Assembly: GCF_000021945.1 (NCBI RefSeq)
Contig: NC_011831.1
Location: 3,671,353-3,735,352, forward strand
DNA from: Chloroflexus aggregans DSM 9485
Lineage (GTDB): Bacteria; Chloroflexota; Chloroflexia; Chloroflexales; Chloroflexaceae
Length of the DNA stretch: 64,000 nucleotides
Reading direction: 5' to 3'
Shown: piece after piece, positions 1 through 64,000 of the stretch
How positions within the stretch are numbered: position 1 is the first letter of the stretch
Layout: every line of letters starts with the position of its first letter
The notes under the pieces: generated by a model
The model's input: the letters and a program-made list of their open reading frames with translations, nothing else
The model's database searches: none
What the model was told of the DNA's origin: nothing
Made by a program: the position numbers and the translations under genes

Positions 1-445
1 GTGATGCGGTCGGATCGTTATTCGGGTTGATAGTTCGTTCAAGTGTCAGGGTTTGGCCGTAGGCCTGCAAATACGCCAACGGGATCGTTAACCACAATTG
101 GTAGCGATTGAGGCGTAGACGACCCTGTTCACCCTCTTTTTGCAATTCTTGCAACGCGGGAATCAGTGGTTGCAACAACTGCATAATAATCTGGGCGGTG
201 ATGTAGGGATACACCCCCATCGCAGCCACCGAGAAGTTTTCCAACGCACCACCGGCGAACAGATTCAGCAGTTGCGCCAATTGATTGGTCGCCAGCGCCT
301 GTCGCAACTGTTCGAGCGTTGTCGGATTAATATTGGGTACCGGAATATGCGCGATCAGGCGAAACAGGAACAGCATCCCCAGAGTAAAGAGGATACGGCG
401 CCGGAGATCAGGCAACTGAATTGCACGCAGTACAGCTTGCAGCAT
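1..445 (-). CDS. secY: Protein translocase subunit SecY, N-terminal part (runs off left edge)
   Basis: The first 148 residues of the SecY channel, the central pore of the Sec translocon in the cytoplasmic membrane. The reading frame begins MLQAVLRAIQLPDLRRRI and continues into a hydrophobic helix and the typical HIPVPNINP and FSVAAMGVYPYITAQIIMQL-like segments of transmembrane helices 1-2 and the plug region. The ATG at 445 matches the usual SecY start. It is the last gene visible of the spc part of the cluster, 54 bases after rplO, which is its normal position. The C-terminal two thirds lie outside the window, so nothing can be said about their integrity. Confidence 0.93.
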   Translation of the reverse strand, partial: MLQAVLRAIQLPDLRRRILFTLGMLFLFRLIAHIPVPNINPTTLEQLRQALATNQLAQLLNLFAGGALENFSVAAMGVYPYITAQIIMQLLQPLIPALQELQKEGEQGRLRLNRYQLWLTIPLAYLQAYGQTLTLERTINPNNDPTAS

Positions 446-462
446 GATGATGCTTCCTGTGA

Positions 463-490
463 GCGGCGAGAACAGTCTCGTTCTCGCCGC
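463..490 (-). other. Perfect hairpin in the rplO-secY spacer
   Basis: An 11-base-pair perfect stem (463-473 with 480-490) closes a 6-base loop. It fills most of the 54-base spacer between the rplO stop and the secY start. No T run follows on the minus strand, so it is not a classical intrinsic terminator. It could be a processing or stability element, or a translational control element for secY. Confidence 0.75.
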
Positions 491-499
491 ACTGACCGA

Positions 500-1012
500 T
501 TACGATTGGCGAGCGTTACGCATGCTCGGATTAGGCCCACGCGAGCGCGAATGGCGTTCGACAATCCACGTCAGGTCAATTGCCTTACCGCCGGCCGCTT
601 CAATCTTCTGGCGAGCGCTCGCCGAGAACTTGTGTGCTTTGATTACCAACGGCTGGTTTAACTCACCATCGCCGAGAATCTTGACCGGCATTTTCTTGCG
701 CCGCACGAGTCGACGCGCTAACAACGTCTCTGGTGTTACCTCGAGTTCGGTTGGCCAATCGACCAGACTGCCAACATTGACCACTTCATATTCAACGCGA
801 AACTTATTCGTAAAGCCGCGTTTGAAGGGCATTCGTTTCACCAGTCGGTTCTGACCACCTTCGAAGGTCCGGTAAGGGCCGGGGCCACTCCGGGCTTTTT
901 GGCCCATCATACCTTTACCACCGGTCTTAACTTTACCTGAGCCGTGGCCACGCCCAATCCGCTTACGCTTACGATGCGAACCCTCGGCAGGGCGTAAATC
1001 GTGAAGTTTCAT
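500..1012 (-). CDS. rplO: 50S ribosomal protein L15
   Basis: L15 binds 23S rRNA late in assembly of the large subunit. The start [20 protein letters not shown] and the glycine-rich [20 protein letters not shown] region are characteristic of the family, and the C-terminal half carries the globular L15 fold. The 170-residue product has a basic tail somewhat longer than in most homologues (about 145-150). The ATG at 1012 overlaps the rpmD stop by four bases (ATGA), implying translational coupling. It lies between rpmD and secY as in the standard spc order. Confidence 0.97.
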
Positions 1013-1206
1013 GCCTGCACCTCGTCCTCAACCTCTTCCACCTTTACGAGGTGCTGAATCTTAAACAGCATCCCACGCACCGATGGATTATCCGGTTTGA
1101 GTACACTCTGATTCAAGCGGCGCAAGCCAAGCGCAGCCAGCGTTTCCTTCTGGTCACGCGCATAGCCAATTGCGCTCTTTACGTATGTTACGCGCAGCTT
1201 GCCCAT
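1009..1206 (-). CDS. rpmD: 50S ribosomal protein L30
   Basis: A 65-residue L30 starting [15 protein letters not shown], with the conserved [10 protein letters not shown] and DNPSVRGML stretches of the ferredoxin-like L30 fold. Two in-frame starts are possible: GTG at 1209 and ATG at 1206. The GGAGG box sits seven bases before the ATG and only four before the GTG, so the ATG was chosen. That ATG overlaps the rpsE stop by one base (TGATG). The last six residues are very acidic. L30 is missing from many thermophile genomes but present here. Confidence 0.94.
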
Positions 1207-1745
1207 CACGCCGCCTCCGTCGTTTCACGTCGCATCCGGCGTGCGTTCAGCTCTTGTGGTGTCATATCACGCCGGCGAGCCATCTCTTGCAGTGAGGTCA
1301 TTTCACTCAGCGCCTTGAAGGTCGCCTTCACCACATTAACCGGGTTGTTGCTCCCATAGACCTTCGAGAGGAGGTCTTTGATCCCGGCAGCTTCCACTAC
1401 CGGGCGGACACCACGACCGGCGATAACACCGGTACCGGGTGCTGCCGGGCGCAACATCACCTTCGTGGCGGCAAACTTCGTCACGATCTCGTGAGGGATC
1501 GTCGAATGGACCAGCGGTACACGAATGAGGTTCCGCTTGGCTGCTTCGGCCCCCTTGCGGATCGCGTCTGGGACTTCCGCCGCCTTTCCCATGCCAATAC
1601 CTACGTGGCCTTTACCATCACCGACCACAACGACTGTGCTGAAGCTGAAGCGCCGGCCACCCTTCACGACCTTTGACACGCGGTTGATCAGGACGACTCG
1701 CTCATCGAGCTCCAGCGTGTCGGGGTTGATACGTTCTCGTTTCAC
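1206..1745 (-). CDS. rpsE: 30S ribosomal protein S5
   Basis: S5 of the small subunit, involved in decoding fidelity and mRNA unwinding at the entry tunnel. The N-terminal double-stranded RNA-binding domain is visible ([20 protein letters not shown]), then the loop where ram-type mutations occur elsewhere, and the C-terminal domain with [16 protein letters not shown]. At 179 residues it is of normal length. It sits 29 bases after rplR and overlaps rpmD at its end, so it is part of one polycistronic message. Confidence 0.97.
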
Positions 1746-1774
1746 AGTTCCTCCGCTACGCTGCCCTTGGGCAA

Positions 1775-2137
1775 CTAGAAGTTCAGACCTGCTTCGCGGG
1801 CCGCTTCGGCCAGCGCTTTTACTCGTCCGTGATACTTATAGCCGCCGCGATCGAAGACCACCTTTGTAATTCCCGCCTGCAACGCCCGTTCGGCGATCAG
1901 CTTGCCGACCAGCGCTGCCTCTTGCGTCTTGGTCAATTCCGGGCTACCACTCCAGCCCTTCTCAATCGTCGAAGCGGCAACAAGGGTATGACCAACGGTA
2001 TCATCAATCACCTGCGCGTAAATGTGGGCATGACTACGGAAGACGTTAAGCCGTGGTCGTTCTGGCGTGCCCGAGACGCGCTTACGGATGCGATTATGCC
2101 GGCGAAGCCGGAGTTCACGTGGTGTTCGCTTTCCCAT
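1775..2137 (-). CDS. rplR: 50S ribosomal protein L18
   Basis: L18 binds 5S rRNA together with L5. The 120-residue product begins [20 protein letters not shown] and has the family motifs [20 protein letters not shown] and [26 protein letters not shown] at the C terminus. The length is typical. It lies between rplF (90-base spacer with a hairpin) and rpsE. The basic N terminus is the usual rRNA-binding tail. Confidence 0.97.
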
Positions 2138-2195
2138 ACGATCCTCAATAACTATCGCAACGGAGATTCCATCCCCCGTCGCTCGCGCGGTAGAG

Positions 2196-2221
2196 GGGCT
2201 GTGTTCATCACAACACAGCCC
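2196..2221 (-). other. Perfect hairpin in the rplF-rplR spacer
   Basis: A 10-base-pair perfect stem (2196-2205 with 2212-2221) has a 6-base loop and lies seven bases after rplF ends. The minus-strand sequence after it is GC-rich, not T-rich, so it is not a textbook terminator. The 90-base spacer is long for this otherwise compact cluster and holds nothing else recognisable. Confidence 0.75.
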
Positions 2222-2227
2222 GTATCG

Positions 2228-2791
2228 CTACTTCGCCTTACCGGCCTTACCGGCCTTGCGGCGAATCTTCTCTTCCAGATACTTAATGCCTTTGCCTTTG
2301 TACGGCTCTGGCGGACGTAAGCTGCGGATACGCGCTGCCTCTTCACCAACCTGCTGTTTGTCGATACCGACCACCGTCAGCGACAGCGGATCGTTGGCCG
2401 ATTTGCGTTCACCAACGATGTAACTAATGTTCGGTGGTGGTTCAATCCGAACCGGATGCGAAAACCCAAGGTTCAGCACCAGGGTCTTGCCTTCGAGCTG
2501 AGCGCGATAACCGACGCCGTTAATCTCCAGCGCTCGCTGCCACCCCTGCGTCACGCCGACAATCATGTTATTGATCAGCGTGCGGGTCAGGCCGTGCAGG
2601 GAGCGATGCAGCTTCTCGTCCGAAGGGCGTTGCACGGTGATAACATCACCTTCCTGCTTGATAATCATATCAGGATGCAACTTTTGGGTAAGCGTTCCCT
2701 TTGGCCCCTTGACGGTGACGAGGTTTTGCTCACCGATGGTCACCTGTACGCCCTTCGGCACGGTAATCGGTCGTTTTCCAATTCGCGACAT
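2228..2791 (-). CDS. rplF: 50S ribosomal protein L6
   Basis: L6 lies near the factor-binding site of the large subunit. The sequence starts MSRIGKRPITVPKGVQVTI and shows the two tandem L6 repeats, ending with the signature PPEPYKGKGIKYLEEKIRRKAGK. At 187 residues it is slightly longer than E. coli L6 because of a short lysine/alanine-rich tail. A GGAG-type ribosome binding site precedes the ATG, and rpsH lies 18 bases upstream in the transcript. Confidence 0.97.
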   Translation of the reverse strand: MSRIGKRPITVPKGVQVTIGEQNLVTVKGPKGTLTQKLHPDMIIKQEGDVITVQRPSDEKLHRSLHGLTRTLINNMIVGVTQGWQRALEINGVGYRAQLEGKTLVLNLGFSHPVRIEPPPNISYIVGERKSANDPLSLTVVGIDKQQVGEEAARIRSLRPPEPYKGKGIKYLEEKIRRKAGKAGKAK

Positions 2792-2809
2792 GATACTCCT
2801 CCGTGCGCG

Positions 2810-3211
2810 TTACCAAACGTAGCAGAGCACTTCGCCGCCGACGCGCGCGCGCCATGCTTCGTGATCGGCAAGCACACCTTTCGGCGTCGACAGAATGCTC
2901 AGCCCGAGGCCGCCGCGCACCCGCGGAATGTCAGCGCGCTTGGTGTAGACGCGCAGCCCCGGCTTGCTCACCCGGCGAAGACCGGTGATGGCCGGCCGGC
3001 GGTCGGGCATGTACTTCAGGGTAATCGAGATGGTCTTGTACGGCTTACCATCGTCGATCACGGTGTAATCACGAATAAAGCCTTCACGCTTCAAAATGTC
3101 GGCAATCGCAATTTTCATCTTCGATGCCGGCATTGTCACCGTTGTATGACGGGCCATGCACGCATTGCGGATGCGTGTCAGCATATCGCCGATAGGATCA
3201 TTGACACTCAC
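2810..3211 (-). CDS. rpsH: 30S ribosomal protein S8
   Basis: S8 is a primary 16S rRNA-binding protein and in E. coli the repressor of the spc operon. The product begins (V)[16 protein letters not shown] and ends with the family signature [13 protein letters not shown]...GGEVLCYVW. The start was placed at the GTG at 3211 because AGGAGG lies at the right distance before it and it reproduces the conserved N terminus. An in-frame ATG at 3226 would lie ahead of that ribosome binding site. This gives 133 residues, normal for S8. Confidence 0.95.
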
Positions 3212-3266
3212 GGTATGCCTCCTCACAAGACGGGCGTCAAAAAGGTTTCTGATGGCCGCACAGCGC

Positions 3267-3452
3267 TTACCAGCTTGCCTTCACAACGCCCGGAATGAGG
3301 CCTTTCAACGCATGCTCGCGGAAGCAGATGCGGCACATCCCGAACTTGCGGATATACGCTCGCGACCGGCCGCAGATCTTGCAGCGATTGTACGCACGCA
3401 CCTTAAATTTCGGCGGTCGTTGCGCCTTAACGATCCACGATTTCTTAGCCAA
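3267..3452 (-). CDS. rpsN: 30S ribosomal protein S14, zinc-binding (type Z) form
   Basis: A short 61-residue S14 of the zinc-containing class. Cys24, Cys27, Cys40 and Cys43 form the CxxC-x12-CxxC ribbon, and the tail [18 protein letters not shown] is typical. The short Zn form is standard in Thermus, Gram-positives and Chloroflexota, whereas the long zinc-free form has about 100 residues. It is located between rplE and rpsH as expected. Confidence 0.97.
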
Positions 3453-3509
3453 CGGAATACCTCCTCAAATCGTTGAACCAGTCAGCGCATGAGGCGCTCT
3501 TAGTTCAAA

Positions 3510-4052
3510 CTAATCACGAAATGGCATGCCGAGTCGCTTGAGCAAAGAATAGGCTTGCTCGTCATTCGGCGCGCTGGTGACAATTGCCACCTCTAAACCA
3601 CGAATCTTATCGATCTTATCGTAGTCAATGTCTGGAAAGACAATTTGCTCTTTCAGACCAATACTGTAATTCCCGCGACCATCGAACGAGCTGCGGCTCA
3701 CGCCACGGAAATCGCGAATACGCGGCAGCGCGAGCGAGCAGAGACGATCAAGAAAGTCGTACATCCGGTCGCCGCGAAGTGTCACCATCACGCCGATAGG
3801 CATGCCGGCGCGCAGCTTAAACGATGCGACCGACTTCTTCGCTCTGGTTACCACCGGTTTCTGGCCTGTAATCGCGGCGACATCATTGACGGCGGCTTCG
3901 ATTGCTTTTGCGTTCTGGACCGCTTCGCCAACCCCAACATTAACGACAATTTTCACGAGGCGCGGCACCTGCATGATGGACTTGAACTTAAACTCCTCCA
4001 TCAGGGCCGGAACGACCTCTTTGTAATACTTCTCACGTAGTCGAACGGTCAT
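3510..4052 (-). CDS. rplE: 50S ribosomal protein L5
   Basis: L5 contacts 5S rRNA and the P-site tRNA in the central protuberance. The 180-residue protein has the family segments [36 protein letters not shown] and [23 protein letters not shown]. The length is normal. The 54-base spacer to rplX upstream has no strong hairpin. A small AGCGC/GCGCT stem (3484-3498) lies between it and rpsN. Confidence 0.97.
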
Positions 4053-4106
4053 GGCTCTTTCTCCAGGGGCTTGGCGTCAGTCACGGCTGCGCCGGCCCTG
4101 AACTGA

Positions 4107-4439
4107 CTACTTATCGATAATAGCATCGCAGGCCTTGCAGTAGCGTACCTTGCGTGGCCGGCCCTTGTGGTCGGTCTCTTCAAGGAAACGCTTACCGGTC
4201 CGCGACGCCCGTCCACAACTCGGACAAATCAGCATCACATTGGAGACGTGAATTGGAGCTTCCATCTCCACAATACCGCCGGGGCGGCCGGGGCCACGCG
4301 GTTTTTGGTGGCGTTTGACAATATTCAAGCCTTCGACCACCACTCGATTGACTGCCGGTAACGCGCGTTTAATTTTTCCACGCCGTCCTTTATCTTTACC
4401 GGCAATCACCAATACTTCATCACCAGTCTTGACATGCAT
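4107..4439 (-). CDS. rplX: 50S ribosomal protein L24
   Basis: L24 starts assembly of the large subunit. The KOW motif is at the N terminus ([21 protein letters not shown]), followed by [36 protein letters not shown]. The C-terminal part contains CPSCG and CKAC, a putative zinc ribbon seen in some but not all L24 proteins. The ATG at 4439 is preferred to the GTG at 4442 because GGAGG is seven bases from the ATG. It overlaps the rplN stop by one base. Confidence 0.96.
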
Positions 4440-4807
4440 CACAGCACCTCCGGGGCGAGCGACACGATCCGCATAAACTGCTTCTCGCGCAACTCACGGG
4501 CCACCGGGCCAAAAATGCGGGTGCCACGTGGGTTATTCTCTTTCCCGATCAACACCGCCGCATTATCGTCAAAGCGGATGTGCGAACCGTCCGGTCGGCC
4601 ATACTCTTTGGCTGTACGAATGATCACTGCTTTGACGACATCACCCTTCTTGACCTGACCACCGGGTGTTGCCTCTTTCACCGAGGCGACGATAATATCA
4701 CCAACCCGGCCATAGCGAACCCGCGAACCACCAAGGACCCGGATGCACATGATCTCTTTGGCCCCGGTGTTATCAGCGACTTTCAGCCGAGTCTGAGGCT
4801 GGATCAT
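4439..4807 (-). CDS. rplN: 50S ribosomal protein L14
   Basis: A 122-residue L14 starting [27 protein letters not shown]. The conserved [33 protein letters not shown] and [28 protein letters not shown] segments are present. L14 sits at the intersubunit bridge near L19. It lies two bases after rpsQ and overlaps rplX, so translation is probably coupled. Confidence 0.98.
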
Positions 4808-4809
4808 GG

Positions 4810-5079
4810 CTATGCCTCCTCGCCACGTTTAATAATCTCCACAACCCGCCAGCGCTTAGTACGGCTCAACGGGCGGGTCTCCTCAATCCGCACCACATCA
4901 CCCACTTTACAGGTATTCTCCTCATCGTGGGCGTGAAACTTCTTCGAGCGCCGAATAATCTTGCGGTAGAGCGGGTGAGGTTTCAGATAATCCACCTTAA
5001 CCACTACCGTCTTGTCCATTTTATCGCTTACGACGCGACCAACCTTTGTCGTTTTGCGCTTTTGTTCCGCTGTCATCAT
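4810..5079 (-). CDS. rpsQ: 30S ribosomal protein S17
   Basis: S17 binds the 5' domain of 16S rRNA. The OB-fold sequence [42 protein letters not shown] and [23 protein letters not shown] are diagnostic. The longest frame starts at 5091, but its ATG is part of the TATGGAG box that acts as ribosome binding site for the ATG at 5079, six bases beyond GGAG. The latter start was chosen (89 residues). The adjacent ATG at 5076 cannot be excluded. Confidence 0.94.
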
Positions 5080-5096
5080 GCTCTGCTCCATATCTG

Positions 5097-5303
5097 CTAG
5101 CCGAGCTCGGCCTGCGCCAACTCACGCTCGCGCAGGATGGTTAGGATGCGGGCAATGTCCTTCTTCACCTGCTTAGGTCGAGCAGTATTGGTGAGTTTAC
5201 CGGTCGCTTTCTGGAAGCGCAGATTAAACAACTCGACCTTATACTCGCTCAGCTTTGCGCGCAGTTGGGCATCATCAAGGGCGCGCAGTTCACTCGCTTT
5301 CAC
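5097..5303 (-). CDS. rpmC: 50S ribosomal protein L29
   Basis: A 68-residue helical L29, [62 protein letters not shown]29 lies at the polypeptide exit and helps to dock trigger factor and SRP. Its start overlaps the end of rplP by 14 bases, and it has its usual place between rplP and rpsQ. Confidence 0.97.
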
Positions 5304-5745
5304 TGCTCACCTCCTGATCAGTTGCCATCGTACCTTGCTCTTCGCGATCGATCACTTTGCACTTAACCGGCAGCTTCTGAGCGGCACGGCGCAGTGCCTC
5401 GTGGGCAATATCTTCACGCACACCGGCCAGCTCGAACATAATGCGACCGGGCTTGACCACGGCAACCCAGTGATCGACCGAACCCTTACCACCGCCCATC
5501 CGGGTTTCGGCGGGTTTGCGGGTGATCGGCTTATCCGGGAAGATCCGTATCCAGACCTTACCACCACGCTTGACGTAATTGGTAATCGCGCGGCGGGCAG
5601 CCTCAATTTGGCGGCTGGAGATCCAGCTTGGTTCGAGCGCCATCAGGCCATACTCACCGAATGCAACGCTATTACCGCGGTAGGAGAGGCCGTGACTGCG
5701 CCCTTTCTGCATTTTTCGGTACTTCGTGCGCTTAGGCAGAAGCAT
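5290..5745 (-). CDS. rplP: 50S ribosomal protein L16
   Basis: L16 helps to place the A-site tRNA. The start [25 protein letters not shown] at 5745 is conserved and follows a GAGGAGG box. The frame is open further upstream to 5841 but only inside rps[45 protein letters not shown] is diagnostic. At 151 residues it has about 12 extra acidic C-terminal residues, which lie over the start of rpmC. The rpsC end overlaps its start by 14 bases. Confidence 0.97.
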
Positions 5746-6457
5746 TGCTATTCCTCCTCGGCGCGCGTTCACGCCGTTCAGACGCGGGCGCGGTCGCCGG
5801 CTGCTCGACAGAGGCCTTGGCGCTCTGGTTGGGGAAGACATCTCCCTTATAGATCCAGACTTTCACGCCAATCCGGCCGTAGGTCGTATGGGCATGCACC
5901 TGTGCATAATCAATATCGGCCCGGAGCGTATGGCGTGGAACGCGGCCCTCTGCCTCTTCATGCACGCGGGCCATTTCGGCACCGGCAAGACGACCCGAGC
6001 AGCGGATCTTCACGCCTTGCGCTCCCAAGCGCATTGCACGCTGGACGGCCTGCTTCATTGCACGCTTGTAGCTAACGCGCTTGGTGATCTGCTCACCGAT
6101 ACTTTCGGCCACCAGTTGGGCATCGAGTTCGGGCTGGCTGATCTCTTTAATATTCAGCTTAATCTTCTTACCCGTTTTTTTCTCCAGCGCGCTCTTCAAC
6201 GTATCGACATTCGTGCCGCGTTTCCCGATCACGATTCCGGGTTTTGCCGTGTAGACCGAAATCTCGATCTTATTTGCCGAGCGTTCAATCTCGATCCGCG
6301 ACACGCCAGCGCTTTGCAATTCCTTGCTAATCAGCTTACGCAGCTCGATATCTTCATGGAGTTGCTTCGTGTAGGTTTCGCCTTCGGCAAACCACTTCGA
6401 CTGCCAATCCTTGATATAACCGAGCCGGAAGCCGATCGGATGTACTTTGCGCCCCAA
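5732..6457 (-). CDS. rpsC: 30S ribosomal protein S3
   Basis: S3 forms part of the mRNA entry tunnel. The protein has an N-terminal region beginning [22 protein letters not shown], a KH domain with [11 protein letters not shown], and the C-terminal domain with [30 protein letters not shown]. The start is a TTG at 6457 that follows GGGAGG at a proper distance; no ATG would give the conserved N terminus. The 241-residue product ends in a basic, alanine-rich tail. Confidence 0.96.
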
Positions 6458-6471
6458 GCGAGCCTCCCTCT

Positions 6472-6813
6472 TTAATAATCCGACTTATCGGCTACTACCA
6501 CCGTAATATGGGTGGTTGGTTTGCGGATGCGGTTCGCCATACCGCGTGCCCGCGGCATAAACCGCTTTAAGACCGGGCCTTGATCGGCGTAGATGGTCTT
6601 AATATACAGTTCGTCACGATTCATATCGAAGTTGTGCTCGGCATTTGCGATGGCCGACTTGAGCGTGCGGGCCACTTCACGTGCTGCCTTTTGCGGCATA
6701 TAGCGTAGAGTTGCCAAGGCGCGGTCAACCGGCATACCACGCACAACATCCATCACGAGACGAACCTTCAGCGGCGAGATTCGCACATAACGAGTTACAG
6801 CTTTTGCTTCCAT
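6472..6813 (-). CDS. rplV: 50S ribosomal protein L22
   Basis: L22 lines the exit tunnel, and its beta-hairpin is where macrolide resistance mutations arise in other species. The 113-residue product, [26 protein letters not shown]..., ends with [22 protein letters not shown], the hairpin and C-terminal strand. It precedes rpsC by 14 bases in the transcript. The 89-base spacer to rpsS has only a weak ACCCG/CGGGT pairing. Confidence 0.97.
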
Positions 6814-6902
6814 TGCTCTTCTCGTATCGCTACCCGACGCATCATTACAGGCGGGTTATTGTACCACGTTTTGCCCATGATGCCATCGGCCCTTAGCGGG
6901 AA

Positions 6903-7190
6903 CTACTTAACTTTCCCGCGCTTATCGGCCTTCTTACCACCGTGGCCGCGGAAGAACCGGGTAGGAGCGAATTCACCCAGCTTATGCCCGACCATATTTT
7001 CGGTAATGTAAACGGGCACATGGCGGCGGCCATCGTGAACCAGGATGGTATGACCAATCATCTGCGGGAAGATGGTTGAGTCACGCGACCACGTGCGGAT
7101 CGCCCGCTTTTCGTTAGCCTTATTCATCGCTTCGATTTTATCGAGCAGTTTAATATCAACGTATGGCCCCTTCTTCGACGAGCGGGACAT
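6903..7190 (-). CDS. rpsS: 30S ribosomal protein S19
   Basis: S19 sits in the head of the small subunit and contacts bridge B1a. The family core [70 protein letters not shown] is fully conserved in 95 residues. It lies between rplB (54-base spacer with hairpin) and rplV, as in the S10 operon of most bacteria. Confidence 0.98.
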
Positions 7191-7207
7191 AGTTCCTCCT
7201 CACAGAG

Positions 7208-7236
7208 TGCCGGGCGACAGCTACCGTCACCCGGCA
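7208..7236 (-). other. Hairpin in the rplB-rpsS spacer
   Basis: Stem of seven pairs (7208-7214 with 7230-7236), one C/A mismatch, then three further pairs (7216-7218 with 7226-7228) closing a 7-base loop. It lies in the 54-base spacer just after rplB ends. It lacks a T run, so termination is not expected. Confidence 0.65.
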
Positions 7237-7244
7237 GTGCAATG

Positions 7245-8069
7245 TTACTTGCGCCGACGGATAATAAAGCGATCGAAGCGCGGATTGTGGCGGGTCTTGA
7301 CACCACGGGCCGGCTTCCCCCACTTTGTCTTTGGCGTACTCATACCACGTGGCGCGCGTCCTTCACCACCACCGTGGGGATGGTCGCGGGGGTTCATCGC
7401 GGCACCACGCACGCGCGGTCGTCGACCGAGCCAGCGTGAGCGACCGGCTTTACCCAATCGGATGTTCTGATGGTCGACGTTCCCGACTTGCCCAATAGTT
7501 GCCATACAGCGCAGGTGGATCATGCGCACTTCGCCGGAGGGCATACGGATGGTTGCGTAATCGCCCTCTTTGGCCATCAACTGGGCAGCAGTACCGGCAG
7601 CACGTACTAACACACCACCGCGTCCAATCTCCAGCTCGATGTTGTGGATCTGGGTACCGAGCGGGATCGCACCGAGTGGCAACGCATTCCCAACCCGAAT
7701 CTCGGCGTTGGGGCCACTCATCACCGTATCACCGACCTTTAAGCCGAGTGGGGCAATAATATAACGCTTTTCACCGTCGACGTAGGCTAACAGCGCGATC
7801 CGCGCACTGCGGTTGGGATCGTACTCAATCGCCTGCACTTTGGCCGGAATCCCGAACTTATCGCGCTTAAAATCGATGATCCGATAGAAGCGCTTGTGCC
7901 CACCGCCACGATGGCGCACCGTGATACGACCCTGGTTATTACGCCCGGCCTTCTTGCGTAGCGGCTCGATCAGACCTGGCTCCGGTCGTTTCTTGGTAAT
8001 CTCCTCGAAGGTCGAAACCGACATATTGCGGCGACCGGCCGAGGTTGGCTTGTAGATGCGAATACCCAT
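7245..8069 (-). CDS. rplB: 50S ribosomal protein L2
   Basis: L2 is one of the most conserved proteins of the large subunit and supports peptidyl transfer and subunit joining. The 274-residue protein carries [19 protein letters not shown] near the N terminus and [19 protein letters not shown] near the C terminus, the latter including the histidine discussed for peptidyl transferase. The length is normal. It follows rplW after a 78-base spacer filled by two hairpins. Confidence 0.98.
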
Positions 8070-8088
8070 AACTTCTCTCTCCCTCTAA

Positions 8089-8146
8089 CGGTATCGGTTC
8101 TTCAGTGCGAACCGATACCGGTCGCTGCTTTCAGTGCAGCAGCGAC
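8089..8146 (-). other. Two tandem perfect hairpins in the rplW-rplB spacer
   Basis: Stem-loop one has a perfect 12-base-pair stem (8089-8100 with 8109-8120) and an 8-base loop TTCAGTGC on the plus strand. Stem-loop two abuts it: an 8-base-pair perfect stem (8121-8128 with 8139-8146) and a 10-base loop that again contains TTCAGTGC. Together they fill the space between the rplW stop (8148) and the rplB ribosome binding site. The shared loop sequence points to a designed element or a duplication. No T tract follows either one. Confidence 0.8.
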
Positions 8147-8147
8147 A

Positions 8148-8432
8148 TTAGGCGCCGAAGATCTCGATCCGATCGCCTTCGGCAAGTGTGACGATGGCCT
8201 TCTTCCAATCGCGGGTATAGCCAACCGACTGACCGCGCCGGCGGCGCTTCCCGCGCACATTCATCGTATGAACCTTCGTGACCCTCACATTAAAGATGGT
8301 CTCAACCGCATGCTTAATCTGCGGCTTCGTTGCATTGCGATGGACCTCAAACGTATACTTGTTGAGTTCCATCAAACTCGTGTTTTTCTCGGTGATCAGC
8401 GGGCGAATCAAAATATCATACGGCGTCAGCAT
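8148..8432 (-). CDS. rplW: 50S ribosomal protein L23
   Basis: L23 lies at the tunnel exit and docks trigger factor and SRP. The 94-residue sequence has [79 protein letters not shown], a complete L23 domain. It begins three bases after rplD ends. Confidence 0.97.
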
Positions 8433-8435
8433 GGT

Positions 8436-9104
8436 TTATCCCTCCTGCGCCGGCGCCGCCAAGCGAGAGCGTTCGCCGAGATAGCTCTCGACCACTTGAA
8501 CCGCCGCCTTAGGCATAATGATGTGGTCGTAGACCAGCAAATCGCGAACATTCAGATAGTGAGCCAGCAACGTCTTCACCTTCGGCAAATTGTTGGCCGA
8601 GCGGCGCAGATTCTCGTTGGCCGGGCTCTTGCTATCGATGACGACAAGAGTCTTTTTATCGGCGAGACCGTGCGCTTGCAAGAATGCAACGAAATCCTTG
8701 GTGCGCGGCTGAGGGAAGGTAAGCTCATCGATAAAGCGAATCTGGTTTGCAGCGAACTTTACCGACAGAGCCGAGCGTACCCCAAGCCGGCGCATCTTAC
8801 GCGGCATCGAGACGCGATACGAGCGCGGGTGTGGACCGTGGGCGACACCACCACCTTTGTGGTGTGGTGCGCGGATCGATCCCTGGCGAGCGCGACCGGT
8901 GCCCTTTTGGCGGTAAAGCTTGCGGGTCGACCCCTTAACTTCTCCACGACCGCGTGTATTGTGTGTACCGAGGCGGGCATTAGCGTTTTGCATCACCACG
9001 TACTGATGCATCACCGGCACGTTTGGTTCGATGCCGAAGATATAATCGCTGACTTCAATTGAGCCCACCTGCTCTCCGGCCTGATTGTAGAGTGTTGCCT
9101 GCAT
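8436..9104 (-). CDS. rplD: 50S ribosomal protein L4
   Basis: L4 lines the exit tunnel and in E. coli also represses the S10 operon. The long loop is visible as [53 protein letters not shown], followed by the globular part with [36 protein letters not shown]. At 222 residues it is slightly longer than E. coli L4 (201). Whether L4 autoregulation exists here cannot be judged, because the S10 genes have no separate leader promoter that I can see. Confidence 0.97.
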
Positions 9105-9116
9105 CGCTGTACCCCT

Positions 9117-9749
9117 TTAGCCCTTCACCGCTTTGCGGATCTGAAGCAGGCCATTGCGGGCGCCGGGAACGGAGCCCTTTACCAGTAGCAAATTCTGTTC
9201 GGGCAGTACTTCAACCACTTCCAGATTCTGGATGGTGACGCGGTCGCCGCCCATTCGACCGGCCATACGCTGGCCTTTCCATACACGACCGGGTGTGGTC
9301 CCGGCTCCAATCGAACCGGGAGCACGGTGGCGGTCACTTTGGCCGTGGGTCTTAGGGCCACCACGGAAGCCGTGCCGCTTGACGACACCCGCAAAGCCAC
9401 GACCCTTTGAGGTTCCTGAAATATCGACCTTCTGGCCGGGCTTGAACAGCTCAACTGTCACCACTTCACCGGGTTTATGGGCAAGTGGGTCGTCGGCGCT
9501 AAACTCACGGAGATAGCGCAACATCTTACCGCCCGATGCCTTGAGATGACCCTGCTGGGGCTTGGTGAGCTTGCGCGCTTCTACTTCCTCGTAACCGAGC
9601 TGCACCGCGCTATAGCCATCGCGTTCGGGTGTACGAATCTGGGTGACGATGCAAGGCCCGGCTGCGATAACCGTTACCGGGATAGCCCTCCCTTCCTTGG
9701 TGAAGTACTGCATCATCCCGATTTTACGACCTAACAATCCGTGAATCAT
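9117..9749 (-). CDS. rplC: 50S ribosomal protein L3
   Basis: L3 reaches the peptidyl transferase centre. The start [21 protein letters not shown] at 9749 follows GGAGG at six bases; the frame is open to 9767 but without a ribosome binding site. The signature [48 protein letters not shown] is complete. At 210 residues it is of normal length. The gene follows rpsJ after a 110-base spacer. Confidence 0.97.
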
Positions 9750-9760
9750 GGTGTACCTCC

Positions 9761-9788
9761 GCAGCATGCGTCGATGCGCAGCGGCTGC
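9761..9788 (-). other. Imperfect hairpin in the rpsJ-rplC spacer
   Basis: Outer pairing GCAGC (9761-9765) with GCTGC (9784-9788) and inner pairing TGCG (9767-9770) with CGCA (9777-9780), with small bulges between. It lies just before the rplC ribosome binding site in the transcript. The rest of this 110-base spacer shows no gene. This hairpin is weaker than the others in the cluster. Confidence 0.45.
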
Positions 9789-9859
9789 CTTTCCGGCTCA
9801 CCCCGAAACTGTAGACCAAGAACGAAGCTGTCGCAGTCGAAGTGATACCTAACTTTCTT

Positions 9860-10168
9860 CTACAACTTAATCTCAATATCGACACCGGCCGGCAGATTGA
9901 GTTTCATCAGCGCGTTAATTGTTTGTTGACTTGGATCGAGGACATCGATCAACCGCTTATGAGTACGAATCTCAAACTGCTCTTGCGAGTCTTTATCGAT
10001 GAATCCCGACCGGATCACGCTGTAGCGTTCAATCTTGGTCGGAAGTGGTACCGGCCCGGCGACGAGTGCGCCTGTTCGCTCGGCAGCCTCGACAATCTGA
10101 CGCGCAGATTGGTCGAGAATTTTATGATCATACGCCTTGAGGCGAATACGAACCTTTTGCTTAGCCAT
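9860..10168 (-). CDS. rpsJ: 30S ribosomal protein S10
   Basis: S10 (NusE) belongs to the small subunit head and also to the NusB antitermination complex. The 102-residue sequence, [54 protein letters not shown], and the motif [37 protein letters not shown] are standard. It follows tuf after a 64-base spacer with a hairpin, so the S10 operon is fused to the str operon. Confidence 0.98.
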
Positions 10169-10184
10169 TGTTTTTCTCCAATCG

Positions 10185-10215
10185 ACGGAGACGTAGGTAA
10201 GGCCTACGCCTCCGT
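10185..10215 (-). other. Hairpin in the tuf-rpsJ spacer
   Basis: Two six-pair blocks (10185-10190 with 10210-10215, and 10192-10197 with 10203-10208) are separated by a single A/C mismatch and close a 5-base loop. The minus-strand sequence after the stem is not T-rich until the rpsJ ribosome binding region. It could partially attenuate transcription or mark a processing point between tuf and the S10 genes. Confidence 0.6.
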
Positions 10216-10232
10216 TCTCGGTTCACATATCG

Positions 10233-11438
10233 CTAATCAAGGATCTTGGTGACGACACCTGCACCGACGGTGCGCCCACCCTCACGGATGGCGAAGCGGA
10301 GGCCCTCTTCAATCGCCACCGGCACAATCAGCTCAATCGTCATCACCACGTTGTCGCCCGGCATCACCATCTCCATCCCCGCCGGCAAGCTAATCGCCCC
10401 CGTCACATCGGTGGTGCGGATGTAGAACTGTGGTCGGTAGCCGGAGAAGAACGGCGTGTGGCGCCCACCCTCTTCCTTCTTCAACACGTAGACCTGCGCC
10501 TCAAACTTCTTGTGCGGCTTGATGCTCCCCGGCGCACACAACACTTGCCCGCGCTCTACCTCGTTCCGCTCAATGCCACGCAGCAGACAGCCCACGTTGT
10601 CGCCGGCAATCCCTTCATCGAGCGTCTTCTGGAACATCTCCACGCCGGTCACCACCGTTCGCCGCGGCGCTTCGTCGGTCATTCCCACAATCTCGACCGT
10701 GTCTCCGACCTTCACCTTGCCGCGCTCGATGCGGCCCGTCACCACCGTACCGCGGCCCTTAATCCCGAACACGTCTTCAATCGGCATCAGGAACGGCTGG
10801 TCAACCGCCCGCTGCGGCGTCGGGATGTACTCATCGACCGCGTTCATCAGCTCAAGGATGCAGGCATACTCCGGCGCGTTGATATCCTTGCTCGGGCTTT
10901 CCAGCGCATTGCGGGCGCTGCCTCGCACAATCGGAATCTCATCGCCGGGGAAGCCGTACTTGCTCAGCAGCTCGCGCAGCTCCAACTCGACCAGCTCGAG
11001 CAACTCCGGGTCGTCCATCATATCTACCTTGTTGAGGAAGACAACGATGGCCGGCACCTGCACCTGGCGCGCCAGCAGGATGTGCTCACGAGTCTGCGGC
11101 ATCGGGCCGTCGGGCGCGCTCACCACGAGGATGGCCCCGTCCATTTGGGCTGCGCCGGTAATCATATTCTTGATATAGTCGGCGTGACCGGGGCAGTCGA
11201 CGTGGGCATAGTGGCGCTTGTCGGTCTGATACTCGACGTGGCGAATAGCGATGGTAATACCACGGGCGCGCTCTTCGGGCGCGTTGTCGATCTGGTCATA
11301 CGCCATAAACTGGGCGGCACCCTTGAGGGAGAGCACCTTGGTAATGGCTGCGGTCAGCGTCGTCTTCCCGTGGTCGACGTGGCCGATGGTGCCGACGTTG
11401 ACGTGCGGTTTCGTCCGCTCAAATTTCTGTTTGGCCAT
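10233..11438 (-). CDS. tuf: Translation elongation factor Tu
   Basis: EF-Tu brings aminoacyl-tRNA to the ribosome as a GTP complex. The G1 motif GHVDHGKT is at residues 19-26, DCPGHADY near residue 81 and NKVDM near residue 136. Domains 2 and 3 follow, with [13 protein letters not shown] and the C-terminal [16 protein letters not shown]. At 401 residues it is full length. It follows the methyltransferase gene after 41 bases with a GGAGG box and precedes rpsJ. Codon choice is strongly biased to C/G third positions, as in highly expressed genes. Confidence 0.98.
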
Positions 11439-11479
11439 TGTGTTGTTCCTCCGCGTTCTTGCGCGATCTTCTTATCCTG

Positions 11480-12376
11480 TCAGCCAGATACGGCTAGTTC
11501 CCGATCAGACCAGACGGCATAGATAGCCGTCGGTAACAGGCGGCGAGTGGTCTGTTCCGGGATTGCCAACTCGCCGGCGGTTACATATCCTGCAAACGGC
11601 GCCATAATTTCGGCCAGAAGATTACCGATGGTCAGCGCCGAGATAGTGGTAGCGTAAGCACAGACCAACACCCCAAGCGGTTGTGTGCTCAACAAACGAG
11701 CGCACTGAGCGAGTAACGTTGGCAACTGTTCATGCAATCGCCAGATCTCGCCATTTGGCCCACGACCGAACACCGGTGGATCGAGCAAAATCAGGTCGTA
11801 ACGATTACCGCGTCGCAATTCGCGGGCCACGAACTTACCGACATCATCGATCAGCCACCGGATCGGGCGATCGGTTAACTCGGCCAGTGCCTGATTTTCT
11901 TGAGCCCAGCGCACAGCAGGCTTTGAAGCATCGACGTGTGTCACGTGGGCACCGTGGCGAGCAAGGTGTAGACTACTCAATCCGGTATAGCCAAACAACA
12001 CCAATGCCCGCGGTTGGTTACGTCGTCGAACTTGTTGCGCCAGCCATTCCCAGTGTGCGCTATGTTCAGGAAAGACACCGGTATGCCGAAACGGCGTCAA
12101 GCGTACCCAACAACGAACACCATTCGCATTGAGCTGCCAGCGTTCAGGTAAGGGACGATGGCTATGCCACTCACCCGGCCCCTCGTCACCGCGGGTACGG
12201 CGGAAGGTGGCATCGGCCCGCTGCCACGCAGTTGGCGGAAGCTGAGGCGACCAGATCGCCTGCGTTTCCGGTCGGGCTAACACATACGGACCGAACCGTT
12301 CCAGTTTCGCACCGTGACCGGAGTCGAGCAACTCGTAATCGGTCCAGTGCGGTGGTGTTAGCAGGCGTAGCTCCAT
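11480..12376 (-). CDS. Class I SAM-dependent methyltransferase, RlmI/RlmK-like
   Basis: A 298-residue Rossmann-fold methyltransferase. FGYTGLSSLHLARHGAHVTHVDASKPAVRWAQENQ is the SAM-binding motif I with the acidic residue at the end of strand 2, and LILLDPPVFGRGPNGEIWRL gives the DPP(V/F) motif IV common in rRNA m5C methyltransferases of the RlmI type. The PUA domain of RlmI is not evident, so substrate is inferred only as rRNA or similar. The longest frame starts at the GTG at 12427, but a terminator-like hairpin lies between that GTG and the ATG at 12376. The ATG was therefore chosen. It sits between fusA and tuf, where most bacteria have no gene. Confidence 0.8.
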   Translation of the reverse strand: MELRLLTPPHWTDYELLDSGHGAKLERFGPYVLARPETQAIWSPQLPPTAWQRADATFRRTRGDEGPGEWHSHRPLPERWQLNANGVRCWVRLTPFRHTGVFPEHSAHWEWLAQQVRRRNQPRALVLFGYTGLSSLHLARHGAHVTHVDASKPAVRWAQENQALAELTDRPIRWLIDDVGKFVARELRRGNRYDLILLDPPVFGRGPNGEIWRLHEQLPTLLAQCARLLSTQPLGVLVCAYATTISALTIGNLLAEIMAPFAGYVTAGELAIPEQTTRRLLPTAIYAVWSDRELAVSG

Positions 12377-12384
12377 CGTTGCAG

Positions 12385-12413
12385 AAAAGGACGGTCGCAC
12401 GGGGCAACCGTCC
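12385..12413 (-). terminator. Probable intrinsic terminator after fusA
   Basis: A perfect seven-pair stem (12389-12395 with 12407-12413) with an 11-base loop is followed on the minus strand by TTTT (12388-12385). It begins 14 bases after the fusA stop and lies in front of the methyltransferase ATG. The T run is short, so termination may be partial, letting some transcripts reach tuf. Confidence 0.65.
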
Positions 12414-12426
12414 CCGTCGTCCCTCA

Positions 12427-14535
12427 CTAATTCGCGCTACGTTTCTCGATAATCTCCTTCGCCAGCGCCTCGGGCAAGGGTTCGTAATGGTCGAACTCCA
12501 TTGAAGCAGTAGCACGCCCTTGCGTTGCCGAGCGGAGATCGGTCATATAACCGAACATATTCGCCAATGGTACAAAAGCGCGCACGACTTGAGCATTCCC
12601 ACGCGCCTCGATACCTTCGATCCGGCCACGGCGTGAATTGAAATCGCCGATAACTGTACCGAGGAACTCCTCGGGTGTGACCGTCTCAACCTTCATAATC
12701 GGTTCAAGCAACTGTGGCTTACCGCGACGGACTGCCTCTTTGAGACACATCGAGGCAGCGATCTTAAAGGCCATTTCCGACGAGTCAACCTCGTGGTATG
12801 AACCATCGTACAGGGTAGCCTTCAGATCGACAACCGGATAGCCGGCGATCACACCGGTCTGCATTGCTTCGCGCAACCCCTGTTCAACGGCGGGGATATA
12901 CTCTTTGGGGATCACACCGCCGACGATAGCGTTGACGAACTCGAAGCCCTTACCGGGGGGCAACGGCTCAAACTTAATCTTCACGTGACCGTACTGGCCC
13001 TTACCACCGGTTTGGCGCACGAAGCGCGACTCTTGATCGACCGGAACGGTAATTGTCTCGCGGTACGAGACTTGAGGCTTCCCCTGATTCGCCTCGACCT
13101 TATATTCGCGGCGCATGCGGTCAACGATCACTTCAAGGTGCAACTCGCCCATACCTTTGATGATCGTCTGGCCGGTTTCCTGGTCGGTATAGACTCGGAA
13201 GGTCGGGTCTTCCTCGGCTAACCGGCTGAGCGCGATCGACATTTTATCTTGGTCGGCCTTCGTCTTCGGCTCAATCGCCATCTCGATCACCGGTTCGGGG
13301 AAGCGGATGCTCTCAAGCACAATCGGGTGATCGGGATCGCAGATCGTATCGCCGGTATATGAATTCTTAGGACCAACCATGGCCGCGATCTCACCGGCGT
13401 AGACTTCATCAATATCCTCGCGGTGATTGGCATGCATCCGCAGAAGGCGGCCAAGACGTTCACGCTGTCCGCGAGTCGAGTTAAGCACATACGACCCCTT
13501 CGTAATTTTGCCGGCGTAAACACGGAAATAGGCCAGCTTACCGACGTAGGGGTCGGCAACGATCTTGAAGACGAGAGCGGTAAACGGCTCATCGTCGCTG
13601 ACGCGGCGGGTAATCACCTCAACACCCTCATCACCCATCACCTGACCGGGCAGTGTACCGGTAATAGCCGGGCGATCGAGTGGTGACGGCAGATATTCAA
13701 CAACCGCATCAAGCAATTTCTGAACACCCTTATTACGCAGGGCAGCGCCGCAGAGCACCGGCACCAACTTACGTTCGATGGTCGCCTTACGCAGACCTCG
13801 CTTCAGTTCCTCGACGGTCAACTCTTGGCCTTCGAGATAGAGCAAGGTCAACTCATCATCAGTTTCAGCGATCATCTCGATCAGCTCATTGCGCGCCTTT
13901 TCGGCGGCAGGCCGTAGCTCGGCGGGAATCTCCTCTTCGCGAATATCCTTACCGAGGTCATCGTAGTAAATAGTTGCCTTCATGGTGAAGAGGTCAATTG
14001 TCCCGCGGAAGGTATCCTCAACCCCAATCGGCAACTGGACAACTGCCGGCTTCGCGCCGAGGCGATCCTTAATCATCTGCACACAGCGCTCGAAGCTGGC
14101 GCCGACGCGATCCATCTTATTCACGAAGCAGATACGCGGCACGTTGTACTTATCGGCCTGTCGCCAGACCGTCTCGGACTGAGGTTCAACGCCAGCCACG
14201 CCGTCGAACACGACGATACCGCCGTCGAGAACGCGCAGTGATCGTTCCACCTCTACCGTAAAGTCAACGTGGCCGGGAGTATCGATGATATTGATCCGAT
14301 ACTCAACGCCGTTGAGCCGCCAAGGGGCAGTGGTAGCGGCGGCGGTGATAGTAATCCCGCGCTCCTGCTCCTGCGGCATCCAGTCCATCGTCGCGGTCCC
14401 TTCGTGTACCTCGCCAATCTTGTAGGTGCGACCGGTGTAGAACAAGATCCGCTCGGTTGTTGTCGTCTTCCCCGCGTCGATATGGGCAATAATGCCGATG
14501 TTACGTACTTTGTCGAGTTCGATCTGACGTGGCAT
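12427..14535 (-). CDS. fusA: Translation elongation factor G
   Basis: EF-G is the GTPase that drives translocation. The G1 motif AHIDAGKT is at residues 17-24, followed by the switch region [21 protein letters not shown] and NKMDR; domains II-V follow, ending with [23 protein letters not shown]. Two starts are possible: GTG at 14544, three bases from the GGAG box, and ATG at 14535, twelve bases from it. The ATG was taken because [15 protein letters not shown] is the conserved N terminus (702 residues). It stands in the usual rpsL-rpsG-fusA order. Confidence 0.97.
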
Positions 14536-14597
14536 ACCCGTCACATACTCCTACGTGAGGCGACATACGCCGCCATACCTCTAGACCGAGACCGACG

Positions 14598-15071
14598 TTA
14601 GAGCCGGCCATAATGGGCGAAAGCGCGATTAGCTTCCGCCATGCGGTGAACGTCTTCTTTGCGTTTGATCGTCGTACCGGTGTTGTTATAGGCATCGATC
14701 AACTCAGCGGCGAGGCGTTCGACCATCGGCTTACCGGTGCGAGCACGGGCTGACATTATCAGCCAGCGCATAGCGAGTGAATAGCGGCGGTCGCTCTTCA
14801 CCTCGACCGGCACCTGATACGTCGCACCACCAACGCGCTTGGGTTTTACTTCGATAGAAGGGCTTGCATTCCGCAGTGCCTGCTCGAAAATCTCCAGTTG
14901 CGGCTTCTTGAGCTTTTCGGCAGCGAGATCGAGCGCTTGGTACACAATCCGCTCGGCAAGACTCTTCTTGCCGCGCTCCATAACCTTATTAATAAACTTC
15001 TGCACGAGAACGCTATTGTAACGAGCATCCGGCGGAATCGGCCGCCGTTCAACTACACCGCGACGGGGCAT
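14598..15071 (-). CDS. rpsG: 30S ribosomal protein S7
   Basis: S7 nucleates assembly of the 30S head and in E. coli represses the str operon. The start [47 protein letters not shown] and [25 protein letters not shown] are diagnostic. The 157-residue length is typical. It lies 12 bases after rpsL, so it is certainly co-transcribed. Confidence 0.98.
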
Positions 15072-15083
15072 ACCGCACCTCTC

Positions 15084-15539
15084 TTACTTCTTGCCGCCCT
15101 TTCCGGCGGGAGCACCCTTACCGACCGGTTGGTTCTTCTTCGTACCGTATTTGCTACGACCCTGCTTGCGACCACTAACACCCTGGGTGTCGAGCGTCCC
15201 GCGGACGATGTGGTAGCGCACGCCGGGCAAGTCCTTCACACGGCCACCGCGGATCAACACCACTGAGTGCTCTTGCAGATTGTGCCCCTCGCCGGGGATA
15301 TATGCCGTCACCTCAAGGCCGTTGGAGAGCCGCACGCGGGCGATCTTGCGCAGCGCCGAATTAGGCTTCTTCGGCGTCATCGTTGTTACCTTGGTGCAGA
15401 CGCCGCGCTTCTGTGGCGATCCGCGGCCGCGAGTCAGCTTCCCCTTCAGCGAGTTGTAGGTGAAGCGCAGGGCCGGGGCTTTTGTCTTTTTGACCACCGG
15501 CTTGCGCGGCTTCCGAACAAGTTGGTTAATAGTCGGCAT
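15084..15539 (-). CDS. rpsL: 30S ribosomal protein S12 with an N-terminal insertion
   Basis: S12 lies at the decoding centre. The core [62 protein letters not shown] is fully conserved, and it keeps the lysines where streptomycin resistance arises elsewhere. Between the N-terminal [10 protein letters not shown] and SPQKRGVC lies a segment including [18 protein letters not shown], which makes this region about 13 residues longer than in Thermus S12. The C terminus carries a glycine/lysine tail. Together these give 151 residues, against 124-135 in most bacteria. It is the first gene after the promoter at 15697-15725. Confidence 0.97.
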
Positions 15540-15599
15540 CTACTGCTCTCCTTTGAAACGGCCTGCGATAGACAACCTTTTGCAGACAAAATAATAACT

Positions 15600-15690
15600 G
15601 GCCCAAAGATCTGGTCGCAGTATGCCACTGCGCCTTAGAAGTGGGCCGCATGGCGCACAGACATTCTGCTGCGCAATTTCTTCGCAGCAG
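15600..15690 (-). promoter_or_regulatory. Structured 5' leader of the ribosomal cluster
   Basis: The transcript predicted from the promoter would begin with a perfect 8-pair hairpin (15666-15673 with 15683-15690). Further on, an outer stem GGCCCA/TGGGCC (15600-15605 with 15642-15647) encloses an inner perfect 6-pair stem with a 5-base loop (15616-15621 with 15627-15632). The leader is about 150 bases long before rpsL. No T-rich terminator was seen. A role in autoregulation by S7 or another ribosomal protein is inference. Confidence 0.55.
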
Positions 15691-15696
15691 TAGTGG

Positions 15697-15725
15697 AGTA
15701 TAGCATTGTCGTCGGGCTTTGTCAA
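15697..15725 (-). promoter_or_regulatory. Sigma-70-type promoter of the str-S10-spc cluster
   Basis: On the minus strand TTGACA (15725-15720) is followed by a 17-base spacer and TATACT (15702-15697). The -35 box is perfect and the -10 matches at five of six positions. The start of transcription would be near 15690, about 150 bases ahead of rpsL. It is the best promoter match in the window and the only strong one seen for the whole cluster. Confidence 0.88.
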
Positions 15726-15879
15726 ACCTGAGGACAAGATTGTGGGTGGAGCAATGGGAGAGGTGTGGACCCGGACGGGTTCAAACCGGATGGAGCCGCA
15801 TGATGGTACGTCTGCATTTGTAGCCGGATGCGGTATGATGAGAGGCAACAACACCAATGGCATACGCATAGGAATGGTC

Positions 15880-16650
15880 ATGCGATCGGGCCGAATTAAG
15901 ATTTTGGGTGTACCGATTGATGATATTACCGAACCCGAAGCGGTAGTGCTGGCACAGGCAATGATTGAAAGCGGTGGGCCGCATCAGATCTGTACGGTCA
16001 ACCCAGAGTTTATTATGGAAGCGCAGCGGAATCCGGCCTTCCGTGCTGTATTACAGGCGTCTGATCTGAATACACCGGATGGGTTTGGCGTGTTATTGGC
16101 AGCGCGCTGGCTTGGTACTCCGCTCCGCGGGCGAGTAACCGGTGTCGAACTTACGCTGCGACTGGCGGCTTTGGCTGCCGAGCGCGGCTATCGCATCTTT
16201 TTTTTAGGAGCGGGGCCAGGAGTGGCTGAAGCGGCGGCGGCGGTATTACAGCAACGTTGGCCTCGTTTGCAGATAGCCGGTTGTTATGCCGGTTCGCCCG
16301 ACCCGGCGAATGATGAAGAACAGCGCCAGATCATTGCCGCGGCACAGCCGGATATTCTGTTGGTGGCGTATGGTCATCCGCGCCAAGAGTTTTGGATTGC
16401 CCGTAATCAGCCGGTGTTACAAATTCCGTTGGCAATGGGAGTAGGGGGAACGTTTGATTATCTGGCCGGACGTGTACCGCGTGCACCACGACTGTTACGT
16501 CGGTTAGGGTTGGAATGGGCGTTTCGGTTAGTGGTGCAACCAGCACGTTGGCGCCGGATCATAGATGCCGTACCGGTCTTTGCGTTAACCGTAGTAAGCC
16601 AAGGTCGGTCAAGAGATAAGGTTTGCCGATCAAAGTGCCGGCAGGAGTAG
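15880..16650 (+). CDS. WecG/TagA/CpsF family glycosyltransferase
   Basis: A 256-residue GT26-type enzyme that would transfer a sugar such as N-acetylmannosaminuronate from UDP to a lipid-linked acceptor at the inner face of the membrane. The family run is plain: TVNPEFIMEAQRNPAFR, DLNTPDGFGVLLAARWLG, RVTGVELTLRLA, FFLGAGPGVAEAAA, and PDILLVAYGHPRQEFWI...MGVGGTFDYLAGRVPRAPR. The aspartate in TPDG is the proposed base. The frame is open from 15706, but AGGA six bases before the ATG at 15880 sets the start. A TATGAT at 15834-15839 may be its -10. It is followed by the carboxylase gene 24 bases later. Confidence 0.87.
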   Translation: MRSGRIKILGVPIDDITEPEAVVLAQAMIESGGPHQICTVNPEFIMEAQRNPAFRAVLQASDLNTPDGFGVLLAARWLGTPLRGRVTGVELTLRLAALAAERGYRIFFLGAGPGVAEAAAAVLQQRWPRLQIAGCYAGSPDPANDEEQRQIIAAAQPDILLVAYGHPRQEFWIARNQPVLQIPLAMGVGGTFDYLAGRVPRAPRLLRRLGLEWAFRLVVQPARWRRIIDAVPVFALTVVSQGRSRDKVCRSKCRQE

Positions 16651-16674
16651 CCGGCTATTGAAGTGAGGAGTGCT

Positions 16675-18229
16675 ATGGCGCAGACAACCGCAGAAAAGAT
16701 CGCAGCCCTGCGTGAGCGACGTGAACGGGCACGCAATCAGGATCCGACAGCAATTGCTCGCCAACATGAGCGTGGTAAATTGACTGCACGGGAGCGCATT
16801 GATCGGCTGCTTGATCCCGGTTCGTTTGTCGAACTCGATGCGTTTGCCGTTCATCGGACATCGGCGTTTGGGATGGAACGGCGCAAGCCACTTGGTGATG
16901 GGGTTATTACCGGTCACGGGACGATAGATGGGCGTCCGGTATGTGTCTTCGCACAAGACTTTACCGTGTTCGGTGGTTCGCTCGGTGAGGTATTTGCCGA
17001 GAAGATTTGCAAGGTGATGGATCTGGCGTTGCGGATGGGGGTGCCATGTATTGGGATTAACGACAGTGGTGGTGCGCGGATTCAGGAAGGTGTGGTTAGT
17101 CTTGGTGGCTACGCCGAAATCTTCTACCGTAACGTGCTCAGTAGCGGCGTGATCCCTCAACTTTCGATTATTGCCGGCCCCTGCGCCGGTGGTGCGGTCT
17201 ATTCACCGGCCATGACCGATTTTATCTTTATGGTCAAAAACATTAGTCAAATGTTTATTACCGGTCCTGATGTAATCAAGACGGTGACCGGTGAAGAAGT
17301 AGGGTTTGAAGAATTGGGCGGAGCTATGACCCACAGCACGCGGAGTGGGGTAGCCCATTTTGCTGCCGATACAGAGGACGAGTGCTTTGATCAATTACGG
17401 ACACTGCTATCGTTCTTACCCTCGAATAATATGGAAGATCCGCCGTATCAACCGCCGACCGATGATCCTGAGCGGATGGATGAGGAGTTGCAGAGTATTA
17501 TCCCTGATAATCCGCGCAAAGCCTACGATATGATTAAAGTGATTGAATCGGTAGTTGATGACGGGTTTTTCTTTGAGGTGCAGCCGGCGTGGGCCAAAAA
17601 ATATTGTGATCGGTTTTGCCCGGCTCGATGGGCATGTGGTTGGGGTCGTCGGTAATCAGCCATTGCAGATGGCCGGCACGCTCGATATTGACAGTTCGGT
17701 GAAGGCAGCGCGGTTTGTGCGCTTCTGCGATGCCTTTAACATCCCCTTGGTGACGTTTGTTGATGTACCCGGATTCTTGCCGGGCACCCAGCAAGAGTAC
17801 GGCGGTATCATTCGCCATGGTGCTAAGCTGCTATACGCCTATTGCGAAGCGACCGTGCCGAAGTTGACGGTCATAACTCGTAAAGCATATGGTGGGGCAT
17901 ACGATGTGATGGCCAGTAAACATATTCGCGCGGATTTCAACTTTGCGTGGCCGACTGCGGAGATTGCGGTAATGGGTGTGGATGCCGCAGTGCGGATCAT
18001 CTTTCGCAAAGAGTTAGCCGAAGCCGATGACCCGGCTGCCCGACTGGCCGAACTGGTGGAAGATTACCAGAATCGCTTTGCGAACCCGTATGTAGCTGCT
18101 GAGCGAGGGTATATCGACGCCGTGATTGAACCGCGCGAGACACGTCCGGCGTTGATCCGTGCGTTACGCTTGGCCCGTACAAAGCGGCAGAGCCTGCCGG
18201 CGCGTAAACACGGCAATATTCCGCTATGA
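16675..18229 (+). pseudogene. pccB: Propionyl-CoA (acyl-CoA) carboxylase beta chain, split by a one-base frameshift
   Basis: The carboxyltransferase subunit that moves CO2 from biotin to propionyl-CoA, giving methylmalonyl-CoA; in Chloroflexus this serves the 3-hydroxypropionate bicycle. The first frame (16675-17655) covers [49 protein letters not shown] and [20 protein letters not shown]. It then leaves homology after QPAWAK, and the next frame resumes at [21 protein letters not shown] and runs to 18229 with [25 protein letters not shown]. The break is at six A residues, 17596-17601. Removing one A gives a complete 517-residue protein, the usual length. It may be a sequencing error, a real mutation or a slippage site. 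The start follows GGAG at a short distance. Confidence 0.88.
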
Positions 18230-18441
18230 TGCACCTAATTTTCGTGAGAGGCTGGATTTTCGATCTGGAGTCTAGATGCACATTGGCTGAGGCGTATGCT
18301 ATCATAGTAGTATCACCAGAACCCTTTCGTTGGGATAGGGTTGTCGTCTGTTGACAAATATGTACCTCAAGGGGATAGGATCCCCAAATGCACCGTAACC
18401 ATTGCAATGAAGCGCAGTGTTTGGGCCAATGAGGTGCTGGA
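18230..18441 (+). other. Gap before tnpB with a palindrome; possible left end of an IS605-type element
   Basis: No gene is seen in these 212 bases. GGGGAT and ATCCCC form a six-pair hairpin with a 3-base loop at 18371-18385, close in front of tnpB. IS200/IS605-family ends carry such subterminal hairpins. TTGACA at 18351-18356 could be a -35 box, but the spacing to TAGGAT is 19. There is no tnpA. Confidence 0.35.
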
Positions 18442-19644
18442 ATGTCGGTAGTACTCGCGCACAACATTGAGCTTTGTTCGATACAAGCGCAAGAAGTGTT
18501 CCTGCGCGAGGCAGTTGGTGTGGTGCGGTTTGTCGACAACTGGGTGCTCAAGGAGTGGCTAACGCGTGACGAAGCGTACAAACATGTGCTGCCCAACCCA
18601 CACGAGGCAGCCCTGAGACGGCAACCGAACGCGATCAAGTGCATACCTAAGCGTGTACCGCAGTATGCCATCACGAATCTGGACAAGGCATGCAATCGCT
18701 TTTTCCGTAAGGAAAGCGGGTATTCCACCTTCAAGAAGAAGGGTAGGCACGACAGTGCCCGTTTTGACAACGGGTTGGGCATCGTTCGCTATGCAGGTAA
18801 GCGTATCAACCTACCCTTTGTCGGGGGGGTAAAGATGCGTGAGGCGCTGCGCTTGATTGGCAAAACCCGGTCTGCCACGTGCGCGAGCGTGGCAGACCGT
18901 TGGTACGTTTCTCTCCCTGTCGAGGTTGAAGTGCTCAAGCCCATCCGCGAGAGCCAAGCAGCGGTGGGCATTGATCTGGGCGTCACCACGGCGGCAACAC
19001 TTTCAACCGGTGAAAGACTGGAAGGCCCGCAAGCGTTACCCAAGCATCTTAAGCGTCTGCGCCGTTTGAGCCATCACTATCGTTGCAAAGCCATCGGCAG
19101 CAACAACCGGCGCAAATCGGCGCGGTGCTTGGCGCGGTTTCACGCGCGCATTGCCACCATTTGGCGGGATTGGCTGCACGACCGGCAGCTTGCCCGCGCG
19201 CTTGTCGACATTAGGATGGATAAGTTCAAGCGCCAGCTTCGCGACCAGACGGCGCTCTCTGGTGCGATGCTGGTGGAAGCCAATCCGTGGTTTCCCTCCT
19301 CGAAGATGTGTTTAGGGTGCGGTACCGTGGTGAAAAACTTGCCGCGTTCCGTTTGGGAATGGACGGGCGACAGGTGTGGTACGCACCATGACTGCGATGT
19401 GAATGCGGCAAAAATCTTGAGTGCCCGGTACTCACGAGGGGAGTTGCGCCGCCGTCACGCCTGTGGAGACCGGTCCTGCGGCGGGATAGCGCCGTACCGG
19501 TCTCTGCGTATCTCGTCGGTGAAGAAGGAATCAAACGTGTCCTCTTTGGGCATGGTTCGAGCAACGGAAGGTAGGAATGACCGATCAAGAAGGCGCCTCC
19601 GAACAAGTTATCGAATTGCGCCTGCCGAGCCGTTTGGGGTATGA
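18442..19644 (+). CDS. tnpB: Degenerate TnpB (IS200/IS605-type OrfB) with catalytic-domain deletion
   Basis: TnpB is an RNA-guided nuclease carried by IS605 elements. The N-terminal region (GVVRFVDNWVL, ITNLDKACNRFFRK...YSTFKKKGR) and the RuvC-I motif GIDLGVTT with Asp178 are present. So are PWFPSSKMCLGCG (Cys290, Cys293) and RuvC-III DVNAAKIL (Asp319). Around residues 245-248 WLH is joined directly to RQLARAL, so the usual segment of some 25-28 residues with the RuvC-II glutamate (ED motif) is missing in frame. One zinc-ribbon cysteine also appears lost (WTGDRCG). The last ~25 residues run on into the next gene, suggesting the original stop was lost. It is probably inactive as a nuclease. 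GAGG precedes the ATG. Confidence 0.85.
   Translation: MSVVLAHNIELCSIQAQEVFLREAVGVVRFVDNWVLKEWLTRDEAYKHVLPNPHEAALRRQPNAIKCIPKRVPQYAITNLDKACNRFFRKESGYSTFKKKGRHDSARFDNGLGIVRYAGKRINLPFVGGVKMREALRLIGKTRSATCASVADRWYVSLPVEVEVLKPIRESQAAVGIDLGVTTAATLSTGERLEGPQALPKHLKRLRRLSHHYRCKAIGSNNRRKSARCLARFHARIATIWRDWLHDRQLARALVDIRMDKFKRQLRDQTALSGAMLVEANPWFPSSKMCLGCGTVVKNLPRSVWEWTGDRCGTHHDCDVNAAKILSARYSRGELRRRHACGDRSCGGIAPYRSLRISSVKKESNVSSLGMVRATEGRNDRSRRRLRTSYRIAPAEPFGV
19466..19504 (+). ncRNA. Hairpin at the tnpB 3' end, candidate omega-RNA (reRNA) scaffold
   Basis: A perfect nine-pair stem, GAGACCGGT with ACCGGTCTC (19466-19474 with 19496-19504), encloses a 21-base loop that can pair further (CGGC with GCCG). 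It overlaps the 3' part of tnpB, exactly where guide RNAs of active TnpB systems are encoded. A guide would lie downstream, but the right end of the element is not visible, so only the scaffold is suggested. Confidence 0.4.
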
Positions 19645-20044
19645 GCGAGTCGCTATGGACACGGCAGCGTCGCTGGCGCGTCGCATGGGTTTTTCGCCCG
19701 ATCGAATCGATGCGCTGCGGACAGCGATTGGTGAGGCGGTAACAAATGCCATCGAACACGGCAATCAGTCTGACGCTGCCATGAAGGTAGTAGTCGTACT
19801 TACCATTCGGCCTGATGAATTGATCGTGAGTGTGGCCGATCAGGGTCGCCAATTCCTCGATCCAACTCGGACGACAGCACAGCCCCGTATTGCTGATGCT
19901 TTGCAACGGGCCGATAAGGGTGGTTGGGGTATCTGGTTGATACGCGAGTTAATGGACAAGGTGGAGTTTACTTTAGCGCCAGATGGGGGGAATCAGGTAC
20001 GGATGGTGGTTCATCTCGAACGATCGTCAACGAATAACCACTAA
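19577..20044 (+). CDS. Anti-sigma regulatory factor, RsbW-like serine kinase
   Basis: A 155-residue GHKL-fold (HATPase_c_2) protein. The N box is intact (AIGEAVTNAIEHGN, residues ~55-68), the G1 box is DQGRQFLDP, and the G2-like part is KGGWGIWLIRELMD. Such proteins phosphorylate an STAS partner and may bind a sigma factor. It starts inside the run-on tail of tnpB, with AGGTAGGA before the ATG, and is followed 13 bases later by a second protein of the same family and then an STAS protein, a typical partner-switch set. No sigma factor lies nearby, so the final target is unknown. Confidence 0.88.
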   Translation: MTDQEGASEQVIELRLPSRLGYERVAMDTAASLARRMGFSPDRIDALRTAIGEAVTNAIEHGNQSDAAMKVVVVLTIRPDELIVSVADQGRQFLDPTRTTAQPRIADALQRADKGGWGIWLIRELMDKVEFTLAPDGGNQVRMVVHLERSSTNNH

Positions 20045-20057
20045 ACCGGGAAGAGTC

Positions 20058-20486
20058 ATGCATCTCATCCTACCCAGCATTCTTGGCTATGAAGTGATTG
20101 CCCGTGATGCGGTCTCGACGCTCGCTTTACGGTGTGGCATGCCACAGGAGCGCATAGAGGACGTGAAGACAGTACTTTGCGAGGCATGCACGAGCGCGAT
20201 GGAACAGGGGTGCCATTCCGATCCGCAACGTAAAATACAAGTCGTGTGTGAGGTAGATGAACGTCAACTGGTCGTTGAAGTGTATGCTGAGATTGGCGGC
20301 TCATTGGTATTACCGTGCAAGCCGGTGCAATGGTCGCTCAAACAACCTACATCACCGCGCGACTTGGGGCTTGGGTTAATTGTGTCGCTTGCGGATGAAG
20401 TAAGCGTTAGCGCCGATTCTCACAATGGTACGCGGATGCGCTTCGTGTTTTATCGCGATCCGGCCGGTGTCGGGGGGAATATGTAG
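20058..20486 (+). CDS. Second RsbW-like protein with degenerate ATP-binding motifs
   Basis: This 142-residue protein resembles its upstream neighbour: both begin with a LPS.LGYE strand, then a helix and an N-box region. Here the N box reads LCEACTSAMEQGC, so the Asn that holds Mg and the following His/Gly are not conserved, and the D-x-G box is replaced by VYAEIGGSLV. The G2-like DLGLGLIVSLAD remains. It may bind the STAS partner without kinase activity, or be a decaying paralogue. The start at ATG 20058 follows GGAAGAG; an upstream GTG-type start at 19983 would lie inside the preceding gene. Confidence 0.75.
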   Translation: MHLILPSILGYEVIARDAVSTLALRCGMPQERIEDVKTVLCEACTSAMEQGCHSDPQRKIQVVCEVDERQLVVEVYAEIGGSLVLPCKPVQWSLKQPTSPRDLGLGLIVSLADEVSVSADSHNGTRMRFVFYRDPAGVGGNM

Positions 20487-20528
20487 TGACGTCTGCACGA
20501 TGCAGTGTTACATGCTGAGGAGTGATCG

Positions 20529-20897
20529 ATGTTAGAAGATGAGTTAAATGTCAATATCCGTCATCGCGAAGGGGTTGCAATTATTGATCTAATCGGTGAT
20601 GTGACGACATTCGCCGAAGAAAAGATCAATAATGCGTATCGCCAGGTAACGACGCAGGGTGCTCGTTACATTTTGCTCAACTTTCGCCAGAATGACTATA
20701 TCAATAGTGCGGGAATTGCAATTCTGATCGGCATTGTTACTGAAGTAAACCAGAATGGGCAAAAGCTGGCGATTAGTGGCTTGTCGCCGCACTTTCAGAA
20801 GATTTTTCGCATGGTCGGGTTGGCACAGTATGCCGAAATTTATCAGACCGAGGAGGAGGCACTGAGTGCTTTTAAGCGGCTCAGTGCAATCGAGTGA
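20529..20897 (+). CDS. STAS-domain anti-sigma factor antagonist (RsbV/SpoIIAA-like)
   Basis: A 122-residue STAS protein. VAIIDLIGDVTTF is the first strand, and YINSAGIAILIGIV holds the serine (about residue 60) that the kinase partner phosphorylates in SpoIIAA/RsbV. The C-terminal helix is FRMVGLAQYAEIYQTEEEALSAF. Unphosphorylated protein would bind and titrate RsbW-like protein. It is the third gene of the module and is followed by a terminator at 20944-20987. The ribosome binding site is a GAGG-type box. Confidence 0.92.
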   Translation: MLEDELNVNIRHREGVAIIDLIGDVTTFAEEKINNAYRQVTTQGARYILLNFRQNDYINSAGIAILIGIVTEVNQNGQKLAISGLSPHFQKIFRMVGLAQYAEIYQTEEEALSAFKRLSAIE

Positions 20898-20943
20898 TAC
20901 GCACAGGTTGTCGGTATTATTCACAATTGATAATCGGTGATAC

Positions 20944-20987
20944 CAGGAGCGGTGGAGGGTTTGCCAAATGCTCCTGTTCTTGTTGTA
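20944..20987 (+). terminator. Probable terminator of the RsbW/RsbV module
   Basis: CAGGAGC (20944-20950) pairs with GCTCCTG (20970-20976), a perfect seven-pair stem with a 19-base loop, followed by TTCTTGTTGT. It lies 47 bases after the STAS gene stop and just before the convergent PfkB kinase gene ends. Confidence 0.6.
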
Positions 20988-20990
20988 TGT

Positions 20991-22037
20991 TCACACTTCA
21001 GCAGTGGTAATTGCCGCGGCCAATTCGGTTGGCGTTACAACCGCATTGCCCAACCGCCTGACGACAAGTGCTGCGGCGATGTTGGCTAATGCTGCTGCAA
21101 TCTTGCCACGATAACCGGCAGCCAGTGCCAGCGTTGCTACGGCAATGAACGTATCGCCGGCACCGGTCGTATCAAAGACTTCGCTGACACGGTAAGCCGG
21201 GAGTTGGAGGAATGGCTCGTCATCACCGATTAGCGCTAATCCGGCAGGGCCACGGGTAACGATCACGAGACGCGCGGCGAGTTCGTGGTACAGCCGGCTA
21301 ATCGCACCGGTGATGGTTTCATCGTCAATTGTAGACATGCCTAGCGTTGCGGCGGCCTCGGCGTCGTTGCAGCGAAAGAGGCTGGCGTGGTGGTAGTAAT
21401 GGGCATTCCCCTGGGCATCAACCGCAAAGATTGCCCCATGCCGTCGACATAAATCACGCACAGCATCAACAACCCGCGGTGTGAGTAACCCTAGTTGATA
21501 ATCGGAACAGATTACTGCATCAGCATGCGGAATCTGCTCGGCAAGTGCTGCGATCACCCGCTCTTCAGTAACCGATGCGAGAGGGCTGCGGTCGAGTCGG
21601 TCGAGGCGTGCAACCTGTTGGGGAAGCCGTGGGCTGGCATCGGCCAGAATCCGAGTTTTGCGGGTTGTCATTCGTCCGGTAATCGTGATGACGCCACTGT
21701 CGTCAATCGCTGCCGTGTGCAGGAGGGTGCGAAGATGATCGCCCTCTTCATCATCACCGACAACGGCGACGAGGCTGGCGTATGAGCCAAGAGCGACGAT
21801 ATTACGAGCCGGATTGGCTGCCCCGCCGAGAATAGTTTCACGCCGTAGGTACTCTAACACCGGGATCGGTGCTTCGCGCGAGAGGCGGGTAGGCCGACCG
21901 TAAAGGTACTCGTCAAGGGTAATGTCACCGACCACAACAACCCGCCGACCGGCGAGAGCCGTTGGATCGGGCAACTGCGTGTGATGCGGAAAGGCGGTTG
22001 GCATACGAGTGATAGGGTATGGCAGCGGGGCAGTCAT
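20991..22037 (-). CDS. PfkB-family kinase, HldE/RfaE heptose-7-phosphate kinase-like
   Basis: A 348-residue ribokinase-fold protein. GDITLDEYLYGRPTRLSREAPIPVLE and GGAANPARNIVALG resemble the N-terminal kinase domain of HldE, which phosphorylates D-glycero-D-manno-heptose 7-phosphate. The PfkB signature with catalytic Asp is VFDTTGAGDTFIA near residue 290-300. The nucleotidyltransferase half of HldE is absent, as in separate HldA-type kinases. The start is unsure: ATG 22037 lies inside the loop of a hairpin and has no clear ribosome binding site, and ATG 22004 also lacks one. It follows the aminotransferase gene after 29 bases. Confidence 0.82.
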   Translation of the reverse strand: MTAPLPYPITRMPTAFPHHTQLPDPTALAGRRVVVVGDITLDEYLYGRPTRLSREAPIPVLEYLRRETILGGAANPARNIVALGSYASLVAVVGDDEEGDHLRTLLHTAAIDDSGVITITGRMTTRKTRILADASPRLPQQVARLDRLDRSPLASVTEERVIAALAEQIPHADAVICSDYQLGLLTPRVVDAVRDLCRRHGAIFAVDAQGNAHYYHHASLFRCNDAEAAATLGMSTIDDETITGAISRLYHELAARLVIVTRGPAGLALIGDDEPFLQLPAYRVSEVFDTTGAGDTFIAVATLALAAGYRGKIAAALANIAAALVVRRLGNAVVTPTELAAAITTAEV

Positions 22038-22049
22038 CGCCGACTGCCC
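22028..22049 (-). other. Hairpin over the start codon of the PfkB kinase gene
   Basis: A perfect eight-pair stem (22028-22035 with 22042-22049) with a 6-base loop. The predicted ATG (22037-22035) lies in the loop and the top of the stem. No T tract follows, so it is more like a translation-start structure than a terminator of the aminotransferase gene. Confidence 0.5.
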
Positions 22050-22066
22050 TGCTGAGGTAGCGTGAA

Positions 22067-23287
22067 TTAGGCGTGGTCGACAAGCACTGCTTCACGGAAG
22101 CGCTGCATACCGATCCGGATATCTTCACTACCGGTAGCGTATGACAGGCGCAGGTAGCCGGGCGCGCCGAAGGCTTCACCGGCGACACAGGCGATATGCG
22201 CCTCTTCGAGCAAGTATAGGTTTAGCTCCTCGCTGGTCGTGCAAATCTTACCGTTGCGCAATGGGCGATGGAGCAGGGCACTGACGTTGGGGAATACGTA
22301 AAACGCACCGTCTGGCACAGTGCAGGTTATGCCGGGGATTGTTGCCAACAGTTCAAGAATAAGATCGCGGCGGCGGTGGAATTCGGCGGTCATTGCCGTA
22401 ACCGCAGCTTCGACCGCCGGGTTGGGCGTGTAGGCCGCCAGTGCTGCATCTTGCGAGATGCTCGATGTGTGGGTGCTGGTATGGCTCTGAATAGCCTTAA
22501 TTGCCTCGATGATCGGTTGCGGACCGGCGACATAACCGACGCGCCAGCCGGTCATTGCATACGCTTTAGCAGCACCGTTGACGACTAAGGTGCGTTCGGC
22601 TAAATCGGGGGCAATGCGCAACAGGCGTGCGTAGGGAACATACGAGATTGCATCGTAAATCTCGTCGGTGATAATAATGGCCGGATGATCACGTAGCACC
22701 TCGGCCAGTGCTGCCAGTTCCTCGGCGCTGTAGACCGCACCGGTTGGGTTTGATGGCGAGTTGAGCACAACGACTCGAGTGCGTTCACTCAGGTTCGCCC
22801 GTAGTTGATCAGGTGTCAGCTTAAAACCGGTCTGTTCGGTTGTTTGTGGTGTAATCGGGGTAGCACCGGCTAACTTAGCCTGCTCAACATAACTTACCCA
22901 GTATGGGGCAGGGATAATCGCTTCATCACCCTCGTCGCACAGCGCCTGAAAGGCGAGATAGAGAGCCTCTTTTGCGCCGGTCGTTACTGTTACCTGACCG
23001 AGACCGTAAGTAATGCCTTGGTCGGCAGTGACGCGGGCGGCGACAGCCTTGCGCAGTTCGAGCGTACCGCCGGTAGGAGTGTAATGGGTGTGGTTGGCGT
23101 GGATACCGGCAATGGCCGCTTGCTTGATCGGTTCGGGGGTATCGAAATCAGGTTCCCCTACACTAAATGAGATAACGTTGATCCCGGCGGCACGCATTTG
23201 AGCGACGCGAGCCGTCATAGCGGCGGTAGCCGAGGCTTCAAGTGCAGCGAGACGGCGAGCAAAGCGATATTCCATCTTGGCAGACAT
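22067..23287 (-). CDS. aspC: Pyridoxal-phosphate aminotransferase, aspartate type (class I)
   Basis: A 406-residue fold-type I aminotransferase close to the thermophilic aspartate aminotransferases (subgroup I-gamma). The substrate loop SFSVGEPDFDTP, NSPSNPTG, ITDEIYDA (Asp208, Tyr211), the PLP lysine in GAAKAYAMTGWRVGY (Lys241) and the C-terminal carboxylate-binding Arg in LRLSYA are all seen. Aspartate/glutamate with 2-oxoacids is the likely reaction; some members also accept prephenate. The start has AGGAG six bases upstream, and a TATAAT lies at 23365-23360. Confidence 0.92.
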   Translation of the reverse strand: MSAKMEYRFARRLAALEASATAAMTARVAQMRAAGINVISFSVGEPDFDTPEPIKQAAIAGIHANHTHYTPTGGTLELRKAVAARVTADQGITYGLGQVTVTTGAKEALYLAFQALCDEGDEAIIPAPYWVSYVEQAKLAGATPITPQTTEQTGFKLTPDQLRANLSERTRVVVLNSPSNPTGAVYSAEELAALAEVLRDHPAIIITDEIYDAISYVPYARLLRIAPDLAERTLVVNGAAKAYAMTGWRVGYVAGPQPIIEAIKAIQSHTSTHTSSISQDAALAAYTPNPAVEAAVTAMTAEFHRRRDLILELLATIPGITCTVPDGAFYVFPNVSALLHRPLRNGKICTTSEELNLYLLEEAHIACVAGEAFGAPGYLRLSYATGSEDIRIGMQRFREAVLVDHA

Positions 23288-23359
23288 GGAACTCTCCTAT
23301 CTGGTTGTCTGCTGAACGGCGCGGTGCAGACATCAGGTGTGGTTGATACACTTTCGACA

Positions 23360-23365
23360 ATTATA
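23360..23365 (-). promoter_or_regulatory. -10 element before the aminotransferase gene
   Basis: TATAAT on the minus strand (23365-23360) lies about 72 bases ahead of the ATG. No good -35 box is found at 16-18 bases, so the assignment rests on the perfect -10 box. Confidence 0.5.
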
Positions 23366-23816
23366 CCAGAGGCATGAACCGGTGCTGTTGTCGCCAATCG
23401 TATCATCATTCCCAGAGCTTGTTGTTCTTGTTCGACGATACAAAACAAAGTCACAGTCCGAAGCTGCGGCAGGCTACCAACCGGCTGGCGACCTTCGGTT
23501 GTATGCCGGGGCCTGGGCAGTGGCCGCCGGTTGGGTTCCCGGATTCGCTCCGGTCGGCCGGTGCTGCGGAGCTAAGTGACGGTATCCTTCGGTCGCAGAT
23601 CGGTGGCAGCCCCTGCCAAGATGCATCGTGTGGACAATCCACCGCATTCCATACAAATCTGGGGCAACACGATCTCGCACCGTAGCGCGTTTGCGGTCAG
23701 ACGGTTGGGAAGGGTGCGACGACGGCCCATTCCTCATCGCATACGGTAGATGGATAGGGCCTGGGCGTGTCAGGCTGAAAGCGCGCCACGGGTATCGCCG
23801 AAGTGCCTAACCGGCT
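23366..23816. other. Gene-free GC-rich stretch, possible structured RNA
   Basis: No credible gene lies here. The core, about 23455-23640, is rich in self-complementary GC blocks with TTCG tetraloops, for example CCGGA-TTCGC-TCCGG. Read on the minus strand it has GGCAGG near 23619 able to pair with CCTGCC near 23471, CCGGAGCGAATCCGG, GGCCACTG and AGCCGG..AGCCTGCC in this order. That recalls the core of a cobalamin riboswitch, but the B12 box has three extra bases and no B12 gene follows. RNase P, tmRNA and SRP RNA signatures were looked for and not found. Confidence 0.35.
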
Positions 23817-24935
23817 CTAGGGCCGGCTCATCGGCTCCGGCAGTTTACCGGTACGGGCATACTCTTGCACGGCCAGATAAATAGCGCGAGGTGTGCCGTC
23901 AGGGTCGACGAAGTTCCAGGCATCGGGGTATGAGCGAGTACGGAACGGTGTACTGAATTGCCAAAGAATGGTCGCTTCTAGCCACGGGTATCGGCGTGAC
24001 CATTCGTAGGTGGCAATCGTCCAGCGTACACGGTCGGCGGGGCGCACAGCACCACTCCAGCGTGGGTGGTCGTTATAGCCACCTTCAGTAATGATGATCC
24101 GTTTGTCAGAGCCGCCGAGTCGGTCAAGCAGTTCGCGCACCAGCTCGATGCGTCGAAAATTAACCCGGTCGGGTGCGGGGTCGGTTTCTGGCGGTTCAAG
24201 GCCGCCGTAGGCATGAACGGCCCACATATCGAAAAAGGGAAATGCGCCGGCATCGGCGAGTGAAGCGAGAAATTGCAGATCGTCCATGCGCAGATTCCCT
24301 CCTTCAAGACCGGGACCGGGGGAAAGTGCTCCGGCGATCACGATGGTCTCTGGGGCAACCGCCTTGACCGCCGGATAGGTCTGTTTGAGCAGATCGGTAT
24401 ATGCACCGGGATCAGGTGGACGTTCACCCCACTCAAAACGCAGATTCGGCTCGTTCCAAATCACAAGATGGCGTACTCCTTGCGGTGCGTACCGAGCGGC
24501 AAATACAGCAGCAAAGCGTGCGAAATCGGCAAAGTGGTCGCGATCGAGATAGCGGTCGGTGGTATTGGGTGGACGCGCCCAAGCCGGTACAATGTCGAGC
24601 CGCGCAACGACTTGTAGGCCTTGAGCACGGGCATGGGCAATCACCATATCGGCCCCTGTCCAATCGAAGCCATAACGGGAACGCGGCTGAATGTAGGCCC
24701 ATGGAAAGAGTTCTACAATCCAGCTTGCTCCCATCTCGTTGACTTGCGCAAGCGTTTGGCGAATGTAGGCTTCATCACCGATCCCGGTCAGGCGCGTATG
24801 GACACCGATTAACGGATTTGTGGTGATAACTGCGCGTGGTGGTGGCACGTTGAGCGGGCGTGGGAGCCGTGGTTGTAAGAATTGTCCACTGATAAGCGCC
24901 AGCAAGGCAAGTGCGAGCAGGATAAGACGGTACAT
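23817..24935 (-). CDS. Membrane-anchored glycoside hydrolase-like protein (clan GH-A fold)
   Basis: A 372-residue protein with an N-terminal hydrophobic stretch (residues 1-18) that acts as signal or anchor and a proline-rich linker, then a (beta/alpha)8 barrel. HLVIWNEPNLRFEWG holds the presumed acid/base Glu162, and RIIITEGGYNDH holds the nucleophile Glu284, at the ends of strands 4 and 7 as in families such as GH39 and GH5. HAYGGLEPP is another active-site strand. It is placed outside the cytoplasmic membrane. The substrate is unknown. It stands alone, divergent from the desaturase-like gene. Confidence 0.8.
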   Translation of the reverse strand: MYRLILLALALLALISGQFLQPRLPRPLNVPPPRAVITTNPLIGVHTRLTGIGDEAYIRQTLAQVNEMGASWIVELFPWAYIQPRSRYGFDWTGADMVIAHARAQGLQVVARLDIVPAWARPPNTTDRYLDRDHFADFARFAAVFAARYAPQGVRHLVIWNEPNLRFEWGERPPDPGAYTDLLKQTYPAVKAVAPETIVIAGALSPGPGLEGGNLRMDDLQFLASLADAGAFPFFDMWAVHAYGGLEPPETDPAPDRVNFRRIELVRELLDRLGGSDKRIIITEGGYNDHPRWSGAVRPADRVRWTIATYEWSRRYPWLEATILWQFSTPFRTRSYPDAWNFVDPDGTPRAIYLAVQEYARTGKLPEPMSRP

Positions 24936-25053
24936 ACAGCTTCATCGTTACTCAGAGAGGACGATGCATCGGCTTTGTTATCACCATCCTACCATATGTG
25001 ATGGCGTTACGTTGATTTGACATAAAAATCTGTGCAAGAACTGTTCATATGCC

Positions 25054-25082
25054 TTGCGTCACCATCCTAACCGTGCTATAAA
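25054..25082 (+). promoter_or_regulatory. Promoter of the desaturase-like gene with a repeated 11-base site
   Basis: TTGCGT (25054-25059), a 17-base spacer and TGC-TATAAA (-10 at 25077-25082, extended). The spacer holds TCACCATCCTA (25059-25069), which is repeated exactly at 24981-24991, 78 bases upstream, in the space between two divergent genes. The repeats could be regulator sites. Confidence 0.6.
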
Positions 25083-25134
25083 GATGTAGGTTGTTCATTT
25101 TTGCACATTGAATAGCGACGAGGATCACACAACT

Positions 25135-26526
25135 ATGCGGATTGTGATTGCAGGTGCCGGCCCTGCCGGCATGGTCGTAGCGCGGACGATGGTCGAGCGT
25201 GGTCACGACGTGATCGTACTCGAGAAGCGACATGTGCCCGGTGGTAAGGTATCGGCGTGGCAAGATGCCGATGGTGACTGGATTGAGAGCGGATTGCACG
25301 TCTTTTTTGGTGCGTATCGCAATCTCTTGGCGTTTCTGGAGCGGTACGGTCTTGGCGACACGTTCAATTGGAAGCCGGCGGAGATGATCTTTGTCTCCGA
25401 GCGTCACGGTTTGGCGCCGATCCGATTTGTCCCGTGGTTACCGACTCCATTCAACGGTCTAGCCGGCGTTTTTGCCTTTAAGCCGCTCTCGTTGGCCGAT
25501 AAGCTGCGCATGGGGTTAGGGCTGATACGGGTGATTTTTGGCGATCAGGAGTACGTCGATCAACAAGACAACGAGACCTACGCCTCGTGGCACTTGCGTC
25601 ATGGAATGGGACAGCGATCGCTGGACGAAGTAATGCATACGATGGCGCTTGCGCTCAACTTCCAGCGCGCCGATCGCGTCTCGGCCAAGCTACCGTTAAC
25701 GGCAATGCTCCACTTTGCGCATGAGAAAGAAGCACCGCGCATGGCGCTCGTTAAAGGTTCACCCGATACCAACATTTGGCGCCCGCTGATTGCGCAAATC
25801 GAGCGGTTGGGAGGAAAGGTCGAGCTGAATGCACGTGTTGCCGCCATTGAATACGATGCCGAGACGAATCAGGTGAGTGGATTCCGGCTCGATGATGGTC
25901 GTCTGGTGACCGGTGATGTCTATGTCTCGGCGATGCCGGTGCATAATCTACGCAAAGTTCTTTCGCCGGCTCTCCGTGAGATGCCCTATTTCGCGAACCT
26001 GAACCATCTGAAAGGGTCGCCGGTGATCACGATGCAGCTCTTCTTCGACCGTCGGATCGCCGGGGTCGATAACCTGTTGTTTAGTGCCGGTACCCATCTG
26101 AGCGTCTATGCCGATATGGCGATAGTGGCCCCGGAGTATCATAAGGGTGAGCGAAGTATCATGCAGTTTGTGGTCGCGCCGGCAGCCGAGCTGATCACCT
26201 TGCCAGATAATGAGTTAGTGCAATTTGTAATGGGTGAGTTTGTGCGTTTGCACCCGATTGCCCGCGAAGCCAAACTGCTCAAGCACACGATTGTACGCAT
26301 TCCCAATTCGGTCTACCAGGCATTGCCGGGGGTCGATAAGTATCGGCCCGATCAGGCCACACCGGTGCGCAATTTGTTCCTCGCCGGCGATTATACGCGC
26401 CAACCTTTCTTGGCCTCGATTGAGGGAGCGGTGATCAGTGCGAATCGCTGTATCGAACGTATCACCGAAGCACAGGCCCGTGGTGATCTGATCATTCAAC
26501 CTCAGCTTCTTGCCGCAGCCGATTGA
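25135..26526 (+). CDS. FAD-dependent phytoene desaturase-like oxidoreductase (CrtP/PDS type)
   Basis: A 463-residue flavoprotein. The N-terminal MRIVIAGAGPAGMVVARTMVERGHDVIVLEKRHVPGGKVSAW is the dinucleotide-binding fold. GDWIESGLHVFFGAYRNLLAFLERYG is typical of plant/cyanobacterial phytoene and zeta-carotene desaturases. The C-terminal FAD motif is NLFLAGDYTRQPFLASIEGAVISANRCIERI. It may act on a carotene or related isoprenoid; bacterial CrtI types look different. The TTG at 25108 lies ahead of the GAGGA box, so ATG 25135 was chosen. The C-terminal extension is short. No other carotenoid gene lies next to it. Confidence 0.82.
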   Translation: MRIVIAGAGPAGMVVARTMVERGHDVIVLEKRHVPGGKVSAWQDADGDWIESGLHVFFGAYRNLLAFLERYGLGDTFNWKPAEMIFVSERHGLAPIRFVPWLPTPFNGLAGVFAFKPLSLADKLRMGLGLIRVIFGDQEYVDQQDNETYASWHLRHGMGQRSLDEVMHTMALALNFQRADRVSAKLPLTAMLHFAHEKEAPRMALVKGSPDTNIWRPLIAQIERLGGKVELNARVAAIEYDAETNQVSGFRLDDGRLVTGDVYVSAMPVHNLRKVLSPALREMPYFANLNHLKGSPVITMQLFFDRRIAGVDNLLFSAGTHLSVYADMAIVAPEYHKGERSIMQFVVAPAAELITLPDNELVQFVMGEFVRLHPIAREAKLLKHTIVRIPNSVYQALPGVDKYRPDQATPVRNLFLAGDYTRQPFLASIEGAVISANRCIERITEAQARGDLIIQPQLLAAAD

Positions 26527-26619
26527 GACATCCCGTATACTGAAGTAGAGTGCTTGTCACGATCCGCCCTGTTGCGGGTGGGTCGTCGATTCGGAATTGA
26601 GTATCTGCAAAGGGTCGCC

Positions 26620-29600
26620 ATGCTCGCAATCGATACCTTGCTAAACGGACATTATCGGATTACCGTTGTGCTCGACGCTTACCCCGATGCTGAGCTTTAC
26701 CGAGCGATTGATCAGCGTTCATCGCTGCGCGTCTTGATTACAGCCTTGCCACAGCCAGATCAGACGGCGGTGAACGATGTCTTGCGGTTAGCCCGCGAGC
26801 TGGCGCAGGTGCAGATGCCGGGCTTCTTGGCGCTGCGCGACTATTTTGCGATTGAACACGTATGCTATCTGGTAGCCGATGATCCGGGTGGGTCGGATTT
26901 AGAACGGTTTGCGCGAGAACGTGGATCACCGTTGTCTGAACAAGAGACGCTGGCGATAGTCGACCGCCTATTGGCGGTTCTCGAACGGTTGCATCGTCAT
27001 CAGCCGCCGCTCTTGTTGGGTGATGTACGTACTTGTGATTTGTGGTCGTCACCGGAAGGCGGGTTGAGTTTGGCACCGTTCGCCTGTGCGCGCCATATTG
27101 GGGCAGAGGCAACACCGTATCGCGCGCCGGAGTTGTACGATCACGCGGTTGAGCCGGCTCCGGTGAGCGATATTTATGCGATGGGGGCCGTGTTGTACCA
27201 CTTGCTGACCGGCTGGCCGCCACCGCCGGCCAATCAGCGTCAAGCCGGGATGCCGCTTAACGCACCGCGCGTGTTGAATCCACAGGTGTCGGTGTTGGCC
27301 GAACAATTGACCTTGCGAGCACTGGAATTGAAACCGGCTAACCGCTATCAGCAGGTAAGCGAGATGCGGAGTGCGCTAGAGACGGTTCGGCTGATGGCGG
27401 GACGACCGATGGGGGCTACCCCGCCAATTGAACGTCCGGTTACCCCGGTAACGCCTGCCCCTCCTCCAACGGCATCGGCGACGACTGTATCACCTCCGGC
27501 GCCGACGACCGCCGTACCTCCTCCGGCGTTGGCTGCGCCGTTGCCTCCCACCCCACCACCGATTGCCGCACCGACAGCACCGGTAGCCGCCGCGCCGTCG
27601 CGGCCTTTCCTGAGTACCTCGTGTTTGCTGGCAATTGTGGGCGGTTTGGCCGTGATTGCGTTCGGGGTGTGTGTCCTGGTGGCGGTACTGGTTGGTTTGT
27701 ATATGACCAATAGCTCGGTCTTCGGATGGATCGGCAGTACCGCGGCGATGTCACCGACGGCATCCGCCTTGCCTACTCCGTCTGCCGCAGTGACGACAGA
27801 ATTGCGACAACAGGTTGAGGCGATTACGCAAACCGCTCAGTTACGTGAAGACGGTCTAGGTGCTGCAACGTATAGCCCCGACGGTCAACTCGTTGCGGTC
27901 GCGGTTGGTAAGGGGGTACAGTTGCGGGATGCTGAGACATTGGCGTTACAGCAATCGCTCAATGGTCATACGGGTGATGTTAGTGCGCTAGTGTTTAGTC
28001 CTGACGGTACAATCCTTGCCTCTGGTGCGCAAGATGATCCGGTCGTGCGGGTGTGGAATGTGCGCAACGGTCGTGAGGTGCTCCAGTTGCAAGGTCACGA
28101 AGATTGGATTCGCTCGCTGGCGTTTAGTCCTGATGGCCGATTGCTCGCTTCGGGGAGTGCTGACCGCACGATTAGGATTTGGGACGTTGCCCGTGGCGAG
28201 ACGCTCGTGGTACTGCGAGGACATACCGACCTGCTCGGCAATGTGGCGTTTAGTCCTGATGGTCGGCGATTGGCCTCGGCCTCGCGCGATGGAACGGTGC
28301 GCTTGTGGGATGTAGCGAGCGGGCAGCAGATTGATACGTTTCGGTTTACCGCGCCGGTTGACACCCAGAGTAATGCCCCGTTCTGGATGACGGGGATCGC
28401 GTTTTCTCCTGATGGTCGTCAAATCGCAGCCGGATCGATTAACGGTAATGTCTATCTCCTCGATGCTGAGACAGGTAATGTTCAACGCGAACTGCGTGGT
28501 CATGATGGGTGGGTGGTGATTCGTGGTGTCGCGTACAGCCCGGATGGTCGCCTGTTGGCTAGTGCCAGCCTTGATGGCAGTGTACGGCTCTGGAATCCGG
28601 TGAATGGGGTCGAGCGTGACGTGTTGCGGCAACGCGGTCTCCGTCTACTTGGCTTGAGCTGGAGTCCCGATGGTTCGCGTATTCTCTCATCGAGTGATAT
28701 GGGCGGGAATCTGGCCATTTGGGATGTGGCCTCGGCCCAGATTGTGCAGAGTTTTCAAATAACGCAAGGGGTTGTAACGGGCGTTCACTATAGCCCTGAC
28801 GGCAAGTTACTGGTTGCGAGCGGTGCGAACGGTGCGGTACGAGTGCATGTCCTCGAGAGTGGTCGTACTTTGAACCTTGACGGTGGCGCAGCGACGAATG
28901 ATTATATCGAGTGTATTAGCAATAACGAAGTGGTGGCAATTAGCGAAGCCGGTGAGATTGTCGTCATTGATTTAACCAATCGCCGTCCCAACGAAATGCT
29001 CGACGGTATGAATGGTTTTCCGCTCAATCTGGCGGTAAGTCCAGATCATAGTCTGATCGCAGTTGGGAACGAGCGGGGTGAAATCTACCTGTGGGAAACG
29101 GTGAGCCGCACCTACTTGCGTCGGTTGGACGGTCTGAGTGGGCCGGTTTACACGTTGGCCTTCAGCGCCGACAACGCATATCTCGCTGCTGCGACGAATC
29201 AGCCTGCTGATGCACCGCAAATCGCCGTCTGGGATCTAGCGCGTGGGGGGAATCCGCAAATTCTCCGCGGCCATAATGGACCGATTGCGAAATTAGTCTT
29301 CTCTGGCACGCTTCTCTTCAGCGCTAGTAGCGATGGTTCGTTGCGGGTGCGTGATGTAGCGCACGATAATACCGAAGTGTTGCAGATGAGTCTGCCGGCA
29401 GATCGCGGCTGGATGACGAGTGTTGCCATTACGCCCAATGGTAAGGTGTTGGTTGCCGGTACGATTAGTGGTCATCTGGGCTTTTACAACATCAGCAACG
29501 GCGAATTACTACGAGAGATCGATTTAGCGTCCGGTGCGGTGCTCGATCTCGCTATTACCCCTGATGGTCGGCAATTGGCCGTCAGTACGCGCGATGAGGG

Positions 29601-29634
29601 TATCTTGTTGTTCGATCTATCGTCGGTACGCTAG
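26620..29634 (+). CDS. Membrane pseudokinase with fourteen WD40 blades
   Basis: A 1004-residue protein. Residues 1-260 follow the Ser/Thr kinase fold (VSDIYAMGAVLYHLLTGWPPP is clear), but the ATP lysine, HRD (LGDVRTCD) and DFG (LAPFA) motifs are altered, so it is a likely pseudokinase. A proline/alanine/threonine-rich linker (about 270-330) and one transmembrane helix (about 334-358) follow. The rest holds fourteen WD40-like repeats with FSPDG and IWDV-type motifs, which would make two seven-bladed propellers outside the membrane. The ATG at 26620 has AAGGG before it. The frame also opens at a TTG at 26554. Ligand and partner are unknown. Confidence 0.85.
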   Translation: MLAIDTLLNGHYRITVVLDAYPDAELYRAIDQRSSLRVLITALPQPDQTAVNDVLRLARELAQVQMPGFLALRDYFAIEHVCYLVADDPGGSDLERFARERGSPLSEQETLAIVDRLLAVLERLHRHQPPLLLGDVRTCDLWSSPEGGLSLAPFACARHIGAEATPYRAPELYDHAVEPAPVSDIYAMGAVLYHLLTGWPPPPANQRQAGMPLNAPRVLNPQVSVLAEQLTLRALELKPANRYQQVSEMRSALETVRLMAGRPMGATPPIERPVTPVTPAPPPTASATTVSPPAPTTAVPPPALAAPLPPTPPPIAAPTAPVAAAPSRPFLSTSCLLAIVGGLAVIAFGVCVLVAVLVGLYMTNSSVFGWIGSTAAMSPTASALPTPSAAVTTELRQQVEAITQTAQLREDGLGAATYSPDGQLVAVAVGKGVQLRDAETLALQQSLNGHTGDVSALVFSPDGTILASGAQDDPVVRVWNVRNGREVLQLQGHEDWIRSLAFSPDGRLLASGSADRTIRIWDVARGETLVVLRGHTDLLGNVAFSPDGRRLASASRDGTVRLWDVASGQQIDTFRFTAPVDTQSNAPFWMTGIAFSPDGRQIAAGSINGNVYLLDAETGNVQRELRGHDGWVVIRGVAYSPDGRLLASASLDGSVRLWNPVNGVERDVLRQRGLRLLGLSWSPDGSRILSSSDMGGNLAIWDVASAQIVQSFQITQGVVTGVHYSPDGKLLVASGANGAVRVHVLESGRTLNLDGGAATNDYIECISNNEVVAISEAGEIVVIDLTNRRPNEMLDGMNGFPLNLAVSPDHSLIAVGNERGEIYLWETVSRTYLRRLDGLSGPVYTLAFSADNAYLAAATNQPADAPQIAVWDLARGGNPQILRGHNGPIAKLVFSGTLLFSASSDGSLRVRDVAHDNTEVLQMSLPADRGWMTSVAITPNGKVLVAGTISGHLGFYNISNGELLREIDLASGAVLDLAITPDGRQLAVSTRDEGILLFDLSSVR

Positions 29635-29715
29635 GGTGATGGTTCGGCACGAGGCGTAGGTACCGGATTGTAAAGTTCTGAATGGTAGCCAGACAAATTA
29701 TTTAGTAGTTCTAAA

Positions 29716-30975
29716 TTATCTTGTGAAGCGTGTCTCTCGTTCGGTTTCAAAGTTCCGGCGTTCAATTTGCTCGACGGCGGCAACTACTCCTCTTTCAAGT
29801 TGCATTTGTGCGCTTATGTTGGCAGCACGCTGACGTTGTTCCGGTGACAGGGCCTGCTCAAGTGCGTGGCACAAACGTGCAACCGATAATTCGCTCGGCG
29901 GGATCGGTGGTGGATTGGCGCCGGTCAGATGGGCACGCCAAGCCCAAAACGGTTGATCGGCGGCAAACGGTATGATAATAGCGGGGATGCCGGCGCGGAG
30001 TGCGGTAGCGGTTGTCCCTGCGCCACCGTGGTGGATCATAGCGGCGGCCTGCGGGAGAAGCCAATCGTGCGGAAGTTCATCGGCAAGATAGATGTCGTTG
30101 GGCCGATCGGTGAGTTCGAGCCGTGCCCAACCGCGTTGGATAATGCCCCGCTGGCCGGTCTGACGTAGCGCCGACAGTACGATATGCATCAGTTGAGGTG
30201 CGTTGCGCGTTGCCATACTGCCAAAATTGACTACGACCGGCGGTGGACCGCTGGCGAGAAAGGCACGGAGATCGGGTGGCGGTTGCCAGTCAGTGTGCTC
30301 GAGATGCCACGAACCCGTTTGTACCGTGAGCGGTCCTGTTCCCGGCGGGACAAGCGCCGAACTGTAGGCGAGCAACAATGGAATCTGACGACCGGGCATC
30401 GCCCACGATAGGCGGGGTGGACCAATGTCCGGCGCGCGTCGGCGGAGCATGCGATAGGTGAACTGCTGGCTATATTGAAACACGGTGTGGGCAAAACGAT
30501 GGCTCAGTCGGCGCCGGCGTGGTCCCATCGAGGTGTGCGGCCACATAATATTGGCAATCTCATCGGGTGGATCGAAAAAGGGAAAGAGATCAACGGCCCA
30601 TTCGCTAATGCCGTATTGCTGAGCGTAGAGATGACCGATGGCAACCGTCAAAAACGTATGGATAATCAGATCGGCGTTGGCTGCCACGCGTTGCAGCCGG
30701 CGCGCCACTTCGACGCCGAGCGGCAGGGCAAAGCGGTAGACGATGCCGATTAAGCGTAACGGACGATTGCGGGCTTCGTCGGCGATCTGCCGTGCCAGTG
30801 TTTCGACATCACCCGGTAGTGGGACAAAGTCAATTCCATACGCCGCAGCAAAGGTGGTAAAGCGGGCCGGTGCAGCGAGGATCGGGGTGTGACCGGCAGC
30901 GCGGAGTGCCTTCCCGAGCGCCACAAACGGTTGAACATCACCGCGACTGCCGTAGGTACACATGAAGATTCGCAT
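29716..30975 (-). CDS. UGT-like glycosyltransferase (GT1 family)
   Basis: A 419-residue GT-B fold enzyme. The N-terminal MRIFMCTYGSRGDVQPFVALGKALRAAGH is the acceptor domain start typical of sterol and macrolide glycosyltransferases. The donor domain carries PPVVVNFGSMA and LLPQAAAMIHHGGAGTTATALRAGIPAIIIPFAADQPFWA, the nucleotide-sugar signature. Substrates may be carotenoids, sterol-like or lipid acceptors; this is inference. It ends in a basic tail. The gene follows the Rieske gene after 12 bases on the same strand, so the two may be co-transcribed. Confidence 0.88.
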   Translation of the reverse strand: MRIFMCTYGSRGDVQPFVALGKALRAAGHTPILAAPARFTTFAAAYGIDFVPLPGDVETLARQIADEARNRPLRLIGIVYRFALPLGVEVARRLQRVAANADLIIHTFLTVAIGHLYAQQYGISEWAVDLFPFFDPPDEIANIMWPHTSMGPRRRRLSHRFAHTVFQYSQQFTYRMLRRRAPDIGPPRLSWAMPGRQIPLLLAYSSALVPPGTGPLTVQTGSWHLEHTDWQPPPDLRAFLASGPPPVVVNFGSMATRNAPQLMHIVLSALRQTGQRGIIQRGWARLELTDRPNDIYLADELPHDWLLPQAAAMIHHGGAGTTATALRAGIPAIIIPFAADQPFWAWRAHLTGANPPPIPPSELSVARLCHALEQALSPEQRQRAANISAQMQLERGVVAAVEQIERRNFETERETRFTR

Positions 30976-30987
30976 AACGTGTGTATC

Positions 30988-32097
30988 TTATTCCTCACCC
31001 ATGACCCGTAGATATTCCTGATCGAACTGCCACAACAATCCTTCTGATTGAGCATACGGACCGGGGCGATACGCACGTGAACTGACTCCTTGCTGCGATA
31101 ACTCACAGACGCGCCAGTCTTGGCGGTTGGTGTGATCCCAAAACTCAACGGCATCAGAAGGATCGAAATCGGGTAGAGCCATCACTTCCGGCGCAAAGTA
31201 CCAGGAACAGACAATCGTCGTTGCATCAGGGCGTCGCGGGATGAGACGATGCGCCATCACGTAATCGGGATGGAGGCTGAGGAGCAGATTGGGAAAGATA
31301 GCGTAGTAATAAACGCGCCGCCGATCTTCGGCGTTTAGACCGGGCAATGGCGAGCGACGAGTATGACCGTCTAGCGTCATGCTCTCGTGTTTCAGATCCA
31401 TATATCCACCGAGAAACGGGCCACTCGTCAGATCGTTGCGCCCGCTTTGCCACGGAGAAACGGCTACGAGTTCGGGGTGAATAAGCGGGCAATGGTAACA
31501 CTCCGAATAGTTAGCGATAATCAGCTTCCAGTTGGCCGCCACTTCGTATACAATCTGGGCGCCGCAGCGCAATCGCCCCGGGTCCCATGCCTGAAACTTT
31601 CCGATGAGCGGCGCAAACGCGCGCTCGAATGCAACGGGCTGTTCGGCCAGTGATACGAACACAAACCCATCCCATTCGGCGACGGCAGCACTCAGTAACG
31701 GCCAGTCTTCACAGCGAAACCCCGGCGCATCCTGCATATAGCGCGCGGTCGCCAGCGTCCCATCGAGCCGATACGTCCATGCATGGTACGGACAGACAAT
31801 CGTTTCGCTTAACTGACCTTGCAACTCTGTGCAGAGACGTGCTCCGCGATGACGACAGACGTTATAATGTGCATGGAGTTGACCGGTCTGGTCGCGTAGG
31901 AGAATAAGGCTTTCGCCAGCGACCTCGATCAGACAGTACGCACCGGCAGTAGCGACATCTTCACTCCGCCCGACGCAGACCCACGTGCGCGCAAAGATAC
32001 GGTCTTGTTCACGTATAAAGATGTCGGTTGCGCTAAAATAATAGCCGGGCAAGGTGTAGGCCGGACGATCAAGTGATGCGCGGACAAAGGTCGTCAT
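30988..32097 (-). CDS. Rieske-type aromatic ring-hydroxylating oxygenase, alpha subunit
   Basis: A 369-residue oxygenase. The Rieske [2Fe-2S] ligands are Cys81, His83, Cys102 and His105 (CRHRG ... CPYHAW), and the mononuclear iron histidines are His202 and His207 in NYSECYHCPLIHPEL, with a probable third Asp ligand near the C terminus (FWDHTNRQDW). The family demethylates or hydroxylates aromatics, choline or carnitine-like compounds; the substrate is not clear. ATG 32097 has AAAGGAG six bases ahead, and the TTG at 32103 was rejected. No reductase gene is beside it. Confidence 0.9.
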   Translation of the reverse strand: MTTFVRASLDRPAYTLPGYYFSATDIFIREQDRIFARTWVCVGRSEDVATAGAYCLIEVAGESLILLRDQTGQLHAHYNVCRHRGARLCTELQGQLSETIVCPYHAWTYRLDGTLATARYMQDAPGFRCEDWPLLSAAVAEWDGFVFVSLAEQPVAFERAFAPLIGKFQAWDPGRLRCGAQIVYEVAANWKLIIANYSECYHCPLIHPELVAVSPWQSGRNDLTSGPFLGGYMDLKHESMTLDGHTRRSPLPGLNAEDRRRVYYYAIFPNLLLSLHPDYVMAHRLIPRRPDATTIVCSWYFAPEVMALPDFDPSDAVEFWDHTNRQDWRVCELSQQGVSSRAYRPGPYAQSEGLLWQFDQEYLRVMGEE

Positions 32098-32175
32098 CCC
32101 CAACTCCTTTCATATGCAGTATAATAACGTTTGAAAAAAACCTTCTATCGTTATAGTGTGATCAAGGAGGGACGT

Positions 32176-32784
32176 ATGTTCAACCCTTTCAAGCGGAAGG
32201 AGCCATCTGATCAGGATAAGCGTGTTCCACCGGGGCAATATGTCACTGAAAAATTTCCGGTGTTGCATTACGGAACCGTCCCTCAGTATACCAATGTTGA
32301 AGAGCAATGGGATCTGCGCTGTTGGGGAGAATTAGCTGAGCCGGTTCGGTTCAGTTTTAGTGAATTTCGCGCTTTGCCGACGGTGACGATCAAGACCGAT
32401 ATCCATTGTGTGACGCGCTGGAGCAAACTCGACACGGTGTGGGAAGGTGTCAGTTTTCGTGAATTTCTGCGTCATATTCCACCACTCAAACCATCAGCGC
32501 GGTTTGTCGTTGCCCACAGCGAACAGGGTTATACGGCGAATCTTCCGCTCGATGTGTTGCTCGATGATGATGTTCTGTTGGCTTACAAGTATGATAACCA
32601 AGAGCTGACCCCTGAGCACGGGTATCCGTTGCGCTTATTGGTCCCCAAGAAGTACTTCTGGAAGAGTGCAAAGTGGCTGCGTGGTTTGGAGTTCCTCGAT
32701 CACGACCGGCTTGGTTTTTGGGAACGCTACGGCTATAACAACAACGCCGATCCATGGCGTGAAGAGCGATATGCCGACGATTGA
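32176..32784 (+). CDS. Molybdopterin-dependent oxidoreductase, sulfite oxidase-fold
   Basis: A 202-residue cytoplasmic protein of the sulfite oxidase/MsrP fold. TDIHCVTRWSKLDTVWEGV contains Cys78, the expected molybdenum ligand, and YGYPLRLLVPKKYFWKSAKWLRGLEF is the C-terminal part of the cofactor domain. There is no Tat signal, unlike MsrP, and no heme or dimerisation domain. AAGGAGG is five bases from ATG 32176. An earlier start at 32131 in the frame has no ribosome binding site. It overlaps the endonuclease V gene by 14 bases. Confidence 0.85.
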   Translation: MFNPFKRKEPSDQDKRVPPGQYVTEKFPVLHYGTVPQYTNVEEQWDLRCWGELAEPVRFSFSEFRALPTVTIKTDIHCVTRWSKLDTVWEGVSFREFLRHIPPLKPSARFVVAHSEQGYTANLPLDVLLDDDVLLAYKYDNQELTPEHGYPLRLLVPKKYFWKSAKWLRGLEFLDHDRLGFWERYGYNNNADPWREERYADD

Positions 32785-33442
32785 TGATCACGATGAACGT
32801 ATTGCGGCGGCGATTGCCGAACAGCATGCGTTACGCGCACGTGTGTCGCTTCGTGATGAATTTGGCGACCTACGTCTGGTGGCCGGTGTTGATGCCGGTT
32901 TTGAGAACGAAGGTACTGTGATCCGTGCGGCGGTCGTCGTCTTGCGCTTTCCTGATCTGGCGCCGGTCGATTACGCATTGGTACGTCAGCCGGTGACATT
33001 CCCCTATGTGCCGGGTTTGTTGGCTTTTCGGGAGGTGCCGGCGATGATTGCCGCCTTCGACCGCTTACACACCGAGCCTGATATGGTGATCTGTGATGGA
33101 CACGGTATTGCCCATCCGCGGAGGTGTGGGATTGCTTGTCATCTTGGCGTGTTGCTGAATCTGCCGACTATTGGTTGTGCGAAACAGCGATTAATTGGTC
33201 GCTATGTGACACCACCGACAGTGCGGGGCGCGCGTAGCCCGTTGTACGACGGCTCAGAACAGATCGGCTGGGTCTTACGCACGCGCGCTGATGCCCAGCC
33301 GGTCTTTGTCTCGCCCGGTCATCGGGTAAGTCTCGACCGTGCCACTGAAGTGGTGATGGCTTGTACGACACGCTTCCGCCTGCCCGAAACAACTCGCTTT
33401 GCCCATCGCTTGGCGTCGCATGGTCAGTTACCGTTGGTGTGA
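32771..33442 (+). CDS. nfi: Endonuclease V (deoxyinosine 3' endonuclease)
   Basis: A 223-residue repair enzyme that nicks DNA next to deoxyinosine. Asp41 (AGVDAGF), Tyr79 (FPYVPGLLAFRE), Glu88 and Asp109 (CDGHGIAHPRRCG) match the catalytic residues of Thermotoga endonuclease V. KQRLIGRY is another family motif. The start ATG 32771 lies within the preceding molybdopterin gene (14-base overlap), so translation is likely coupled. A good terminator follows at 33565-33591. Confidence 0.93.
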   Translation: MPTIDDHDERIAAAIAEQHALRARVSLRDEFGDLRLVAGVDAGFENEGTVIRAAVVVLRFPDLAPVDYALVRQPVTFPYVPGLLAFREVPAMIAAFDRLHTEPDMVICDGHGIAHPRRCGIACHLGVLLNLPTIGCAKQRLIGRYVTPPTVRGARSPLYDGSEQIGWVLRTRADAQPVFVSPGHRVSLDRATEVVMACTTRFRLPETTRFAHRLASHGQLPLV

Positions 33443-33564
33443 AATTGTGACGTGTTTGTATCGGGATGGAACGAAAGGTTATGATGGAAGTCTGATCGGT
33501 CGCATTACGCGATGAGCATTAGTTTGTAAAGCTATCGCAATGCGCTGGGTGCTTAGTATCGGAG

Positions 33565-33591
33565 CGACGGTAGAATAAACCGTCGTTTTTT
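33565..33591 (+). terminator. Intrinsic terminator after endonuclease V
   Basis: A perfect CGACGGT/ACCGTCG stem (33565-33571 with 33579-33585), a 7-base loop, then six T. The rest of the 262-base gap before the next gene (33443-33704) shows no gene. Confidence 0.9.
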
Positions 33592-33704
33592 GTTGCGGGC
33601 AGTGAGGTCGGCAACAATGTTTCACGATTGTTCAATGCTCGCGCATCTTTTTTCCACCTTGTGCGGTTTATTAGTAGAGCACGCAATCTACAGGAGTAAC
33701 CGCA

Positions 33705-36665
33705 ATGCGTTGGGGGGTCATCACACTTCTGATCTTGGGCTTAGTCGGTGGTTGGTGGCAACCATCGTATGCCCAGCTTCCATCGGTCCTCATCAACGAG
33801 GTTATGCATTATCCATCGACCGGTTCAGAATGGGTAGAACTCTATAACCCCGGCGTGTTGCCAATCGATCTCAGTGCCTGGCGGATTGATGATGCTACGA
33901 TTGGTGGCCTCCATACGATCATTGCTGAGGGTACGATTATCCCATCCGGTGGTTTGTTGGTTATTGAGCTGTCTAACCCGATACTCAACAATAACGATCC
34001 GGATCAAGTTCAATTGAGTGACCGCTTCGGTAACTTGATCGACCAGAGTCCGTTAGCGATAGTGCCACGCGATCAAACCATCGCTCGCCAACCTGATGGG
34101 AGTCCGTATTGGCAGATCGGCCCACCGTCACGATCGGTATGGAATGGTGGCGTAGCACCGACAATGATAGTTCCGTCCGCGACAAGTGAAACGGTGACCG
34201 CTGCCGTGACGATGACGGCTACCGGCACGTCCACGCCTACCGCGATAATTGCCACCGACACATCCACACCAACTGCGACAACAGTCACCGTACCGCCAAC
34301 CGAAACAGCGACGGTGACTGCTACGGCACCGCCAACTGAAACAGCGACTGCTACGGTACCGCCAACCGAAACAGCGACGGCGACTGCCACCGCACTGGCA
34401 ACCGAAACGGCGACCCCGACGGTCACGGCGACGGCAACACCGGCGATCGACCAGGTCATCATCACCGAGATTGCGGCAGCGGGTGAGGTGGAATGGATTG
34501 AGCTGACCAACCGGGGTGCGGGTACGGTGGTCGTGACCGGGTGGGTCTTGGAGCGGGTGAGCAGCAGTGGCAGCAGTGTGCGGCGCGCGCTCCCCGACCT
34601 CACGCTCGCGCCGGGAGTGTATGTCGTGGTCGAGGTGCCGCGCGGGACGCTCCCGGATAGCGGCGGCGAACTGCGGTTGTGGTGGGGCGCGACGGCGATG
34701 AGTACGGCAGTGACGTACCCGGCGCTGATCGCCACGACGGTCTATGCGCGGCGTGAGGTCGCTGCCGAGGTGTGGGAGGTCAGTACGGTTGCGACGCCGG
34801 GCGCGGCGAATGTCTTTCCCTCGCCGACAGCGACTGCACCGCCAACCGAAACAGCGACGGCGACTGCCACCGCACTGGCAACCGAAACGGCGACGGCAAC
34901 ATCGGCGGTCGACCAGGTCATCATCACCGAGATTGCGGCAGCGGGTGAGGTGGAATGGATTGAGCTGACCAACCGGGGTGCGGGTACGGTGGTCGTGACC
35001 GGGTGGGTCTTAGCGCGGGTCAGCAGCAGCGGCAGCAGCGTGCGGCGCGCGCTCCCCGACCTCACGCTCGCGCCGGGAGTGTATGTCGTGGTCGAGGTGC
35101 CGCGCGGGACGCTCCCGGATAGCGGCGGCGAGCTGCGGTTGTGGTGGGGTGAGACGGCGATGAGTACGGCGGTGACGTACCCGGCGCTGACCGCCACGAC
35201 GGTCTATGCGCGGCGTGAGGTCGCTGCCGAGGTGTGGGAGGTCAGTACGGTTGCGACGCCGGGCGCGGCGAATGTCTTTCCCTCGCCGACAGCGACTGCA
35301 CCGCCAACCGAAACAGCGACGGCGACTGCCACCGCACTGGCAACCGAAACGGCGACCCCGACGGTCACGGCGACGGCAACACCGGCGATCGACCAGGTCA
35401 TCATCACCGAGATTGCGGCAGCGGGTGAGGTGGAATGGATTGAGCTGACCAACCGGGGTGCGGGTACGGTGGTCGTGACCGGGTGGGTCTTGGAGCGGGT
35501 GAGCAGCAGTGGCAGCAGTGTGCGGCGCGCGCTCCCCGACCTCACGCTCGCGCCGGGAGTGTATGTCGTGGTCGAGGTGCCGCGCGGGACGCTCCCGGAT
35601 AGCGGCGGCGAACTGCGGTTGTGGTGGGGCGCGACGGCGATGAGTACGGCAGTGACGTACCCGGCGCTGACCGCCACGACGGTCTACGCGCGGCGTGAGG
35701 TCGCTGCCGAGATGTGGGAGGTCAGTACGGTTGCGACGCCGGGCGCGGCGAATGTCTTTCCCTCGCCGACAGCGACTGCTACGGCAACGCTTCCGCCTAG
35801 TGTGCCAGCGACTAACCCGCCCACAGTAACCAAGACTCCCACTGCTTCCAATACCCCGACCAACACAAAAACACCGACGGCGACGAAAACACCGACGGCG
35901 ACGAAGACTCCCACCGCTACGAAAACACCGACGGCGACGAAGACTCCCACCGCTACGAAAACACCGACGGTGACGAGAACACCAACAGCGATTGCAAGCG
36001 TTATCGCGACCGCTTGGCCAGTGGGAGGTGTAGTGATCAATGCGTTGTTGCCGATCCCAGAGAGCGGGCAGAGTGAATGGATTGAACTCGCCAATCAACT
36101 GACGATACCGGTTCAGCTCGGTGGTTGGTTTATCACCGATGCTAGCGGTCAGCGTCGGTTGCTCTCTGAACAGGAATTGATGGCAGGGGCAACAGTGCGG
36201 ATTCCACTTTCACGGGCGTTGCTGAACAACAGTGGCGATAGTGTGCAATTACACGATCCGCTAGGTACGGTGATTGACACTTTCCAGTATTCAACCGCAT
36301 CGGTTGGTAGTATCATCTGGCGACAGCCGGCTTTGTCAGTATCTGAGGAGGCAGTGCTCGTTGCCACCGACCTACCACCATCCTCACCGAAACCGGTCGT
36401 GACGGTGTTCACCGTACCCATCGATCGCCGGCCTGCCTCATTATTACCCCGTGTGCCGGTCGCCAGCTCTCTACCCACCACGTTGGTTGTCACCCCAGCA
36501 ATCACATCGTTGCCGGTTGTAACGAGTGAATGCACTACGTGTGCGCAACCAAACTGGTCTGTGTCACGGATCGCTGCTGCTATTTTGGGTGTTCTCTCCC
36601 TCCTGCTCTTTGTTGTCGAACCAACATCGGTGAAAACTGCGCAACGCGATCAGGATATGCTATAA
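33705..36665 (+). CDS. Secreted multi-domain lamin-tail-domain (LTD) protein with Thr/Pro-rich linkers
   Basis: A 986-residue surface protein. It has a signal peptide at residues 1-24 (cleavage after SYAQ likely) and an LTD domain at about 25-150 (VLINEVMHYPSTGSEWVELYNPG). Three near-identical LTD-like domains follow (IITEIAAAGEVEWIELTNRG), joined by Thr/Ala/Pro-rich linkers. Then come a TKTPTA repeat tract, a final LTD (VVINALLPIPESGQSEWIELAN) and a C-terminal transmembrane helix near 955-972 with a short charged tail. There is no LPXTG motif. LTD domains occur in bacterial surface proteins and nuclease-linked proteins of unclear role. AGGAG precedes the ATG. Confidence 0.87.
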   Translation: MRWGVITLLILGLVGGWWQPSYAQLPSVLINEVMHYPSTGSEWVELYNPGVLPIDLSAWRIDDATIGGLHTIIAEGTIIPSGGLLVIELSNPILNNNDPDQVQLSDRFGNLIDQSPLAIVPRDQTIARQPDGSPYWQIGPPSRSVWNGGVAPTMIVPSATSETVTAAVTMTATGTSTPTAIIATDTSTPTATTVTVPPTETATVTATAPPTETATATVPPTETATATATALATETATPTVTATATPAIDQVIITEIAAAGEVEWIELTNRGAGTVVVTGWVLERVSSSGSSVRRALPDLTLAPGVYVVVEVPRGTLPDSGGELRLWWGATAMSTAVTYPALIATTVYARREVAAEVWEVSTVATPGAANVFPSPTATAPPTETATATATALATETATATSAVDQVIITEIAAAGEVEWIELTNRGAGTVVVTGWVLARVSSSGSSVRRALPDLTLAPGVYVVVEVPRGTLPDSGGELRLWWGETAMSTAVTYPALTATTVYARREVAAEVWEVSTVATPGAANVFPSPTATAPPTETATATATALATETATPTVTATATPAIDQVIITEIAAAGEVEWIELTNRGAGTVVVTGWVLERVSSSGSSVRRALPDLTLAPGVYVVVEVPRGTLPDSGGELRLWWGATAMSTAVTYPALTATTVYARREVAAEMWEVSTVATPGAANVFPSPTATATATLPPSVPATNPPTVTKTPTASNTPTNTKTPTATKTPTATKTPTATKTPTATKTPTATKTPTVTRTPTAIASVIATAWPVGGVVINALLPIPESGQSEWIELANQLTIPVQLGGWFITDASGQRRLLSEQELMAGATVRIPLSRALLNNSGDSVQLHDPLGTVIDTFQYSTASVGSIIWRQPALSVSEEAVLVATDLPPSSPKPVVTVFTVPIDRRPASLLPRVPVASSLPTTLVVTPAITSLPVVTSECTTCAQPNWSVSRIAAAILGVLSLLLFVVEPTSVKTAQRDQDML
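34449..34837 (+). repeat. LTD repeat unit 1 (389 bases)
   Basis: First of three units nearly identical at DNA level, starting GACCAGGTCATCATCACC and ending CGACAGCGACTGC. Units 2 and 3 begin 462 and 942 bases later. Recent duplication or gene conversion is inferred. Confidence 0.9.
34911..35299 (+). repeat. LTD repeat unit 2 (389 bases)
   Basis: Second unit. It differs from unit 1 at a handful of bases (for example GCGCGGGTC for GAGCGGGTG near 35014) and its preceding linker lacks 18 bases (TPTVTA) found before units 1 and 3. Confidence 0.9.
35391..35779 (+). repeat. LTD repeat unit 3 (389 bases)
   Basis: Third unit. It is closer to unit 1 than to unit 2, including the same preceding linker, and runs into the TKTPTA tract. 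Confidence 0.9.
35865..35985 (+). repeat. Short tandem repeats coding for TKTPTA
   Basis: About six copies of an 18-base unit such as ACGAAAACACCGACGGCG alternate with a synonymous variant (AAGACTCCCACCGCT). They code for a Thr/Lys/Pro spacer likely to be extended and perhaps O-glycosylated. Confidence 0.8.
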
Positions 36666-36666
36666 T
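36658..36666 (+). promoter_or_regulatory. Extended -10 promoter of the ROK gene
   Basis: TGC-TATAAT at 36658-36666, overlapping the stop codon of the LTD gene, 57 bases before the ROK ATG. No convincing -35 box is seen, as is common for extended -10 promoters. Confidence 0.6.
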
Positions 36667-36722
36667 CTCACAACACCGGTGTAGCCGATGACCTGAAAAG
36701 ATAATTCAGAGAGGAACCCCCT

Positions 36723-37694
36723 ATGAAAGATCTGCCTACCCTGATCGGTGAACGGTTGACGCAGAACCTGTGGGGCGTTCTCGGCAATCAAGGTTATATT
36801 CTGGGGATCGATCTCGGTAGTTACGGTTTGCGGGTAGCGTTGGTCGATCTCCAGCATCATACCTATCACAATGCAGCGATCGAATTGGTCGAGTATGAAG
36901 ATCCTGACGCCACGGTTAAGCGTGTCGTTGAACTGGCACGAGGCCTGATGGCTCATACCGGCGCAACCATCGATCGGTTGGTACGGGTTGGTGTCGGTTT
37001 TAGTGGACCGGTCGATCTACGCTATGGTACGGTGCGCTTAGCACCCCGGCGGCCCGGTTGGGAAAATTACCCTCTTCAGGAACGGTTTGAGCAAGCGTTT
37101 GATACCGTCACCCTGATCGATAATGATGCGAACTTGATCGCACTCGGTGAGGCGACGTTTGGGATTGGGAAGGGATGCCAACATCTCTTCTACTTCCACC
37201 TCAGTACCGGTGTCGGTGGTGGTGCGGTGTTGAACGGTCGTCTTTATCACGGCGCACACTCAATGGCCGGCGAAATCGGGCATGCGGTCGTCGGGCACGG
37301 ATGGGATGGTGATGGTCGTCCGGAGACGCTCGAAGAGTTAGTTTCGATTGGGGGGGTGTTACGGCGAGCTGCTGCTGGAGGACTCACTACCGATCGGTTG
37401 GAAGACATCTTTAGCGATCACCCGGTGGCGCGTCGGGTTGTGCAGTATACCGTCGATTTGATGGCTACCCGGATTGCCCAGGTCATTGCACTCCTTGATC
37501 CTGAAATGGTCGTGCTGGGTGGAATTGTCGTTCGGATTGGCGGCGATCGCTTCGTTGAGGCGATTGCGTCGAAGGTAAACAATTTTATTGCGCCACAATT
37601 TACCCGTCCGGTGCCGGTCGTTGCCTCGATTCTTGGCCCCGATAGTGTAGCGATTGGGGCAGTTGCGATGGCACTCGATAGTTTATCGGATTAA
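36723..37694 (+). CDS. ROK-family sugar kinase without the zinc motif
   Basis: A 323-residue actin-fold kinase. GIDLGSYGLRVALVD is phosphate loop 1, VGFSGPVDLRYGTVRLAP and IDNDANLIALGEA (catalytic Asp) follow, and STGVGGGAVLNGRLYHGAHSMAGEIGH is the ROK signature region. The usual CxCGxxGCxE zinc site directly after GEIGH is replaced by AVVGHGWDGDGRPETLEELVS, so zinc cannot be held in the normal way. Glucokinase or N-acetylsugar kinase activity is possible. There is no DNA-binding domain. GAGAGG lies before the ATG. Confidence 0.87.
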   Translation: MKDLPTLIGERLTQNLWGVLGNQGYILGIDLGSYGLRVALVDLQHHTYHNAAIELVEYEDPDATVKRVVELARGLMAHTGATIDRLVRVGVGFSGPVDLRYGTVRLAPRRPGWENYPLQERFEQAFDTVTLIDNDANLIALGEATFGIGKGCQHLFYFHLSTGVGGGAVLNGRLYHGAHSMAGEIGHAVVGHGWDGDGRPETLEELVSIGGVLRRAAAGGLTTDRLEDIFSDHPVARRVVQYTVDLMATRIAQVIALLDPEMVVLGGIVVRIGGDRFVEAIASKVNNFIAPQFTRPVPVVASILGPDSVAIGAVAMALDSLSD

Positions 37695-37768
37695 TGCTCA
37701 GCGCTGTTTGCACGGAGCGCCGAGCAATGTTACAATGCAATAAGCTATATCGTAGCCCTACGGATAGC

Positions 37769-37800
37769 AGGGAGGCATTGTCCGCCTCTCTGTTTCCTGT
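37769..37800 (+). terminator. Possible terminator after the ROK gene
   Basis: AGGGAGGC (37769-37776) and GCCTCTCT (37784-37791) form an eight-pair stem with one G/T wobble and a 7-base loop, followed by GTTTCCTGTTGT. A TGT-TACAAT at 37731-37739 in front of it could be a promoter, in which case this would act as a leader hairpin for the next gene. Confidence 0.45.
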
Positions 37801-37826
37801 TGTCTGTAAGTATAGTTGGGGGCAAA

Positions 37827-37976
37827 ATGGACGCGAAGACGATCATCTTTGGCGATACTGCTATCGACCGTTTGCTCCAATGGTTGCGGGCAAGCGGTGA
37901 ACCGAAGGACGTGCGCGAAGTGTTGCTTCAATATCTCGAAATCTTACACAAGTTGGTGACGGAGGAGAGCGAATGA
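37827..37976 (+). CDS. Small protein of 49 residues coupled to the next gene
   Basis: A short frame, MDAKTIIFGDTAIDRLLQW...EILHKLVTEESE, with regular codon use like its neighbours. It is predicted to be helical and acidic at the C terminus. Its TGA overlaps the ATG of the following 650-residue gene (ATGA), a strong sign that it is translated and functionally linked to it. A GGGGG stretch stands ahead of the ATG. No family was recognised. Confidence 0.65.
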   Translation: MDAKTIIFGDTAIDRLLQWLRASGEPKDVREVLLQYLEILHKLVTEESE

Positions 37977-39925
37977 CCGCCACAACTGGAACGTTGGCCG
38001 ATGAAGTATGGCGACTAATGACCGCGCAAGGTATCCTCTTCGCCGTTGATGCCCCTATCCGCCAGACCCTCAGCAATCTGGTTGAGTTTTTTGCTGCCCG
38101 GCTCCAACGCGATCCTGATAGTGTGCGTGCTGAACTCGAAGCTGCTCTTGCTGCCGATGAGCGGTTTACTCGAGAGGAGATAAACGGTCAGGTCGTATTC
38201 GTTACCTCGCGGCAAGGGCGTTACGTTCCGCCCGAAACAACTGATACCCATACATTTAAACAGCGTCTCTACGAGCCGGAGAAACCACTACCGATTGACG
38301 ATCTGAGCGTTGTGGTGTCGACATCACGTCCGGCATTAACGACGGTAGAGCCGGTGTATATCTCGGATTATTGGATTGAGCAGGCCCGGTTGGTAGCGGC
38401 TGCCAAAGCTGCCGAACAAGTGGCGCCGGTGGAAGCGCCTGCACCGGCTGAAGGAGCGCCGGTTGTGGTTGAGCAGCCGGTCGCCGAAGTGAAGCCATCA
38501 CCGGCTGTAGCCGAGGTGGCGACGCCGCCGGTGGAAGTCGAGACGACGGCAGAGGTAGTTGGGTCGTCTGAGCCGGCTGTAACTGAGCCGGTAGCTACCG
38601 AAGTCGCGCTGCCATCCGAACCTGCCGAGCCGAGCACGGTGATCGTTGTCGAGGGTGTCGCGATTGATCTACGTCTCTCGCCAGCCGAGATAGTTGCTGA
38701 ACACGGCTCGCTGCTTGAGCGTGTTCTGACCGAGCGGCTTGAGCAAGACCCATTGCGGCGCATCGTGAGCTTTGGTCGCTTGCATTATCCTGAGGCGAAC
38801 CTTGTCAGCTTTGGTAAAAACGATCTCCGCAAGATTCGCGACTACATTATCGAACGGAACGAGCCGCTTCTCGATACCGAGATCATCGCCGACCTCTACT
38901 ATCATAATCCGCGTCAACCCGATTACGAAGCCTTCCGTTTCTCGCTCAACTACCGCTTGTCGCGCGAGAAGGATTTTGAGTTTGTTGGGGTTGAAGGGGC
39001 AAATATCTGGTCAACGAAGGGTTTGCCCTCGATTGGCTCGAAGCGCGTGAAGGCGGCAGAGATGGGTCAGTTGACATCCTATCTCATCGAGGGCTTTGAC
39101 GATAGTCTCGCCGATCAGAGTGCTGAGGCGATTGCCGCAAGTGGGAGTGTGACGCGCTTCCTGACCTTCTTTGAATGGGAGTACGGCGTGCTGCCACTCG
39201 ATGCGGCGATGACTGCCCTGTTGCCGAAACCGGTCTTCGCCGATCAACGAAGTGCCGTTCTGCGCTTCGATTCGCCACAGCACTTTAGCTCGTATTTGGT
39301 AGAAGTCCGTTATCCGACCGGTAACCGCGGTGGGTGGTTGCAAGGACTAGAGGACTTCTTCCACGAGCATCTTGTACCCGGTGCGCTGATCACGATTAGT
39401 CGTACCGATGCTGTGAATGTCTTTTCGATCGGCTATGAAGAGGCCGATGAAACGACGGCACGCTTGCTGACGTTCGACGAAAAGAAGAATAAGTTCTCCT
39501 TCGCGAATATGACCTTCTACTGCATGGTTGATGACGATCTGCTGCCTGAGCAGAATCGCTACGGCAAGCTGCGCAATCTGAAGGCGTTTGCGATGGGTGA
39601 ACGGCGTAAGGCAGAGATGATCCTCGAGCACGTGTGCGAAACGATGGGGGAACGGAGTGGGAGTCGTGACCAGCCCATGTACCGGGTGACGTTTGATGAT
39701 GTGTTCATTGCGTACAATGTGCTGCGTCCGGCGTCACGCTCATTTCTACAAGCACTCCTCGATAGTCACCCCTCTGTCGCTGCCGATCCGGCTGCACCGG
39801 GGAGTTTCCTCTTCACCCCGCCGCCGGTGGAGAGGGGAGCTGATGAAGCCGAGGATGAGGAAGATTTGCCGATTCAGCCGACTTTGCGCCGGCGCAGTGG
39901 TCGCTATATCGAAGACGATGAGTAG
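37973..39925 (+). CDS. Conserved-looking protein of unknown function, 650 residues
   Basis: Not recognised. Residues 1-115 look globular. Residues about 140-225 are a low-complexity Val/Ala/Pro/Glu linker. A large C-terminal part (about 225-620) has mixed alpha/beta character with FGRLHYPEANLVSFGKNDLRKIRDYIIERNEPLLDTEIIADLYYHNP and FFEWEYGVLPLDAAMTALLPKP. The end is acidic then basic. There is no signal peptide or membrane helix, so it should be cytoplasmic. It is preceded by GGAGGAG and coupled to the 49-residue gene. A role in DNA or RNA binding is only a guess. Confidence 0.8.
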   Translation: MTATTGTLADEVWRLMTAQGILFAVDAPIRQTLSNLVEFFAARLQRDPDSVRAELEAALAADERFTREEINGQVVFVTSRQGRYVPPETTDTHTFKQRLYEPEKPLPIDDLSVVVSTSRPALTTVEPVYISDYWIEQARLVAAAKAAEQVAPVEAPAPAEGAPVVVEQPVAEVKPSPAVAEVATPPVEVETTAEVVGSSEPAVTEPVATEVALPSEPAEPSTVIVVEGVAIDLRLSPAEIVAEHGSLLERVLTERLEQDPLRRIVSFGRLHYPEANLVSFGKNDLRKIRDYIIERNEPLLDTEIIADLYYHNPRQPDYEAFRFSLNYRLSREKDFEFVGVEGANIWSTKGLPSIGSKRVKAAEMGQLTSYLIEGFDDSLADQSAEAIAASGSVTRFLTFFEWEYGVLPLDAAMTALLPKPVFADQRSAVLRFDSPQHFSSYLVEVRYPTGNRGGWLQGLEDFFHEHLVPGALITISRTDAVNVFSIGYEEADETTARLLTFDEKKNKFSFANMTFYCMVDDDLLPEQNRYGKLRNLKAFAMGERRKAEMILEHVCETMGERSGSRDQPMYRVTFDDVFIAYNVLRPASRSFLQALLDSHPSVAADPAAPGSFLFTPPPVERGADEAEDEEDLPIQPTLRRRSGRYIEDDE

Positions 39926-40003
39926 CACTGGTCGCTGTTGGTCTGCAATTGGCGAGCATACGAGTTTCAGGTGAGGTTCTCTTATCCACGTCAATATCGA
40001 TGA

Positions 40004-40038
40004 AGAGGGGCAGCTTCTGCGAGCTGCCCTCTCTTTCC
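40004..40038 (+). terminator. Probable terminator after the 650-residue gene
   Basis: AGAGGGGCAGCT (40004-40015) pairs with AGCTGCCCTCT (40022-40032) with one bulged G, loop of six bases, followed by CTTTCC. The T run is short. Confidence 0.65.
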
Positions 40039-40090
40039 TGCGACGATAGTGTCTATGTACCCGGCTGGATAATCACCTACGTATATCATT

Positions 40091-41005
40091 ATGATCAAAC
40101 CAACGTTTGCTGAACGTGTTGCTCAGCTTGAAACGAGTGACAAAGCGCCAACTCGCCTCGATCTGAAATTGCTGGCGAACCTTGGTCCTGAAAGTGTCTA
40201 CATTTTTTGGGAACAGTGGCGTACATTTAGTCTCGAACGGCGACGCCATATCATGCGTCTGCTTGCCGAGATGGCAGAAGAGCAGATCCAGCTTGATTAC
40301 CGTCCGGTGTTCCGCGCCTGTCTGGCCGATCAAGACCCCGAAATCCGGGTGCTGGCTATTGAAGGGTTGTGGGAAGATGACCACGAACAGATGATGGATC
40401 GACTGATTCAGATGATCCACGACCCGGCGGGTGAGGTGCGAGCTGCGGCATTGCTCAGCCTCGCTCGTTTTGCCTATCGTGCCGAGATCGGTGAATTGGC
40501 GGCAAGTGCATGTGAACGCTTGCATGCAGCATTACTTGCGGCTGCCAATGATGAGACTCAGCCGCTCGAGGTGCGGCGGCGGGCTATTGAGGCCCTTGGT
40601 TACTTTGCCACGTCGCATGCTGCCCAAGATGCTATCGGGCGGGCATACCATGCGGAGGACATTCTCATGCGTGAGAGTGCTGTCTTGGCGATGGGGCGCT
40701 CAATGCTACCGACTTGGATGCCGTATATCAAACGCGAGTTGCAAAGCCCGTCGCCGGCGTTACGCTACGAAGCGGCACGTGCGGTCGGTGAATTTGGTGA
40801 AGATGGGCGTGATTTGCTGCCGTTACTCTTGCCGTTGGTGGAAGAGGAAGATACTGAAATAGCCCTTGCTGCGATTTGGGCGCTCGGTCAGGTGGGTGGC
40901 CCAGATGCACGCCGGATTTTGCAACGGCTGTCTCGTTCACGGGATGAAACCCGTGCGCAGGCGGCCCAAGATGCGCTTGCCGAACTCGATTTTGATACCC
41001 TCTGA
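40091..41005 (+). CDS. HEAT-repeat protein
   Basis: A 304-residue all-helical protein. HEAT-type repeats are clear: DPEIRVLAIEGLWED, AGEVRAAALLSLARFAYRAEI, LEVRRRAIEALGYFATSH, SPALRYEAARAVGEFGED, DTEIALAAIWALGQVGGPDARRILQRL and ETRAQAAQDALAEL. Such proteins are scaffolds for protein binding or phycobilin-lyase-like roles in phototrophs. It begins a plus-strand run of close genes (PIG-L, FemAB, MurE, DHOD-like) with gaps of 6 bases or less apart from one of 31. The ribosome binding site is weak. Confidence 0.85.
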   Translation: MIKPTFAERVAQLETSDKAPTRLDLKLLANLGPESVYIFWEQWRTFSLERRRHIMRLLAEMAEEQIQLDYRPVFRACLADQDPEIRVLAIEGLWEDDHEQMMDRLIQMIHDPAGEVRAAALLSLARFAYRAEIGELAASACERLHAALLAAANDETQPLEVRRRAIEALGYFATSHAAQDAIGRAYHAEDILMRESAVLAMGRSMLPTWMPYIKRELQSPSPALRYEAARAVGEFGEDGRDLLPLLLPLVEEEDTEIALAAIWALGQVGGPDARRILQRLSRSRDETRAQAAQDALAELDFDTL

Positions 41006-41011
41006 GGATGT

Positions 41012-41821
41012 ATGCCGTTTGTTACCGAACAGGCCGCGACATTGCCCGACGGCTATCGTCATATCGTGTTGTCGCCGCATCTTGATGATGCGGCGCTTTC
41101 CTGTGGAGGCTTTATTGCCCGCGCTACCGCTCTCGGTGAACCGGTCTTGGTGGTAAATATCTGTAGTGGTAGCCCACCACCGGATACCGAGTTTAGCCCG
41201 TTTGCCCAATCGTTGCATGCCCGCTGGGGTTTGCCACCGGCCACGGTCGTTGCTCACCGACGAGTTGAAGATGCTGCGGCGCTGGGTGTACTTGGCGCCG
41301 ATGCCTTGCTTGTCCCCGCACTGGATGCGATTTATCGCCGACCCGATGTCTATGCCGATGAGACGAAGCTGTTTGCCGTTCCGGCCTCTGATGATGATCT
41401 GGCCGATGTGGTTCGTACACTCATCGCTAGCTTAACCGAACGCTACGCGCGGGCCAGTTTTTATCTTCCCTTAGGTGTTGGCCTCCATGTCGATCATCAA
41501 CTGGTCTTTAGCGCGGCAACTGCTGCGTTACTTGAAACAGGTGTCTCCTATGCTTATTACGAGGATTTTCCTTATGCGCGGCAGGAAGCAGCCGTTGAGC
41601 AACGCATGACGATGATCGGACGTGAACGTTATACACCGCGCTATGTTCCGCTCGATGAGGTATTGCTTACGCGCAAGATAACCGCGATCTCGGCGTATGC
41701 CAGTCAATTGGGTGTGCTCTTCGGCGGTACGGCGGCGATGCCGGCGGCCGTTACCGAATACGCAATGCGCGTTGCACCGCAGAATATGCGCTATGCCGAG
41801 CGACAATGGGTACGGGTATGA
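41012..41821 (+). CDS. PIG-L/LmbE-family deacetylase
   Basis: A 269-residue zinc-dependent N-deacetylase. LSPHLDDAALSCGG holds the His23, Asp25, Asp26 site and GLHVDHQLVF (about residue 160) gives the third metal ligand region. Members act on N-acetylglucosaminyl lipids or conjugates such as those in mycothiol or bacillithiol synthesis. Here the neighbours FemAB and MurE point to the cell envelope. Its stop overlaps the FemAB start (ATGA). Confidence 0.9.
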   Translation: MPFVTEQAATLPDGYRHIVLSPHLDDAALSCGGFIARATALGEPVLVVNICSGSPPPDTEFSPFAQSLHARWGLPPATVVAHRRVEDAAALGVLGADALLVPALDAIYRRPDVYADETKLFAVPASDDDLADVVRTLIASLTERYARASFYLPLGVGLHVDHQLVFSAATAALLETGVSYAYYEDFPYARQEAAVEQRMTMIGRERYTPRYVPLDEVLLTRKITAISAYASQLGVLFGGTAAMPAAVTEYAMRVAPQNMRYAERQWVRV

Positions 41822-42870
41822 GGTGGTTCATCGGCATTCCCGATCAGGTGCAGTGGGATGCCTTCGTCGCTGCTCATCCGCACGGTAATTTGTTGCAGGC
41901 GAGTCCGTGGGGTAGGCTGAAAGAACGGTTTGGCTGGCATTGCCACCGGTTGGCGGTGTTCGATTCGATGGGGACCCCTGTCGCCGGTTGCCAGGTGTTG
42001 TTTCGCCGAGCTTATGGCTTGGCGTTCGGCTATGTGCCACGTGGCCCGTTGTTGGCTGGCGATCCGGCCATTGATGATCAATTAATACGGGCGTTACGAT
42101 GGTTGGGTTGGCGGATGGCTGCGGTACTGATCAGATTGGAACCGAATGTGTTGCTTGATGAACCCCACGCGACAACCCTGATGGATTGGGTACACCGTCA
42201 TCGCTGGCCAATAGCCGAGACGATCCAACCCCGTAGTACCATTTTGGTCGACCTCCAACCGACCGAAGAGGCGCTCTTCGCTGCTTGCTCGAAGGGTCAT
42301 CGCGCCGATATTCGCCGCGCCGAGCGACTTGGCGTGACCGTGCGGGTAGGCGATGAAACTGATCTTACGACGTTTTACACTATTATGCAGGCTACCGGCA
42401 GTCGAGCGTCATTTGCTATTCATAGTCCTGCGTATTACACCGCTGCGTGGCGACTGCACCAGCCGCATGCTCGGTTGCTGATCGCCGAACACGATGGTGA
42501 GCCGGTTGCTGCTCATCTGGTCTTCGCCGATACGCGCTATGGGCGTTATCTCTACAGTGGGGCAACGGACGCCGGTTTGCGCAGTGGCGCCAATCATCTC
42601 CTTGAGTGGCATGCAATGCGTTGGGCGCGCGCGCTGGGCTGTATCGGTTACGATCTGTGGGGCATCCCCGATGCCCTTGGTCAAGCCGCCTATGCGCCTG
42701 ATGAACAGACCCGTCTGGCCCTCGAACAAGCAGCCCACCATGACCCTCTAATCGGTGTCTATCGCTTCAAGAAGGGATTTGGTGGCCGAATTGTGCGTTT
42801 TGTCCCGGCATTCGATGTCGTGTTGATGCCACCACTGTACGCGCTTGCGCGGCGTGTATTGGGAGGCTAA
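41818..42870 (+). CDS. FemAB-family peptidoglycan peptidyltransferase
   Basis: A 350-residue protein with two GNAT-like domains. The N-terminal part has NLLQASPWGRLKERFGWHCHRLAVFD, and the middle has FAACSKGHRADIRRAERLGVTV as in FemX/FemA proteins. The C-terminal GIYRFKKGFGG-like stretch (GVYRFKKGFGGRIVRFVPAFDVVLMPPLYALAR) is diagnostic. These enzymes use aminoacyl-tRNA to add amino acids to the side chain of lipid II. The position directly before MurE supports this. The start ATG 41818 overlaps the PIG-L stop. Confidence 0.87.
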   Translation: MRWFIGIPDQVQWDAFVAAHPHGNLLQASPWGRLKERFGWHCHRLAVFDSMGTPVAGCQVLFRRAYGLAFGYVPRGPLLAGDPAIDDQLIRALRWLGWRMAAVLIRLEPNVLLDEPHATTLMDWVHRHRWPIAETIQPRSTILVDLQPTEEALFAACSKGHRADIRRAERLGVTVRVGDETDLTTFYTIMQATGSRASFAIHSPAYYTAAWRLHQPHARLLIAEHDGEPVAAHLVFADTRYGRYLYSGATDAGLRSGANHLLEWHAMRWARALGCIGYDLWGIPDALGQAAYAPDEQTRLALEQAAHHDPLIGVYRFKKGFGGRIVRFVPAFDVVLMPPLYALARRVLGG

Positions 42871-42901
42871 TCCGCTGTTTCGTGTCGCAGAAAGATGTGC
42901 T

Positions 42902-44434
42902 ATGCCGAAAACACTCGCCGATTTGTTGTCTGGGGTATCCGTGTACCATCTGATCGGTGACCCTGCTACGCCGATCAGTGCTCTTGTCTACGACTCGCGC
43001 CGGGTGACGCCGGGGAGTCTGTTTGTCGCGATTCGTGGGCAGCACAGCGATGGCCATAACTTTATCCCACAAGCGATTGCTGCCGGAGCGGCAGCAGTGG
43101 TCGTCGACCAGCGGTACTGGCATGGTGCGGTGTCGGCTGAAGTGCCGGTCGTGGTTGTTGCCGACAGTCGGGTGGCGCTGGCGCCTTTGGCTGCCGCCTT
43201 TTACGAGTATCCGGGGCAACAGTTGACGACCATCGGGATTACCGGCACCAAAGGGAAGAGTACGACCACCGACCTGACGGCTCAGCTCTTGGCTGCTGCT
43301 GGGCGTACTGTAGGAATGATCAGTACGGTTGATTTTCAGATCGGTACGCGGCGCTGGCCGAATGACACCCGCCAAAGTACACCGGAAGCGCCAGAAGTAC
43401 AGGCCCTCTTGCGCGAAATGGTTGTCGCCGGGTGCGATACAGCCGTGATTGAGGCTACTTCTCACGCCCTCTCGCCGCGTTGGGGGCGGTTGGTGGGTTG
43501 TGCCTTTGCGGTGGCGGTGATGCTCAACATCGGTCACGAACATCTCGATTTTCACGGTACCTTTGAGCAATACCGGGCCGACAAAGCCCAACTCTTTGCC
43601 CTGCTTGCCGAACGTCATGGCCCGACGTGGGCTATTGTGAACGCCGATGATCCACATCACGGCACGTTCCTGGCTGCTGTACCGTCGCAAACGATGCGAT
43701 TACGCTATGCCTTGCACGCTCCCGCCGACGTGCAAGGTCAGATTGTCCACAGTGGGCCGGCAAGTAGCCACATGCGGATACATTCACCGTGGGGCGAAAT
43801 TGAAGTGAACGTGCCGCTTCCCGGACGTTTCAATGCCAGTAACGTACTGGCCGCACTCACCGTTGCCCTTACGCAGGGTGTGCCGCTCGAACGTGCTGCT
43901 GCCGCTGTCGCTCATGTCCGTGCCCCACGCGGGCGGATGGTGTCGATCAATGTCGGTCAGCCGTTTACCGTAATCGTCGATTACGCGCATAATCCCGATT
44001 CGTTTGAGCAAATCTTCACCATGCTTCGCCCACAGGTGACAGGTCGAATAATCGCTGTGTTTGGAAGCGCCGGCGAGCGCGATGTGAGCAAACGCGCCAT
44101 TCAAGGCGAGATTGCCGGGCGTATGTGTGATTTGCTCGTGTTGACCGATGAAGACCCGCGTGGCGAAGATCGTGAGGCGATCATTGCCCAGATCGCTGCC
44201 GGCGCCGAACGAGCCGGTAAACGACCCGGGAGTGGTTACCTTTGTATTCCCAACCGGGCACAAGCGATAAGGACGGCCATCGCTGCCGCTCGGCCCGGTG
44301 ATATGGTGTTGCTGTTAGGCAAAGGTCACGAAGGTAGTATCATCTACGCCGATTATACGCTGCCGTGGGATGAAGAAGGTGAAGCGCGACGGGCGCTGGC
44401 CGAATTAGGCTATCATGCTAAAGAGCAAGCATGA
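42902..44434 (+). CDS. murE: UDP-MurNAc-tripeptide synthetase (MurE-type Mur ligase)
   Basis: A 510-residue Mur ligase that adds the third amino acid to UDP-MurNAc-L-Ala-D-Glu. The N-terminal uridine-binding domain has YDSRRVTPGSLFVAIRGQHSDGH. The ATP loop is GTKGKSTT (about 114-121). The central domain has STPEAPEVQALL, IEATSHAL and HEHLDFHGTFEQYRADKAQLF. The C-terminal domain has VDYAHNPDSFEQI, FGSAGERDVSKR and GKGHEGS. The position of the DNPR motif that selects meso-DAP reads EDPR (in TDEDPRGED), which may reflect ornithine as substrate. The start is ATG 42902; the ribosome binding site is poor. Confidence 0.9.
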   Translation: MPKTLADLLSGVSVYHLIGDPATPISALVYDSRRVTPGSLFVAIRGQHSDGHNFIPQAIAAGAAAVVVDQRYWHGAVSAEVPVVVVADSRVALAPLAAAFYEYPGQQLTTIGITGTKGKSTTTDLTAQLLAAAGRTVGMISTVDFQIGTRRWPNDTRQSTPEAPEVQALLREMVVAGCDTAVIEATSHALSPRWGRLVGCAFAVAVMLNIGHEHLDFHGTFEQYRADKAQLFALLAERHGPTWAIVNADDPHHGTFLAAVPSQTMRLRYALHAPADVQGQIVHSGPASSHMRIHSPWGEIEVNVPLPGRFNASNVLAALTVALTQGVPLERAAAAVAHVRAPRGRMVSINVGQPFTVIVDYAHNPDSFEQIFTMLRPQVTGRIIAVFGSAGERDVSKRAIQGEIAGRMCDLLVLTDEDPRGEDREAIIAQIAAGAERAGKRPGSGYLCIPNRAQAIRTAIAAARPGDMVLLLGKGHEGSIIYADYTLPWDEEGEARRALAELGYHAKEQA

Positions 44435-45249
44435 TCGATCTTGCCCCCCATAACCCACACACCCTGACCATCACGACACCGGTGATTGCCGCTGCCGGTA
44501 GTCTCGGTGATGTCGTTGGGGTGGCTCGATGGCTTGGCCTCACTCATCCTCATTCCGACCACGGTCTCGGCGCGATTATTAGCTCGACCGTTACCGTAGC
44601 CGGTCGGCGCGGCCAACCGCAGATGCTCGCCACGCCGGCCGGCGTACTGTACCACCACGGTAATGCCAGTCTGAGTGTCAAGCAGGTGCGTGAACGACTA
44701 GCTCCGCGCTGGGCCGGCTACCACGTACCGGTGTTGGTGAGTATCGCCGGTGCGGAGGCTGCCACTGTTGCCGCTGCCCTCGACGGTGTCGCCGGTGTTG
44801 CCGGCTTCGAGGTGGCTTTGCCGGCGCTCACCGCCGCCGAAGCAGCGCAGCGGGTCGCGGCTGTACGACGTGCGACTCTCTTGCCGCTGATTGTTCGTCT
44901 GCCCGGTGAATTACCCGATCCGGTGGCCGTGGCACAAGCTAGTATTGCTGCCGGTGCTGATGCAATTGCCTTAATCGGTGGGTTGCCAGCCTGTATGCCA
45001 CAGGCAGACGGCCGGCTTGTGTATGGACGGCTGGGCGGGCCGGCTATTTTTCCTTTGGCACTCCGCATGGTTGCGGCCGTTGCTGCGGCAGTGTCGGCGC
45101 CGGTGATCGGAATGGGTGGTGTTGCGGCTCCCGATCATGCGCGGACGATGTTTCATGTCGGAGCACAAGCGGTAGCGTTGGCGAGCGCGTTAGTAACCGA
45201 TCTGCGTCGGGCTAAGCTGATTGCCGATGCAGTGGGTGCAAGTGACTGA
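44431..45249 (+). CDS. Dihydroorotate dehydrogenase-like protein lacking catalytic motifs
   Basis: A 272-residue TIM-barrel protein similar to class 1B PyrD (VIAAAGSLGDVVG at the N terminus; ADAIALIGG, GRLGGPAIFPLALRMVAAVA, VIGMGGVAAPDHARTMFHVGAQAVALASAL at the FMN-binding end). The catalytic region ELNISCPN is replaced by GFEVALPALTAAEA, with no Cys or Ser, and PVIVKLSPN by PLIVRLPGELP. It is therefore unlikely to oxidise dihydroorotate. It starts with ATGA overlap with murE and converges with the GT39 gene, overlapping it by 60 bases. A PyrK-like gene lies 2.2 kb further. Confidence 0.78.
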   Translation: MIDLAPHNPHTLTITTPVIAAAGSLGDVVGVARWLGLTHPHSDHGLGAIISSTVTVAGRRGQPQMLATPAGVLYHHGNASLSVKQVRERLAPRWAGYHVPVLVSIAGAEAATVAAALDGVAGVAGFEVALPALTAAEAAQRVAAVRRATLLPLIVRLPGELPDPVAVAQASIAAGADAIALIGGLPACMPQADGRLVYGRLGGPAIFPLALRMVAAVAAAVSAPVIGMGGVAAPDHARTMFHVGAQAVALASALVTDLRRAKLIADAVGASD

Positions 45250-47349
45250 TGAATCGCCTTCCCGCCAGCGCACTTCACGCACGTGGATGTGAGCTGGCTC
45301 GCCGATCCCCACTTGCAAGATAGCGAAACGTACTTGTGCTGCCATTACTGTTTGAGGGAGAGCGAGGGATACCGTTGGGTCGGGTGGTAAGTTGCGATAC
45401 GGTTGGCTGATAGTTGTTGTTGCTCCCTCTGGTGTTATGATGGTGACGATCAAGTTGAAATCCATCGTCCCCAAGGTCAATTCGATCTCGTTCACCGGTT
45501 GGGGGTTGGTAAAGCGCAACTCAATCACCAGTGGGTTTGCTTCAAACCCGCGTGCCAACGTAGCCGGATTGCCATCGAAGAGATCGGCGACGTTCCCTAT
45601 ATCAAAGCGGGAATGCGCGACCACCAACTCTTGTCCGGCAATGACGAACGGCTCTTCAATCAACGCGGCGCGTGTCGCGCGTTCGGCTGCTAGTAGTTCG
45701 TCGATGTTCGCGACATAGCTGAGCCGAACCACGTAAAAACCGGGTTGGCCATCAGGGTATGGAATGATCTGTTCAGGCGGTTCAATAATAAACTTGCCGC
45801 TTTCTTGTGCTTGCTGATACTCGGTGGCGGTCATAATAAAAATATCGCGTTGTCGATCAAGATCACCGCGATAGTACAGATAGGCATCGATGCTGGTCAG
45901 GCTAACACGTCGGCGTTGTGCCGGATCGAGAAAAAAATCAACAAAACTGTTCGGATTGTTCGCCCACACCGGCGATACCCGTACTATGGCTTGGGGGTCA
46001 CGCGCCAACAGCATCGGTACCGTCTCGCCGAAGATCTGAGGTGCGCCGTATTGCATACCGTACAAGCCGTAGTCGCGGAACCAAAGTGGTCCACCGAGCA
46101 CGGCAGTTCGCAGCAGGATGAGACTGTCGAGGGCGAGAACAAGCCCCAACGTGAGCGCCACAAGCCGTTGCCGATATGGTACGAGGCGTTCGATCACCGC
46201 CTTCAGTCCGATGACACTCAACAGAGCCGCCGGTACCACCATTGCCAGGGTTCGGGTTACAGCAATACCGACCAGCGCGCTACTGAAGGGTGCCGCAAGT
46301 ACGGCAATGATAGGCAGCCGGTAGCGTGAATCGCACCATCGCCACAGACACACTCCTAGTCCGATGGTGATGAACGGCAACAACAGCAGCGGTATATGGC
46401 CGCGATCAGGAAAGCGATGCCGGTCGAGATCGATAGTATTGGGCCAAAACCAATAACGTGGATCGAGTCCTTGACCGTACAACGTAAGAAAACGTTGGAT
46501 CTTTTCGCCAAGCGGCATCGGTTGGAACCAGTACGAATTGAGGGTACGAAGATGTTCAACTGTGGCGTCAGGTTCGAGTTGGCGAAAACGGACCAGTGGT
46601 ATCAGTACAACGGCGAACAGCGCAAGTGCCATCCACAGGCGTTGTGGTGGTCGGCTAACATGGTACCGAGCATCGCTGATCAACAGCAGCAGGCTACTGA
46701 TCAACATCACGCCCTGGCCGTTGGCGTAACTGTAGAAGGTGGCCGCTCCAAACAAAATCACCGCCACAATCCAGCGGTCGTCGTAATGGCGATAGGCCAC
46801 GTATGCTGCGAGAAAGCATGCATAGAACGCAACCATCAGCACCGTTTCAAACGCGGTGCGTGAATGGAGAAACCACGCCGGCATATCACAGAGGGCGAGA
46901 ATACCGAGCCACCAATACCGGTTGTGGTAGCCAAAGCGAAGGAGTGCGGCAATACCGATAGGGGCCAGCAGACCGACGATAACCGATGGAGCGCGGGTCA
47001 TCCAGACCGAGCGGTCAAACCCAAAGAAAAGTATACTTATTGCATGAACATAAACGCTCAGGCTAAGGCTCCACTTTTCGGCGTTGCGAAAGTACGGTGG
47101 CAACCACACTCCATTGCTATCCCGAAACCCGTTGGCGACCAGATCACGGGCTAAAACGCCATGAATCGCTTCATCACAAAAAAAATAGATCGGGAATGCA
47201 CTCAGATCGGTGAAACGGGTATAGAGGTAAAGCGCGAGGCTTGCGAATAGCAACACCGCTTCGTAGCGGCGGAGATGGTTTAGCCAGCCTGTTGCCGTGA
47301 GTGGTTGGTTCCACCAGTTGGATGAGTTGACGGTGACAGCATCGTTCAT
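45190..47349 (-). CDS. Multi-pass membrane glycosyltransferase, GT39/ArnT-like, with C-terminal beta domain
   Basis: A 719-residue protein. Residues about 25-460 contain ten or more membrane helices. FFCDEAIHGVLARDLVANGF after the first helix is the DE/D motif of GT-C enzymes that use polyprenyl-phosphate sugars. The C-terminal 250 residues are periplasmic and end in a discoidin-like beta domain (LFDGNPATLARGFEANPLVIELRFTNPQPVNEIELTLG). The frame is open to a GTG at 47418, but this would overlap the divergent PyrK-like gene, so ATG 47349 was chosen. Its 3' end overlaps the DHOD-like gene by 60 bases on the opposite strand. Confidence 0.83.
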   Translation of the reverse strand: MNDAVTVNSSNWWNQPLTATGWLNHLRRYEAVLLFASLALYLYTRFTDLSAFPIYFFCDEAIHGVLARDLVANGFRDSNGVWLPPYFRNAEKWSLSLSVYVHAISILFFGFDRSVWMTRAPSVIVGLLAPIGIAALLRFGYHNRYWWLGILALCDMPAWFLHSRTAFETVLMVAFYACFLAAYVAYRHYDDRWIVAVILFGAATFYSYANGQGVMLISSLLLLISDARYHVSRPPQRLWMALALFAVVLIPLVRFRQLEPDATVEHLRTLNSYWFQPMPLGEKIQRFLTLYGQGLDPRYWFWPNTIDLDRHRFPDRGHIPLLLLPFITIGLGVCLWRWCDSRYRLPIIAVLAAPFSSALVGIAVTRTLAMVVPAALLSVIGLKAVIERLVPYRQRLVALTLGLVLALDSLILLRTAVLGGPLWFRDYGLYGMQYGAPQIFGETVPMLLARDPQAIVRVSPVWANNPNSFVDFFLDPAQRRRVSLTSIDAYLYYRGDLDRQRDIFIMTATEYQQAQESGKFIIEPPEQIIPYPDGQPGFYVVRLSYVANIDELLAAERATRAALIEEPFVIAGQELVVAHSRFDIGNVADLFDGNPATLARGFEANPLVIELRFTNPQPVNEIELTLGTMDFNLIVTIITPEGATTTISQPYRNLPPDPTVSLALPQTVMAAQVRFAILQVGIGEPAHIHVREVRWREGDSSVTCTHCIGNQLSPTQIGY

Positions 47350-47411
47350 AGAGCGTCTAACCACTCGCTCGGTGGGGCTGATGGCCGGTTGATGGAACAA
47401 GGGTAACCTAC

Positions 47412-48191
47412 ATGCCACTCTATTATACTGCGACGATTCGTGAACGTCGCCAGTTCGACCATCTCGTATGGAAGTCTCTTATCGCACCGGAGATAGCGCG
47501 TACCGCTCGGCCTGGTCAGTTTGTGCTTGTGCGCGTTTCACCCAGCTTTGATCCACTCTTGTGGTCGGTATTCTTTTTGGCCGGCGCCGATCCCCATAGT
47601 GGCACCGTCGAATTACTGATCGATCCGCGTGATTCAGCAGGGGGGTGGTTGGCCGGATACCCGGTGGGGACGCAACTCGACGTATGTATGCCGGTTGTTC
47701 CTGCGGTGACGCCAAACCTGACGACCCAAACCTTGTTGCTGGCCGGAGTTGGCCCGACGTTGCCGGCCCTCCTGTTTACGGCTCGTCAGTACGCTGCCCG
47801 CCTGAGTATTTCTCTTTGGCTCACCGGTGATGAGGGATATCTCCCACCGCCGTTTCTCTTGCCGGCAACGGTTGAAGTGCAGACGAGTACCGGCGGTGCG
47901 GCGGCATTGTTCAATCTCCTCACGGTTTCTCGGGTGGACAATCCCATACGGTGGGCCGATCAAATCATCTTTGCCTTGCCACCGCAGCTTTTTGGTATGG
48001 CAGTGGAGGCCATCCGTACCGTGCGATTACGGTGGGAACACGGATTTGCGCAAGTTATCGTAGCCGGGCCGTTGCCGTGTGGTCTAGGCATCTGTCGCGT
48101 TTGCCAGATCGAGACACGCCATGGTTGGCAGCGATGCTGTATCGAGGGACCGGTGTTCGATCTGCGTGATCTACGCTTGCCGGTACTATAG
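47412..48191 (+). CDS. PyrK-like iron-sulfur flavoprotein (dihydroorotate dehydrogenase electron transfer subunit)
   Basis: A 259-residue protein of the ferredoxin reductase type. The N-terminal FAD domain has ARPGQFVLVRVSPSFDPLL, the NAD-binding part LLLAGVGPTLPALLFTARQY. The C-terminal CGLGICRVCQIETRHGWQRCCIEGPVFDL has the four-cysteine [2Fe-2S] site of PyrK. In class 1B systems PyrK passes electrons from PyrD to NAD. Its partner may be the DHOD-like protein at 44431-45249, although that protein lacks the catalytic Cys. It stands divergent to the GT39 gene and converges with the ABC solute-binding gene. Confidence 0.83.
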   Translation: MPLYYTATIRERRQFDHLVWKSLIAPEIARTARPGQFVLVRVSPSFDPLLWSVFFLAGADPHSGTVELLIDPRDSAGGWLAGYPVGTQLDVCMPVVPAVTPNLTTQTLLLAGVGPTLPALLFTARQYAARLSISLWLTGDEGYLPPPFLLPATVEVQTSTGGAAALFNLLTVSRVDNPIRWADQIIFALPPQLFGMAVEAIRTVRLRWEHGFAQVIVAGPLPCGLGICRVCQIETRHGWQRCCIEGPVFDLRDLRLPVL

Positions 48192-48201
48192 AATAAGCGT
48201 T

Positions 48202-49866
48202 CTACGGCAGATCACCTTCGAGGCGGCGAAAGCTATTGACGAACCAACGCTGCACATCGCGGAACCGATCTTCGGCGCCGAAGAGGGTTTGGTTGGCAAA
48301 ATCAGGACTGGCAAAGGCTCGTCCTTGCACATTCGCACTATTGACGATGAGGTACTGCGGTTGGTAGAGGGTTATTGCCGGCGACAACTCCAGCCATCGG
48401 CGTTGAAACTCGTGGTAGAGTTCTGCCCGTGCAGCCAATTCTGGTTCCGATCGGGTTTGTTCGAGCAAGGTGTCGATCCGTCCATCGTTCAGACCGGCAT
48501 AATTCAGACCACCCTTGGCCTGGCTAGAATGCCAGAGGCTGTACACGTCGGGATCAGGGCCGATTCGCGTCCACGTATGGATTGCTGCCATGAAATCGCC
48601 CTTGCGCAATCGTTCGACGAGGGTAGTACTCTCAACCGATTCAACCGTTACCTCTACCCCAATCGCACGCCATTGTTCAGCAATGGCCGTAGCAACTGCC
48701 AACCGTCGTTCATTTTGATCAACCAGCAAACTAAAGCTCAGGCGCTGAGCACCACGCTGGCGGATTCCATCACTACCCGGCTCGAAGTCAATTTCGGCCA
48801 GTCGTTCGGCTGCAACCGTCGGATCGGCAGGTACCCGACGTATTGTCGGATCATCGGCCCATGTACCGGGCAAGAGCGGTGTATCGATCGGTTGGGCTAG
48901 TCCGTTGAGTACCGTCTCAATCAGGGCATCACGGTTGAGGCCGAGGGCCAGTGCTCGGCGCAGGGGAATCTCTTGAAATAAAGGTAGGCGCAGATTAAAC
49001 GTTAGCGTCGTATATTCATCTATCGGTAAAACGATGCGGCGTTCTTCACCGGGTACATCAACAGTTTTGAGATTAGTTCCCCATCGTTCGGCAAAACCCA
49101 TCACTTCACCCCGCAAGAGTGCAGCAACCGCTGCTTCGGGCGTAGCCATAAAGCGCAACTCAATCTGATCGAGGAATGGCCGCCCATTGTAATAGGTTGG
49201 ATTGGCAGTGAGGATGGCGGCATCAGCCCGCAATTCGGCCAAACGGAAGGGGCCACTCCCGATCAGCCGACGCGCAAAGTCACCGGTTGGCCATTCGGAA
49301 GGCGCAATACCACGCAAGAGATGCGCCGGCAAGATCGGCATACGTGCCAATGCCGGAAAAGGTGCAAAAGGGCCGGATAGAATAAACCGTACCGTTCGGT
49401 TATCTACCCGTTCGACAAGGGTCGTGCGCCAAAAATTGGCAAGTGCCGGCTCGCCGGGCGTCTCTAACTCTTGCAAAGTGCGGACGGTAAAGATAACATC
49501 ATCGGTGGTAATCGGCGTCCCATCGTGCCAGCGTAATCCAGAGCGTAGTTTAAAGGTATAAATCTCACCGGTTGCATCAACCGTATACCCTTCCGCGAGT
49601 GCCGGCTCAATCAATCCATCGATCCCAATGCGAGTGAGACCGTCGAAGAGCAGACTGATCAACACACGACCGGTCGGATCGGTAATTGGATCGTTGAGAA
49701 GCGGGATCGGGACGCTGGGCGAACCGATCACTGCCTCGCGGTAGGTACCACCGATAGCCGGATTATCGGTCGAGGCGCTCAGTGCGGCCAAACGCCCAAA
49801 CAAACCGACGATAACGCTAATACCGAATAGGGCAATGGCAATCTGCCAACGGATGCGGCGGGCCAT
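48202..49866 (-). CDS. ABC transporter solute-binding protein, family 5 (peptide type)
   Basis: A 554-residue SBP_bac_5 protein. An N-terminal hydrophobic segment (residues about 7-30) without a lipobox Cys should act as anchor or signal. DPTGRVLISLLFDGLTRIGIDGLIEPALAEGYTVDATGEIYTFKLRSGLRWHDGTPITTDDVIFTV is the family signature; NPTYYNGRPFLDQIELRFM and LNRDALIETVLNG follow. Ligands of the family are oligopeptides, nickel or sugars; none can be chosen here. No permease or ATPase gene is adjacent. It follows secG after three bases, so they share a transcript. Confidence 0.9.
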   Translation of the reverse strand: MARRIRWQIAIALFGISVIVGLFGRLAALSASTDNPAIGGTYREAVIGSPSVPIPLLNDPITDPTGRVLISLLFDGLTRIGIDGLIEPALAEGYTVDATGEIYTFKLRSGLRWHDGTPITTDDVIFTVRTLQELETPGEPALANFWRTTLVERVDNRTVRFILSGPFAPFPALARMPILPAHLLRGIAPSEWPTGDFARRLIGSGPFRLAELRADAAILTANPTYYNGRPFLDQIELRFMATPEAAVAALLRGEVMGFAERWGTNLKTVDVPGEERRIVLPIDEYTTLTFNLRLPLFQEIPLRRALALGLNRDALIETVLNGLAQPIDTPLLPGTWADDPTIRRVPADPTVAAERLAEIDFEPGSDGIRQRGAQRLSFSLLVDQNERRLAVATAIAEQWRAIGVEVTVESVESTTLVERLRKGDFMAAIHTWTRIGPDPDVYSLWHSSQAKGGLNYAGLNDGRIDTLLEQTRSEPELAARAELYHEFQRRWLELSPAITLYQPQYLIVNSANVQGRAFASPDFANQTLFGAEDRFRDVQRWFVNSFRRLEGDLP

Positions 49867-49869
49867 AAT

Positions 49870-50085
49870 CTAGTTGAAAATCGGCAGACTCGTAATCAGC
49901 GCCAGCAGTAAAAAACTCACTCCAAGCGCAATCGTGGCTTGATACAACGTTTTCTCGACTCCGCGCCGCGTATGGTAGATCGAGCTGGTATCGCGGTTGA
50001 TGCCACCGCCTCGCGACTGCAAAATCACCAGCACACTCATGACAGCGCTAATCACCAGAATAGCAATGTACAACGCAGTTTCCAT
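49870..50085 (-). CDS. secG: Protein translocase subunit SecG
   Basis: A 71-residue membrane protein with two helices, METALYIAILVISAVMSVLVILQSRGGG and LYQATIALGVSFLLLALITSL, the SecG pattern with the QSRGGG turn between them. The frame is open upstream to 50271, but AAGGAG ahead of the ATG at 50085 and the family length set the start. A TATACT (50136-50131) may be its -10. It aids SecYE-driven export. Confidence 0.9.
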   Translation of the reverse strand: METALYIAILVISAVMSVLVILQSRGGGINRDTSSIYHTRRGVEKTLYQATIALGVSFLLLALITSLPIFN

Positions 50086-50232
50086 CGTTATCTCGCTCCT
50101 TATGGCTCTACTGCATGATGCAGGCACAACAGTATACCACAGAGTGGTAGGTTGCATATCGCGCTCAAGTAGTTGGTTGCGCAATTGTTGCCGAACGTCA
50201 CTACTTCCTATCTGCATATAGGTAACAATTCG

Positions 50233-50241
50233 TGCTATGAT
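50233..50241 (+). promoter_or_regulatory. Extended -10 promoter of pckG
   Basis: TGC-TATGAT at 50233-50241, about 66 bases before the pckG ATG, in the 221-base space between divergent secG and pckG. No -35 box is convincing. Confidence 0.5.
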
Positions 50242-50306
50242 TGCAACTATGCAAATCGTCACAGCTTTCATTCTCCGGTTGTGGTCTTAAAATTAAGGAG
50301 GAGAGT

Positions 50307-52142
50307 ATGCAGTTCCCTACATACATCAGGCACCATCGGCTCCGCGCGTGGATTAAAGAGATCGTCGAACACTGTGAGCCGGCGCGAATTCACTTCTGTG
50401 ATGGAACGCAAGCCGAGTACGATATGCTCTGCAACCAGATGGTTGAAACAGGTACCTTCATCCGCCTCAATCCGAAGCTTCGCCCCAACAGTTTTCTTGC
50501 CCGCTCTGATCCTTCAGATGTTGCTCGTGTCGAAGATCGCACGTTTATTTGCAGTGTCTCGAAGGATGATGCCGGTCCAACCAACAATTGGATGGCCCCG
50601 AAAGAGATGAAAGAAATCTTGCTGAAGCTGTTCAAGGGCAGCATGCGTGGGCGAACAATGTATGTGATCCCGTTCAGTATGGGACCGATCGGTTCGCCAA
50701 TCGCTCATATTGGTATTCAGTTGACCGACTCTCCCTATGTCGTCGTCAATATGCATATTATGACCCGTGTCTCAACCAAGATTTATGATGTCTTGGGCGA
50801 GGATGGTGACTATATTCCATGCCTACACAGCGTCGGGATGCCGCTTGAGGTGGGCCAGCCTGATGTACCGTGGCCGTGCAATCCGACCAAGTATATAGTT
50901 CACTTCCCCGAAGAGCGCTCGATCTGGAGTTTTGGATCCGGCTACGGAGGCAATGCTCTACTCGGGAAGAAGTGTTTTGCGCTGCGGATCGCATCAGTTA
51001 TGGCCCGTCAAGAGGGTTGGTTGGCCGAACATATGTTAATCTTAGGGGTCAAGGAGCCAAGTGGACGAAAGACGTATGTGGCTGCTGCGTTCCCCTCGGC
51101 GTGTGGTAAGACCAACTTCGCTATGTTAATCCCACCGGAGGAGTTCAAGCAGGCAGGGTGGGAAGTGACCACGGTTGGTGATGATATTGCATGGATTAAA
51201 CCTGGCCCAGATGGCAAGCTCTATGCAATTAATCCTGAAGCCGGCTATTTCGGTGTGGCGCCGGGTACATCATACAAAACGAACCCCAATGCGATGGAGA
51301 GTTGCCGGGCCAATAGCATCTTTACCAACGTAGCCTTAACCGATGATGGTGATGTCTGGTGGGAAGGAATGACCGATGAGCCACCGGCCCATCTGATCGA
51401 CTGGCAAGGTCGTGATTGGACGCCGGGTTGTGGTCGGTTGGCCGCCCATCCTAATGCTCGCTTCACGGCCCCGGCTCGCCAAAACCCGGCTATCGATCCT
51501 GAGTGGGAAAATCCGAATGGCGTGCCGATTGAAGCCTTCATCTTCGGTGGGCGACGCAGTCGCACCGTTCCGCTGGTGTATCAGGCCTTCAACTGGACGT
51601 ATGGCGTGTATCTGGCAGCGACGATGGGTTCGGAAACAACGGCTGCGGCGATGGGTCAGCAGGGAATTGTACGGCGCGATCCATTCGCTATGCTACCCTT
51701 CATCGGCTACCACATGGGTGATTACTTTAACCACTGGCTGAGCTTTGGGCGACGCTTGAAGAACCCCCCGCGCATCTTTGGTGTCAACTGGTTCCGCAAA
51801 GATGAAAACGGTAAGTTCATCTGGCCGGGTTTCGGTGAAAATTTGCGGGTGTTGAAGTGGATCGTTGAGCGTGCTCATGGACAAGCAGTCAGTGTTGAGA
51901 CGCCCATCGGCTGGGTACCACGCTACGAAGATATCGATTGGCGTGGTCTTCAGTTTAGCCCCGAACAGTTCGAACAGGTGATGGAGTGTAATGTCGCTGA
52001 GTGGCAGCAAGAGGTGTTGCTCCACGAAGAGTTGTTCATCAAGCTCTACGACCGGCTGCCTAAAGAGCTTTTGTCGGTGCGCGATCTCATCCTGTCGAGC
52101 CTCTGGCGGATGCCGGAGAAGTGGGGAGCTACGCACGAATAA
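50307..52142 (+). CDS. pckG: Phosphoenolpyruvate carboxykinase (GTP)
   Basis: A 611-residue enzyme that interconverts oxaloacetate and PEP with GTP. The GTP-type family segments are clear: [31 protein letters not shown] near the N terminus, [13 protein letters not shown] (P-loop with the reactive Cys, about residues 260-272), [19 protein letters not shown] and [44 protein letters not shown] before ATG 50307 sets the start. It is followed by a strong terminator. In Chloroflexus it would serve gluconeogenesis and anaplerosis. Confidence 0.97.
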
Positions 52143-52165
52143 CGGTTGTCTGCATACTATTATGA

Positions 52166-52202
52166 GAAGGGAGCGATCGCCGCATCACTCCCTTCACTTT
52201 TT
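52166..52202 (+). terminator. Intrinsic terminator after pckG
   Basis: Perfect eight-pair stem GAAGGGAG/CTCCCTTC (52166-52173 with 52188-52195), a 14-base loop containing GCGATCGC, then ACTTTTT. The T run merges with the -35 box of the next promoter. Confidence 0.9.
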
Positions 52203-52229
52203 GACAAGATCGCCGAGTCCGTGTACCAT
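52201..52229 (+). promoter_or_regulatory. Promoter of the TRAP transporter genes
   Basis: TTGACA (52201-52206), a 17-base spacer, and TACCAT (52224-52229). The -35 box is perfect and the -10 matches four of six. It leaves a leader of about 130 bases before dctQ in which no gene is seen. Confidence 0.65.
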
Positions 52230-52368
52230 AAACCTATAAAGTTGCGTATTCCCACATTGAGATTTCAAACATCTCGCTGCGAATGTCTATTGCGGCATTC
52301 GCTTTGTTAGGCTATGGCAAATTTTTTGTGTTGGAAATGGTGCTGTGGAACGGGAAGGAAGGGTTGAC

Positions 52369-52929
52369 GTGCAAGCACTGTTGCGTCTGTCACGCATTAT
52401 CGACACCTTCACCGAATGGGTTGGGCGCTTAGCGTATATTTTGGTGCCGGTTGTGGTGGCCGTTGGGGTATGGAATGTGGCGAATCGCTATGTTGGTCGT
52501 GCGATCGGTCGTACCCTCGGATCCAACTTCTACATTGAAGCCCAATGGTATATCTTTTCGCTGATTTTCTTGCTCGGTGCAGCCTATGCGCTGAAGCATA
52601 ATGAGCATGTACGGGTTGATGTGTTCTACAGTAATTTTTCTGCTAAGCGTAAGGCTCTTGTGAATTTGCTCGGTACTATCTTCTTTTTGATCCCATTCTG
52701 TGTGCTTCTCCTCTATTTTGGTTGGCCGTATGTTGAACAATCGTGGCGTATTCGCGAAAACTCACCCGATCCAGGCGGTTTGCCACGTTATATTATCAAG
52801 ACCTTCCTCTTGATTAGCCCTGCGCTGCTGATTATCCAAGGTATATCAGAAGCAATCAAATATTTTGCTGCGTATCGCGGGTTGCTTGACCCAAGCCAAG
52901 TTGAAGAAGAACACGAAACGCGATTGTAA
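52369..52929 (+). CDS. dctQ: TRAP transporter small permease (DctQ type)
   Basis: A 186-residue protein with four predicted membrane helices: YILVPVVVAVGVWNVANRYVG, EAQWYIFSLIFLLGAAYAL, LLGTIFFLIPFCVLLLYFGWPYV and FLLISPALLIIQGISEAI. KHNEHVRVDVFY is the DctQ signature between helices 2 and 3. The start was put at GTG 52369 with AAGGAAGG six bases ahead; a GTG at 52345 would give eight more residues with a weaker site. The following dctM starts 15 bases later. Confidence 0.9.
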   Translation: MQALLRLSRIIDTFTEWVGRLAYILVPVVVAVGVWNVANRYVGRAIGRTLGSNFYIEAQWYIFSLIFLLGAAYALKHNEHVRVDVFYSNFSAKRKALVNLLGTIFFLIPFCVLLLYFGWPYVEQSWRIRENSPDPGGLPRYIIKTFLLISPALLIIQGISEAIKYFAAYRGLLDPSQVEEEHETRL

Positions 52930-52944
52930 AGATGTGGAGGATCC

Positions 52945-54279
52945 ATGTACGATTGGCTCGGTCCCACGATGTTTCTTGGGGCATTGGTGATACTTGGTAT
53001 CGGTTATCCGGTGGCTTTCTCGCTCGGTGCTACGGCAATCGTATTCGGTATTATCGGTGTATCCCTGGGTATTTTTGACCCGATTATTATTCGGGCGATG
53101 CCATCACGTATCTTCAACGTGATGTCAAATTATACGCTGCTCGCTATTCCCTACTTTATCTTCCTTGGCTCGATGCTCGAAAAATCCGGCCTGGCCGAAG
53201 ATTTGCTCGATACAATGGGAGTGCTCTTCGGGCCGGTACGGGGTGGTCTGGCAATTGCCGTTGTTGTCGTTGGGGCGTTGTTAGCAGCAACTACCGGTGT
53301 CGTAGCCGCGACGGTGGTGGCGATGGGTCTGATCTCACTGCCGATTATGTTACGTTACGGCTATAACAAGGAATTGGCATGTGGCGTGATTTGTGCCGCC
53401 GGAACGTTGGGCCAGATCATTCCACCCTCAGTGGTGTTGGTTGTGCTTGGTGATCAGATCGGTGTATCGGTAGGTCGGCTTTTCCTTGGCTCACTGATCC
53501 CCGGTCTCCTGTTAGCAGCGGCGCTGGCGTTCTACTGCTGGATCGTTGCTTTGCTTAAACCGGAGATGGCACCGGCGTTGCCTCTGTCGGCTCGCTCAAT
53601 GACCGGCGTGGCGCTGGCAAAGCGGGTTATTCAGGTGATGATCCCACCGTTGCTATTGATTATCGCCGTGCTTGGCTCAATCTTCTTCGGTATCTCGACT
53701 GCGACCGAGGCTGGTGCCGTGGGTGCGTTAGGGGCAACATTGCTGGCGCTGGCAAATCGCCGTCTGACGTGGAAGAATTTTATTGCGGTCTGTGATTCCA
53801 CCATGCGTGCCACTACCATGGTGATCTTTATTCTGATCGGTTCGACGGCTTTTGCGCTCGTGTTTCGTGCCCTTAGTGGTGATAAGTTTGTCTTCGACCT
53901 TATGGCTAATCTCCCCGGTGGTGCGTGGGGATTTTTACTTGTGAGCATGCTCATCGTCTTTTTCCTCGGTTTCTTTATCGATTTCTTCGAGATTTGCTTT
54001 ATCGTCATCCCGCTGTTTGTACCGGTGGCAAAGGCGCTGGGCTTCGATCTGATCTGGTTCGGTGTGCTTCTGGGTGCCAATTTGCAGACGTCGTTCCTTA
54101 CGCCGCCCTTTGGTTTCGCGCTCTTCTATCTGCGTGGTGTGGCCCCGCCCGGTATCACGACCGGTGATATTTATCGTGGTGTGGTTCCGTTTATTGCGAT
54201 TCAGTTGGCAATTGTAGTCATTTTGATCTTCTTCCCTCAGTTGGCGCTCTATCTACCGGCGATCTCGTTTGGTCAGTAG
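52945..54279 (+). CDS. dctM: TRAP transporter large permease (DctM type)
   Basis: A 444-residue permease with about twelve membrane helices. YTLLAIPYFIFLGSMLEKSGLAEDLLDTMGVLFGPVRGGLAIAVVVVGALLAATTGVVAATVVAMG and GTLGQIIPPSVVLVVLGDQIGVSVGRLFLGSLIPG are family signatures, and LTPPFGFALFYLRGVAPPGI closes it. It imports a carboxylate or similar solute using the ion gradient. GGAGG precedes the ATG. The solute-binding gene dctP lies downstream on the other strand. Confidence 0.95.
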   Translation: MYDWLGPTMFLGALVILGIGYPVAFSLGATAIVFGIIGVSLGIFDPIIIRAMPSRIFNVMSNYTLLAIPYFIFLGSMLEKSGLAEDLLDTMGVLFGPVRGGLAIAVVVVGALLAATTGVVAATVVAMGLISLPIMLRYGYNKELACGVICAAGTLGQIIPPSVVLVVLGDQIGVSVGRLFLGSLIPGLLLAAALAFYCWIVALLKPEMAPALPLSARSMTGVALAKRVIQVMIPPLLLIIAVLGSIFFGISTATEAGAVGALGATLLALANRRLTWKNFIAVCDSTMRATTMVIFILIGSTAFALVFRALSGDKFVFDLMANLPGGAWGFLLVSMLIVFFLGFFIDFFEICFIVIPLFVPVAKALGFDLIWFGVLLGANLQTSFLTPPFGFALFYLRGVAPPGITTGDIYRGVVPFIAIQLAIVVILIFFPQLALYLPAISFGQ

Positions 54280-54315
54280 GATTGATCGTATCACCGGCGC
54301 TTGTGTACCAAACAC

Positions 54316-54348
54316 CAACCGGAGGTAGGTCTAGCCTACCTCCGGTTG
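54316..54348. terminator. Bidirectional terminator between dctM and dctP
   Basis: A perfect 14-pair stem (54316-54329 with 54335-54348) with a 5-base loop stands between the two convergent genes. T runs on either side are short. It is the longest perfect stem seen in the window. Confidence 0.8.
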
Positions 54349-54399
54349 TATTATGGATAAAGATCGCAGCTTGCTGCCTACTCTATACTTCCCCAGGCA

Positions 54400-55608
54400 T
54401 TAGTATGGATTCCTCTGTACGAACGCATTAAACGGTCCCTCGTTGGTCTGGTGCCAGCGCTGGATCTTCTTGCGGAAGTCGTTCCAACCGGGGAAGATCT
54501 CCTTAAATGCCGCCGATTTGCCTTCATATTCGGCAAACAGTTCAAAGGCTGCCTTCTGCGCTGCACTGAGAATTTCGTCGCTGTATGGACGCAATTTCTT
54601 GCCCTTCGCGATAATCCGTTCAAGGGCATCATTGTTCAGCGCATCGTATTTCGCGAGCATGTTCGTATTCGATTCCCATGCAGCGACACGAATGAAGTTC
54701 TGATACTCCTTCGGCAGCTTATTCCAGGCGTCGAGGCTAAATACAGCGTGGAGTGAGGGGCCTGGTTCCCACCAACCCGGTGTGTAGTAAAACTCAGCAG
54801 CATCGGGCAGACCAAGTTTTTCATCATCGTAGGGTCCGACCCATTCGGCAGCATCGATTGCACCGGTGGAGAGCGCTTGGAAGATCTCACCGCCGGGCAG
54901 TGTCTGCGTTACCACCCCGAGGCGCAGCATCACCTGGGCACCGAGGCCGGGAATGCGCATTTTGAGACCCTGCATGTCAGCGACGGTGTTGATTTCGCGG
55001 CGGAACCAACCTCCCATTTGTGTACCGGTGTTACCGGCGGCAAAGCAGATTACACCAAAGTTTTCGCCTAGTTTATTGATCGCCTGCTCACCGCCCCCGT
55101 GGTACAGCCACGAATTCTGCTGCTGCGCGGTCAGACCGAAGGGGAGCGCCGTACCGAAGGCCCACGCCGGATCGAGACCGACGTAATAGTAGAGGGCGGT
55201 GTGACCCGATTCAACCGTGCCCTGCGATACGTTCTGCAATACCTCGAGGCCGGGGAAGAGTTCGCCGGCGGGGAAGGTGGTAATCTTGAACATACCGTTG
55301 GATAGTTCGGCCACCCGCTCGGCCAATACCGTCGCACCGCCGTAAATGGTGTCGAGCGAGATCGGCCAGCTTGTACCCATGCGCCACTCGATAGCCGGCA
55401 TTGATGAACCTTGGGCCGGGGCTTGGGCGGTTGGAGCGGCTGTGGTTGCTGCGGCTGTCGGTGCTTCGCCACCGGCAGTGGTCGGCTGGGCCGGGGCCGC
55501 AGTGGGTGGGTTGGTGACAGCCGGCGGCTGACCGCAAGCAGCCAACGTTAGACCAAGGCCGCCAAAGATGCCTGCAGCGGCGCCACGAAGAAACTCTCGT
55601 CGTTTCAT
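54400..55608 (-). CDS. dctP: TRAP transporter solute-binding lipoprotein (DctP type)
   Basis: A 402-residue binding protein. RREFLRG (residues 3-9) is a Tat-type motif and LAAC with Cys25 a lipobox, so it is probably a Tat-exported lipoprotein. A Pro/Ala/Thr-rich linker of about 50 residues follows. The DctP domain shows [41 protein letters not shown] and [19 protein letters not shown]. The pattern ([24 protein letters not shown]) resembles binders of keto acids such as pyruvate, but the ligand is inferred. AGGAG precedes ATG 55608; the frame opens earlier at 55680. It has its own promoter. Confidence 0.93.
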
Positions 55609-55651
55609 GCTGTGCTCCTGGGCAATCTGTAAATTAGAGATCGGTATATTT

Positions 55652-55680
55652 ATTATACTCGATCTAATAAAATTGTGCAA
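55652..55680 (-). promoter_or_regulatory. Promoter of dctP
   Basis: Minus strand TTGCAC (55680-55675), 17-base spacer, TATAAT (55657-55652). The -10 is perfect. The start would be near 55645, about 37 bases ahead of the ATG. Confidence 0.7.
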
Positions 55681-55731
55681 ATAGTGCTTTTATTGCAGCC
55701 AAAACGATTGCTTGATCAGTAGTTCTTATTG

Positions 55732-56637
55732 TTAAAGGAACACGAGTACGATTGCGAGCGTGACAATACTGGCGAGATTCGAGAAGAGCACGGTGGCAGT
55801 AACAAATTCGGGTAAGAGATTGTTTTCCATTGCAATAATGCTGACCAATACTGCAGTCGGCATGCTAGCTTGCAAAATACCAACGTTGCGTTCAAGTTGT
55901 GGCAGGGCGAACCACTCAACGATTCCAAATGCTAACGCCGGGCCGCTGATCAGTCGAATGGCGCTGGCAATGAGGAGATCGGCGTTGAGGCGAGGAATAC
56001 CGGCAGCAGCGAGTTGTGCGCCCAAGACGATCAGCATCGTAGGAATGAGCGCTCCCGACAGAAGTTCGAGCGGGCGCATAACAACCGGTGGGAGTGTTAT
56101 CTCGAACCAGTTGAAAAGTAGGGCCGGTGGTAATGCCAATAACGCCGGCGTGCGAAAGACTTGAACGGCCATACCGACGCTGAAGCCGCGGCTGAAGTTG
56201 GCTGCGCTTACGCAGACGATGAACGCGAGTACGAGATTGGCTAAGAAGTAGACTGTCGCAACACCTAATGCTCCCGGCCCTTCGGCAAACTGAATGATCG
56301 GCAGGCCAAAATTGCCGACATTGCCGAACGCGGCCAGCATAACGTATGCTGCGGTCATCGCTGGGCTGCACTTCAGGAGACGGGCGATGAGTAAGGCGAC
56401 CAGGATCGAACCGAGGTACACCACAGTGATGAAGCCGATCATACGCCCGGCCAGACCGACTTCAATTCGGGTCTGACTAAGTACGTAAAACACAAATGCC
56501 GGGGTGAGGATAAAATAAGCGAACCGCGATAGCGTCCGTGCCTCTAGTTGCAGTCGTGGGCCGGTCAGATAACCGAGCAAGACGAGTAAAAAGACCGGGG
56601 CGAGGACATTGAGAAAAATGCCGGGTAGTTGGTTCAT
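55732..56637 (-). CDS. AEC-family transporter (auxin efflux carrier type)
   Basis: A 301-residue membrane protein with about ten helices. FLNVLAPVFLLVLLGYLTGPRLQLEARTLSRFAYFILTPAFVFYVLSQ is the typical N terminus, and the central AAFGNVGNFGLPIIQFAEG and SMPTAVLVSIIAMENN (helix 9 region) are conserved in AEC proteins. Bacterial members carry organic anions such as malate or malonate. It stands near the TRAP genes, which may point to related carboxylate transport. No clear ribosome binding site is seen. Confidence 0.9.
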   Translation of the reverse strand: MNQLPGIFLNVLAPVFLLVLLGYLTGPRLQLEARTLSRFAYFILTPAFVFYVLSQTRIEVGLAGRMIGFITVVYLGSILVALLIARLLKCSPAMTAAYVMLAAFGNVGNFGLPIIQFAEGPGALGVATVYFLANLVLAFIVCVSAANFSRGFSVGMAVQVFRTPALLALPPALLFNWFEITLPPVVMRPLELLSGALIPTMLIVLGAQLAAAGIPRLNADLLIASAIRLISGPALAFGIVEWFALPQLERNVGILQASMPTAVLVSIIAMENNLLPEFVTATVLFSNLASIVTLAIVLVFL

Positions 56638-56728
56638 ACAGGTTGTGTCTTCTTTACAGCCCCACTATCATGCATGTGGTCAAAGCGAGGGAAGTCGGTA
56701 TCCTTTTCGTAATAATACCATTCTTTGC

Positions 56729-56757
56729 TTGCCCGTCATTCAGGGCTGTGATACAAT
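56729..56757 (+). promoter_or_regulatory. Promoter of the response regulator gene
   Basis: TTGCCC (56729-56734), 17-base spacer, and TGA-TACAAT with the -10 at 56752-56757. It lies 67 bases ahead of the ATG. Confidence 0.6.
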
Positions 56758-56823
56758 ACCGCTACCCTGGCTGATAAGAAGTGGCAGGGCGGCAGCAGAC
56801 GCTGGCGGTTAAGGAGCGTTTTT

Positions 56824-57210
56824 ATGGCCGACTTTTCCGGTCGCAATCCGGCAATCATTCTTGTCGAAGATGAGCCTGATATTCTCATTATTTTGCATCG
56901 CTTGATGCGTGATTTGACCGGGGGGTACGATATTATTACCGTGAATAGTGGGGCTGATGCGTTAGCCCAAATAGCGCTGCGTCGGGTGCCGTTGGTGATT
57001 ACCGACTACAATATGCCCGGCATGAATGGCTTACAGTTGGCCGCCGCTGTAAAAGAGACATCTCCTGATACGAGCGTAGTTATGATCACTGCCTACGCAA
57101 CCCCCGAACTCGAGAAACGCGCTCGTGAACAGCGGGTTGACTACTATTTGCCCAAGCCATTCTCACTCGACCGCCTTGAACAAATTATCCGCGACGTGCT
57201 TCAGCAGTAG
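56824..57210 (+). CDS. Single-domain response regulator (CheY-like receiver)
   Basis: A 128-residue receiver domain without an output domain. The acidic pair is in LVEDEPDIL, the phosphorylated Asp in LVITDYNMPGMNG (about residue 61), the Thr in MITAYA and the Lys in YLPKPFS. AAGGAGC stands ahead of the ATG. It has no kinase neighbour, so it probably takes phosphate from a kinase elsewhere. The 242-base gap after it holds no gene except a promoter near the end. Confidence 0.93.
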   Translation: MADFSGRNPAIILVEDEPDILIILHRLMRDLTGGYDIITVNSGADALAQIALRRVPLVITDYNMPGMNGLQLAAAVKETSPDTSVVMITAYATPELEKRAREQRVDYYLPKPFSLDRLEQIIRDVLQQ

Positions 57211-57382
57211 CCTCCTGGAAGTCTGTTGGAACACGGTTGGCTCTTCGTCGGTTTCTCCCTCTCAGATACGACACCGGTTACAAGGCAATAGCTTCGTGGC
57301 GCTAGGTTGTTACTGTACCGCCGGTTCTGAGGGGGCTATCTTTTTTCCCAACGTCAGCGAAACATCAGATCATTTTCATTCC

Positions 57383-57412
57383 TTTACCTGTCGCTTCCCG
57401 GTACGATACAAT
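57383..57412 (+). promoter_or_regulatory. Possible promoter of the 50-residue membrane protein gene
   Basis: TTTACC (57383-57388), 18-base spacer, TACAAT (57407-57412), about 40 bases before the ATG at 57453. Both boxes are only partial matches. Confidence 0.45.
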
Positions 57413-57452
57413 CGCCTATCGCTGTAGATTGCATCGTTATGGGAGGCGTCAG

Positions 57453-57605
57453 ATGTTTGATGTGCTGTCGTTACTACCGACGATCCTGCTGTTTGTCATG
57501 ATCGTGTTGACGCTCGTTCTCTTACCGTTGCTTGAGGACGAGCGTTCGTCGGCTACCGAGCGTCAGCAGACCGATCGCATCCGATTACCACGCCGACCGC
57601 GCTGA
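57453..57605 (+). CDS. Small single-pass membrane protein of 50 residues
   Basis: A short frame MFDVLSLLPTILLFVMIVL... with one transmembrane helix (about residues 6-26), an acidic turn (LEDERSS) and a basic C terminus (RIRLPRRPR). A perfect GGGAGG lies six bases before the ATG and a -10-like box further up, so it is probably expressed. It converges with cca, ending eight bases from it. No family was recognised. Confidence 0.65.
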   Translation: MFDVLSLLPTILLFVMIVLTLVLLPLLEDERSSATERQQTDRIRLPRRPR

Positions 57606-57612
57606 GACGGGG

Positions 57613-59082
57613 CTACAAGCGCTCTGCGCGATGGAGTGTTCGTGCCAGCGTGAGCGCCTCTTCGAGATTGTGAATTTCACCAGCCTGTTGTGCCTCAAGA
57701 ATCAATCGCAGCAATCGGCCCACTTCCGGCCCTGGGCCGATCCCCAAGCTTGCCATCAGCTCATCACCACGCAGCAGGGGTGGTGGCGGTGGCGTTGGAG
57801 CATTCCAATAACGGTCTAGCAGCTCGCCAACCCACACAAGATGGTTGTGCCATGCGCTCGGATCGAGCCACGGGCCGCGGGTCGCTAGATGATCGGCTAG
57901 TTCATGTAACAACACATCTGGCCCGGCATCGCCGGTATCGCGAAAGAAGCGGTTGATCCCGCGTTCGGTTAGTTGCCCACCGCTCCGCATCTGCCCCGGT
58001 CGCATGTGTTCACGAACAATCGTCACGATATAAGCTGTGTCGGTGCGACTGAGGCGGAGCCGTTTGCCGATCTGAGCAGCCACTTCGGCGCCCAGGCTTT
58101 GGTGGCCGTAGAAGGTAACCGTACCGTCAGGGTGATGAACCTTTGTCTGCGGTTTGGCGTTGTCGTGAAGGAGGGCCGCGAGTTTGAGCAGTGCTGCCCG
58201 CCGTACTATTCCTCGCCGCCGGTGAAGGTGCTCGTGATACCGCTCGGCAAAGGGTAACCGGCGGCTTAAGTGCGGGTTGGTTTGTACCGCCACCGGTGGT
58301 TCACCGTTGTCGATCAGCCAGTCAAGGGCAGCCACCGTTTCCAAGATGTGCGCCAATACCGGGAGAAAATGCACATACGGTTGTTCACAGTCGCGCGCTG
58401 CTTCGAGTTCGGGGAAGATGACGGTGAGCGCCCTGACTTCGTCGAGGAAGCGCAAGCCGGCTGCTGCTGCCGAACCATCACACAATTTGAGAATCTCGTC
58501 GCGAATCCGTTCTACTGCGACCGTAGCGAGCGCAGGTGCTGCCTGTTGTGCCATCGTGATGAGTTCGGGATCGGGTGTGAGATGGTGGGTAGACCGAAAA
58601 CGTCCGGCGCGCACGACTCGTAACGGATCTTCACGCAAACCGGTGGGCAGACAGAGACGCAAACGACCGGCAGCCAGATCGGCTTGTCCGCCAAGTGGAT
58701 CGATGAGATCATGCCAGTCACCTCGAATGGCTGCCGCTAGCGGGAGTGCCAACGCATTGATCGTAAAGTCGCGTAGTCGGAGATCACCAATGATGTCGGC
58801 TGCACGCAATCTTGCACAATCGATAGTCTCCCCACCGGGTAAGACGGCCCGACCGGTGTCTCGCTCGTCGTCGAGCGCAACGAATGTCCCACCCCCGGCT
58901 GTAGCTAACGTTTTCGCCAAGTCCAGCCCGCTCCCGGCGACGGCAAGATCAATATCGGCTGGCTGGCGGCCGGCCAGCAATTCGCGCACCGAACCGCCCA
59001 CCAGCCACACCGGTTGGTCACTGTGCATGGCGATGAACTGGAAGAGATCGGTTGTTTGCAATTCGCTCGGATACATCGCCAT
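57613..59082 (-). CDS. cca: CCA-adding tRNA nucleotidyltransferase / poly(A) polymerase family with HD domain
   Basis: A 489-residue class II nucleotidyltransferase. LVGGSVRELLAGRQPADIDLAVAG has the metal ligands Asp43 and Asp45. LRDFTINALALPL and DPLGGQADLAAGRLRLCLPTGLREDPLRVVRAGRF are the following motifs. The C-terminal half carries an HD domain (LLHDNAKPQTKVHHPDGTVTFYGHQSLGAE). It may add all of CCA or only part of it, as split enzymes do in some deep-branching bacteria. ATG 59082 has GGGA ahead of it; ATG 59076 is also possible. Confidence 0.9.
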   Translation of the reverse strand: MAMYPSELQTTDLFQFIAMHSDQPVWLVGGSVRELLAGRQPADIDLAVAGSGLDLAKTLATAGGGTFVALDDERDTGRAVLPGGETIDCARLRAADIIGDLRLRDFTINALALPLAAAIRGDWHDLIDPLGGQADLAAGRLRLCLPTGLREDPLRVVRAGRFRSTHHLTPDPELITMAQQAAPALATVAVERIRDEILKLCDGSAAAAGLRFLDEVRALTVIFPELEAARDCEQPYVHFLPVLAHILETVAALDWLIDNGEPPVAVQTNPHLSRRLPFAERYHEHLHRRRGIVRRAALLKLAALLHDNAKPQTKVHHPDGTVTFYGHQSLGAEVAAQIGKRLRLSRTDTAYIVTIVREHMRPGQMRSGGQLTERGINRFFRDTGDAGPDVLLHELADHLATRGPWLDPSAWHNHLVWVGELLDRYWNAPTPPPPPLLRGDELMASLGIGPGPEVGRLLRLILEAQQAGEIHNLEEALTLARTLHRAERL

Positions 59083-59095
59083 ATAGGTTCCCGTT

Positions 59096-61549
59096 TTAGC
59101 CTTCGGCTGTCAATACTAACACATCATCAGTATACCGCTCGACAGCCGCTCGGCTCCATACCAGTGGATGATACGCACCGGCACGCCATGCATCGGTCAT
59201 ATCGGCATAGTGTGAACTGGCCGGATGACCACTCTGACCGGCAGGCAAGATTGCCCGTGCGTTGTCCCAATCACTCAGATCAAAAATAAAGCGTAGGGAA
59301 GGGGCATTGTAGATGGTCATTCCGGCAATATCGCGCGGAATGTAGCAATGATTCACCGTATCAATATCGCCACCCATTGGCCACGGTCCCCGGTTGAACA
59401 GTGGGGTGAGCGCCGGAATGCTACCGAGCGGGTGTCGCAACGTAAGCGTATGGAACCGTCCGTACTGCCAGCGCGTCGGATCGGGGCCGAGGCGTGCGCT
59501 AAGTTCGGCGATGGCTTGTGATAATGCAGCCCGTAGCACACCGCCCCAACTACGTCCACCACCAAGCCATTCATCAACCTGAGCGAGGGGACGTTCAGCC
59601 ATTCGGGCTAATATCATCGGTAAGGCACATTCGAGATAGAGATTTGCCGGTAATACGCTAAACGATCCTAGTGCAGCCGGCCGTTTAAATAGATTGGCTA
59701 CTTCCTGGTAGACGATGCGCAAAAGACGGTAGCGAAGTTCGTCATAGATGGCCCCACCGATACTATCAGCCCGCAGTTGCCCGTCCCACGTGACGAACAG
59801 ATCACGCACGCGCTGCTCGATGCTCGTTTCCAGTTGGAGCCGGGCCACTTGTTCGACCAGCGCCTTGCCGGGGAGCGATAGGACATCATTTTGAATCCGG
59901 GCAAAGCTGCGCACATCGTGTTGTTTGGTCTCGTCGAGCAGGGCTTGAATACGCTGAGCACGGTATGGGTTCAGCCAAAAGCCCTGAATAGGGGCGTTGC
60001 GTGATGTGCTCGGGGCAATTCGATGATTAGCGCTCACAATCGTACCGTTCGCCGGATCGAGTTGGCTCGGTAATTCGTCAAACGGGATCATACCCTCCCA
60101 TTCATACTCGCCATTCCAACCCGGGACCGGCAGCATCCCATCGCCTTGTCGTCGAAGGGGTAGTCGTCCGGCCAGACAATACCCGATGTGGCCGTCAATG
60201 TCGGCGTAGACGAAGTTTTGTGGTGGAGTGTCCCAATCGGTTAAAGCAGCACGAAACTCCGTCCAATTACGGGCACGGTTGAGTTTCAGAACAGCGCGGG
60301 TCAGCGTTGGTGAGGGATCGAGGGCGGTCCAACGTAAAGCCAGCGCGGTTTGAGCCGATTCGTCGGTAGATTGGCTGTGGAGTTCTCCGGCGACCGGATC
60401 GATAATGGGGCCGTGATGGGTAATGCGAACATCGATCACGACCGGTTCAGTTTGACCTTTAACCTTAATCGTTTCCTGGACGACATCGGCAGTTCGCCAT
60501 TCATCACGCCACCGGTACCGGCGGGGGTCGGCGGGGTCGAATTGTTCGATAAACAGGTCTTGGTTGTCGGTACGCGCATTGGTTATGCCCCATGCGATAC
60601 GTTGGTTATGACCGATCACGACACCGCAGGTAGCCGGAATAGTGGCGCCGGCGACGTGAAAATCGCCACCCTCCAGATGGACGTGGTACCAGAGGTTGGG
60701 GATGGCAACGTTCAGGTGGGGATCATTTGCCAAGAGTGGACGGCCGCTGGTTGTGCGCGTACCGCTCACCACCCATGCGTTTGAACCTTGGGGCGTTTCG
60801 GTTTCACCGGTAAAGAGTGAGGCATCACCGGCCAGTTGCAGTGCCCCTGTCCCGAGATCGGGGGTATAGTGAGCCTCTGCCGGCACGGTGAGTGGCCCGT
60901 CTTCAGGATAGCGCGGACGGAGGGTGACTGCTCGCTCGGCCCCGACGACGGCCACGATCTGGGCCTGCAGCAGCTCTTGCATCCAATTGGTTGAGAGATT
61001 CAGGGCCATCATCTTTGGCCACACGAGTAAATCGGCCAATTCCCACGGTTGAGGTTGGAATCCGAGAATAGTAAACTCAAGTGGTAACCGATGACTAACC
61101 TGCTCGATGCAGGCATTAACGCCGCGGATATATGCACTCATAAGCGTTGCCGTTTCATCGTCAAGCAACGCAACTTCTCGATGTGCGATCCGGCTAAAGC
61201 CGAGTGTACGAATGAAACGGTCAGAATCAATAGCTACCGAACCAACGATTTCGGCCAACCGACCATGGCCGATTCGGCGGTGCAGTTCCATTTGCCAGAG
61301 GCGGTCTTGGGCATGTACATAACCGAGCGCGCAGAATAGATCTTCGTTGTGTTCGGCGTAAATGTGGGGAATACCCCACCGGTCACGACGTATTTCCACC
61401 GCTGCCCGTAATCCAGGTAGGCTCACCCGACCACTCGTGCGGGGTAAAGGTCGGCGTAGGGCTGCCACAGCACCAACACCGGCCAGCGCTGCTACGGCGC
61501 CAACGGTAATGCCAATGGCCCGTCCGATGCGAGAGGGGTTGAATGTCAC
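59096..61549 (-). CDS. Penicillin-acylase family amidase (Ntn hydrolase)
   Basis: An 817-residue precursor with an N-terminal helix (GRAIGITVGAVAALAGVGAVAAL) that sends it out of the cytoplasm. The alpha chain has GIPHIYAEHNEDLFCALGYVHAQDRLWQMELHRR. Self-cleavage is expected before Ser of QGSNAWVVSG (about residue 255), which becomes the catalytic nucleophile of the beta chain; LANDPHLNVAIPNLWYHVHL and CGVVIGHNQRIAWGITN follow. Family members split N-acyl groups from beta-lactams or acyl-homoserine lactones. GTG 61549 with GGAGG six bases ahead was chosen. Confidence 0.92.
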   Translation of the reverse strand: MTFNPSRIGRAIGITVGAVAALAGVGAVAALRRPLPRTSGRVSLPGLRAAVEIRRDRWGIPHIYAEHNEDLFCALGYVHAQDRLWQMELHRRIGHGRLAEIVGSVAIDSDRFIRTLGFSRIAHREVALLDDETATLMSAYIRGVNACIEQVSHRLPLEFTILGFQPQPWELADLLVWPKMMALNLSTNWMQELLQAQIVAVVGAERAVTLRPRYPEDGPLTVPAEAHYTPDLGTGALQLAGDASLFTGETETPQGSNAWVVSGTRTTSGRPLLANDPHLNVAIPNLWYHVHLEGGDFHVAGATIPATCGVVIGHNQRIAWGITNARTDNQDLFIEQFDPADPRRYRWRDEWRTADVVQETIKVKGQTEPVVIDVRITHHGPIIDPVAGELHSQSTDESAQTALALRWTALDPSPTLTRAVLKLNRARNWTEFRAALTDWDTPPQNFVYADIDGHIGYCLAGRLPLRRQGDGMLPVPGWNGEYEWEGMIPFDELPSQLDPANGTIVSANHRIAPSTSRNAPIQGFWLNPYRAQRIQALLDETKQHDVRSFARIQNDVLSLPGKALVEQVARLQLETSIEQRVRDLFVTWDGQLRADSIGGAIYDELRYRLLRIVYQEVANLFKRPAALGSFSVLPANLYLECALPMILARMAERPLAQVDEWLGGGRSWGGVLRAALSQAIAELSARLGPDPTRWQYGRFHTLTLRHPLGSIPALTPLFNRGPWPMGGDIDTVNHCYIPRDIAGMTIYNAPSLRFIFDLSDWDNARAILPAGQSGHPASSHYADMTDAWRAGAYHPLVWSRAAVERYTDDVLVLTAEG

Positions 61550-61694
61550 ACTCCACCTCCGTTCGTGTCTATGCAGGTACATACCTGTATTGTCAAACGC
61601 GAATGCTATCGTGTCAACCGGAATGTTGACAGTGGGGCACTGATAGCGTATCTTTCAAAACGATGGATGAACATTCTTAGGCAAAGTGAACACC

Positions 61695-62612
61695 ATGACC
61701 CTCACCGTACCGCCAGAATTGCACCACGATTTGCTGTTGGTCGAGCACTTGCTCCACGAACGGACTCGTGCGCGTGCGACCGTCATCTCGATGGTGAATC
61801 CGCATCTGATCGCCAACCCAACCGATCGCTTGCGGGCGTTGCTCGTCCTGGCAGTTGCCCGTCTTGGTGGTGCTACCGGTGAGCATGTTGCCCATGCTGC
61901 GGCGGCGGTGGAGCTGATTGAAGCTGCCACTCGTGCCCACAACAATTTAATCGACGAACAAGCACGTCGTCTTGGTCGGGTGAAGAATGGTGCATGGGAT
62001 CACGGTGTGGCATTGATGGTGGGCGACTATCTGTTTGCACTGGCGTCTGGAGAGATGGCGCTTAGTCCCGATCCACGCATCATTGGTCTCTATTCACACG
62101 CGGTAATGCAGATCTGCGAAGGGCAGCTTACGACGGTAACCAATCTGATACCACATGAAACGGCGTTAGCAACCTATTGGCAACGCGCTGAGGCATTGGC
62201 CGGTGCGCTTCCCGCTGCCGCAGCACAGGCCGGTATTCTGTGTAGCAACCTCCCTGATACATTCCTGGCGCCGGCCGCCCGACTGGGCAAGCATCTTGGT
62301 TTAGCCCGGCAACTGGCCGCCGAAATTCGCGATCTCGAATCTCAGGGCAGCTTCATCCAAAGTGGTCAAGCGCCATTGGCGCTCATTCTGGCAGCCGGTG
62401 CAGCACCACCAGACGAAATTCAAGCGGTGTTTGCCCATCCTACGCCTGAAGCGGTCGCTGCAGCCTTACCTATTATTCGCACACATGGTTTACCATTGGC
62501 TCGTGAGTCATTGGCAGCGCAACAACGTGCCGCCCACCAAGCCCTGAGCGAATTGCCGGTCGGTAGCACGACTCCGTGGTTGGCTACTCTCATCGAGCAG
62601 AGCGGTGAATAA
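61695..62612 (+). CDS. Polyprenyl-diphosphate-synthase-like protein lacking the aspartate-rich motifs
   Basis: A 305-residue all-helical protein of the isoprenyl synthase fold. The block AAAAVELIEAATRAHNNLIDEQARRLGRVKNG followed by ALMVGDYLFALASGEMAL aligns with the first Asp-rich region of such enzymes (HDDxxDE...RRG...GDYL), but the two leading Asp residues are Asn-Asn. The second DDxxD is EIRDLES. Catalysis is therefore doubtful; it may be a regulatory subunit, as in two-subunit synthases. The start is ATG 61695 or GTG 61686; neither has a strong ribosome binding site. It precedes aspS by 73 bases. Confidence 0.8.
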   Translation: MTLTVPPELHHDLLLVEHLLHERTRARATVISMVNPHLIANPTDRLRALLVLAVARLGGATGEHVAHAAAAVELIEAATRAHNNLIDEQARRLGRVKNGAWDHGVALMVGDYLFALASGEMALSPDPRIIGLYSHAVMQICEGQLTTVTNLIPHETALATYWQRAEALAGALPAAAAQAGILCSNLPDTFLAPAARLGKHLGLARQLAAEIRDLESQGSFIQSGQAPLALILAAGAAPPDEIQAVFAHPTPEAVAAALPIIRTHGLPLARESLAAQQRAAHQALSELPVGSTTPWLATLIEQSGE

Positions 62613-62629
62613 GCTCGTTCCTATGCGTA

Positions 62630-62638
62630 TGTTATAAT
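62630..62638 (+). promoter_or_regulatory. Extended -10 promoter of aspS
   Basis: TGT-TATAAT (62630-62638) lies 48 bases ahead of the aspS ATG. The -10 box is perfect and the TGn extension compensates for the lack of a clear -35 box. Confidence 0.65.
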
Positions 62639-62685
62639 GCGACGGCTATACGAACATTACCGCCTTCGATCCGGCAGGAGAGATT

Positions 62686-64000
62686 ATGTACCGTTCACAT
62701 ACTTGTGGTGAGTTGCGCCCCGCTCACGCCGGCCAAGAGGTGACGCTGGCCGGCTGGGTACATCGCCGGCGCGATCATGGCGATCTGATATTCATCGATT
62801 TGCGCGACCGCTATGGGATTACACAAGTGGTCTTTAATAGCGCCAATGCTGCTGCCCACGCAGTCGCCGAAACAGTGCGGTCGGAGTACGTATTGCAGGT
62901 GCGGGGAAAGGTGCGAATTCGCCCTGCTGAAGCGGTTAATCCCGATATTGCTACCGGCGAGATTGAAGTAGACGCATTCGAGGCGCAGGTGTTGAATCCA
63001 GCACGGACACCACCCATTTATATTGCGAAAGAGGCCGGTGAAGATGAATCGGTGCGCTTGAAGTATCGCTATCTCGACCTCCGCCGTGAACGGATGCAGC
63101 GTAACTTGATCTTACGCCATCGCGTGGTCAAGTTTATTCGCGACTTTCTCGATGCCGAGGGTTTTATCGAGATCGAAACACCGATTTTGATCAAATCAAC
63201 CCCTGAAGGTGCGCGTGACTATTTAGTGCCGTCGCGGTTGCATCCGGGTAAGTTCTACGCCTTGCCGCAAAGTCCACAGCAACTCAAGCAGTTGCTGATG
63301 GTTGCCGGCTACGATAAATACTTTCAGATTGCCCGCTGTTTTCGTGATGAAGATCAACGAGCTGACCGCCAGCCCGAATTTACCCAACTTGATATGGAGA
63401 TGAGCTTTGTCGATCAAGAGGATGTAATCAATCTGATCGAACGGCTCTTCACCGAATTGTGCCGGACTGTGACACCGCATAAGCGCTTGCTTACGCCGTT
63501 CCGTCGTCTGACATATGCGGAAGCGATGGAACGCTACGGTTCGGATAAACCCGATTTACGGTACGATCTCGAACTTGTCAACCTGAGTGATGTGTTAGCT
63601 GAGACACCATTTCAAGTCTTCCGCAGTGTCTTGGCTGTGGGTGGTCAGGTGAAAGGAATTCGGGTGCCGGGGTGTGGTCACTTCTCGCGTAAGCAGATCG
63701 ATGAATTGACCGAGGTGGCGCGGTCTGGTGGAGCGAAAGGGTTGGCATGGGCGGTGGTGCCTACCGATGGTGGCGACGTGCGGTCGAGTTTTGCGAAGAA
63801 TCTTGCACCCGGCGAGTTTGACGCACTGGCACAACGGATGGGGGCACAACCGGGTGATTTACTCTTGATCGTTGCCGATCGGCCGGTTGTGGTGGCGGCA
63901 TCGCTTGATAAACTACGCCGAAAACTGGCCGACTTGCTCCAATTGGCCGATCCCGATACCCTCTGCTTTGCATGGGTCGTTGATTTTCCGCTGGTTGAGT
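62686..64000 (+). CDS. aspS: Aspartyl-tRNA synthetase, 5' part (runs off right edge)
   Basis: The first 438 residues of a bacterial-type class II AspRS. The OB-fold anticodon domain is at the start ([31 protein letters not shown]). Then come motif 1 ([31 protein letters not shown]), [52 protein letters not shown] (motif 2) and the bacterial GAD insertion domain (about residue 290 on). Motif 3 lies beyond the window. AGGAG precedes the ATG. Whether it is discriminating or not (Asp only, or Asp and Asn) cannot be settled here. Confidence 0.95.

Follow-up and report, generated by a model that had tools for sequence, protein, structure and literature searches.

Our sequence comparisons suggested that the MurE enzyme of Chloroflexus aggregans DSM 9485 most likely places L-ornithine at the third position of the peptidoglycan stem. 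The gene is located in the 64,000-nucleotide stretch of DNA that we analyzed (the window), and its product shares the E-D-x-R signature that was found in 38 of 38 MurE rows from Deinococcota, a phylum with reported ornithine walls. Because the motif was common to the sampled Deinococcota relatives and no DAP route was found in the genome, the automatic name "DAP ligase" is very probably wrong, and ornithine would be built into the wall instead. For most bacteria, the wall chemistry is guessed from MurE; in this case, a current model calls a DAP ligase in a genome with no visible DAP route. A two-residue marker that tracks ornithine walls in two phyla would be a cheap annotation fix and would allow third-residue prediction for uncultured Chloroflexota.

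The MurE gene and its recognition motif

The genes and residues that we considered were as follows.

40091-41005, + strand, HEAT-repeat protein (Pfam HEAT_2, 100 bits), first gene of the same-strand run
41012-41821, + strand, PIG-L/LmbE-type deacetylase (Pfam PIG-L, 45.4 bits versus 28.2), with a 16-base overlap with the start of femAB
41806-42870, + strand, FemAB-family aminoacyl transferase, FemX-like (Pfam PF02388, 140 bits versus a cut-off of 24)
42902-44434, + strand, MurE, 510 aa, with TIGR01085 and three Mur ligase domains; proposed UDP-MurNAc-L-Ala-D-Glu:L-ornithine ligase
44069-44071, + strand, Ala390, aligned with E. coli Gly386; all 37 DNPR rows have Gly here, and Ala occurs in 85 of the 88 Chloroflexota rows and all 38 Deinococcota rows
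44150-44161, + strand, EDPR motif, residues E417-D418-P419-R420, replacing DNPR (E. coli 413-416)
44318-44332, + strand, GKGHE, residues 473-477, retained; its Glu is E. coli Glu468
44366-44368, + strand, Trp489, aligned with E. coli position 480; 36 of the 37 DNPR rows have Phe here, and Trp occurs in 86 of the 88 Chloroflexota rows and all 38 Deinococcota rows
44431-45249, + strand, dihydroorotate-dehydrogenase-like protein (Pfam DHO_dh, 60 bits), overlapping the murE stop

The four genes from the HEAT-repeat protein to MurE were confirmed on the + strand at the positions of the sequence-only reading. The murE start was placed at the ATG at 42902, which yields a protein of 510 aa; the alternative TTG at 42845 proposed by the ORF finder falls within femAB. 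The protein matched the TIGR01085 murE profile of NCBIfam with 495.7 bits (cut-off, 257.3) and contained the Pfam domains PF01225, PF08245, and PF02875. It failed the NCBIfam Lys-ligase equivalog NF010628 (268.2 bits versus 536) and passed the DAP ligase equivalog NF001126 (437.3 bits versus 373), which suggests that NF001126 fails to tell DAP enzymes from ornithine enzymes.

The genome (4,684,931 bp, one contig) contained six Mur-ligase-type genes, namely, MurE, murF, murD, murC, a MurT-like gene, and a FolC-like gene; murF, murD, and murC were named by sequence and gene order. Because the dcw cluster was without murE, the window gene was judged to be the sole MurE gene in the genome. The idea that it is a specialized copy, with a second MurE elsewhere, was ruled out by the genome scan, which found one MurE.

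The sequence-only reading had placed EDPR where meso-DAP-adding MurE enzymes have DNPR, and alignment confirmed this: EDPR aligned without gaps with the DNPR of MurE enzymes of solved structure, including those of E. coli (413-416) and M. tuberculosis, and the DAP-type recognition motif was absent at that site of the window MurE. EDPR was not a sequencing accident because it was also found in the six other genomes of the genus and in 82 of the 88 Chloroflexota MurE rows. In the MurE structures described in PMC3829189, the motif Asn (second position) and Arg (fourth position) bind the distal carboxylate of DAP; the side-chain amine is bound jointly by the motif Asp (first position) and the Glu of GKGHE. 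The equivalents of E. coli Arg389, Gly464, and Glu468 and the motif Arg were all conserved in the window MurE. As a separate observation, EDPR retains the Arg that contacts the carboxylate of DAP, and this counts against the ornithine reading.

Compared with the meso-DAP-adding MurE enzymes (E. coli 1e8c and M. tuberculosis 2wtz; EC 6.3.2.13), the window enzyme had the same full-length Mur ligase domains, TGTxGK loop, GKGHE, and Arg389 and Arg416 equivalents, but it had E-D instead of the E. coli D-N at 413-414, Ala instead of Gly386, Ser instead of Tyr470, and Trp at 480, and its genome showed no DAP pathway. The L-Lys MurE of S. aureus (4c12; EC 6.3.2.7) uses a basic diamino acid that has no distal carboxylate, as we infer for the window enzyme; its motif, DNPA, keeps Asp-Asn and lacks the Arg, whereas the window motif is EDPR. 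The Thermotoga maritima MurE (4bub; L/D-Lys), whose motif is presumably DDPR, has the second-position Asp and the Arg in common with the window enzyme, but its first position is Asp and its substrate is lysine, in contrast to the Glu and the proposed ornithine substrate here. The MurE enzymes of Thermus and Deinococcus, which have ornithine-type walls, shared E-D-x-R, Ala390, Trp489, and Ser/Thr479 with the window enzyme.

Distribution of the motif and of the DAP pathway

The Chloroflexota sample consisted of 88 distinct genes (257 of the 301 genomes searched had a match, and one genome contributed two genes); it was made up of the best 29 below the window and picks spread over families, and the duplicate rows L099 and L100 were dropped. 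The Deinococcota sample consisted of nine named Thermus and the 29 best-scoring others of 61 genomes, all of which had a match. For Actinomycetota, we took the best 30 and 80 picks of 148 matching genomes, with three genomes represented twice; the resulting 116-row set included six rows from other searches, and row L271 ended before the motif. The 46 rows outside Chloroflexota and Deinococcota included distant Mur ligases that were not clear MurE enzymes (KSB1, Syntrophomonadaceae, and second copies).

The comparison with Thermus and Deinococcus, which had been named as other ornithine users, agreed with the earlier proposal because the MurE enzymes of Thermus and the other Deinococcota carried E-D-x-R. 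The Thermus scotoductus motif was EDHR, and the third position in Thermus and Deinococcus was His, Ser, Ala, Tyr, or Cys rather than Pro. Together, 122 of 126 rows from these two old phyla, Chloroflexota and Deinococcota, had E-D at the first two motif positions. EDPR in DAP-containing bacteria would have spoken against the proposal, and E-D-x-R was found in none of the 46 rows outside both phyla (DNPR in 37) and in none of the 116 mostly Actinomycetota rows (DNPR in 87). Three rows of the Actinomycetota sample (L372, L373, and L376) had EDPA; L372 was distant, with 32% identity to the window MurE, and these rows were set aside as evidence. The Ureibacillus MurE had DDPR, and we take its wall to be of the lysine type.

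DNPR was present in 29 of 29 Clostridia-phylum rows (the best 29 of 119 genomes, besides G316); therefore, the motif does not drift freely in DAP lineages. Identity to the window MurE was 41 to 45% for these rows and likewise 41 to 45% for 29 Deinococcota rows. Because equally similar enzymes had DNPR in the Clostridia phylum and E-D-x-R in Deinococcota, overall similarity did not predict the motif. Plain kinship as the source of the shared motif was thus only partly true, in that the Chloroflexota and Deinococcota MurE enzymes formed one branch of the tree that excluded the remaining rows (SH-aLRT, 99, both with and without the marker columns). Since both phyla share this branch, motif and ornithine probably came to coincide once in evolution rather than twice, and E-D-x-R probably had a single origin in Chloroflexota and Deinococcota.

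Profile searches of the window genome gave no match to DapF (TIGR00652) or DapB (TIGR00036), and the same searches were positive in 9 (DapF) and 11 (DapB) of 14 control genomes. To our knowledge, all known DAP routes (succinylase, acetylase, DapL, and Ddh) require DapB. With both proteins missing, there is no visible route to DAP, and it is therefore out as a home-made substrate. The genome did contain a LysW-type aminoadipate operon, in which HacA-like, HacB, homoisocitrate dehydrogenase-like, LysW, LysX, and ArgC/LysY-like genes were clustered and LysW ended in EDWGE. It also had a LysA-like gene above the diaminopimelate decarboxylase cut-off, which is hard to explain without DAP. In the six Thermus and Deinococcus genomes searched, neither DapF nor DapB was found above the cut-off. 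Across 36 genomes, E-D-x-R was present in 22 of 22 that lacked DapB and DapF versus 9 of 14 that had DapB (Fisher p 0.005, with kinship ignored), and all five departures from E-D-x-R occurred in genomes with DapB. A point against the ornithine reading is that DapF was present in three of 24 EDPR Chloroflexota genomes (G239, G143, and G146).

The proposed ornithine substrate and its competing explanations

The E-D-x-R motif of Deinococcota, its absence from the 46 and 116 outside rows, and the missing DapB and DapF support the idea of an ornithine-specific MurE that was raised in the sequence-only reading. We know of no E-D-x-R MurE that has been assayed, and among the open-licence PubMed Central papers listed by our searches, no title or abstract opening dealt with EDPR or with a MurE code for ornithine. 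That the third residue would be ornithine rather than lysine is suggested by the common motif and by the published walls of relatives. Specifically, published sources describe ornithine-type walls in Thermus scotoductus, T. flavus, T. thermophilus, and D. radiodurans (PMC4573324), ornithine with Gly2 bridges in Deinococcus indicus (PMC6618347), ornithine in Herpetosiphon (PMC3368417, PMC6210107), ornithine bridged by Ser and probably Gly in Ktedonobacter (PMC3236041), ornithine with beta-alanine in Sphaerobacter (PMC3035262), and L-ornithine in Dictyobacter (PMC12453558). An ornithine wall in Chloroflexus aurantiacus is indicated by the title of Jurgens 1987, as given in a reference list (PMC2615216).

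We infer that the two motif residues cause the ornithine preference. The change from Asn to Asp would disfavor DAP by removing one carboxylate ligand and bringing a negative charge close to the Arg. Ornithine has a side chain with one carbon fewer than those of lysine and DAP, and the longer Glu in place of Asp could extend to its amine. The FemX-like neighbor would then probably attach the first bridge residue to the ornithine amine. The choice of ornithine by MurE thereby becomes a mutagenesis question on two residues. A wider proposal, which we consider evenly balanced between right and wrong, is that E-D-x-R (E. coli 413-416) is an ornithine code, in which Glu413 compensates for the methylene that ornithine lacks and Asp414 suppresses the Arg used for carboxylate binding. 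The code would have arisen once in the Chloroflexota-Deinococcota branch, the genome would reveal which diamino acid the wall contains, and annotating both phyla, Tepidiforma included, as "DAP-type" would be wrong. This may answer a published puzzle, since the Tepidiforma wall is described as having neither DAP nor lysine despite a "DAP-type" annotation (PMC10284905).

The strongest competitor differs from this explanation in mechanism and not in substrate, and its probability overlaps with that of the explanation itself. It holds that ornithine is added but that E-D-x-R is an inherited mark of the branch, with selectivity coming from Ala390, Ser479, Trp489, or the ornithine level. We regard it as a serious possibility that falls short of an even chance. 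All of the E-D-x-R enzymes seen belong to one branch, other positions divide the groups nearly as cleanly, and lysine selection by the S. aureus enzyme is attributed mainly to the lysine pool (PMC3829189). On the other hand, both residues are among the known contacts of the third amino acid in the same source, E-D is kept across nearly all rows of the two phyla, and departures from E-D-x-R occurred only with DapB present. According to that source, the lysine-type S. aureus enzyme also takes ornithine weakly; therefore, the mapping of motif to substrate is not one to one.

A lysine-adding MurE, supplied with lysine that comes from the aminoadipate route and is maybe abundant, as argued for S. 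aureus, seems improbable. The genome can make lysine, and Asp is also found at the second motif position in Ureibacillus and presumably in Thermotoga, but the lysine-type enzymes considered retain the first-position Asp, and in Chloroflexus, Herpetosiphon, Thermus, and Deinococcus the published wall contains ornithine. It is very improbable that the enzyme is an ordinary meso-DAP-adding MurE with EDPR as a neutral variant, matching its automatic name, because the pass with NF001126 (437 bits versus 373) and the conserved motif Arg and Arg389, Gly464, and Glu468 equivalents are set against a genome without DapB and DapF, the fixed DNPR of the Clostridia-phylum rows, and relatives reported with ornithine.

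FemAB and the other neighboring genes

The FemAB protein was the single copy in the window genome, and its best solved relatives were the 6snr glycyltransferase and FemX (1ne9/4ii9). It shares the FemAB domain with FemX of S. aureus (6snr) and Weissella (1ne9) but is remote from both (84 bits and 54 bits, respectively), and it failed NF047883, the FemX alanyltransferase equivalog (64.7 versus 500). It is expected to be the first-residue transferase, and, judging from its family, we propose that it may use aminoacyl-tRNA to attach the first residue of the bridge to ornithine's side-chain amine. Its FemX-like character, its sole occurrence, and the presence of femAB close to murE in 43 of the 89 Chloroflexota loci all fit the earlier suggestion of a putative cross-bridge builder.

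The same could not be said of the PIG-L deacetylase, which had been noted as a neighbor of MurE. It was found in 17 of the 89 loci, 16 of them from the window's own order, and neither a link to peptidoglycan nor membership in a wall module was supported. A wall role for the HEAT-repeat protein likewise had no support; its gene was on the same strand in 4 of the 89 loci, 29 of which reach just 1.5 kb upstream. The dihydroorotate-dehydrogenase-like gene, for which no wall role is implied, was on the same strand in 11 of the 89 loci and is probably cotranscribed with murE.

The third-residue pocket of the window MurE

The MurE encoded at positions 42902-44434 (+ strand, 510 amino acids) carried E417-D418-P419-R420, and a gapless alignment with solved DAP-adding MurE placed these residues on their DNPR motif, as the sequence-only reading had noticed. 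According to an excerpt of PMC3829189, the far carboxylate of DAP is bound by the second and fourth motif residues in published MurE structures, and the side-chain amine is bound by the first residue together with Glu468. These contacts indicated that two residues touching the third amino acid were changed in the window MurE. Arg393, Arg420, and Glu477 (389, 416, and 468 in E. coli) were kept.

Distribution and ancestry of the motif

Among 88 Chloroflexota MurE sequences, 82 had EDPR, two had DDPL, and EDCR, EDPH, DDPR, and DDPI were each found once; none had DNPR. A comparison with Thermus and Deinococcus had been proposed, and E-D-x-R, with H, S, A, Y, or C at the third position, proved common to all 38 Deinococcota sequences sampled, including those of Thermus scotoductus, T. 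composti, and T. brockianus. MurE of DAP lineages retain DNPR: this motif was found in all of the best 29 Clostridia-phylum sequences, whose scores equaled or exceeded those of most Deinococcota, and in MurE of E. coli, Lentibacillus, Scopulibacillus, a Desulfobacterium, and a Rhodospirillales MAG. The same split was observed at further columns (Ala390 versus Gly, Ser/Thr479 versus Tyr, and Trp489 versus Phe). Ureibacillus, which has a lysine-type wall, had DDPR.

An additional 116 sequences, mostly from Actinomycetota, included 87 with DNPR, 12 with DDAY, three with EDPA, and none with E-D-x-R. The EDPA sequences (L372, L373, and L376, from genomes G615, G584, and G573) were distant from the window MurE, had AKGDE for GKGHE, and possibly represent an independent non-DAP lineage. 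The DDAY sequences (L333, L334, L338, L346, L352, L354, L356, L357, and L361-L364), all from Actinomycetota, had Ala at the Gly386 position and are likely another non-DAP type.

Chloroflexus aurantiacus reportedly has an ornithine wall, going by the title of a 1987 paper by Jurgens. Excerpts of published reports describe ornithine walls in Thermus (PMC4573324), Deinococcus (PMC4573324, PMC6618347), Herpetosiphon (PMC3368417, PMC6210107), Ktedonobacter (PMC3236041), Sphaerobacter (PMC3035262), and Dictyobacter (PMC12453558). Only the T. scotoductus report concerns an organism whose MurE was sampled here under its species name; the others were linked through phylum or presumed genome identity. 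For Tepidiforma, the excerpt of PMC10284905 states that neither DAP nor lysine was found and that the genes were annotated as DAP type, and it does not report ornithine. We infer that G221, a genome of 2,746,948 bases in one contig with ~69% G+C near murE and an EDPR MurE (L085), is Tepidiforma.

Chloroflexota and Deinococcota MurE fell on one side of a branch (SH-aLRT 99), also when 14 marker columns were omitted, and thus the E-D-x-R signature probably had one origin. A single origin weakened any argument that these two residues are by themselves responsible for the preference. The alternative that the enzyme adds ornithine and E-D-x-R is an inherited branch mark, with selectivity coming from other residues or the ornithine level, therefore keeps weight.

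The motif and the DAP pathway

DapF and DapB had no match in the window genome (4,684,931 bases, one contig), and the same models matched 9 and 11 of 14 controls, respectively. To our knowledge, DapB is needed by all known DAP routes. Homoaconitase-like subunits, a homoisocitrate dehydrogenase-like protein, LysW, LysX, and an ArgC/LysY-like gene were encoded side by side and constitute the aminoadipate route, as in Thermus; LysW ended in EDWGE, which we take to be its hallmark. A LysA-like decarboxylase (L235:1981-3315, + strand) scored above the diaminopimelate decarboxylase cut-off, although DapB and DapF were absent. G115, presumably the C. aurantiacus genome, lacked DapF and had a DapB-like gene.

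Among 36 genomes with a known motif, E-D-x-R was present in all 22 without DapB and DapF and in 9 of the 14 with DapB, the other 5 having a different motif (Fisher p 0.005, kinship uncorrected). Among 30 Chloroflexota, DapF was found in 4 of 6 non-EDPR versus 3 of 24 EDPR genomes (p 0.016). E-D-x-R in ornithine-walled phyla and the absence of DapB and DapF supported the earlier proposal of an ornithine-specific MurE, and at the sequence level an ornithine-adding window MurE is well supported. Rather than a new type of enzyme, it represents a variant of one already known. As far as our search of open-licence literature shows, the new element is that E-D-x-R spans two ornithine-walled phyla and accompanies DAP-pathway loss. 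The window MurE passed the NCBIfam DAP-ligase equivalog NF001126 (437 bits, cut-off 373); the name is very probably a misnaming in a genome with no visible route to DAP, and the same misnaming is likely in relatives.

The Chloroflexota departures were L049 (DDPI), L067 (DDPL), L070 (DDPR), and L061 (DDPL), three of which were in genomes with DapF. The first three formed one deep branch, and L061 was a separate branch. Given also that G053 and G006 lacked FemAB, these departures likely reflect a wall chemistry unlike that of other members of the phylum.

The murE locus and FemAB

Gene calls and profile matches in the window recovered the four-gene cluster described from sequence, a + strand run encoding a HEAT-repeat protein, a PIG-L deacetylase, a FemAB protein, and MurE; a dihydroorotate-dehydrogenase-like gene overlapped the murE stop. 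Because the gaps were short and genes overlapped, the run suggests one transcript. A genome-wide search found only this MurE, ~200 kb from the dcw cluster, which by our reading of gene order held ftsI, murF, mraY, murD, ftsW, murG, murC, murB, ddl, ftsQ, ftsA, and ftsZ, with no murE found in it. Directly 3' of ftsZ (L008:16980-17952) lay repetitive sequence in which both strands contained long open frames; this is probably an array of tandem repeats. A MurT-like gene (L009:1338-2762, - strand) scored 263 bits against an equivalog cut-off of 800, and no GatD-like gene was recognised beside it.

The FemAB gene next to murE was the only one in the window genome, and the best solved relative of its product was 6snr, a lipid II glycyltransferase, followed by FemX. 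The natural reading is that it would place a putative bridge residue on ornithine. A same-strand FemAB gene was found in 43 of 89 Chloroflexota MurE loci, a count in which two genes entered twice and 29 loci extended only 1.5 kb upstream. FemAB was not found in genomes G143, G053, and G006, all with DapF, or in the Deinococcota genomes G345 and G372, both without DapF. At loci L050 and L051, FemAB genes lay on both sides of MurE.
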